IMG/VR virus record: IMGVR_UViG_3300033153_014609
Span: 1-25,745 of that record
DNA: 25,745 bases
Reading direction: 5' to 3' (one strand)
DNA from: a virus
Notes under the pieces: generated by a model
Databases searched by the model: none
Seen by the model: only the letters and a program-made list of their open reading frames with translations
Told to the model about the DNA's origin: nothing
Translations under genes and position numbers: made by a program
Shown here: positions 1 through 25,745 of the stretch, in pieces
Numbering within the stretch: the first letter of the stretch is position 1
Layout of the letters: the number at the start of each line of letters is the position of its first letter

Positions 1-570
1 GCTAACAGGTTCTGCCATTTTTTTCTTTAGGGTGGTAATTAATTCTGCGGCTGTTTGTTCACAGACCTGTTTTAAGTGGGGCCATAGCTTATTACGCGTT
101 CCCTTACTTGTTCCTTGTATTTTTGGACATGTAGTTGCACTGGTGAGCAGTCCAAAATTAATAGGGCGGGCTACTGTCGAATACGACCCTTGATGGGTAA
201 AGTCTGAGAATGAATACTTATAGCGCCCGTCCTTTACCATGATTTTGACCATGAACCTTATATTTCCTCGAGTGAGAGAGCTTGCTGAAAAAACATTTGG
301 TTCGTATGGGAAGGTCCCTTTACCAATAAGAATACCAGCATCCTTATCTTCAATTTCTAATACGTTTTTAGAGTCAACGAATGAATTTGCAAACCAAAGC
401 TTAGCGCGTATATAGAGCTCTTTAGTAGTTGCGGGCTCAACTTTTATGACATCTGTATAAGACAGAGGTGTTACCTCTTCAGGATAAGCGTTTGTCAAAA
501 TAAAAAAACTTACGAGAATTGTAAAAATAACTGAGATAAAGTGTTTGCTTAGCGTATAGTGCGTTCTCAT
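1..570 (-). CDS. Secreted DUF4468-like protein (3' end cut by window edge)
   Basis: The reading frame stays open from an ATG at 570 leftward to the window edge, giving 190 codons without a stop. The N-terminus has a hydrophobic stretch (about residues 10-26, ISVIFTILVSFFILTNAY), which fits a signal peptide. After it comes a segment (TKELYIRAKLWFANSF, then a GKG-containing strand and a VKDGRYKYSF strand) that resembles the DUF4468 family with a TBP-like fold. That family is of unknown function and is common in secreted bacterial proteins. An AGAGGA ribosome binding site lies just upstream, only 9 bases after the repressor stop codon, so the gene is probably the second gene of the repressor operon and expressed in the lysogen. 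I infer a role in altering the lysogen's envelope or in exclusion from position alone. It could instead be a host gene, but the tight spacing argues against that. The family call rests on recognition, not a search. Confidence 0.7.
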   Translation of the reverse strand, partial: MRTHYTLSKHFISVIFTILVSFFILTNAYPEEVTPLSYTDVIKVEPATTKELYIRAKLWFANSFVDSKNVLEIEDKDAGILIGKGTFPYEPNVFSASSLTRGNIRFMVKIMVKDGRYKYSFSDFTHQGSYSTVARPINFGLLTSATTCPKIQGTSKGTRNKLWPHLKQVCEQTAAELITTLKKKMAEPVS

Positions 571-579
571 GTGTCCTCT

Positions 580-1215
580 TTAAAACATTTTTAATGCTCT
601 AATAACTTTGCCAATAATTTCAACATCATTTTTTTTAGGATTAAGTACTATAGGTTCTTGATCACCGTTAGCCGGCTGGAGAATAATTTGATGGTCAGTC
701 TTGTAAAACATTTTCATTGTACACTCATCTCTGTCAACCCTAACGATTACGATATCCCCATTATTAATGGCGCTAGTTTTAGAAACAATTACGATATCTT
801 TATTAAATATGCCCTTATCTTTTAAACAATCACCTTTAACACGTAGAGCAAAGCAAGACTTGTCTTTTATTAGTTCCCAGGACATTTCTACCCAGTCTTC
901 TACATCGTCTGCTATAAAATTTATAGGGCCCGCGGGACACTCGCCAAGAAGAGGAATTTTTAAAGTTTTAGATTGATGTGTTTCTTTTGTTTTTTGTATA
1001 ATACCGGCAACTTCAGCAAGCTCTTCATAAGAAACTTGGAGTGCCGTAGAAAGCTTCCGTAGTGTTGCCGGCTTTGGGTTTATAGTCCTACCCACTTCTA
1101 TTTGGTACAAAGACGCGTTGTTTAAACCGCTGCGTTTAGCGACGGCATAGCGTGTCCAAAACCCAGTGGCCCCATGGGATAGTCTAATATTTTTAATATA
1201 TTCACCAATGTTCAT
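580..1215 (-). CDS. LexA/CI-type phage repressor (XRE HTH + S24 peptidase domain)
   Basis: This 211-residue protein has an N-terminal XRE-type helix-turn-helix (about residues 4-70, with AVAKRSGLNNASLYQIEVGR as the recognition region) and a C-terminal S24 peptidase-like domain (about 86-211). An Ala95-Gly96 dipeptide (ECPAGP) sits where LexA-family proteins cut themselves. The expected nucleophile motif reads VKGDCLKDKGI, so Cys130 replaces the usual serine. The general-base lysine is Lys168. The 35-residue spacing from the cleavage dipeptide to position 130 equals that in E. coli LexA (84 to 119). I chose the ATG at 1215 over the longer frame from 1281 because a good extended -10 lies 6 bases upstream of it, and the family's usual N-terminus begins there. 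It faces a Cro-like gene, so it is the probable lysogeny repressor. Cys130 makes SOS-induced self-cleavage uncertain. Confidence 0.9.
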   Translation of the reverse strand: MNIGEYIKNIRLSHGATGFWTRYAVAKRSGLNNASLYQIEVGRTINPKPATLRKLSTALQVSYEELAEVAGIIQKTKETHQSKTLKIPLLGECPAGPINFIADDVEDWVEMSWELIKDKSCFALRVKGDCLKDKGIFNKDIVIVSKTSAINNGDIVIVRVDRDECTMKMFYKTDHQIILQPANGDQEPIVLNPKKNDVEIIGKVIRALKMF

Positions 1216-1221
1216 ATTGCA

Positions 1222-1250
1222 ATTATAACATAGTTCTGTTGTCTGAGTAA
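1222..1250 (-). promoter_or_regulatory. Repressor promoter with extended -10, predicting a leaderless mRNA
   Basis: On the minus strand TGTTATAAT (1230-1222) is a perfect -10 with a TG extension. A weak -35-like TTACTC lies at 1250-1245, with a 17-base spacer. Only 6 bases separate the -10 from the repressor ATG at 1215, so transcription would start at or next to the start codon. No Shine-Dalgarno sequence is present. This is the arrangement known for lambda cI made from PRM. Confidence 0.6.
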
Positions 1251-1269
1251 AAATTTTTGAAAATTTTTG
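1250..1269. repeat. Tandem 10-bp A/T-tract repeat between divergent promoters
   Basis: The 10-mer AAAATTTTTG occurs twice head to tail (1250-1259 and 1260-1269), directly upstream of the rightward -35. Phased A-tracts of this kind bend DNA and can act as UP elements. The role here is inferred from position. Confidence 0.6.
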
Positions 1270-1298
1270 TTGACAAAACAAAAAGGGGGCGGTATACT
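1270..1298 (+). promoter_or_regulatory. Strong sigma70-type rightward early promoter
   Basis: A perfect TTGACA at 1270-1275 is followed by a 17-base spacer and TATACT at 1293-1298 (5 of 6 to consensus). It drives the Cro-like gene and the downstream early genes. A short dyad, TTTTGT-TG-ACAAAA (1265-1278), overlaps the -35, and a longer operator-like dyad begins at the -10. This makes it the counterpart of lambda PR. Confidence 0.85.
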
Positions 1299-1316
1299 AT
1301 TGTTGTTTGAACAATA
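1298..1316. promoter_or_regulatory. Operator-like inverted repeat at the early promoter
   Basis: TATTGTT (1298-1304) and AACAATA (1310-1316) form a perfect 7-bp dyad around a 5-base centre. It spans the expected transcription start of the rightward promoter. The core ATTGTT-N5-AACAAT recurs once at 1535-1551 with the same spacing, as expected for a repressor or Cro site. Confidence 0.65.
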
Positions 1317-1330
1317 ATGAGGTAATGATA

Positions 1331-1546
1331 ATGAAGTATATAGCAACAGAACGATTAAAAAAATTAATAGCTGAGAAGAACTGGAGGCAGAAGGATTTTG
1401 CTGTAATGGCGTGCTTATCGAGACCGCAAGCTTGTGCAATTATTAATCAGAGAAAAAATGTTACTCCGCTTGTAAGGGAACGAATACTAGCTATTTTTCC
1501 AGAAGAGAGGTTTAACACCCTTTTTTTAAAAGTAATTGTTGCTTAA
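1331..1546 (+). CDS. Cro-like small HTH regulator
   Basis: This 71-residue protein is almost entirely a helix-turn-helix domain. A first helix (ATERLKKLIAEKNW) is followed by the HTH core (RQKDFAVMACLSRPQACAIINQRKN, about residues 18-42) and a helix ending in FPEERF. It is divergent from the CI-type repressor and is the first rightward gene after the strong early promoter, so it is the natural Cro counterpart. I prefer the ATG at 1331 because GAGGT at 1319-1323 lies 7 bases upstream. An in-frame TTG at 1307 and an ATG at 1325 are less well placed. The second operator-like dyad lies across its last codons. Specific DNA targets cannot be read from the sequence. Confidence 0.8.
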   Translation: MKYIATERLKKLIAEKNWRQKDFAVMACLSRPQACAIINQRKNVTPLVRERILAIFPEERFNTLFLKVIVA

Positions 1547-1551
1547 ACAAT
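1535..1551. promoter_or_regulatory. Second operator-like dyad at the 3' end of the Cro-like gene
   Basis: ATTGTT (1535-1540) and AACAAT (1546-1551) flank a 5-base centre, GCTTA. Arms and spacing are identical to the dyad at 1299-1315. The site straddles the stop codon of the Cro-like gene and overlaps a possible promoter for the next gene. Confidence 0.55.
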
Positions 1552-1563
1552 AATGTATATAAA
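1536..1563 (+). promoter_or_regulatory. Possible secondary early promoter
   Basis: TTGTTG (1536-1541) and TATAAA (1558-1563) are separated by 16 bases. The -10 is good (5 of 6) but the -35 is poor (3 of 6). Its overlap with the second operator-like dyad is the main reason to take it seriously. Confidence 0.3.
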
Positions 1564-1600
1564 AAATAGTTGTCAAAACAAAAAAGGAGTAAAGGGTGTA

Positions 1601-1960
1601 ATGTCAGCAAAAGGCAAAGATGAAGAGAGGAAGGTAGATATCCAGGTAATAGCTGATGATATTAAAAAGATGGCTGACAAGCTATTAGAGTCTACCGCAA
1701 AATCTTTAGCTCAAGATTACCAAGATGATACCCCAAGGAATAAAGCTATCAAAGGGTTAGATGAATTAAGAAGGGACTTTTATGGTCCCGTAACAGAACG
1801 CCAGGACGCGCAATTAGTTCATGTAATCGATCAATTAAAAGAGAACATGGAGTTAGACCATAGTAATGATAAGGCAAAGCAAGAAGAACGAGATATCGCG
1901 GAGCAGATAAAAGATAAAGCGGATAAATTGCTTCATTTAGTAAGAGAGGGTAAAAAATGA
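1601..1960 (+). CDS. Small acidic/charged helical protein, function unknown
   Basis: This 119-residue protein is rich in Lys, Asp and Glu, with long predicted amphipathic helices (for example DIKKMADKLLESTAKSLAQ and AEQIKDKADKLLHLVREGKK at the C-terminus). It has no cysteine and no membrane segment, and I recognise no family. The ATG at 1601 is chosen because AAGGAG lies at 1584-1589. An in-frame ATG at 1553 would sit inside the operator/promoter region with no ribosome binding site. The last four bases overlap the next gene start (ATGA), so the two are translationally coupled. Its place right after the Cro-like gene suggests an early regulatory or host-interaction role, which is inference only. 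Confidence 0.65.
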   Translation: MSAKGKDEERKVDIQVIADDIKKMADKLLESTAKSLAQDYQDDTPRNKAIKGLDELRRDFYGPVTERQDAQLVHVIDQLKENMELDHSNDKAKQEERDIAEQIKDKADKLLHLVREGKK

Positions 1961-2151
1961 GCCGACCAAAGCTTCTTAATATAAAAGAAGTGGCCGAAAT
2001 GCTGGGGATAAGCCCGAAGACTGTTTATAACAACTGGCATGAATGGGTTGTAAAATATGGGATTAGTATACACCGGCTTAACGCAACCGGTCACCCACGT
2101 TTTTACGAATCGGATATCCTTAGAATGATAGAGGCTTGCAGGGCCGCGTAA
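1957..2151 (+). CDS. Excisionase/MerR-type helix-turn-helix protein
   Basis: This 64-residue protein contains a winged-helix motif of the MerR/excisionase type. LLNIKEVAEMLGISPKTVYN forms the HTH (about residues 6-25), and a wing (GISIHRLNATGHPRFYESDI) leads to a last helix that contacts DNA. Length and architecture fit phage Xis or AlpA-like regulators. It overlaps the preceding gene by four bases and has a purine-rich site (GAGAGGG) upstream. With no integrase in the window, an excision role cannot be confirmed, and a transcription-regulator role is equally possible. Confidence 0.75.
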   Translation: MSRPKLLNIKEVAEMLGISPKTVYNNWHEWVVKYGISIHRLNATGHPRFYESDILRMIEACRAA

Positions 2152-2168
2152 ACTAATAGGGGGATCTG

Positions 2169-2300
2169 ATGGTAAAGAAAAAGCACGCTATTGTAAAGTG
2201 TAAGGCTTGTAGGGCCACAACAGAAGGCGGATTAGTTGCAAAGTGCAGCGTGTGTGGTTCTCGTTATGTAACGTGTAGTCCGGTATCGAAAGATTCATAG
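2169..2300 (+). CDS. Tiny zinc-ribbon protein
   Basis: This 43-residue frame has two paired cysteine knuckles, CKAC (about residue 11) and CSVC (about residue 28), typical of a single zinc ribbon, and further Cys near the end (VTCSP). A strong purine tract (AGGGGG) stands about 6 bases before the ATG. It lies between confident early genes on the same strand. Such small ribbons are common in phages and are usually of unknown function, binding nucleic acid or protein. Confidence 0.6.
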   Translation: MVKKKHAIVKCKACRATTEGGLVAKCSVCGSRYVTCSPVSKDS

Positions 2301-2328
2301 CTTTACGTAGATTTATACAGGAAGGGTT

Positions 2329-2454
2329 ATGAATAAGATAGTATGCGCCACAATGAAAGCAAAGGGATCCTGGACACCGAATATATGCCACTTTTGCCGG
2401 AATCGCAAGACCTGTAAAATGGAGGGGGCTAAGAATGCGCGCCAGTCCGCTTAA
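2329..2454 (+). CDS. Tiny cysteine-containing protein
   Basis: This 41-residue frame begins at an ATG preceded by GAAGGG. It holds a CxxC-x5-C arrangement (NICHFCRNRKTCKM, about residues 19-31) plus a Cys at residue 6, consistent with a small metal-binding knuckle. Its last 20 bases overlap the start of the next gene, whose ribosome binding site (GGAGGGGG) lies within this frame. That arrangement supports coupled translation. No family is recognised. Confidence 0.5.
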   Translation: MNKIVCATMKAKGSWTPNICHFCRNRKTCKMEGAKNARQSA

Positions 2455-2851
2455 AATATCCAAGCAAAATCTATTGAACGAGGCCTTAGAAAAAATTAAT
2501 ATACATGCTGATGAGGCCGAAGCTATTAAGGATAATTACGGAGTAGTGGGATATGATATTGGCGATCATATATTAGTGGCAAAACCCATGCTTTTCAATG
2601 GGCACATAGTCTCATGCGACAGGAATAAGATTATGTTTAATGCCATACGCCGGTGCACAAAGATACTTTTTTATATCCAAAACCATAATACTTTTTATGA
2701 GTTCGATCCTGTGGAAGTAAATGCTCATCCGGCTTCTTTTATAAATCGCCGGAAGACTATAGAGATGGTTAACTTTGATATTTACCTTGGGAAAAAACTG
2801 AGCTGCGTGGATATGTTTAATAAACAGTTAAAATTATGTATAGGGGTGTGA
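2435..2851 (+). CDS. Hypothetical early protein
   Basis: This 138-residue soluble protein opens with a short basic segment, then an alpha-helical part (LLNEALEKINIHADEAEAIKD), followed by a strand-rich portion (YDIGDHILVAKPMLF, KILFYIQNHNTFYEFDPVEV). No motif or family is recognised. The ATG at 2435 has AGGGGG about 7 bases upstream. It overlaps the upstream small gene by 20 bases and its stop overlaps the ATG of the initiator gene (TGATG). The position next to the replication initiator suggests a replication or early-control role, but the sequence does not show one. Confidence 0.6.
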   Translation: MRASPLKISKQNLLNEALEKINIHADEAEAIKDNYGVVGYDIGDHILVAKPMLFNGHIVSCDRNKIMFNAIRRCTKILFYIQNHNTFYEFDPVEVNAHPASFINRRKTIEMVNFDIYLGKKLSCVDMFNKQLKLCIGV

Positions 2852-3642
2852 TGTTTGAGGTTCGTGATCTAAGAAAAAAAGAAAAGTTCTTTATAGACGA
2901 TGCTTTTGTTGATAGGGTTGCAAGAAAAATCGGGATTCACGCTGTAGGTGTATATGCCTGTTTGTGCCGCCATGTAGATATAGGGCAATCCTGTTATCCT
3001 TCCCGCCAGTTAATAGCTGAAAAACTAAATATCTCCGAAAAACAAGTAAGCCGCTCAATAAAAATATTGGAGGAACACCAAATTATCGAAAAGGTTAGAT
3101 TGGGTAAGCGGTTAAATAATAGGTATTATCTTATAGATAAAACCCGGTGGATTATATCAAAATCTGATGAAGGGACTGTGAGTCCCCTCACTCCAAAAAC
3201 CGAAAGTGAAGGGACTGTGAGTCCCCTCACAAGGGACTGTGAGTCCCCTCACAAGGGACTGGTAGTCCCTTCCAATAGTAAGGTAACACATAAGAAGGTA
3301 ACACATAAGAAGGAGAAGCAAACCCCTGTAGCAGCATTTGATATTCTTTTAAAAGACAGTGATTGGATAAAAAAAATAGAGGTTCTATATCCTAACGTAC
3401 CCATAAAGAAAGAATTTTGTAAAATGCAAGGATGGATATTAGCCAATCCTGATAAGGTTAAAAATAGAACGAAGTGGAAACGCTTTATGGTGAATTGGCT
3501 TAATAAAGAAGTTGACAAATACCCCGCTGATGCTCGCCATGGACAAATAGAAGAAAACCCCGGCCAAACCCGCGAAGTTAAGATGCCAAAATGGCCAGAT
3601 CCACCTAAAGAGTTTACAGAGCTGCTTAAAAAAATAGGGTAA
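2851..3642 (+). CDS. Winged-helix phage replication initiator carrying the origin
   Basis: This protein of about 263 residues has an N-terminal winged HTH (about residues 15-100: HAVGVYACLCRHVD, CYPSRQLIAEKLNISEKQVSRSIKILEEHQIIEKV), of the kind found in phage RepO/DnaD-like initiators and helicase loaders. The middle (about 108-155) is a low-complexity linker encoded by 22-bp DNA repeats. The C-terminal part (about 160-263) contains IEVLYPNVPIKKEFCKMQGW and GILANPDKVKNRTKWKRFMVNW-like elements, resembling the region by which such proteins contact helicase or DNA. I chose the ATG at 2851, with AGGGG at 2842-2846. An in-frame ATG at 2836 lacks a ribosome site. The arrangement matches lambda O: DNA-binding N-terminus, iterons inside the gene, partner-binding C-terminus. 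Confidence 0.8.
   Translation: MFEVRDLRKKEKFFIDDAFVDRVARKIGIHAVGVYACLCRHVDIGQSCYPSRQLIAEKLNISEKQVSRSIKILEEHQIIEKVRLGKRLNNRYYLIDKTRWIISKSDEGTVSPLTPKTESEGTVSPLTRDCESPHKGLVVPSNSKVTHKKVTHKKEKQTPVAAFDILLKDSDWIKKIEVLYPNVPIKKEFCKMQGWILANPDKVKNRTKWKRFMVNWLNKEVDKYPADARHGQIEENPGQTREVKMPKWPDPPKEFTELLKKIG
3170..3273. repeat. Iteron array: probable phage replication origin inside the initiator gene
   Basis: A 22-bp unit starting AAGGGACTGTGAGTCCCC occurs three times without mismatch (3170-3191, 3209-3230, 3231-3252), followed by a variant at 3253-3272. Each unit contains the dyad GGGACT-N3-AGTCCC. In the fourth unit the dyad extends to AAGGGACT/AGTCCCTT. Copies 2 to 4 are directly abutting. Because 22 is not a multiple of 3, the units are translated in different frames (EGTVSPLT, then RDCESPH, then KGLVVPS). 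The DNA sequence is therefore what is conserved, not the peptide. Iterons within the initiator gene are the known design of lambda oriL. Confidence 0.8.
3280..3309. repeat. Two tandem 15-bp repeats beside the iterons
   Basis: AAGGTAACACATAAG is present twice head to tail (3280-3294, 3295-3309), followed by a partial copy (AAGG). It encodes KVTHKKVTHKK. The A-rich unit next to the iterons could be part of the origin, for example an unwinding or second protein-binding element, or a simple slippage duplication. Confidence 0.6.
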
Positions 3643-3644
3643 TT

Positions 3645-4019
3645 ATGAACATTTTAGTAACAATACCAATGCCTGAAAGCAAAACATCTAAACAAGAGGC
3701 AGAAGCTGTAAAGAAGACAAGTGGGCACTGGTTTAGGGTTTTTAGATTTAAACCTAAGGTGGACCCATGGGATCGTATATATTTTGTGGAGAACGGATTA
3801 ATCAAAGGGTATGGTGTGATATTTGATATACAGCAACTATTCGAACCCGTTAAGTGTGATGTAACGGACCGGCTTTGGGGAAAATATGGTGACTGGATAA
3901 TAAAATATAACAACTGGACATGGCTTACGCCCCCACTTAAATGTAAGGGGTTCCAGGGAATAAGATATATAAAAGATAAAATAGAAAGCTATGTACGTAA
4001 AAACGGAGGAGGAGAATGA
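3645..4019 (+). CDS. Hypothetical protein, possible PUA/ASCH-like fold
   Basis: This 124-residue protein has a strand-rich core with WFRVFRFKPKVDPWDRIYFVENGLIKGYGVIFDI (about residues 28-62). That pattern of an aromatic strand, a small polar turn and a G-Y-G-V strand is reminiscent of ASCH/EVE (PUA-like) RNA-binding domains seen in phages. The C-terminal strand WLTPPLKCKGFQGIRYI fits the same idea. This is a weak structural guess, not a family match. It starts 2 bases after the initiator stop with AGGGT upstream, and overlaps the next gene by four bases (ATGA). Confidence 0.55.
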   Translation: MNILVTIPMPESKTSKQEAEAVKKTSGHWFRVFRFKPKVDPWDRIYFVENGLIKGYGVIFDIQQLFEPVKCDVTDRLWGKYGDWIIKYNNWTWLTPPLKCKGFQGIRYIKDKIESYVRKNGGGE

Positions 4020-4315
4020 TTAAAAAAAATATTACCCCACAACAAATGGTAGATTTTCTTAATGAATTACTTATAACAGACCGCAGAACGATAGAAAACT
4101 TGTTTGGGTCAAGGGTTGTATGTAATAAAAAATTAGCAAAACATCCCACTGTCCAAGTAATGGCATACGGGACTAAAAAAGGGTTTTATATGGTGGGTTT
4201 AATCGGCCTCTTGAATGGTATGTTTGGTGCTGATAAAGACGGTTGGGGATGTATCTCTATGGATTTAAAAGGATCTAAACTAACAAAATTTACTCTATTA
4301 AAAGACAGAATGTAA
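4016..4315 (+). CDS. Conserved phage hypothetical protein
   Basis: This 99-residue soluble protein has an N-terminal helical segment (TPQQMVDFLNELLITDRRTIENLFGSRV), a middle KHPTVQVM strand, a GLIGLLNGMFG turn and a DGWGCISMDL C-terminus. I have seen this general pattern in phage early-region hypothetical proteins but know no function. The start ATG lies in an ATGA overlap with the upstream gene and is preceded by GGAGGAGGAGA, an excellent ribosome site, so expression is likely strong. There are no membrane segments and no catalytic motif. Confidence 0.65.
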   Translation: MIKKNITPQQMVDFLNELLITDRRTIENLFGSRVVCNKKLAKHPTVQVMAYGTKKGFYMVGLIGLLNGMFGADKDGWGCISMDLKGSKLTKFTLLKDRM

Positions 4316-4321
4316 CATATT

Positions 4322-4468
4322 ATGCGCGGCAAAAGAATAAAAAAACTACGCAAGGAAATTAGAAAGCAACAAATGAGTATTATGGGCGATTTCCGGACGT
4401 TTGTAAAAGAACTGCCATTAGGCAAGAGAGCCAAATTAGCATGGAAGGTATTAACAAAAACCTATTAA
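4322..4468 (+). CDS. Small basic protein
   Basis: This 48-residue, strongly basic frame starts MRGKRIKKLRKEIRKQQ and ends LGKRAKLAWKVLTKTY, two short helices separated by MGDFRTFVKELP. The ribosome site is weak. The frame is supported mainly by tight packing, beginning 6 bases after the previous stop and ending at the ribosome site of the next gene. Such basic peptides with an LAWKVL-type tail recur in phage early regions. A nucleic-acid-binding role is only a guess. Confidence 0.5.
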   Translation: MRGKRIKKLRKEIRKQQMSIMGDFRTFVKELPLGKRAKLAWKVLTKTY

Positions 4469-4481
4469 GGAGGATCTGCCG

Positions 4482-4847
4482 TTGAAGGGCTGGGATAAGA
4501 AAATAGCTAGACCTCCATTTTGCTATGACAAAAAATGTAAAGTGATATATTCCACCTATAAAAGCGAAGACTTTAAGGATGGATATAGCTTTTCTTGTTA
4601 CGGGAAATTGCCAAAAACTCATATATTCATAGAGAAGAAAGCAAAGCACATAAATAATTTTTCCTGCTGCATCTACACACCGCTAAAGGGTATGATAAGG
4701 TTTTTTATGTGTGAGGATGATTTGTGGGGCGAAGCACAGGCGCTGATAGGTGTAATGAATAGGATTAAAAAGATCAAATGCCCTAAATGTAAAGGGCCGA
4801 GTCCTAAAGTAATTACACACACTTGTTTTAAATGCCAAGGCAACTAA
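4482..4847 (+). CDS. Hypothetical protein with C-terminal zinc ribbon
   Basis: This 121-residue protein starts at a TTG. The start is supported by a perfect AAGGAGG at 4467-4473 with 8-base spacing, and no better start exists. The N-terminal part contains scattered Cys (PFCYDKKCKVIY, FSCYGKLP, FSCCIYTP) and an aromatic FFMCEDDLWGEAQALIGVMNRI segment. The last 25 residues hold a clear zinc ribbon, CPKCKG...CFKCQG. Function is unknown. It lies between the initiator and the ParB-like gene, in a region full of small zinc-binding proteins. Confidence 0.65.
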   Translation: MKGWDKKIARPPFCYDKKCKVIYSTYKSEDFKDGYSFSCYGKLPKTHIFIEKKAKHINNFSCCIYTPLKGMIRFFMCEDDLWGEAQALIGVMNRIKKIKCPKCKGPSPKVITHTCFKCQGN

Positions 4848-4862
4848 AAAAGGAGGAAGGCC

Positions 4863-6072
4863 ATGAGTGACTTGAAGCAAATAGTCCATAAAGGAGAAGG
4901 GCGTTATTGAACCAATCATCGTTAGGGCGGTAAAAGGTGGATACCAACTGGTGTGTGGAGAGAGGCGCTTTAAGGCTTCTCAGAAAGCGGGTTTAAAGGA
5001 TATCCCCGCAGTCATTAGAGAACTTACAGATGAGCAGGTATTAGAGTTTCAGATTGTTGAGAACTTGCAAAGGGAAGACCTCAACCCCATAGAAGAGGGC
5101 CAGGGTTTTAAAATGTTGCTTGAGCAGTGTAAATATACTCAGGAGAAGCTTGCAGGTAAAATAGGAAAAAGCCAGGGGTATATTGCCGCAAGATTAGCGT
5201 TGCTAAACCTGACTGATGATTTTCAAAAGGATATTATTTCTGGCCAACTCTTGCCAGGGCATGTTAAGCATTTAATGGTTGTCGCTGATCGACCAAAGAT
5301 ATTACAGGCAATACGTAAGGAGATGGGGGCCCATCAAGAACAGCTTACTGTAAGAGCGTTTGAGAGCATCGTAAATACTGTTTTTGGGCGTCAAGCAAAA
5401 ACGCTTGGAAAAGAGAGATGGGGCGGCGGAGCTGAATTTAACACAAAAGAGTGTAACGATTGCGAATTTAAGAGAACTATCCAATCAGTATATGGCGCCG
5501 CAACAAAAAAGTGTGTTAATTCAGATTGTTTTAACAAGAAACAGCGGTTATTCCGCAAGGCCGCGGCAGAACGGGTTAAGAAGAAGGTAGAAAACGGCGG
5601 TGTGGTTGAGGCAGATCAATTAAAGAACGTAGAGTATTTAGATAACCACCGGTGCAACTTTAATAAAAATAGCTGTAAACGATGCGAAAAGAGAAAAGTT
5701 GCCGATGTAAAAGAATATGGTAAGAAAACGAAGAAAGAAGTGTGCACTGATAAGGAATGCTTTGCTCGGAAAAACAAAGAGGCAGAACAGGCCAAAGAAA
5801 AAGCTAAGCAAGAAGCCTTTAAAAAATGTGTTGAGAAAATTAAAGCAAAAGCAGCTAGAACAAAGATGGATCGTAATTTTTGGGTATCAATACTTGCTAC
5901 TAAGATAGATTGCCAGTATTACGTAACTAGCGAACAGCAAGCCGTTATTGAGGCTTATGGGCTTGATCCTAAGCGACTTAAATCACGCAAATCGAGGATA
6001 GATTATTTCACAGGAAATAAATCATTAAATTTAGAGGAAATATTCCGCTTTATAACATATTGGGAAGATTAG
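4863..6072 (+). CDS. ParB-like DNA-binding protein with Cys-rich C-terminus; apparent frameshift near the start
   Basis: The open frame from 4885 to 6072 encodes a ParB/RepB/Spo0J domain. SIKEKGVIEPIIVR and the CTP-binding-type CGERRFKAS motif are followed by IVENLQREDLNPIEEGQGF and an HTH (YTQEKLAGKIGKSQGYIAARLALLNL). The C-terminal half holds two similar cysteine clusters (CNDC...KKCVNSDC and CNFNKNSCKRC...VCTDKEC), probably zinc-binding, and lysine-rich helices. The start is odd. The only ATG with a strong ribosome site (AAGGAGG before 4863) reads MSDLKQIVHKGEGRY and stops at 4908-4910. The ParB frame is closed by TAG at 4882-4884 just before its canonical SIKEKG. A one-base shift within 4863-4884 would join them. 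A GTG at 4951 would delete conserved residues. ParB domains here may act in partition, replication or transcription. Confidence 0.75.
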
Positions 6073-6100
6073 AGTTACATCTTAATTTTATATAGTAATA

Positions 6101-6128
6101 TTGGCATAAATATGAAATTAAACAAAAT
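6101..6128 (+). promoter_or_regulatory. Weak promoter candidate before the sugar cassette
   Basis: The gap 6073-6161 is very AT-rich. TTGGCA (6101-6106) and CAAAAT (6123-6128) with a 16-base spacer are the best pair I can see. The -10 is poor (4 of 6), so this is only a suggestion. No terminator-like hairpin is visible in the gap. Confidence 0.25.
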
Positions 6129-6161
6129 GTGGCAGGTATAAAAGAAAGGTAAGATCAAGTA

Positions 6162-6776
6162 ATGAACTGGACTATATTTTGCCCAGGGCCGTCATTAAAC
6201 CAACTGAAAAAAGATAAGGTTCTTGCCTTAGTGACGAACGCCGGGTACCAAGCGGAGTATTCAATAGCTGTTAATGGAGCTATTTTAAACGGATTCCCAG
6301 TTAAGCACTGGGTTATGCTTGACTACAAAGTATTTTTATCATGCTTTAACTCATTTTCACCAGTAGGGTTTGAAGCATTAGCCAGGGGTACAGGTCTTTG
6401 GATCCCTAATAGGCAACTTATGCAAGTGGATAAAGCTTTCCCTCTTGCAGGGGAGTTCCTTAGGCGATTTGCATTTAAGACCTGGCCAAAAGGTCAATTA
6501 GGAGGACTTATGCCTTTTGCTAAAGACTTCCTATGGGATGATTATTCGTTTTTTTGTGCTTTAGCCATAGCGGTTATGTATAAAGCAAAAACAATAAAGA
6601 TATATGGTGCTGATATGACTGGGGAGGGTTATTTTAAAAAGGGCCTGGAAAACAAACGCACTTCACACAACACAAGGCGATGGACAGATGAGAAGTATAA
6701 ATTTGATTGTATAGTCAGCGAGTGCGATAAACACGGCATAGAAATAACAAGAGAGTTTTTCGAGGGCCAGGGATGA
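6162..6776 (+). CDS. MptE-like/sialyltransferase-like GPS-motif protein of the sugar cassette
   Basis: This 204-residue protein opens with a strand and the nucleotide-binding type loop CPGPSL (residues 7-12). It continues with YSIAVNGAILNGFPVKHWVMLD and ends its core with KTIKIYGADMTGEGYF (about 145-162). The GPS...NGA...GADM pattern is that of the 6-hydroxymethylpterin pyrophosphokinase MptE-like / DUF115 / sialyltransferase-like superfamily. In phages these proteins sit beside glycosyltransferases and probably act on nucleotide sugars rather than pterins. Its stop overlaps the next start (ATGA), so it is the first gene of a coupled cassette. The exact reaction is unknown. Confidence 0.7.
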   Translation: MNWTIFCPGPSLNQLKKDKVLALVTNAGYQAEYSIAVNGAILNGFPVKHWVMLDYKVFLSCFNSFSPVGFEALARGTGLWIPNRQLMQVDKAFPLAGEFLRRFAFKTWPKGQLGGLMPFAKDFLWDDYSFFCALAIAVMYKAKTIKIYGADMTGEGYFKKGLENKRTSHNTRRWTDEKYKFDCIVSECDKHGIEITREFFEGQG

Positions 6777-8197
6777 TACAGACTTCTATAATTATACCTG
6801 TTCATAATAACTGGAGCTGCATATCGGATTGTATAGAAAGCATTACAATAAATACAAATAACTATGAGCTTATTTTTATTGTTGACAGCAGCGTAATGTT
6901 TTCTGAAAGCCTTAAAAAGTATGGGGAAGTAATTTACGGCAAGCATCCTTTTGTGTTTAGCGAGCGCATTAATTTAGGCATTAAAGAAGCAGAAGGCGAA
7001 TATATCTGCCTTTTAAATGATGACGTAATGCCGTATAAAGATTGGCTTGTTAAGACAATAGAAGCTAATAAACAATTAGGACCTGGCTTAGTAGGGGTAA
7101 GGTGTCAAGAGCATGGTTGCAGTAATGTAGATGCTCATGGCAAAGGATCCGCATGCTATACAAACTACACAATTAATATGTTTGCTATGCTTATCCCGCG
7201 CAGGGTATTAGATATCGTTGGTTTACTTGATGAGCGGTTTATTTATTATGGCGGCGACGATGACGATTATTGTTTAAGAGCCTTAAGGCACGGCTTTAAA
7301 TTGATAATTTCAAGTGGGTTTGTTTATCATAAAAAAAGCACAGCATTTAATAGCGGCATGATCCGTGATTTACTTCCGAAAACGCGTAAAGTTTTTATAG
7401 ATAAGTGGACAGCGGACATGCCTTGTCCTCCAAAGCAAAGCTGGGTGGATGATGTAAGAAAACGCTTAATTCAGCCATCAATTTCAGTTTTAATGCCTAC
7501 CAGGGGTCACGAGAAGTATATCAAATCTGCTGTAATGAGCGTATTTGCTCAATCCTATAAAAATATTCAATTAATAGTTGGTGTTGACGGCAAGGATCAG
7601 CCGGAGACATTTAAAATACTTAAAAAAATCTATGATGATAATTTTGCCCACAGAAACCCCCGCTTTTTGGTTTTAAAAACTAACGATACTGTCGGCAGCT
7701 GTGATATGCGAAATCGATGTTTTGAATATGCCTATGGTGAATTTATAGCTCTTATGGACTCAGATGATATTATGCATCCGGATAGATTAAAAGATGAGTT
7801 AGAAGCCATGACTCCGGATACAGACATAATCTATTCAGCATATATTGAAGAGGATAAAAATGGCAAACAGAAGCCGCTTAAATTATACCCTTTTGACAAG
7901 GAGATGGTCTTAAACTTTCGGGTTAATAAAAATATGCTTTTAAACTTTCAAGTCAACATAGCTGGTGGAACGTTTTTAATGCGTAAGTACTGTTTAGAAA
8001 AAGAAAAGTTTGACGAAAAATATGCCCGGGCGTTTGATTTTGAGTATGCATTACGGACACATAACAAGTTTAAATATAGATACCTAGATAAGCCGACAAT
8101 AGTTTATCGTAGGCACAGTGGTGAACATTTAAGCGGTAATTTAATAAGCAGTAGGCAACACAAAGAGTTAATTGGGATATATAAAAATGAGAGATAA
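6773..8197 (+). CDS. Two-domain family-2 glycosyltransferase
   Basis: This 474-residue protein consists of two GT-A fold GT2 domains. The first (about residues 1-225) starts TSIIIPVHNNW and has the metal-binding LNDD at 81-84, then a GGDDDDYCLRA acceptor-side motif. The second (about 237-474) starts SISVLMPTRGHEKYIKSAV, has GVDGKD and the metal site MDSDD, and ends with IVYRRHSGEH. Both domains keep their acidic motifs, so both could be active, as in bifunctional polymer synthases that add two sugars in turn. There is no membrane segment, so it is probably cytoplasmic. It lies between an MptE-like protein and a methyltransferase, and overlaps both. Confidence 0.88.
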   Translation: MIQTSIIIPVHNNWSCISDCIESITINTNNYELIFIVDSSVMFSESLKKYGEVIYGKHPFVFSERINLGIKEAEGEYICLLNDDVMPYKDWLVKTIEANKQLGPGLVGVRCQEHGCSNVDAHGKGSACYTNYTINMFAMLIPRRVLDIVGLLDERFIYYGGDDDDYCLRALRHGFKLIISSGFVYHKKSTAFNSGMIRDLLPKTRKVFIDKWTADMPCPPKQSWVDDVRKRLIQPSISVLMPTRGHEKYIKSAVMSVFAQSYKNIQLIVGVDGKDQPETFKILKKIYDDNFAHRNPRFLVLKTNDTVGSCDMRNRCFEYAYGEFIALMDSDDIMHPDRLKDELEAMTPDTDIIYSAYIEEDKNGKQKPLKLYPFDKEMVLNFRVNKNMLLNFQVNIAGGTFLMRKYCLEKEKFDEKYARAFDFEYALRTHNKFKYRYLDKPTIVYRRHSGEHLSGNLISSRQHKELIGIYKNER

Positions 8198-8663
8198 ATC
8201 TTTACGTTCAGGCGAACGCCAGGTAGCGCAAACACTGCAAGGTGTCGAAGAGTGGCACAGGTGGCGCTACCTGGAAACATTAAAGTATATTGAAGGCAAA
8301 GATGTTTTGGATGTAGGTTGTGGTGTTGGATATGGTTCTTATATCATGGCTGAAAACGCAAAAAGTGTTTTTGGATTGGATGATAGCCAAGAAGCAATTG
8401 ATCAGGCATGGGAATATTTTGTCGGGGGCAACATAAATTACTATTGTTGCGATTTTTTAAAAGTTAAAATTGAAGCCCTTTCTACACAAAACGCTTTAGT
8501 AGCTTTTGAGGTTATAGAGCATATTCAAGACACAGAGCCAGTCTTTAAGAAGTTTAAAGAGCTTGATCCAGAGCTTATAATTATTTCTACTCCCCACAGA
8601 ATAACTCCCATGGGCGGTAATGAATTTCATTTTGGGTTAGAGAAGGTATTAAATTCTGGATGA
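8187..8663 (+). CDS. SAM-dependent methyltransferase, C-terminus apparently truncated
   Basis: This 158-residue class I methyltransferase has motif I VLDVGCGVGYGS (about 40-51), acidic motif II GLDDSQ, and a post-motif region FEVIEHIQDTEPVFKKF and IIISTPHR typical of small-molecule or sugar methyltransferases. Most relatives run on for another 15-60 residues. Here the chain ends at LEKVLNSG with TGA (8661-8663). Reading through that TGA as Trp would continue W-K-T-A-A-F-G-R-G-N in the same frame as the next gene. The ATG at 8187 overlaps the glycosyltransferase end by 11 bases, with only a weak ribosome site (TTGGGAT). It probably methylates a sugar made by this cassette. Activity is uncertain. 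Confidence 0.8.
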   Translation: MRDKSLRSGERQVAQTLQGVEEWHRWRYLETLKYIEGKDVLDVGCGVGYGSYIMAENAKSVFGLDDSQEAIDQAWEYFVGGNINYYCCDFLKVKIEALSTQNALVAFEVIEHIQDTEPVFKKFKELDPELIIISTPHRITPMGGNEFHFGLEKVLNSG

Positions 8664-8690
8664 AAAACTGCAGCATTTGGTAGAGGTAAC

Positions 8691-9683
8691 ATGAACATTA
8701 TTTTCGTAGGAATCTTTTATTATGGCGGTCCTGTAAGGCATCTATATAGGATATTTGAGATCTATAAAGCGCTGGCAAAGGTGTTTAAGGCCGTAGGAAT
8801 ATCTGTCAAGTACTTCACAAGACAGAATGAGATTCTACCTCTACAAAATACTCTTTTAGAAGATGAGTTTAATAATGACCTTAAAAACTGCGATTTGCTT
8901 TTTATGTGGAACGGAAACCTCGGCCAAGAGAAACAGATATCGGAACGCTGTAAAACATTAGGAATACCGGTTTACTATATGGAGCTGGGGTGGTTGCCAC
9001 AATGTGGAACATTTTATTTTGATAGGAAGGGTGTAAATTATAGCAGCAGTTTGCTTGATTGGAAGCACCAAGAGTTAACTACCGAACAAAAGCTGGAAAC
9101 CAGAGCAAGGATCACATTCTATCTTAATAACCACGCGAGAGTTACCGGCACAAGAGAACTCCGGGATTTTGTTTTTGTGCCCTTTCAGGTCGAAAATGAT
9201 AGCCAAATTATAAGATTTTCGTCACACATTAAAAAAATGCAACAATTGGTAGATTATGTATGCTCTTTTGTGGATGGCACTATTATATTTAAAACTCATC
9301 CGAAAGACAATATCCGCGGAATTAAATATCCTAAAAGATGTAAGTTGTATACAAGCGGTACAACGCACGACTTTTTAGAGAAATGTAAATACGTAGTTAC
9401 TATAAATTCAACAGTAGGAATAGAGGCTCTTGTTTACAATAAACCAGTCATAACTATTGGTAACGCTTTTTATGAAGGAAGAGGAATAACGCATAAAGCG
9501 ACTGATGACGAATCTTTTAAGCAGGCCATTTCCAATATCGAACAAAATGGGTTTGCAACAGGCGTTGTGGAGGCATTTTTACATTATCTTTTTAATAGGC
9601 AATGGTACAGCGCGGATCTTGATAATCCTGAAAAGGTTTTACAGCTAATCGAAAACATAACAGAGAGAAGAGCAGATGAGTAG
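8691..9683 (+). CDS. KpsC/KpsS-like capsule polysaccharide (Kdo-type) transferase
   Basis: This 330-residue protein has the hallmarks of the capsule polysaccharide synthesis family (PF05159-like, the retaining beta-Kdo transferases KpsC and KpsS). It shows an N-terminal Rossmann half with LLFMWNGNLGQE and GIPVYYMELGWLP, then FKTHPKDN, then CKYVVTINSTVGIEALVYNKPVITIGNAFY. The last two match the conserved HP and T-INSTVG-EAL segments that bind the nucleotide sugar. In bacteria these enzymes add Kdo to lipid at the start of capsule synthesis. Here the acceptor is unknown. AGAGG precedes the ATG. Its frame is the same as that of the upstream methyltransferase, and it overlaps the next gene by 8 bases. 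Confidence 0.8.
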   Translation: MNIIFVGIFYYGGPVRHLYRIFEIYKALAKVFKAVGISVKYFTRQNEILPLQNTLLEDEFNNDLKNCDLLFMWNGNLGQEKQISERCKTLGIPVYYMELGWLPQCGTFYFDRKGVNYSSSLLDWKHQELTTEQKLETRARITFYLNNHARVTGTRELRDFVFVPFQVENDSQIIRFSSHIKKMQQLVDYVCSFVDGTIIFKTHPKDNIRGIKYPKRCKLYTSGTTHDFLEKCKYVVTINSTVGIEALVYNKPVITIGNAFYEGRGITHKATDDESFKQAISNIEQNGFATGVVEAFLHYLFNRQWYSADLDNPEKVLQLIENITERRADE

Positions 9684-10440
9684 AATTGCTATAATCTATA
9701 CTACGTTTTTAAGAGAGCAGTTAGCCGAAAGGACCGTAAAATCCATTATTGATAATTGGTGTGACAACTTTACGCTTTTAATAGCTGATCAACGTTTTCA
9801 GTATAAACACAGCTGGTGGAATGAAGCTGTTGAAATGCGCCACGCTGAATATGCAGCCCTTCCTTTTGATTGCGGAGTTTCGGCAGCCCGTAATTTTTTA
9901 GTAAAAAGAGCCTGGCAGCGCCAAATAAAGTACTGCCTTGTAACAGCTGATAGTATAGAGTTTGTACCAGAAACTGTACAGAAAATAGATCGTGCTGAGC
10001 AATTCTTAAAAACTCATCGTCAGGTAGGTATTATAGGATTTGATTTAAAGGATAGGGTGCCTTGGGAGTTTTATATGGATATAAACGATAGAGCTTTTGT
10101 CTTAACAAAAAATCCAGCTATGTACACAGATCCAGCGACAGGCTTGACTATAAAGGAATGTGATATCTGCCGCCAGTTTTTTCTTGCTAAAACAGAAGCC
10201 CTGCTACAGGTTCAGTGGGACGATGCTCTTAAGACTGCTGATCACGAAGACTTCTTTTGGCGATATAAACAAGCAGGATATAGTGTTCGTTGGACAGCCG
10301 ACATTGTGGGCAACTATATTGATTATAAACCTGCAGAGTATCTTAAATATAGAAAAAGAATGTATAGCGAGTTCCGGAAGATCTTACAGAAAAAATATAA
10401 TTTAACAGGATGGGTGGAATATAGAGGGGGAGTGGGATGA
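9676..10440 (+). CDS. GT-A glycosyltransferase (GalNAc-transferase-like)
   Basis: This 254-residue protein has the layout of a GT-A glycosyltransferase. The N-terminal strand IAIIYTTFLREQLAERTVKSI and LLIADQRF lead to DCGVSAARNFLVKRA (nucleotide-sugar region) and KYCLVTADSIEFVP, where TADS holds the acidic residue expected of a metal site. KECDICRQFFLAKTEAL and the catalytic-region motif TADHEDFFWRYKQAG follow. The (D/E)HEDFFWR pattern recalls beta-1,4-GalNAc transferases of eukaryotic and bacterial origin. It overlaps the upstream gene by 8 bases and the next by four, so it belongs to the same translationally coupled cassette. The donor sugar and target are not determinable. Confidence 0.75.
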   Translation: MSRIAIIYTTFLREQLAERTVKSIIDNWCDNFTLLIADQRFQYKHSWWNEAVEMRHAEYAALPFDCGVSAARNFLVKRAWQRQIKYCLVTADSIEFVPETVQKIDRAEQFLKTHRQVGIIGFDLKDRVPWEFYMDINDRAFVLTKNPAMYTDPATGLTIKECDICRQFFLAKTEALLQVQWDDALKTADHEDFFWRYKQAGYSVRWTADIVGNYIDYKPAEYLKYRKRMYSEFRKILQKKYNLTGWVEYRGGVG

Positions 10441-10700
10441 AAAAGAATTTTAAGCCAGGGAATGAAAAGCACCCGAAAGATTTAGTAGTGGTTAAGAAGG
10501 ATGATGTCGGAAAGGCCGCCGATAAATATTTAGAATTGAAGGAGTCAAAAAGAAAAATGGTCGAAGACATCCGGGAAGCAGAAAAAGTCCTCATAAAGAA
10601 GCTCTTAAAAGCCGAGAGAAAAAGCATAACTGTTGGTGGATATGCTCTTTCTATAAATACCGTTGAGTCGAAAACTAAGATTAAGATCGCAAAAGCTTAA
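10437..10700 (+). CDS. Small lysine-rich helical protein
   Basis: This 87-residue protein has a long charged helix (GKAADKYLELKESKRKMVEDIREAEKVLIKKLLKA, about 27-61) followed by two short strands (KSITVGGYALSINTVESKTKIKI). The helix could form a coiled coil. It starts within the ATGA at the end of the glycosyltransferase, preceded by GGGGGAGTGGG. I recognise no family. The helix-plus-beta-hairpin plan is frequent in small phage accessory proteins, some of which guard nucleic acids, but no function is shown here. Confidence 0.6.
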   Translation: MKKNFKPGNEKHPKDLVVVKKDDVGKAADKYLELKESKRKMVEDIREAEKVLIKKLLKAERKSITVGGYALSINTVESKTKIKIAKA

Positions 10701-10719
10701 ACATTTGTAAGGAGTCGCC

Positions 10720-10950
10720 ATGGGTACTGGCAATAAGTCTCATAAGGAATCGCAAGAAGTAATAGAGAAAGCAATGAATAACATCACGCAACTTGGGAAG
10801 CAATTGTATTCGTACTTAGCACCGGGAACAACTTTAGATATAACTTGGCCTGAGATTCCAGACATCGTGGTGCCGGGGCAACCCCCTAAGCTAAGAAGAC
10901 TGATAATAACTCGGCCTCATTTACATTTATCTGTTTCACCTAAATTATAG
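10720..10950 (+). CDS. Hypothetical protein
   Basis: This 76-residue frame has an N-terminal helix (SQEVIEKAMNNITQLGKQLYSYL), then proline-rich strands (DITWPEIPDIVVPGQPPKLRRL and IITRPHLHLSV). AAGGAG lies 9 bases before the ATG. No motif or family is recognised. It lies between two other small unknown genes on the same strand, in the block after the sugar cassette. Confidence 0.6.
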   Translation: MGTGNKSHKESQEVIEKAMNNITQLGKQLYSYLAPGTTLDITWPEIPDIVVPGQPPKLRRLIITRPHLHLSVSPKL

Positions 10951-10960
10951 AGAGGTAAAT

Positions 10961-11254
10961 ATGAGCGAAGTAACAAGGCATAATAATTATGATAATCGTA
11001 AGTACATAGTAATGGAAAAAGAAACAGGAAGAGAAGTAAGAGGAACGTTTGTCCTTATCCCAGAGCATGATTCCGCCGCGCGTATTGCATTATCATCTTA
11101 TGCAGAAGCTACAAACAAACACAGTCTCGCTCGATATATTAGAAGATGGTTAAGAAGTATCCACGAGCAGAGAATAAATAAAAAAAATAACAAAGCGGGT
11201 CCTTCTCGAGGGGGTCGGGGTGTGCGGATCGGAGGGAGCGCAGGTAATGAGTGA
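10961..11254 (+). CDS. Conserved small phage protein
   Basis: This 97-residue protein has the segment KYIVMEKETGREVRGTFVLIPEHDSAARIALSSYAEAT (about 13-50). It is typical of a family of small phage proteins of unknown function with a beta-hairpin followed by a helix. The C-terminus is basic and glycine-rich (SRGGRGVRIGGSAGNE). GAGAGGT precedes the ATG. A 15-codon frame starting at 11248 overlaps its stop (ATGAGTGA) but is too short to support as a gene. The conserved pattern suggests a real gene. The role is unknown. Confidence 0.65.
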   Translation: MSEVTRHNNYDNRKYIVMEKETGREVRGTFVLIPEHDSAARIALSSYAEATNKHSLARYIRRWLRSIHEQRINKKNNKAGPSRGGRGVRIGGSAGNE

Positions 11255-11322
11255 TTGTAAAGTAAAAAAAGGTATTTCGTGTTCGTATAGTTAATAGTTA
11301 GAGATAGACGAGATTTAAAGAA

Positions 11323-11343
11323 ATTGTGAGGTAAACTCGCAAT
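11323..11343 (+). other. Small hairpin in the gap before gene 11362
   Basis: ATTGTGAG (11323-11330) can pair with CTCGCAAT (11336-11343), with one G-U pair and a 5-base loop. It lies 7 bases upstream of the AGGAGG of the next gene and has no T-run after it. It is more likely a translation or mRNA-processing element than a terminator. Nothing else is visible in the gap 11255-11361. Confidence 0.35.
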
Positions 11344-11361
11344 ACAGAATAGGAGGTTAAT

Positions 11362-11514
11362 ATGGGCTGGGTACCGATGCCACCACCATTGACATTTAAA
11401 GAATTTAAAAGATGCAACGGCCGCGATATTAGACTTGAACGTTGGTTGCGATATGAATCTTTACCTTTGGGATGTGTATTGTGGTTATGGGAGCAGTACA
11501 AAAGCTGTATTTAG
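11362..11514 (+). CDS. Small hypothetical protein
   Basis: This 50-residue frame has an excellent ribosome site (AGGAGG, 11351-11356). It begins MGWVPMPPPLTFKEFKRCNG and continues with RDIRLERWLRYESLPLGCVLWLWEQYKSCI. The middle is amphipathic and Trp-rich. It is not a clear membrane helix. Its last 28 bases overlap the next small frame. No family is recognised. Confidence 0.55.
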   Translation: MGWVPMPPPLTFKEFKRCNGRDIRLERWLRYESLPLGCVLWLWEQYKSCI

Positions 11515-11651
11515 CGCTTAACCGGAGCAACCTAACAGAAGCTCAATCTGGAGCGTTTATTGCATTTAAGGATCTGGCGTATAAAGATATGAGTGTTGGA
11601 CAACGGCGCCAGGCTGTAGAAATGGCAGCAGAGTTGTGGCGGACCGCTTAG
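11487..11651 (+). CDS. Small helical protein overlapping its neighbour
   Basis: This 54-residue frame begins at the ATG at 11487 (MGAVQKLYLALNRSNLTEAQ) and ends with QRRQAVEMAAELWRTA. It has an ordinary soluble alpha-helical composition with helix-capping NLTEAQ and DMSVGQRR. It overlaps the upstream gene by 28 bases and has no clear ribosome site, so it would depend on coupled translation. Its balanced composition suggests a true gene, but support is moderate. The following gap to 11726 holds another short frame (11666-11803) that I do not trust. Confidence 0.45.
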   Translation: MGAVQKLYLALNRSNLTEAQSGAFIAFKDLAYKDMSVGQRRQAVEMAAELWRTA

Positions 11652-11726
11652 CGGGTGTTCTTTAGATGACGATAAGACTAGATGTGGGCCTGGCGGATAA
11701 CCACATGAAAAACCGCCATCAAGGAT

Positions 11727-12188
11727 ATGACTGGATTTTTTGTAAATATAGTCAAATTGATAGCGGTTTTTGCCGTATTTGGCACTATGTTTATAAGCTG
11801 TGAGCCAGCGCGAGCAAAAGGCATAGCATCCTGGTATAGCATGCAAAGCTTAAAAGATGAAAAAACTTACGAAAGAACTAAAGGGGTGATGGCAAATGGA
11901 GATTTGTTTGATGATAAGGCGCTTACTTGTGCTTGCTATTATTACCCTCTCGGCGCCAATCTTATTGTGCGAAATCTATCTAATAATAAAACTGTTCTGG
12001 TACGTGTTACGGACAGGGGTCCTGCGGAGGAATTTATTAAACATGGAAGGATCATTGACCTTAGTCGGGAAGCCTTTAGGCGACTTGATGATCTTGACAG
12101 GGGCCTTATCGAGGTGGAAATAACAAAACAAAGGGAGGGGGCATGGCTATCGAAAGCAAGATTAAGAAGATTATCGCAGAGGAGCTAG
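11727..12188 (+). CDS. Secreted RlpA-like double-psi beta-barrel protein
   Basis: This 153-residue protein starts with a signal sequence (hydrophobic residues about 4-24, likely cleavage after ARA at 30; an FISC lipobox-like site is a less likely alternative). An RlpA-like double-psi barrel follows: GIASWYS (32-38), [31 protein letters not shown] (55-85), [11 protein letters not shown] (90-100), [15 protein letters not shown]. In Pseudomonas RlpA the lytic transglycosylase uses Glu, His and Asp. Here the Asp of DRGP (Asp96) is kept. The Glu position reads Asp59 and the His position reads Cys70. It may cut or bind peptidoglycan, fitting a lysis or entry function. The ribosome site is poor (AAGGA too close). 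The 3' end overlaps the acyl carrier protein gene by 46 bases. Confidence 0.8.
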
Positions 12189-12382
12189 GTTTTAAAGAAA
12201 ACGAGATAACCGATGACAAGACTATAGTTTCTGATTTAGGCGCTGATAGCCTTGACATAGTAGAGCTAACCATGGCTATTGAGGAAAACTTTGTTATTGA
12301 GGTGCCGGATGAGGACCTAGAAAAATTAGAAACCGTCAAAGACGTTATCGATTATGTAAAAAAAGCAGAAGGGAATGAATAA
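12143..12382 (+). CDS. acpP: Acyl carrier protein
   Basis: This 79-residue, acidic four-helix protein is unmistakably an acyl carrier protein. It has [17 protein letters not shown], then [34 protein letters not shown], then [14 protein letters not shown]. The phosphopantetheine attachment serine is Ser36 in the intact GADSLD motif, and the length matches bacterial AcpP (about 78). AGGGAGGGGGC precedes the ATG. It starts inside the end of the RlpA-like gene. ACPs carry acyl chains for fatty acid, lipid A and polyketide synthesis, and also donate acyl groups to some modified proteins. No fatty acid synthesis gene is nearby, so this copy must work with host enzymes or serve a virus-specific acylation. 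Confidence 0.93.
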
Positions 12383-12508
12383 ATGGACCCTACCTTTGAA
12401 ATGTATGCTGACAAAGTAAAGCAAACTATGGTTTACAAGATTATTATTCCTGATGCTTTTGCCGACAAAAACAGCGACTGGAAAATGAGAGTATTCAAAT
12501 TATTTTAA
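12383..12508 (+). CDS. Small hypothetical protein
   Basis: This 41-residue frame starts right at the acyl carrier protein stop (TAA then ATG). It reads MDPTFEMYADKVKQTMVYKI, then an IIIPDAF segment and a C-terminal WKMRVFKLF. GGGAATGA upstream could serve as a weak ribosome site. There is no recognisable domain. It is accepted because it fills the space between coupled genes. Confidence 0.4.
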   Translation: MDPTFEMYADKVKQTMVYKIIIPDAFADKNSDWKMRVFKLF

Positions 12509-12516
12509 AGGATGCT

Positions 12517-12708
12517 GTGGTGCAAAAAGACATAGACGCTTTTAAGATTCCCTTACGAACATGGCTTAACCAGCATTGGGGCTGCAAAAAACGGCATATT
12601 CAGTATTTTGATAGCGCTGGCGGGGTAATTGCTGTATATTGCGAAACCTGCGATGAAGCAAAATTGCAAGATGAGGTAAAGCATGACGTCTCAAATTACT
12701 GTAAATAA
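12517..12708 (+). CDS. Hypothetical protein, possible metal-binding knuckle
   Basis: This 63-residue frame starts at a GTG pair (GTGGTG) preceded by AAAGG. It contains QHWGCKKRHIQYFDSAGGVIAVYCETCDEAKL, so one Cys near residue 23 and a CETC knuckle near 42-45 that could hold a metal. The rest is polar. It overlaps the following frame by 26 bases. No family is recognised. Confidence 0.5.
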   Translation: MVQKDIDAFKIPLRTWLNQHWGCKKRHIQYFDSAGGVIAVYCETCDEAKLQDEVKHDVSNYCK

Positions 12709-12862
12709 TCGAAGTACACTGCTTAATATGCTTAAAAATAAAAACGGAGAGGCGCCCCGGCCAAACGAAACTTGCGCTATTTGCCGGGGTAAAGTGCATA
12801 TATTTTACATAAAAGGGGTTAAAAAAAGAACCTGTGACTGCGGTAAGATAAAAATAGCATAG
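12683..12862 (+). CDS. Small zinc-ribbon protein
   Basis: This 59-residue frame starts with ATG after GAGGT. The N-terminus is polar (MTSQITVNNRSTLLNMLKNK). The C-terminal half is a compact zinc ribbon, CAIC (about 31-34) with a strand HIFYIKGVKK and CDCGK. It resembles the many single-ribbon proteins of phage accessory regions. Function is unknown. Confidence 0.55.
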   Translation: MTSQITVNNRSTLLNMLKNKNGEAPRPNETCAICRGKVHIFYIKGVKKRTCDCGKIKIA

Positions 12863-12871
12863 GAGTGTAAC

Positions 12872-13045
12872 ATGTTAACAATAGCTGTTGGGGTTGCGGT
12901 ATATCTATGGGGCAAAAACGGGATATTTGCCAGAGTCTCATGGGTGATATTATTCATAGCATTATTTTTTGACTTTACACTGATTAATAATCTTATAATC
13001 CAATATTTTAGAATAAAAACCTTACGAAAACTGGAGCAGAGATGA
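12872..13045 (+). CDS. Small membrane protein, possible holin-like
   Basis: This 57-residue frame starts after AGGAG with 6-base spacing. It has a short first hydrophobic stretch (LTIAVGVAVYLW, residues 2-13) and a long second one (WVILFIALFFDFTLINNLIIQYF, about 24-46), then a basic tail RIKTLRKLEQR. Two hydrophobic segments plus a charged C-terminal tail match class II holins and other phage membrane peptides. It lies downstream of the RlpA-like gene, so a role in lysis is possible but unproven. The stop overlaps the start of the methyltransferase gene (ATGA). Confidence 0.6.
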   Translation: MLTIAVGVAVYLWGKNGIFARVSWVILFIALFFDFTLINNLIIQYFRIKTLRKLEQR

Positions 13046-14403
13046 AGATTAATATTAAGCCTGAAATTAAATCATTGTGGCTAAAAGATATTAAGTTATG
13101 GAAGGATAACCCGCGAAAAATTAAAGAGGAAGCGCTGACTGGTTTAAGAAGCAGCCTTAAGCAGTTTGGATATGTAGATCTTTTAGTGGTAAACAAGCGT
13201 AATAAGGAATTGATTGCCGGCCACCAAAGATATACGGTTTTACAAAAAGAAGGCTTTAAAAGAGTTGTTTGTATAGTGGTAGATGTGGACAAGGTTCAGC
13301 AAGAAGCAATGAGTATATCGCTTAACAACCAGCAGATCGCCGGGACATGGACAGAAGCATTAACCCCTATTTTGGAAAGATTGCGTAATGAGATACCTAA
13401 TGGGTATATAGATCTTAGGCTCGATGAGTTAAGAGAAGAAGTATCTGATTTTGAGATTGAGAGCATGGGTGCCGGCAAAACTCTACCAGATGATATTCCT
13501 AAGGTCCCTAAAAAAGCTATCACAAAACCCGGGGATATGTGGGCGTTGGGTAAGCACAGATTAATGTGCGGTGATAGCACAAAAGAAGAAGATGTTAATA
13601 AGCTTATGAATGGCCAGAAAGCCAGTCTTTTTGCTACTGATCCGCCGTATATGGTTAATTATACGGGCGACGATAGACCTACTGGGGGCAAAGATTGGTC
13701 TGATGTTTATCATGAAGTGGATATTAAGGATCCTAAAAAGTTTATAGAGGATTTTTATACAATGGGGTTAAAGCACATTAAGAAAAATACACCCTTATAT
13801 TTATGGCATGCATCAAGACACAGAACAATGATTGAGGAAGTATGCAATAAGTTTAATATTTTAATTCATCAGCAGATAATATGGGTTAAGCCCTGCACCG
13901 TATTAACTTATTCTATTTATTCATGGCGCCACGAACCTTGCCTGCTTATGTGGCAAAAAGGCAATAAACCGCCTTTTAGAGTCTCTAAGACATCAATAGG
14001 AACCGTGTGGACCATGGACTATTTAAAAAAGGGGGATCCATCAAAACCGGAATATTATACAGATGTTTGGGAGTTGGATTGGGAAGGCAAAAAGCGGAAC
14101 CCTGGAATTGAACATCCTACTGTAAAGCCTACGGAGGTGTTTGCTATCCCTATGCGGGTGCATACAAAACCCGGGGATATCTGCTATGAGCCTTTTAGCG
14201 GATCCGGTTCACAGATAATAGCAGCTGAACGCCTTAATAGGCGATGCTATGCTATGGAGCTTGAACCTATTTTTTGTGATGTTATAATACAAAGGTATAT
14301 AAATTTTGTTGGAAGTTCTGATAATGTATATTTATTAATAAGGAAAAAGAAATATTCTTATGAAAAAATGCAAAATATGCGAAAAGATTCTAAATCTAAA
14401 TAA
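13042..14403 (+). CDS. ParB-domain/DNA methyltransferase fusion protein
   Basis: This 453-residue protein joins an N-terminal ParB-like domain (about 10-100, with DNPRKIKEEALTGLRSSLKQFG and the ELIAGHQRYTVL motif) to a C-terminal amino-methyltransferase of the DNA N6-adenine or N4-cytosine group. The DPPY catalytic motif is at 200-203 (ATDPPYMVNY). The SAM motif FSGSGS lies near the C-terminus, so motif IV precedes motif I, as in the beta class. This fusion is a known architecture in phages and mobile elements, where it may protect phage DNA from host restriction or alter packaging and transcription. No cognate endonuclease is next to it, so an orphan methyltransferase is likely. The start overlaps the small membrane gene (ATGA). 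Confidence 0.88.
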   Translation: MKINIKPEIKSLWLKDIKLWKDNPRKIKEEALTGLRSSLKQFGYVDLLVVNKRNKELIAGHQRYTVLQKEGFKRVVCIVVDVDKVQQEAMSISLNNQQIAGTWTEALTPILERLRNEIPNGYIDLRLDELREEVSDFEIESMGAGKTLPDDIPKVPKKAITKPGDMWALGKHRLMCGDSTKEEDVNKLMNGQKASLFATDPPYMVNYTGDDRPTGGKDWSDVYHEVDIKDPKKFIEDFYTMGLKHIKKNTPLYLWHASRHRTMIEEVCNKFNILIHQQIIWVKPCTVLTYSIYSWRHEPCLLMWQKGNKPPFRVSKTSIGTVWTMDYLKKGDPSKPEYYTDVWELDWEGKKRNPGIEHPTVKPTEVFAIPMRVHTKPGDICYEPFSGSGSQIIAAERLNRRCYAMELEPIFCDVIIQRYINFVGSSDNVYLLIRKKKYSYEKMQNMRKDSKSK

Positions 14404-14887
14404 TTTTTATTTAGATAAAAGGGGTATTTACTCCTCACGATGCAAGAAGTGCCATTCTTTGCAGAAACATAAATGTATTGTTTGTAATAAAGCGTTTGTT
14501 GGACACATAAATAAGAAATTATGTTCTTTAAAGTGTAAACGCATATACCGTCCGCAGACATTTAAAAATTGTGTGCAATGTGGAAAAGGATTTGGTCCTG
14601 TTAATAAGTTGATGAGAAAGTTTTGTTCGCGAAAATGTAAAATAGAATTTCAGAAAACAGGATGCATTCAAAAACAATGTAATAAAGAAGCTAAAAGGGC
14701 ACAACGCAGAGTTGCATATGCTATACAGAAAGGAGTTCTTGTTCGCCCTAAAAAATGTTCAAATTGTGGAAAGAAAGTAAAAACAGAGGCGGCTCATTAT
14801 GATTATAAAAAACCACTACAGGTTAAATGGTTGTGCAGCAAATGTCATAATGAATGGGATAAAAAATATCCTAAAGGTGGAGTGTAA
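14360..14887 (+). CDS. Protein with four Cys4 zinc fingers, HNH-like C-terminus
   Basis: This 175-residue basic protein contains four tandem Cys4 modules: C4-C7-C28-C31, C39-C42-C55-C59, C71-C74-C89-C93 and C133-C136-C159-C162. The last one, CSNCGKKVKTEAAHYDYKKPLQVKWLCSKCHNEW, resembles a common phage HNH-like finger in which an H-x-DYxxPL segment lies between the knuckles. One of the histidines expected for a nuclease is not obvious, so catalytic activity is doubtful. It overlaps the methyltransferase end by 44 bases. The position just before the terminase genes is typical of HNH proteins that help DNA packaging in lambda-like phages. Confidence 0.75.
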   Translation: MKKCKICEKILNLNNFYLDKRGIYSSRCKKCHSLQKHKCIVCNKAFVGHINKKLCSLKCKRIYRPQTFKNCVQCGKGFGPVNKLMRKFCSRKCKIEFQKTGCIQKQCNKEAKRAQRRVAYAIQKGVLVRPKKCSNCGKKVKTEAAHYDYKKPLQVKWLCSKCHNEWDKKYPKGGV

Positions 14888-14905
14888 AAACAAATAAGTG
14901 AGGCA

Positions 14906-15031
14906 CGGTCGGGAGCTAAAAGCTCCTTCTCATATGATAAAGCCATATGAGCTTTGCGACCGCACCTGTAGATTGCAATACTATCTTACAGTCGTGCGGT
15001 TTTTATGTCAATGGCTTTATCGTGTGAGAGG
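14906..15031 (+). promoter_or_regulatory. Candidate structured leader RNA controlling the terminase genes
   Basis: Between the stop at 14887 and the terminase small-subunit ATG at 15038 the sequence can form exclusive structures. (1) A three-way junction: stem P1 CGGTCG (14906-14911) with CGACCG (14957-14962), enclosing hairpin A GGAGCT-AAA-AGCTCC (14912-14926) and hairpin B CTCATATG/CATATGAG (14929-14936 with 14944-14951). (2) An intrinsic terminator whose 5' arm begins at 14959, overlapping P1. (3) A long helix: 14926-14946 with 15011-15031, 21 consecutive pairs with three G-U, which covers the GAGAGG ribosome site and destroys hairpin B. These features match a regulatory leader (riboswitch- or protein-controlled), but a pac/cos packaging site or a degenerate mobile element is possible. 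Confidence 0.6.
14959..15004 (+). terminator. Intrinsic terminator upstream of the terminase genes
   Basis: The base stem ACCGCAC (14959-14965) pairs with GTGCGGT (14994-15000). An upper stem CTGTA-GAT pairs with ATC-TACAG around a 9-base loop, with a bulged T and a 2-base bulge. A run of five T follows (15000-15004). It ends the preceding operon or, if regulated, attenuates transcription into the terminase genes. Confidence 0.75.
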
Positions 15032-15037
15032 TAAATA

Positions 15038-15694
15038 ATGGCAAAAGGGAAGCAGAACCAAGCGGACAATAAAAACAAACCGGATTTGGTAGCTATGGCA
15101 CGCAAAAAAAGACATCTGTATTTAGTGCAGAAAATGCACCAGGACAAAGTGCTTACTCCTGTTGAGATAAGAGAGTTGGCCAAGTTTGAAGGTAAGCCGA
15201 TTGCTCCAGGTATTGTTCAAACACAAGAAGAAGTCGCCAAGGTTTTTGGAATCTCTGTTAGAACTGTTCAGTATTGGGCAAAAGATGGTATGCCAAAAAC
15301 TGAAAAAGGCACTTACGATCTTGTTGATATCCAAAGATGGCGGTTTGAAAAAAACAATACACGAAATTCTGGCAAAAATTCTGAAAAAGACGAATGGGAA
15401 ACGCGTTTAAAGAAAAGCAAAGCTAAATTAGCGGAGATAGAGCTTAAAAAGGCATTAGGGGAGGTTATCAGTACTGATGAAGTGGAAAAAGCGCGTATAG
15501 CGCGTATCATGGCTGTAAAAAGAGCACTTTTAGCCTTGCCGCGCGCAGTTGCACCTATTTTAGCGGGACTTGAAGCCCGGGACATAGAGATACTCTTAAC
15601 TTCACGTATACGCGAGATGATAGCTAAATTTGCAGGACAAAGGCAAGAAGATGAAAAGCCTAGAAGAAAAATCACACGTAAAAATACTCGATAA
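15038..15694 (+). CDS. Phage terminase small subunit (lambda Nu1-like)
   Basis: This 218-residue protein lies directly before a lambda-type terminase large subunit, which it overlaps by 44 bases. It has a basic N-terminus (MAKGKQNQADNKNKPDL), a helix-turn-helix (QEEVAKVFGISVRTVQYWAKDGMP, about 63-86) followed by a winged element (KGTYDLVDIQRWRF), and a long charged helical segment (about 118-150) for oligomerisation. The last region (VKRALLALPRAVAPILAGLEARDIEILLTSRI) is typical of terminase small subunits. It recognises the packaging site and loads the large subunit. The ATG has GAGAGG upstream. That site can be sequestered by the leader structure described separately. Confidence 0.85.
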   Translation: MAKGKQNQADNKNKPDLVAMARKKRHLYLVQKMHQDKVLTPVEIRELAKFEGKPIAPGIVQTQEEVAKVFGISVRTVQYWAKDGMPKTEKGTYDLVDIQRWRFEKNNTRNSGKNSEKDEWETRLKKSKAKLAEIELKKALGEVISTDEVEKARIARIMAVKRALLALPRAVAPILAGLEARDIEILLTSRIREMIAKFAGQRQEDEKPRRKITRKNTR

Positions 15695-17570
15695 AGAAAC
15701 ACAGATTTGGAGTATAGCCGAGAAAGAAGCATGGCGCTTGCCCCGCGAGATGACAGTAAGTGAGTGGGCAGATGAGAATAGGGTTTTAGATGCCAAGACA
15801 AGTGCTGAACCCGGACAATGGCGTACGGCGCGTACGCCTTACCTTAAAGGCATTATGGATTCTTTCAATGATCCGTTTATCGAGGAAATTACTATTATGG
15901 CTTCAACCCAGATAGGAAAGACGGAGTGCATGTATAACATGATAGGGTATGTTGTCGATCAGGATCCTGGACCGACTCTTTTAGTAATGCCAAGAGAACC
16001 TGATGCTAAAAGCGTATCCTATAATCGTATCAAGCCCATGATGAATCTTTGCCCCGCGTTAAGAAATCACATGACGCCACTTTCTGACGATATCACTAAG
16101 CTTGAATATAATCTGGACCGCATGATCTTACATTTTGCAGGATCTAATAGCCCAGCGGCATTGGCGCAAAGGCCTATACGATATTTGTTTTTTGATGAAA
16201 TTGATAAATATCCTAAGTTTTCTGGAAGAGAAGCGGATCCTATTAAGTTGGGCACAGAAAGGACCCGAACTTTTTGGAATCGTAAGATAATAAAGTGCTC
16301 AACCCCTACAACAGAAAAAGGGTATATATACCGTGAGTACAACAGGTCTGATAGATGCCGGTATTATATACCCTGTCCATATTGCGGAGCGTATCAGATT
16401 TTATTGTTCGGACAGATTAAGTGGCCAGAAAAAGAGCGCGACCCGGAAAAAATAAAAACAGAACGATTGGGATGGTATGAGTGCGAGGAGTGTAAAAAAC
16501 GCATTTTAGATAAACATAAATCAAAAATATTAGAGAAAGGGGTATGGGCGCCGGAAGGAACAGAAATTACACCGGAAGGAACCATAAAGGGCAACATTAC
16601 AAGAACTAAGCATAGAGGGTTTTGGTTGTCTGCTTTATATTCTCCATGGCTTAGCTTTAGTGAAATTGCAAGTGAGTTTTTGAAATCTAAGGATTACGTT
16701 GAACTTCTTATGAACTTTGTCAATTCCTGGTTGGCTGAGGTATGGAAAGATAAAGTTGTAGAGACACGCCCGGATAAACTTAAAAAGTTAGTACTTAATT
16801 ACGAAGAAGGAGTTTTAGCTCCTGGAGCCTTAGTTCTTACAGCTGGCATAGACGTGCAGCAGGATCACTTTTATATAGTTATTCGTGGATGGGGATATCG
16901 TGAAGAATCATGGCTTATTAGAGCTTGCAGAGTTGAATCATGGGAAGAAGTGATTGCTACTGTTTTTATGACAAAATATGCCAGAGGAAATGGCTCAGAC
17001 CCTACAGGAGTTATCCTGGCAAATATAGACTCAGGATATCGAACTAATGAGGTATACGAGGTATGCCGCAAATGGAGAGAAGTATCCAGGCCTACTAAAG
17101 GATATGATCAGCTCCCAGGTTTGCCTTATCGATTAAGTAATATTGACCGGGATTCCCGCGGGAAACCTATACCTGGGGGCCTTGGTCTTTGGCATCTTAA
17201 CACATCATACTATAAAGACAAAATAAATCGTATGGTACATGCAGAACCCGGGGACCCCGCAGAATGGCATCTTTTTAAAAATGTATCTGATGAATATTGT
17301 AAACAATTTTGCGCAGAACAAAAAATCCAAAAAAGAGATAAAAGGGGAAGGGTGTATGAGGAGTGGAAATTGACATCAGTTGGTGGCAAAAACCATTATT
17401 TAGATTGTGAAGTTGGCGCCTCTTCCGCTGCAGACATGATACGCGTTTCTGCTATGAGAGAAGAGGGCAGGCCTGAAGTGTACCAGCCGCGAACAGGGCG
17501 TAAATCTACAGACAAAGAAGGTAAAAATTGGATTCCGCGTAGGGGTGGAAGCTGGGTAAGACGTGACTGA
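15651..17570 (+). CDS. Phage terminase large subunit (lambda GpA family)
   Basis: This 639-residue protein has an ATPase domain with a deviant Walker A (STQIGKTE, about 85-92), Walker B LFFDEID (about 179-185), and a zinc-binding insert (CPYCGAYQ...CEECKKRI) characteristic of the lambda GpA family (PF05876). The C-terminal RNase H-like nuclease begins AGIDVQQDHFYIVIRGWGY. It cuts concatemeric DNA and pumps it into the prohead through the portal. The ATG at 15651 is chosen over the longer frame from 15630 (a TTG) because AAAGG lies upstream. The size and motif set match functional homologues, and no defect is visible. It overlaps the small subunit gene and the next zinc-ribbon gene. Confidence 0.95.
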   Translation: MKSLEEKSHVKILDKETQIWSIAEKEAWRLPREMTVSEWADENRVLDAKTSAEPGQWRTARTPYLKGIMDSFNDPFIEEITIMASTQIGKTECMYNMIGYVVDQDPGPTLLVMPREPDAKSVSYNRIKPMMNLCPALRNHMTPLSDDITKLEYNLDRMILHFAGSNSPAALAQRPIRYLFFDEIDKYPKFSGREADPIKLGTERTRTFWNRKIIKCSTPTTEKGYIYREYNRSDRCRYYIPCPYCGAYQILLFGQIKWPEKERDPEKIKTERLGWYECEECKKRILDKHKSKILEKGVWAPEGTEITPEGTIKGNITRTKHRGFWLSALYSPWLSFSEIASEFLKSKDYVELLMNFVNSWLAEVWKDKVVETRPDKLKKLVLNYEEGVLAPGALVLTAGIDVQQDHFYIVIRGWGYREESWLIRACRVESWEEVIATVFMTKYARGNGSDPTGVILANIDSGYRTNEVYEVCRKWREVSRPTKGYDQLPGLPYRLSNIDRDSRGKPIPGGLGLWHLNTSYYKDKINRMVHAEPGDPAEWHLFKNVSDEYCKQFCAEQKIQKRDKRGRVYEEWKLTSVGGKNHYLDCEVGASSAADMIRVSAMREEGRPEVYQPRTGRKSTDKEGKNWIPRRGGSWVRRD

Positions 17571-17799
17571 AAAATGGATATCTAAACGTAAGGGATGGCT
17601 TAACGGGTATAGGGCAAAACGAGAAACATCAGAACAGCAAGATAAGCCAGAAGAGGATAATTATGCTATCATATATACACCTATACGTTGTCCGAAGTGT
17701 CAATCCAAAAACGTTAAATGCCATACCAGTAGACCGCCAATTAGGTATTACAACTGCCGGGATTGTAAGCATAAATTCAAAGCTATAGAGCAAAGTTAG
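17563..17799 (+). CDS. Small zinc-ribbon protein after terminase
   Basis: This 78-residue protein starts at GTG, overlapping the terminase stop. A basic N-terminus (KWISKRKGWLNGYRAKRETSEQQ) is followed by a zinc ribbon with CPKCQSKNVKCHTSRPP and YYNCRDCKHKFKAIEQS (about 43-78). The pattern recalls Ogr/Delta-like late activators and TFIIS-type ribbons, but the match is short. Placed at the end of the packaging block and just upstream of a promoter, it could act on transcription. That is inference. Confidence 0.6.
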   Translation: MTEKWISKRKGWLNGYRAKRETSEQQDKPEEDNYAIIYTPIRCPKCQSKNVKCHTSRPPIRYYNCRDCKHKFKAIEQS

Positions 17800-17846
17800 C
17801 TATTTTTGGCAAAAAATGTCTTTCCTACAACGTAGGACTTAGGGGA

Positions 17847-17875
17847 TTGACAAATTTTACTTTTTCATATAAACT
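17847..17875 (+). promoter_or_regulatory. Promoter for the head gene block
   Basis: A perfect TTGACA (17847-17852) is followed by a 17-base spacer and TAAACT (17870-17875, 4 of 6). An overlapping TATAAA lies 15 bases from the -35. It sits in the gap 17800-18063, which contains no gene. A small dyad (CCTAC/GTAGG, 17824-17836) lies just upstream. Confidence 0.6.
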
Positions 17876-17912
17876 TTAAGTAAGCAATTTATTTTGGAAG
17901 TATTTTTATTGG

Positions 17913-17934
17913 GTTAAGAGCGTAGACTCTTAAC
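17913..17934 (+). other. Leader hairpin of the head-gene transcript
   Basis: GTTAAGAG (17913-17920) pairs perfectly with CTCTTAAC (17927-17934) around a 6-base loop. It lies about 30 bases downstream of the expected start of the 17847 promoter. It has no T-run of its own, so it is not a terminator. Such early hairpins occur in attenuators and in cis-acting antitermination leaders such as HK022 put. Confidence 0.5.
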
Positions 17935-18006
17935 GGTTTAATGGGCGGTGCTTAATGGATTAGTTTTTTTAAAGAGGCGCTGTCTTTTTTTTATAGTTAG
18001 TTAATG

Positions 18007-18048
18007 GACACAAGTGGAATGGAAGAGAATACGCTTGTGTCTTTTTTT
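18007..18048 (+). terminator. Intrinsic terminator between head promoter and gpW-like gene
   Basis: GACACAAGTG (18007-18016) pairs with CGCTTGTGTC (18032-18041) with one T-G pair, followed by seven T (18042-18048). It ends only 15 bases before the gpW-like ATG. A weaker T-tailed structure (T-run at 17985-17992) lies upstream. The terminator is placed so that the promoter at 17847 cannot reach the head genes without read-through or antitermination. Confidence 0.8.
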
Positions 18049-18063
18049 GTTTAGGAGGTAGAT

Positions 18064-18282
18064 ATGGCCGTTGCGAAGCAAACGTTACTTGACAATGTTG
18101 AGTCTGCAATTGATACCCGTCTTACCGGCGGGGCCATCCAGTCTTATTCGATAGGTAACCGCAATCTTCAATATATGACATTAAGTGAATTAACAAAACT
18201 ACGAGATCAGCTTAAAGCAGAAATAGCAGCTGAGCAAGGTATGTCTACAAGGACGTATGTTCAGTTTGAGAGGCCGGCATGA
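18064..18282 (+). CDS. Head-to-tail joining protein, gpW family
   Basis: This 72-residue protein matches the lambda gpW fold. A first helix (KQTLLDNVESAIDTRLTG), a beta-hairpin (AIQSYSIGNRNLQYM) and a second helix (TLSELTKLRDQLKAEIAAEQG) are followed by a short tail. Length is close to lambda W (68). AGGAGGT lies just before the ATG. It stops inside the portal start (ATGA). In lambda, W acts after DNA packaging to stabilise the filled head and allow tail attachment. Confidence 0.85.
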   Translation: MAVAKQTLLDNVESAIDTRLTGGAIQSYSIGNRNLQYMTLSELTKLRDQLKAEIAAEQGMSTRTYVQFERPA

Positions 18283-20000
18283 GAGAAGTTTTAACTCCAA
18301 AACCTAAAATATCAGAGAGAGTTGGCATAGTAATGGATAAGGTTGTTGGGATTTTTAATCCTATTGCCGGTTACCGTAGGGCCGCATGCCGTAAAGCTCA
18401 GGGCATGCTAAGTTCTTATCGCGGCGCAGAAAAAAGCAGACTGCGTAAATCATGGCTGCCAGGCGCAGGGTCCCCAGACGAAGATTTGTTGCCGGAACTT
18501 CCTGATATTCGCGAACGCAGTAGAGATTTAAATAGAAACGATGCTACAGCATCCGGTATTACAAGCACAATAAGCATAAATGTTGTGGGTACTGGAATAA
18601 AACCACAATCCCGGGTTGACAAGGAAAGCTTGGGAATAGAAGAAGAAGAAGCGATAAAGTTTCAAAAGAAAGCAGAACGCGAGTGGGAACGATGGATACC
18701 TTATGCTGACTCCTCAGAGAGGTTGGATTTTTACGAGATACAGCATCTCGTTGACAGGCAAATATTAGAGAATGGCGAATCGATTATATTGCCGCTAATG
18801 TTACAAGACAATAAGAGGCCTTTTTCATTAGCTTTAGATATTATTGAAGCAGATCGCCTTGCAACACCTTCGGATCTAAGAAGCGATAGATCGATAAGGT
18901 CAGGAGTAAAAATTGGCGAAAGAGGCGAACCGTTACTATATTACATAAAAAAGACACATCCAGGGGATATGACATTACGTAAGAAGTTTGATGGTAACGG
19001 AAGCGATACTTACGTAAAAATCAAAGCAAAAAACAATGAAGGAAGAAAAAACGTATTACATTTATATTATATGAATCGCCCGGGCCAGACTCGTGGAGTA
19101 CCATTTTTTGCACCGGTTTTGAATTATTTTAAAGATAAAGCAGACTATATGGAAGCAGAGCTGGTGGCTGCGCGTATTGCCGCGTGTTTTTCCATTTTTG
19201 TAAAAAAGACAGGAGATCCTTATGCAGCTGCTGACGCAAGGACAACTAAAACAGATTCTTCAGGTAAAAGGATTGAAGAATTAGAGCCCGGGATTATAGA
19301 GTATTTGGGCCAGGGCGAAGAAATACAATCCTTTAACCCCAACCGCCCCGGAGCGACATTTGACCCATTTATAAATCGTATATTAAGGGATATCTCAGCA
19401 GCCCTTGGATTACCTTATGAGCTTGTTGCTAAAGATTTCAGTCAGACTAATTATTCAAGCGCCCGGGCCGCATTGTTAGAAGCTCGTAGATATTTTAGAG
19501 TAAGGCAAGAGTGGCTTGCCAGAAAACTATGTCAACCTGTGTGGGAAATGATTTTAGAAGAAGCTTTTTTAAATAATGATCTCCCTGCTAAAGACTTTTA
19601 TGAAAATAGACTTGATTGGGTTAGGGCCAGGTGGATAGCCCCTGGCTGGCAGTGGGTGGATCCTTTAAAAGAAGCAAAAGCATCGCAGCTGGCCATGGAG
19701 ATAGGTGTTTCAAGCTTAGCAGATGAAACCGCGGGCCACGGCAAAGATTATGAAGAAGTATTAGAGCAGATTGCTCGTGAGGTCAAGCTGCGTAAAGATC
19801 TTGGGTTGCCTCCAATGCCAAGTTCTAAATCCAGTAAAGATGAGGATGAGGAAAAAGCTTCTGAAGATGAAAATAAACCTACAAAAACCGAAGAAGTTGA
19901 CGCGTTACTTAAAAGCGCAGAAGCCATAATCGGTGAAGCCGGGAACGAGATAAATGTCGGAATTAAAAACACTCTTAGAGAAAAGACAGCGATTAGCTGA
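18279..20000 (+). CDS. Portal protein, lambda gpB family
   Basis: This 573-residue protein belongs to the lambda portal family (PF05136-like). The N-terminus contains RKAQGMLSSYRGAEKSRLRKSW and RERSRDLNRNDATASGITSTISINVVGTGIKPQ. The core includes VDRQILENGESIILPL, LDIIEADRLATPSDL and RPGQTRGVPFFAPVLNYFKDKADYMEAELVAARIAACFSIF. The C-terminal region has SRDISAALGLPYELVAKDFSQTNYSSARAALLEARRYF-like sequence and a charged tail. A dodecamer forms the DNA gate at one vertex of the capsid. Its last 47 bases overlap the next frame. No defect is visible. Confidence 0.93.
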   Translation: MREVLTPKPKISERVGIVMDKVVGIFNPIAGYRRAACRKAQGMLSSYRGAEKSRLRKSWLPGAGSPDEDLLPELPDIRERSRDLNRNDATASGITSTISINVVGTGIKPQSRVDKESLGIEEEEAIKFQKKAEREWERWIPYADSSERLDFYEIQHLVDRQILENGESIILPLMLQDNKRPFSLALDIIEADRLATPSDLRSDRSIRSGVKIGERGEPLLYYIKKTHPGDMTLRKKFDGNGSDTYVKIKAKNNEGRKNVLHLYYMNRPGQTRGVPFFAPVLNYFKDKADYMEAELVAARIAACFSIFVKKTGDPYAAADARTTKTDSSGKRIEELEPGIIEYLGQGEEIQSFNPNRPGATFDPFINRILRDISAALGLPYELVAKDFSQTNYSSARAALLEARRYFRVRQEWLARKLCQPVWEMILEEAFLNNDLPAKDFYENRLDWVRARWIAPGWQWVDPLKEAKASQLAMEIGVSSLADETAGHGKDYEEVLEQIAREVKLRKDLGLPPMPSSKSSKDEDEEKASEDENKPTKTEEVDALLKSAEAIIGEAGNEINVGIKNTLREKTAIS

Positions 20001-20826
20001 TTTGGCCAAAAAAATAGGGATAAAAGACCCTTTTACGTTACAGGCCTTACATGAGCTTATATTGCTTACTGTTAACGAATCGAAAGCCAGCCAGGAGAGA
20101 TTAGAGCAAATTACATCATCTCTTGCTTTAACGGTTGAGCTCTTAGGTTCAAATACCGAGTTGATAGAACAAGCTAAAGCTTTAGTCAAGCAAAAAGCTT
20201 CCGGCGAAGTTAAAGTAAGTAATTTTGGTGATATGCCTAAGCAGGAACGCATAGAAATCCCAGACACTTTTAAAATCAGCAACCTAAAAGATATTATCAT
20301 TCCGGATGAGATATCCGTTAAAAAACCCGCATGGTATAAAGATTTTAATTATACCAGAATATCGAAAGACTTATTAGATCTTGGTGGAGCCATAACAAAG
20401 AGTCTTAAGAAAGCTATTGAAAAGGTTCTTATCAGTAATAAAGAAAAAAAGGATGCTATTCCGGTTAAATTAGTCAGCGCTGATGGCAAGCATTTTTATA
20501 ATGCAACTGGTGGTGGTGGCCGGCCGTTTACGCTTCTTAGTGAGGGCAACGCGATAAGCTATGGTAAATCCCCAGAAGCAATAACACCTATAGACGTAAC
20601 TGATGAAGCCCAAGAATACGAATTGCCTAACACTAAAAAGTTTTTATCTGTTCAAAATGGCGGATCCAGTTACATTGCTTTTGCCGGGACAGGGTTAACC
20701 TATGTAAATTCACCAAAACTGGTCCCGAGACAATGGTACCATTTTGTTAATTGCCCTGAAGGGTTTAAAGTGTCTTTTATATGCGACACAAGTAAAGAAT
20801 CAAAAATATTAGGATTTGTAAGATGA
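19954..20826 (+). CDS. Virion-associated hypothetical protein
   Basis: This 290-residue protein has an N-terminal helical, coiled-coil-like part (LKTLLEKRQRLADLAKKIG through about residue 90). A linker follows (SNFGDMPKQERIEIPDTFKI). The C-terminal beta-rich domain (about 175-290) contains ADGKHFYNATGGGGRPF, ITPIDVTDEAQEYELPNTKKFLSVQNGGSSYIAF and FKVSFICDTSKESKILGFVR. The last part resembles beta-domains of phage structural proteins such as fibre or decoration modules. It starts inside the portal gene (47-base overlap) and ends in ATGA with the next gene. Lying between portal and protease, it is probably a head component, but I know no named family. Confidence 0.6.
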   Translation: MSELKTLLEKRQRLADLAKKIGIKDPFTLQALHELILLTVNESKASQERLEQITSSLALTVELLGSNTELIEQAKALVKQKASGEVKVSNFGDMPKQERIEIPDTFKISNLKDIIIPDEISVKKPAWYKDFNYTRISKDLLDLGGAITKSLKKAIEKVLISNKEKKDAIPVKLVSADGKHFYNATGGGGRPFTLLSEGNAISYGKSPEAITPIDVTDEAQEYELPNTKKFLSVQNGGSSYIAFAGTGLTYVNSPKLVPRQWYHFVNCPEGFKVSFICDTSKESKILGFVR

Positions 20827-20969
20827 TAAAAATAAAGCTGTCTAAGTTGTTAAACAAAAAAGACAAAGAACCTAAAAGCGAAAAGGATTTAATTAAGGTT
20901 AATGTAGTTTCACCGGGCAAAATGGTTATATCTCAAGAAGCTTTTATAAGTATAGAAAGGAAGGCGTAG
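20823..20969 (+). CDS. Small hypothetical protein
   Basis: This 48-residue, lysine-rich frame starts in an ATGA overlap (MIKIKLSKLLNKKDKEPKSEKD) and ends with a strand-like VNVVSPGKMVISQEAFISIERKA. It fits exactly between its neighbours: its stop is 1 base before the protease ATG, and its last codons supply the AAGGAAGG ribosome site. No domain is recognised. Confidence 0.6.
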   Translation: MIKIKLSKLLNKKDKEPKSEKDLIKVNVVSPGKMVISQEAFISIERKA

Positions 20970-20970
20970 A

Positions 20971-22194
20971 ATGGATCCGAAAAATTTATTACGAACAGGG
21001 ATTACAAGAGGCATTGAAAAAGGTTCTAAGGGTATCGATAGAGCTTATAAACACGATAAGGGCCAGGGCGTTATTTTAGGATACGGTGTAATTTCTAAAG
21101 GGAAAATGAACGAGGAGGATGTCCGGGGTTGGGAATTTGACGATGAATCTTTGGATCAGATAATAGAGATGGGCAACGCAAACAAGATGGGTGTCAAATC
21201 AAGATTTGGACACCCTAATATGAGCAACACAGCATTAGGTACGTTCTTGGGCCGCGCTAAGAACTTTAGGAAAGACGGAGATATTGTTCGGGCCGACTTA
21301 TATTTTGATTCTACAGCATATAAAACACCTAATGGGGATCTTGGAAACTATGTTTTAGACCTTGCGGAAAGTGATCCAGGGGCGTTTGGAACCTCCATAG
21401 TTTTTCTTTATGAGCTAGAATATAGACTTGAGAAAGACGGCACCCGGAAGAAAAATAAAGAGGGCAAAGAAATGCCGCCTTTAGTCAGATTTACAAAATT
21501 ATTTGCTTCTGATGTTGTTGATAATCCAGCTGCAAACAAGAGCATGTTCGGGCAGTTTTTCAGCGATAGCGTTAAACCATCGGCTGAAATGACTTCCTTT
21601 TTAGATAGATTTCTGCAAAATCCTGATGCCATTAATATGGCAGCTTCATTTTTGCAAAAGTATCAAGTTAACGGTGAAAGTATTGACACAAAAACCAAGA
21701 AGGAGGAAAAGAGCATGGACTATAAAGAGCTAAGTCTTGATGTTCTAAAGAAGGAAAGGGCCGATCTTGTGGAAGTCTTACACAAGGAAGGGTTTGAGGC
21801 AGGAAAAGAAGGCGTAGAAAAAGTTGCAAAAGAAGCAGCCTTAAAAGCAGAGCGTGAGCGCGTAGTTGGGATACTTAAGAAAGCTTCTGCGTACGAGAAC
21901 ATGGGTGAGCTTGTAAGTGAGGTAATCGAAGCTGGAGACAGCCTTGAGACCGCAGAAACTAAGTTTAAAGCTAAGAAGCTGGATATCTTAGGCAAAGGTG
22001 CACCTGCATCACCAGGACCGGGTAGCGAAGAAGTTGATGAAAGTTTAGCCGGCTTAACAGGTGAAGCACTGTGGAAAAAGGAGTTTGAAAAGAGTGCAGA
22101 ACTTCAGGCGGAGTTTGGCGAAGAGAGCACTTACATAGCCTTTAAAAAGAACGAAGCTTCAGGCGCCGCGCAGATTTTTAAAGGTAAGCAGTAA
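20971..22194 (+). CDS. Prohead protease with C-terminal scaffold domain
   Basis: This 407-residue protein has an N-terminal HK97-type serine prohead protease domain (about 30-190) and a C-terminal coiled-coil scaffold domain. Candidate catalytic residues are His81 (SRFGHPNMS) and Ser142 (AFGTSIVF), in the usual His-then-Ser order. From residue 249 the sequence becomes helical and charged (LDVLKKERADLVEVLHKEGFEAGKEGVEKVAKEAALKAE), as in scaffolds. A Pro/Gly linker (GAPASPGPGSEE) and an acidic tail follow. It assembles the shell with the capsid protein and then degrades the scaffold. An internal ribosome site and ATG at 21715 would make the scaffold alone. It lies between a small gene and the decoration protein. 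Confidence 0.85.
   Translation: MDPKNLLRTGITRGIEKGSKGIDRAYKHDKGQGVILGYGVISKGKMNEEDVRGWEFDDESLDQIIEMGNANKMGVKSRFGHPNMSNTALGTFLGRAKNFRKDGDIVRADLYFDSTAYKTPNGDLGNYVLDLAESDPGAFGTSIVFLYELEYRLEKDGTRKKNKEGKEMPPLVRFTKLFASDVVDNPAANKSMFGQFFSDSVKPSAEMTSFLDRFLQNPDAINMAASFLQKYQVNGESIDTKTKKEEKSMDYKELSLDVLKKERADLVEVLHKEGFEAGKEGVEKVAKEAALKAERERVVGILKKASAYENMGELVSEVIEAGDSLETAETKFKAKKLDILGKGAPASPGPGSEEVDESLAGLTGEALWKKEFEKSAELQAEFGEESTYIAFKKNEASGAAQIFKGKQ
21715..22194 (+). CDS. Nested in-frame scaffold protein (internal start in protease gene)
   Basis: A strong internal AGGAGG at 21701-21706 lies 8 bases before the ATG at 21715 (residue 249 of the full protein). From it the frame runs to the common stop, giving a 159-residue, helical, charged protein (MDYKELSLDVLKKERADL...). 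This is the plan of lambda C and Nu3, where the scaffold is made from an internal start within the protease gene. The internal site is better than most in the window, so independent production is likely. Confidence 0.7.
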   Translation: MDYKELSLDVLKKERADLVEVLHKEGFEAGKEGVEKVAKEAALKAERERVVGILKKASAYENMGELVSEVIEAGDSLETAETKFKAKKLDILGKGAPASPGPGSEEVDESLAGLTGEALWKKEFEKSAELQAEFGEESTYIAFKKNEASGAAQIFKGKQ

Positions 22195-22268
22195 AAAGTA
22201 TACAGCTTAAAGGTGTGTATAGTAATTTGTAAAAATATAAACAAAAAATAAAGAAGGAGGAAGAAGAA

Positions 22269-22691
22269 ATGACTACATTAGCAAAGAACGAAGTCAGGGC
22301 CTATGAAGAGGGCGACTATAATGATCTTCCGGTGATTGCGGCCGATATTATTTATGACGGCGCCGCAGTTGGAGAGAACGGATCTGGTTATTTCAGGCCG
22401 TTAGTTGCAGGCGACAATTTTGCTGGTTTTGCGCAGAAAAAAGCAGACAATAGCGCAGCCGGGGCCGCCGCTGGAGATGTGAACGTTCGCGTTCGCGATA
22501 AAGGAAAGATAAAACTTTCCGTTACAGGTGTTACCGCGGTTACTGATGAAGGTTCAACCGTTTATGCTTCTGATGATGATACTTTCACATTAACTGCTTC
22601 TGGCAATTCTGCAATTGGTAAGATTGTTCGCTGGATATCAGGGACAACTGTAATTGTAGCATTTGAAGCTGCATCTTGCAGATCAATATAA
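22269..22691 (+). CDS. Head decoration / capsid cement protein
   Basis: This 140-residue protein is rich in Ala, Gly and Asp and in beta-strands. It opens MTTLAKNEVRAYEEGDYNDLPVIAADIIYDGAAVGEN and continues SGYFRPLVAGDNFAGFAQKKADNSAAGAAAGDVNVRVRDKGKIKL, then TDEGSTVYASDDDTFTLTASGNSAIGKIVRWISGTTVIVAFE. This is the pattern of DUF2190-like and lambda-D-like capsid cement proteins. AAGGAGG lies in the leader before the ATG. The position between protease/scaffold and major capsid protein is that of lambda D. A short AT-rich gap (22195-22268) with a weak hairpin separates it from the protease gene. Confidence 0.8.
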   Translation: MTTLAKNEVRAYEEGDYNDLPVIAADIIYDGAAVGENGSGYFRPLVAGDNFAGFAQKKADNSAAGAAAGDVNVRVRDKGKIKLSVTGVTAVTDEGSTVYASDDDTFTLTASGNSAIGKIVRWISGTTVIVAFEAASCRSI

Positions 22692-22764
22692 GTTGACAAC
22701 AGGGGTGTTTTAAATAGGTAGATAAATATTAACGAACAAAACCCTATGAAGGAGGGTAAAGAAA

Positions 22765-23712
22765 ATGGATAACAGTGGTCTTTCAAGCAGGGCGATTATA
22801 GGTAAGTTTTATGAAATCCTTGAGATGTCAAAGGATAAGGTCTGGCCATATAAGGTTGGAATGGAAATGCCTTCTAACCAGGAGTCTGAGACATATAAGT
22901 GGTTAGGCTTTGCACCGGCATTAAGGGAATGGCTTGGCGGAAGAAACGCTAAGGGGTTAAGGGAAAACGGTATCACAATCAAAAACAAGCTGTTTGAGGC
23001 AACCCTAGAGTTTAATGCTCAGGATGTCAAAAGAGACAAAACTGGCCAGATTAAGGTCAGAGTTGGTGAGTTGGCAGATAGGGTTATACAGCATTGGGGA
23101 TCACTGCTAACAACTTTGATAATGAATGGCGACACCACAGTTTGCTATGATGGACAGTTTTTCTTTGATGATGATCACAGTGAAGGTGATAGCGGTTCTC
23201 AGAAGAACAAACTGGCTGCAGGTGATTATTCTGATCTTGATGTTACTACTGCAGCTAATCCTACAGCAAATGAGCTGGCAAAGGTTATCTTGAAGATGAT
23301 ACAGCATATGTATTCTTTAAAAGATGACCAGGGCGAGCCGATGAATGAAAACGCAAAGCAGTTTTTAGTTATGGTTCCTGTCAATATGTGGGCCGCTGCT
23401 ATGCAGGCTTGTTCATCTAACTTACTCAGCACAGGCACAGGCGCTATTGACAACCCAATCCTTAATTCTGGATTGCAGGTTGAACCTGTTGCTAACCCGA
23501 GATTAACTGCAACAACTGAACTTTATGCGTTCAGGAAAGATGGCCGCGCCAAACCGTTTATTCTTCAGAATGAGGAAGAGGTTAGCGTAAAGGCTGTTGC
23601 AGAGGGTTCTGAGGAAGAGTTTAAAAATAATAGGCATCTTTATGGTGTGAAAGCCAGCAGGAACGTAGGATACGGCTATTATCAACAGGCCATAATGGCA
23701 ACATTGTCATAG
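22765..23712 (+). CDS. Major capsid protein, Mu gpT-like
   Basis: This 315-residue protein fits the Mu-like major head subunit gpT family (PF10124-like): KVGMEMPSNQESETYKWLGFAPALREWLGGRNAKGLRENGITIKNKLFEATLEFNAQDVKRDKTGQI (about 25-95), then DGQFFFDDDHSEGD, the MVPVNMWAAAMQACSSN segment and LYGVKASRNVGYGYYQQAI near the end. These elements form an HK97-fold shell subunit. The gene has AAGGAGGGT before the ATG, is followed by a terminator, and is likely the most expressed structural gene. It is notable that a Mu-like capsid protein is combined with lambda-type terminase, gpW and portal proteins. Confidence 0.9.
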   Translation: MDNSGLSSRAIIGKFYEILEMSKDKVWPYKVGMEMPSNQESETYKWLGFAPALREWLGGRNAKGLRENGITIKNKLFEATLEFNAQDVKRDKTGQIKVRVGELADRVIQHWGSLLTTLIMNGDTTVCYDGQFFFDDDHSEGDSGSQKNKLAAGDYSDLDVTTAANPTANELAKVILKMIQHMYSLKDDQGEPMNENAKQFLVMVPVNMWAAAMQACSSNLLSTGTGAIDNPILNSGLQVEPVANPRLTATTELYAFRKDGRAKPFILQNEEEVSVKAVAEGSEEEFKNNRHLYGVKASRNVGYGYYQQAIMATLS

Positions 23713-23743
23713 TTAGAGCCTTTTAATTGATGTAACTAAACTG

Positions 23744-23780
23744 GCTGGGGGCCTTTAAAAAGGCTCCCCCAGCAGTTTTT
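23744..23780 (+). terminator. Intrinsic terminator after the major capsid gene
   Basis: GCTGGGGGCCTTT (23744-23756) pairs with AAGGCTCCCCCAGC (23760-23773) with a small bulge, followed by AG and TTTTT (23776-23780). It is GC-rich and stable. A terminator directly after the capsid gene lets that message exceed the downstream neck and tail genes. Confidence 0.85.
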
Positions 23781-23807
23781 AAATAGAACTAAAAAAGGAG
23801 GCCTATT

Positions 23808-24023
23808 ATGGCAAAACATAGCATTAAGATAGTTTTGGCTGTTGAAAAGGTTATACAGGGTAAAAAAAGGAAAGCAGAAACAGTTCTTTTAAACGGCGAC
23901 TGCGTAGGAAAATGCACAGCTGATGATCTTAGTAAAGCTATTCAGCTTGGCGAGGTTAAGGTTGTAGCAGCTGCTGAAAGTAAACCTGCAGACGAAAACA
24001 ATAATACTGAGGGCCAGCAATAA
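23808..24023 (+). CDS. Small hypothetical head-region protein
   Basis: This 71-residue protein has strands HSIKIVLAVEKVIQG and ETVLLNGDCVGKCTADDLSKAIQLGEVKVVAA, then an acidic disordered tail (ESKPADENNNTEGQQ). AAAGGAGG precedes the ATG. It resembles small head-associated proteins between capsid and neck genes in other phages, but no family is recognised. Its stop codon lies inside a terminator hairpin. Confidence 0.6.
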   Translation: MAKHSIKIVLAVEKVIQGKKRKAETVLLNGDCVGKCTADDLSKAIQLGEVKVVAAAESKPADENNNTEGQQ

Positions 24024-24041
24024 CGCTCTCAGTATTTTTTT
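24003..24041 (+). terminator. Intrinsic terminator overlapping a stop codon
   Basis: AATACTGAG (24003-24011) pairs perfectly with CTCAGTATT (24028-24036), with an inner AGC/GCT, followed by a run of seven T (24035-24041). The stop codon TAA at 24021-24023 is in the loop. Ribosomes finishing this gene would disrupt the hairpin, so termination may depend on translation. Confidence 0.7.
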
Positions 24042-24050
24042 AGGTGAAAG

Positions 24051-24398
24051 ATGTCACTTAAAACACAATTACCTATAGATGCTAAGAATGCTTTTTTAAA
24101 CAGTGATGAGTTTGCAGAATCGATTACGTACACCCCTAACGGTGAATCCGCAAAAAGCATTAAGGCTATTATTGTAAGGAACCCGCTTGATGCCGGTGGC
24201 GAGGATGGTGGTAGAGTTCTCCACCGGCAGTGCGAGGTTTATATCGTTAATGATGCTACAGATGGGGTGACATCTGTTAACAAAGGTAAGGATACGCTGC
24301 AGTTCCCGGAAAACGTAGGCGGTAGCAATGTATCGTGGGTCGTAGAAACTGTTATTGATGTAGATACCGGTGTATGGAGGCTGCTGGTAGGTAAATAA
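24051..24398 (+). CDS. Head-tail joining / neck protein
   Basis: This 115-residue, strand-rich protein begins MSLKTQLPIDAKNAFLNSDEFAESITYTPNG and ends VSWVVETVIDVDTGVWRLLVGK. The F...EFAESITYTP(N)G start and the AIIVRNP segment are typical of head-tail joining proteins (lambda FII-like / phage neck family). Position after the capsid gene and before tail-completion genes supports this. AGGTGA lies 5 bases before the ATG. Confidence 0.65.
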   Translation: MSLKTQLPIDAKNAFLNSDEFAESITYTPNGESAKSIKAIIVRNPLDAGGEDGGRVLHRQCEVYIVNDATDGVTSVNKGKDTLQFPENVGGSNVSWVVETVIDVDTGVWRLLVGK

Positions 24399-24407
24399 GG
24401 GTGGTAT

Positions 24408-25028
24408 ATGTCGCTTGATGCAAGAATTGACGTAACAGCGTTTGATAAGGCTCTTAAACTGGTTCCTAAGGTCCTAAAATGGGAGCTTAGAGACAGCCTT
24501 GACCACATACAGCGTAGTTTCCTTAAGAAGTTCCGTTTAGAGCGATTACAGGGGCCTCCAGGGATAAGAGGAGGCGGTCCAGAGGGTAAGGGGCCAGGAA
24601 TCTTTAATAGGTTTAAGAAGCGTAAGATAAAAGATAAAGATATAGAGGGCATGGGAGTTGAGATATATACGCAGTCTAAAATTGCTAAGCTTCATGAGGC
24701 AGGCGGCACGGTAACTGCAAAAGGTGGAAAGCTTGCAGTACCATTTTCTCAGAAGATACGTCCACAAATGTATACAGGCAAGGGCCGGCTTAAGAGTAGG
24801 TTTAGGCACCCGGGACAGTTGAAGAATGTCGGACTTATTGTATCAAACGGCAAAGAGCTTTTAGTTAAATTTCTTAAACGCGGCCGGCAGATCAGACCTT
24901 TATATATTTTAAAAAGAGAGGTCATATTAAAGCCACAACTGGGGTTTTATAAGACATGGGAATCGCACAAGACAAGGCAGTTGGCAATTTTAAACAGCGC
25001 TATTCATAAAGCGCTTAAGAAGGCCTAA
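24408..25028 (+). CDS. Minor tail / tail-completion protein
   Basis: This 206-residue basic protein contains DAFDKALKLVPKVLKWELRDSLDHIQRSFLKKFR-like helices at the N-terminus (about 10-45). A glycine-rich insert follows (GPPGIRGGGPEGKGPG), then a region with SKIAKLHEAGGTVTAKGGKLAVPF and a C-terminal RPLYILKREVILKPQLGFYKTWE. The LHEAGG...LAVPF pattern resembles virion-morphogenesis and tail-completion proteins of the gpG/HK97 gp10/DUF6441 type. The gene sits between the neck protein and a tail-terminator-like gene, the usual place. The family assignment is by pattern only. Confidence 0.65.
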   Translation: MSLDARIDVTAFDKALKLVPKVLKWELRDSLDHIQRSFLKKFRLERLQGPPGIRGGGPEGKGPGIFNRFKKRKIKDKDIEGMGVEIYTQSKIAKLHEAGGTVTAKGGKLAVPFSQKIRPQMYTGKGRLKSRFRHPGQLKNVGLIVSNGKELLVKFLKRGRQIRPLYILKREVILKPQLGFYKTWESHKTRQLAILNSAIHKALKKA

Positions 25029-25030
25029 CT

Positions 25031-25495
25031 ATGGCAGATACAATAAAAAATAGAATACTCGATAATATTAAAACCGCTATCGAAGCCGTAAAAAAAGCAA
25101 ACGGATATGCCAACGATATTAACAGTGTAGAGAGATGGGAGCAGGCCGGCAACGCCCGCCTTACTATTCCTTGTGTCATAATCAGTTCAGGTGTTGAGCT
25201 AAAAACTCAGAAACCGGGCCTTTTGCATGAGTGCAAACTTACGGTTTCTGTTGAGATTTTTACGCGGCACGATAAAGATGATTTTGCTGATTCTACAGAT
25301 GAACTCATAAATAGTTTAGTAGGGGATGTTGAGAAAGCGCTGATGGTTGATACCCAAAGAGGCGAACTGGCTCATAATACCTATATTATTAATACCGTCC
25401 CCTTTGAGACAGTAGAGGGCCAGCCGTACGCGGGTTATATTATAGAAGTTGAAATACATTACGATCATAAGGTTGATGACCCGACAGCGCAATAG
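25031..25495 (+). CDS. Tail terminator-like protein
   Basis: This 154-residue protein starts with a helix (TIKNRILDNIKTAIEAVKKANGYANDINSVERWEQAGN). It has strands VIISSGVELK and CKLTVSVEIFTRHDKDD, a helix (STDELINSLVGDVEKALMVD), and the closing strands NTVPFETVEGQPYAGYIIEVEIHYDHK. This alternation is typical of gpU/DUF3168-like tail terminators, which cap the tail tube. It lies 2 bases after the previous stop and just before the tail tube gene, as expected. Confidence 0.7.
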   Translation: MADTIKNRILDNIKTAIEAVKKANGYANDINSVERWEQAGNARLTIPCVIISSGVELKTQKPGLLHECKLTVSVEIFTRHDKDDFADSTDELINSLVGDVEKALMVDTQRGELAHNTYIINTVPFETVEGQPYAGYIIEVEIHYDHKVDDPTAQ

Positions 25496-25532
25496 AAAAG
25501 CCTTTTTAACAAGAAAAAGGAGGTTTAATCTT

Positions 25533-25655
25533 ATGGACCTAGCAAGGGTTGGATTTAAGACAGGGCAGGAAGAAATAAAAGAACCCGCGAAAGATAGCCA
25601 GGCAAAATCTAAACGCAAGAGAGTAAAACCCAAGAAGGAGGGTAAAAGAAAATGA
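25533..25655 (+). CDS. Small basic protein before the tail tube gene
   Basis: This 40-residue frame has a strong AAGGAGG (ending at 25523) before the ATG at 25533. It opens MDLARVGFKTGQEEIKEP and ends with a highly basic stretch (KSKRKRVKPKKEGKRK). The last part of the frame carries the ribosome site (AAGAAGGAGGG) of the next gene, which it overlaps by 4 bases (ATGA). No family is recognised. Confidence 0.55.
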   Translation: MDLARVGFKTGQEEIKEPAKDSQAKSKRKRVKPKKEGKRK

Positions 25656-25745
25656 GTAAACAGTTTGAAAGACAGGTAATACTTGTTAAGAATGAAACAG
25701 AATACGGCTCAGACCCTACACCTACACCGGCAGATAATGCTATTT
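25652..25745 (+). CDS. Tail tube protein (5' part, cut by window edge)
   Basis: This frame starts in an ATGA overlap after AAGAAGGAGGG and remains open to the edge for 31 codons: MSKQFERQVILVKNETEYGS then DPTPTPADNAI. The pattern of an opening strand followed by K-x-E-x-x-YG-DPTPTPADNAI is typical of the N-terminus of siphovirus tail tube proteins. Only the first strand region is present, so the assignment is probable rather than certain. Confidence 0.6.
   Translation, partial: MSKQFERQVILVKNETEYGSDPTPTPADNAI

Follow-up and report, generated by a model that had tools for sequence, protein, structure and literature searches.

The terminase locus and the conserved element

The window, by which we mean the whole stretch of DNA analysed, is a linear virus record of 25.7 kb with the two terminase genes encoded on its plus strand:

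15038-15694, plus strand: TerS, the terminase small subunit, of the Nu1-like winged-helix type (phrog_57, 7.7e-29; Phage_Nu1 below the curated cut-off)
15630-17570, plus strand: TerL, the terminase large subunit, of the GpA type (PF05876, 2e-71; PF20454, 1.6e-55)

To the left of the element described here lie a ParB-methyltransferase fusion and an HNH-like endonuclease. The former (13042-14403), an N6/N4 DNA methyltransferase with a fused ParB N-terminal domain, adjoins TerS in most relatives. The window also carries a phage-encoded stand-alone acyl carrier protein gene (12143-12382, PF00550), a match to the lipoprotein-precursor family phrog_7930 that is possibly RlpA-like (11727-12188) and, in its early half, a cluster of glycosyltransferase-, methyltransferase- and glycan-like genes (6162-10440, with PF00535 for 6773-8197). 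The nearest relatives of TerL are mostly found in Omnitrophota genomes, and for this reason the host of the phage is probably a member of Omnitrophota.

An earlier sequence-only reading had described a structured leader directly before TerS. All of the pairings that it listed are present and exceed chance, the plus strand folding at -59.4 kcal/mol against -36.1 kcal/mol in shuffles (z -6.0; 0 of 200 as low). Read directly on the plus strand of the window, the features are:

14906-14911 (CGGTCG) with 14957-14962 (CGACCG), plus-strand reading: P1
14912-14917 (GGAGCT) with 14921-14926 (AGCTCC), plus-strand reading: hairpin A
14929-14936 (CTCATATG) with 14944-14951 (CATATGAG), plus-strand reading: hairpin B
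14959-15004, plus strand: terminator-like hairpin P4 with a T-run; its 5' arm overlaps P1 and its 3' arm lies inside the spacer of the small-RNA promoter listed below
14926-14946, plus strand: segment b, which pairs with r in plus-strand RNA or is one copy of an inverted DNA repeat
15011-15031, plus strand: segment r, the inverted complement of b, which includes the TerS ribosome site GAGAGG and abuts the -35 box of that promoter

The arms of P4 are ACCGCAC (14959-14965) and GTGCGGT (14994-15000), followed by the T-run at 15000-15004, and b and r form 21 pairs in the window, three of them G-U.

Homologs were sought with TerL searches, DNA patterns and covariance models, the last as the sequence-only reading had suggested. 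The element is found at 15 distinct loci, comprising the window and 14 other phage or prophage loci (L003, L004, L114, L166, L186, L188, L194, L195, L197, L198, L199, L201, L205 and L212) from Omnitrophota genomes, one other bacterial bin and IMG/VR contigs. In 15/15 loci it lies directly upstream of TerS and ends at the TerS start, and its left neighbour differs by locus (a methyltransferase, an HNH gene, other ORFs or, at L212, a tRNA-like end). At L212 the bases adjoining the element on its left (1600-1620) resemble a tRNA gene's 3' end, though ARAGORN gave no call there. Searches by TerS alone and against reference phages returned no near relatives, which were found by TerL alignments, and a viral pattern scan for CATATG-type arms gave no match. 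Pattern or model matches at L189, L196, L202 and L214 were discarded as false, being GC-rich and having no TerS neighbour.

Rfam holds no family that matches at the gathering threshold, in keeping with the earlier statement that no known riboswitch class fits, and a relaxed threshold gave chance matches only. The element is a real, conserved and undescribed structured nucleic acid before TerS, as had been proposed from the window. It is also dispensable, because about 50 further relatives with the same terminase are without it; in these, TerS abuts the methyltransferase. On the TerL tree it is clustered yet patchy, with nine changes, and one clade, of 62 rows, lacks it. Mobile insertion was rejected as the source of this distribution, since all 15 copies sit at the same place before TerS despite the patchiness. 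At L128, a sister of L186, the sequence ends 92 nt before TerS, which leaves the absence of the element there unsure. The sister TerL sequences L003 and L029, one with the element and one without, form a natural pair for comparing the effects of its loss, and two prophages of Candidatus Velamenicoccus archaeovorus (L117 and L160) share the terminase and both lack the element.

Strand of the core helices and the predicted small RNA

To assign P1, A and B to a strand we counted their base pairs in 14 loci with a scoring that treats G.T and A.C alike. On the plus strand the count is 258 Watson-Crick pairs, 40 A.C, 2 G.T and 3 other, and the 40 A.C mismatches are 40 G.U pairs on the minus strand. 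The skew has a binomial probability of 4e-10, a figure that overstates both the significance and the number of independent events because the loci are related. Its direction is the same in every locus, for the fifteenth (L212) by inspection. A plain DNA dyad predicts even transition mismatches and is rejected for these helices by the 40:2 count, and a plus-strand RNA would predict the opposite skew; the wobble pairs of these helices lie on the minus strand. Inverted repeats used as controls under a similar symmetric scoring show no skew (16 G.U to 15 A.C for r-b; 9:8 for P4), which makes mutation bias an unlikely cause. The same 16:15 count among homologs removes the G-U pairs of the 21-pair helix as the sign of selection on RNA that they had been taken for.

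The minus strand is favoured by folding as well. P1 extends there to 11 pairs (14901-14911 with 14957-14967), an extension that the sequence-only reading had missed; two of these pairs are G-U on the minus strand but A.C or C.A mismatches on the plus strand, where the extended helix is 82% paired. Pairing in the minus-strand alignment reaches 98.6% of cells, a level seen in 0 of 500 shuffles, and includes 10 two-sided changes; slid controls give 26-48%. The minus RNA folds better than the plus RNA in 15/15 loci; for the minus strand of 14888-14976 in the window the energy is -35.1 kcal/mol (z -5.2; 0 of 200 shuffles as low). The sequence-only reading had noted neither this fold nor the minus promoter described below. 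Compensatory changes are thus found among the homologs, with the core helices on the strand opposite to the one first assumed.

The following features are assigned to the minus strand of the window:

15006-15011, minus strand: TTGACA, the -35 hexamer of the small-RNA promoter (12 of the 15 loci have exactly this sequence)
14983-14988, minus strand: -10 box TAAGAT, spacer 17 (TAAAAT-like in homologs)
14886-14976, minus strand: predicted small RNA (from promoter, fold, covariance model and U-rich tail)
14957-14967, minus strand: P1 5' strand, AGGUGCGGUCG (from wobble count, minus alignment and fold)
14929-14951, minus strand: hairpin B, with an 8-bp stem and a 7-nt loop (loop length 7 in 14 of 14 aligned loci)
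14912-14926, minus strand: hairpin A, which forms in every locus although its sequence and length vary
14901-14911, minus strand: P1 3' strand, CGACCGUGCCU (from wobble count, minus alignment and fold)

A sigma-70 promoter of the form TTGACA, 16-18 bp and TAAAAT-like hexamer is present on the minus strand in 15/15 loci, and the blocks (T)GTCAATG and YATTTTA that are conserved on the plus strand are its -35 and -10. The mean score is 10.36, compared with 7.93 +/- 0.18 for shuffled sequences and 7.86 for the plus strand, and the promoter ends 16-28 nt before P1 (14 loci). An independent promoter scan of the window found the same site (TTGACA-17-TAAGAT at 15011-14983); one such site is expected there by chance in 500 bases, and it is the conservation that constitutes the evidence. 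The predicted start is at about 14976, some 7 nt past the -10 box, and the predicted end falls in a U-rich stretch at about 14886-14898. Across loci the minus strand after P1 is T-rich (6.87 of 14 positions against 3.98 +/- 0.50; 0 of 2000), with a weak U-run in five of them (L003, L166, L186, L188 and L194). The covariance model matches the window at 14963-14905 (E 5.8e-12). At L212, a locus that the minus model found only later, the promoter, the fold and TerS are likewise all present.

Strand-specific wobble pairs, the minus promoter and the fold together make it very probable, as judged from sequence, that a small RNA gene runs on the minus strand from about 14976 to 14886, divergent from TerS. 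The promoter at 15011-14983 would drive an RNA of about 90 nt with a short free 5' tail, the closing helix P1, hairpins B and A in a three-way junction, and a U-rich end. Its conserved stem sequences are CACAUG/CAUGUG and GCGG/CCGC. The riboswitch reading is rejected for the core on the strand-specific wobble counts: the helices that the sequence-only reading had taken for a leader aptamer are not maintained on the mRNA strand (40 A.C against 2 G.T), the conserved blocks are those of the minus promoter, and the metabolite sensing it had envisaged is not supported. What looks like a riboswitch leader would be mainly an RNA gene of the opposite strand, and this implies that the strand of a predicted structure can be read from wobble asymmetry across homologs.

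The b-r match and the terminator-like hairpin

The proposed pairing of hairpin B with the ribosome-site region of TerS is supported by covariation within genomes, as r matches b better within than between genomes (0 of 20000 permutations), with a duplex energy of -23.8 kcal/mol within and -16.4 kcal/mol between them. Taken alone, the covariation of the hairpin B loop with r is not significant (about 0.05). The within-genome match holds for either strand, which makes the nature of b-r ambiguous: it may be an RNA pairing in the plus strand, a repeat in DNA (a TerS site of the cosB kind, for example), or a resemblance between two sequences of the same sense. For P4, too, the arms match more closely within genomes (35 of 20000 permutations). 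At minimum free energy the plus leader of most loci folds with b-r, and that of many with P4. The terminator that shares the 3' strand of P1, another claim made from the window, recurs with compensatory changes but in only about half of the loci, the stem being present in about 9 of 15 and the T-run in 8. Its conservation may be partly due to the minus promoter, because the two use the same DNA.

These observations bear on an attenuator or riboswitch-like terminase leader on the plus strand that senses a ligand or a protein, the minus promoter being incidental. Such a leader would account for the covarying P4 that shares a strand with P1, and for a covarying b-r pairing that covers the TerS ribosome site. 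We nevertheless regard it as very unlikely, because P1, A and B are broken on the plus strand by the 40 A.C mismatches that are G.U on the minus strand, P1 of the plus strand is mismatched in most loci, P4 with its T-run is missing in about half of them, and a near-consensus minus promoter in 15/15 loci is left unexplained.

The segments r and b are inverted, lie 64-75 nt apart, and are matched within each genome without wobble bias, next to a TerS of the Nu1-like winged-helix kind. They could on these grounds be putative TerS-binding DNA sites resembling cosB, with the small RNA gene overlapping a packaging site; in lambda-like cosB, R2 and R3 have opposite orientations, and the TerS of N15 contains an inverted copy (PMC4669245). 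The contigs compared here are prophages or internal fragments. This account, which we consider unlikely, explains neither the strand-specific wobble nor the promoter. Moreover, relatives lacking the element have no common inverted repeat at the TerS start, so that r and b are at any rate not a packaging site that this terminase uses throughout. No further copies of hairpin B, as would be looked for in a repeated operator, turned up elsewhere in the window or among the relatives that lack the element.

Predicted role and comparison with known systems

The small RNA gene is predicted opposite the 5' region of TerS in 15/15 loci. We think this explanation, taken as a whole, reasonably probable. 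The role that seems most likely for the RNA, cis-antisense control of transcripts entering TerS and TerL from the left, is put forward as a tentative assignment. Plus-strand transcripts from the left would cross the element, and by default their leader could form the P4 terminator and hold the ribosome site of TerS in pairing with b. Because its sequence is complementary to b, to P1 and to P4's entire 5' arm, the small RNA would pair with these transcripts; a complete duplex would leave neither P4 nor b-r able to form, and terminase would be made. Alternatively, partial pairing or cutting of the duplex by RNase III could lead to repression. The anatomy slightly favours activation as the predicted sign, because the coverage of b, P1 and the 5' arm of P4 means that complete pairing would favour terminase expression. 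Against a cis-antisense role stands the retention of P4 with its T-run in only about half of the loci.

The stem sequences are more conserved than a pure cis-antisense RNA needs, which hints at additional binding of the RNA or DNA by a protein, possibly TerS, or at a target in trans. An RNA working in trans would titrate a protein or pair with another phage or host RNA, with B and r alike through binding the same factor, and r does resemble hairpin B of the small RNA in the same sense. By inspection r forms no matching hairpin in most loci, however, and adjacency to TerS in 15/15 loci is not needed by a trans RNA; we hold this reading, too, to be improbable. We give very little credence to the most far-reaching one, in which the RNA would itself take part in DNA packaging by a lambda-type (GpA) terminase, as a working component or a co-factor, in some lineages only and unrelated to the phi29 packaging RNA. 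Less extreme is a natural antisense RNA that would activate its own operon by disrupting an intrinsic terminator and, at the same time, exposing a ribosome site. The element adds a phage RNA family, undescribed and strongly conserved, that is linked to packaging genes in phages of Omnitrophota, a phylum with almost no phage genetics; if it does control terminase, the commitment to package DNA would be under an RNA switch.

The packaging RNA of phi29 is likewise a small three-way-junction RNA linked to packaging genes. Here the terminase is of the GpA type and the RNA is dispensable in relatives, and the many same-terminase relatives without it argue against a phi29-like requirement by the packaging motor. 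The phi29 family had no match in the Rfam scans, and complementary loops of its kind were not seen in the small RNA by inspection. Lambda-like cosB (PMC4669245) shares inverted repeats beside a Nu1-like TerS, matched within the genome; it differs in that cos has no promoter or strand-specific RNA pairing, and in that the element is absent from many relatives.

The closest counterparts are the cis-antisense RNAs of phages, taken up below, and the antisense attenuators of pT181 and pIP501. In the latter two, as predicted here, the antisense RNA spans a leader containing a terminator and alternative pairings. The small RNA predicted here differs in also covering the 5' arm of the terminator and the anti-ribosome-site segment, which makes activation possible, and the terminator is kept in about half of the loci. 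Synthetic small transcription activating RNAs share the principle that an antisense RNA directed against an intrinsic terminator at its 5' arm would open the hairpin; they are engineered, and activation here is a prediction only. The two natural systems are named as cases of antisense-controlled transcriptional attenuation (PMC5415839).

A search of the available literature combining antisense RNA with terminase small subunit returned nothing relevant, which is no proof of absence, and the main text of a review of phage antisense RNAs does not mention terminase (PMC12197685). The cis-encoded antisense RNAs of phages in that review include lambda OOP (77 nt, anti-cII), lambda aQ and P22 sar (68/69 nt). 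Like them, the predicted RNA is short and opposite or complementary to the transcript of a phage gene; unlike them, it is predicted here from sequence, and its three-way-junction fold is conserved in divergent phages, before the terminase.
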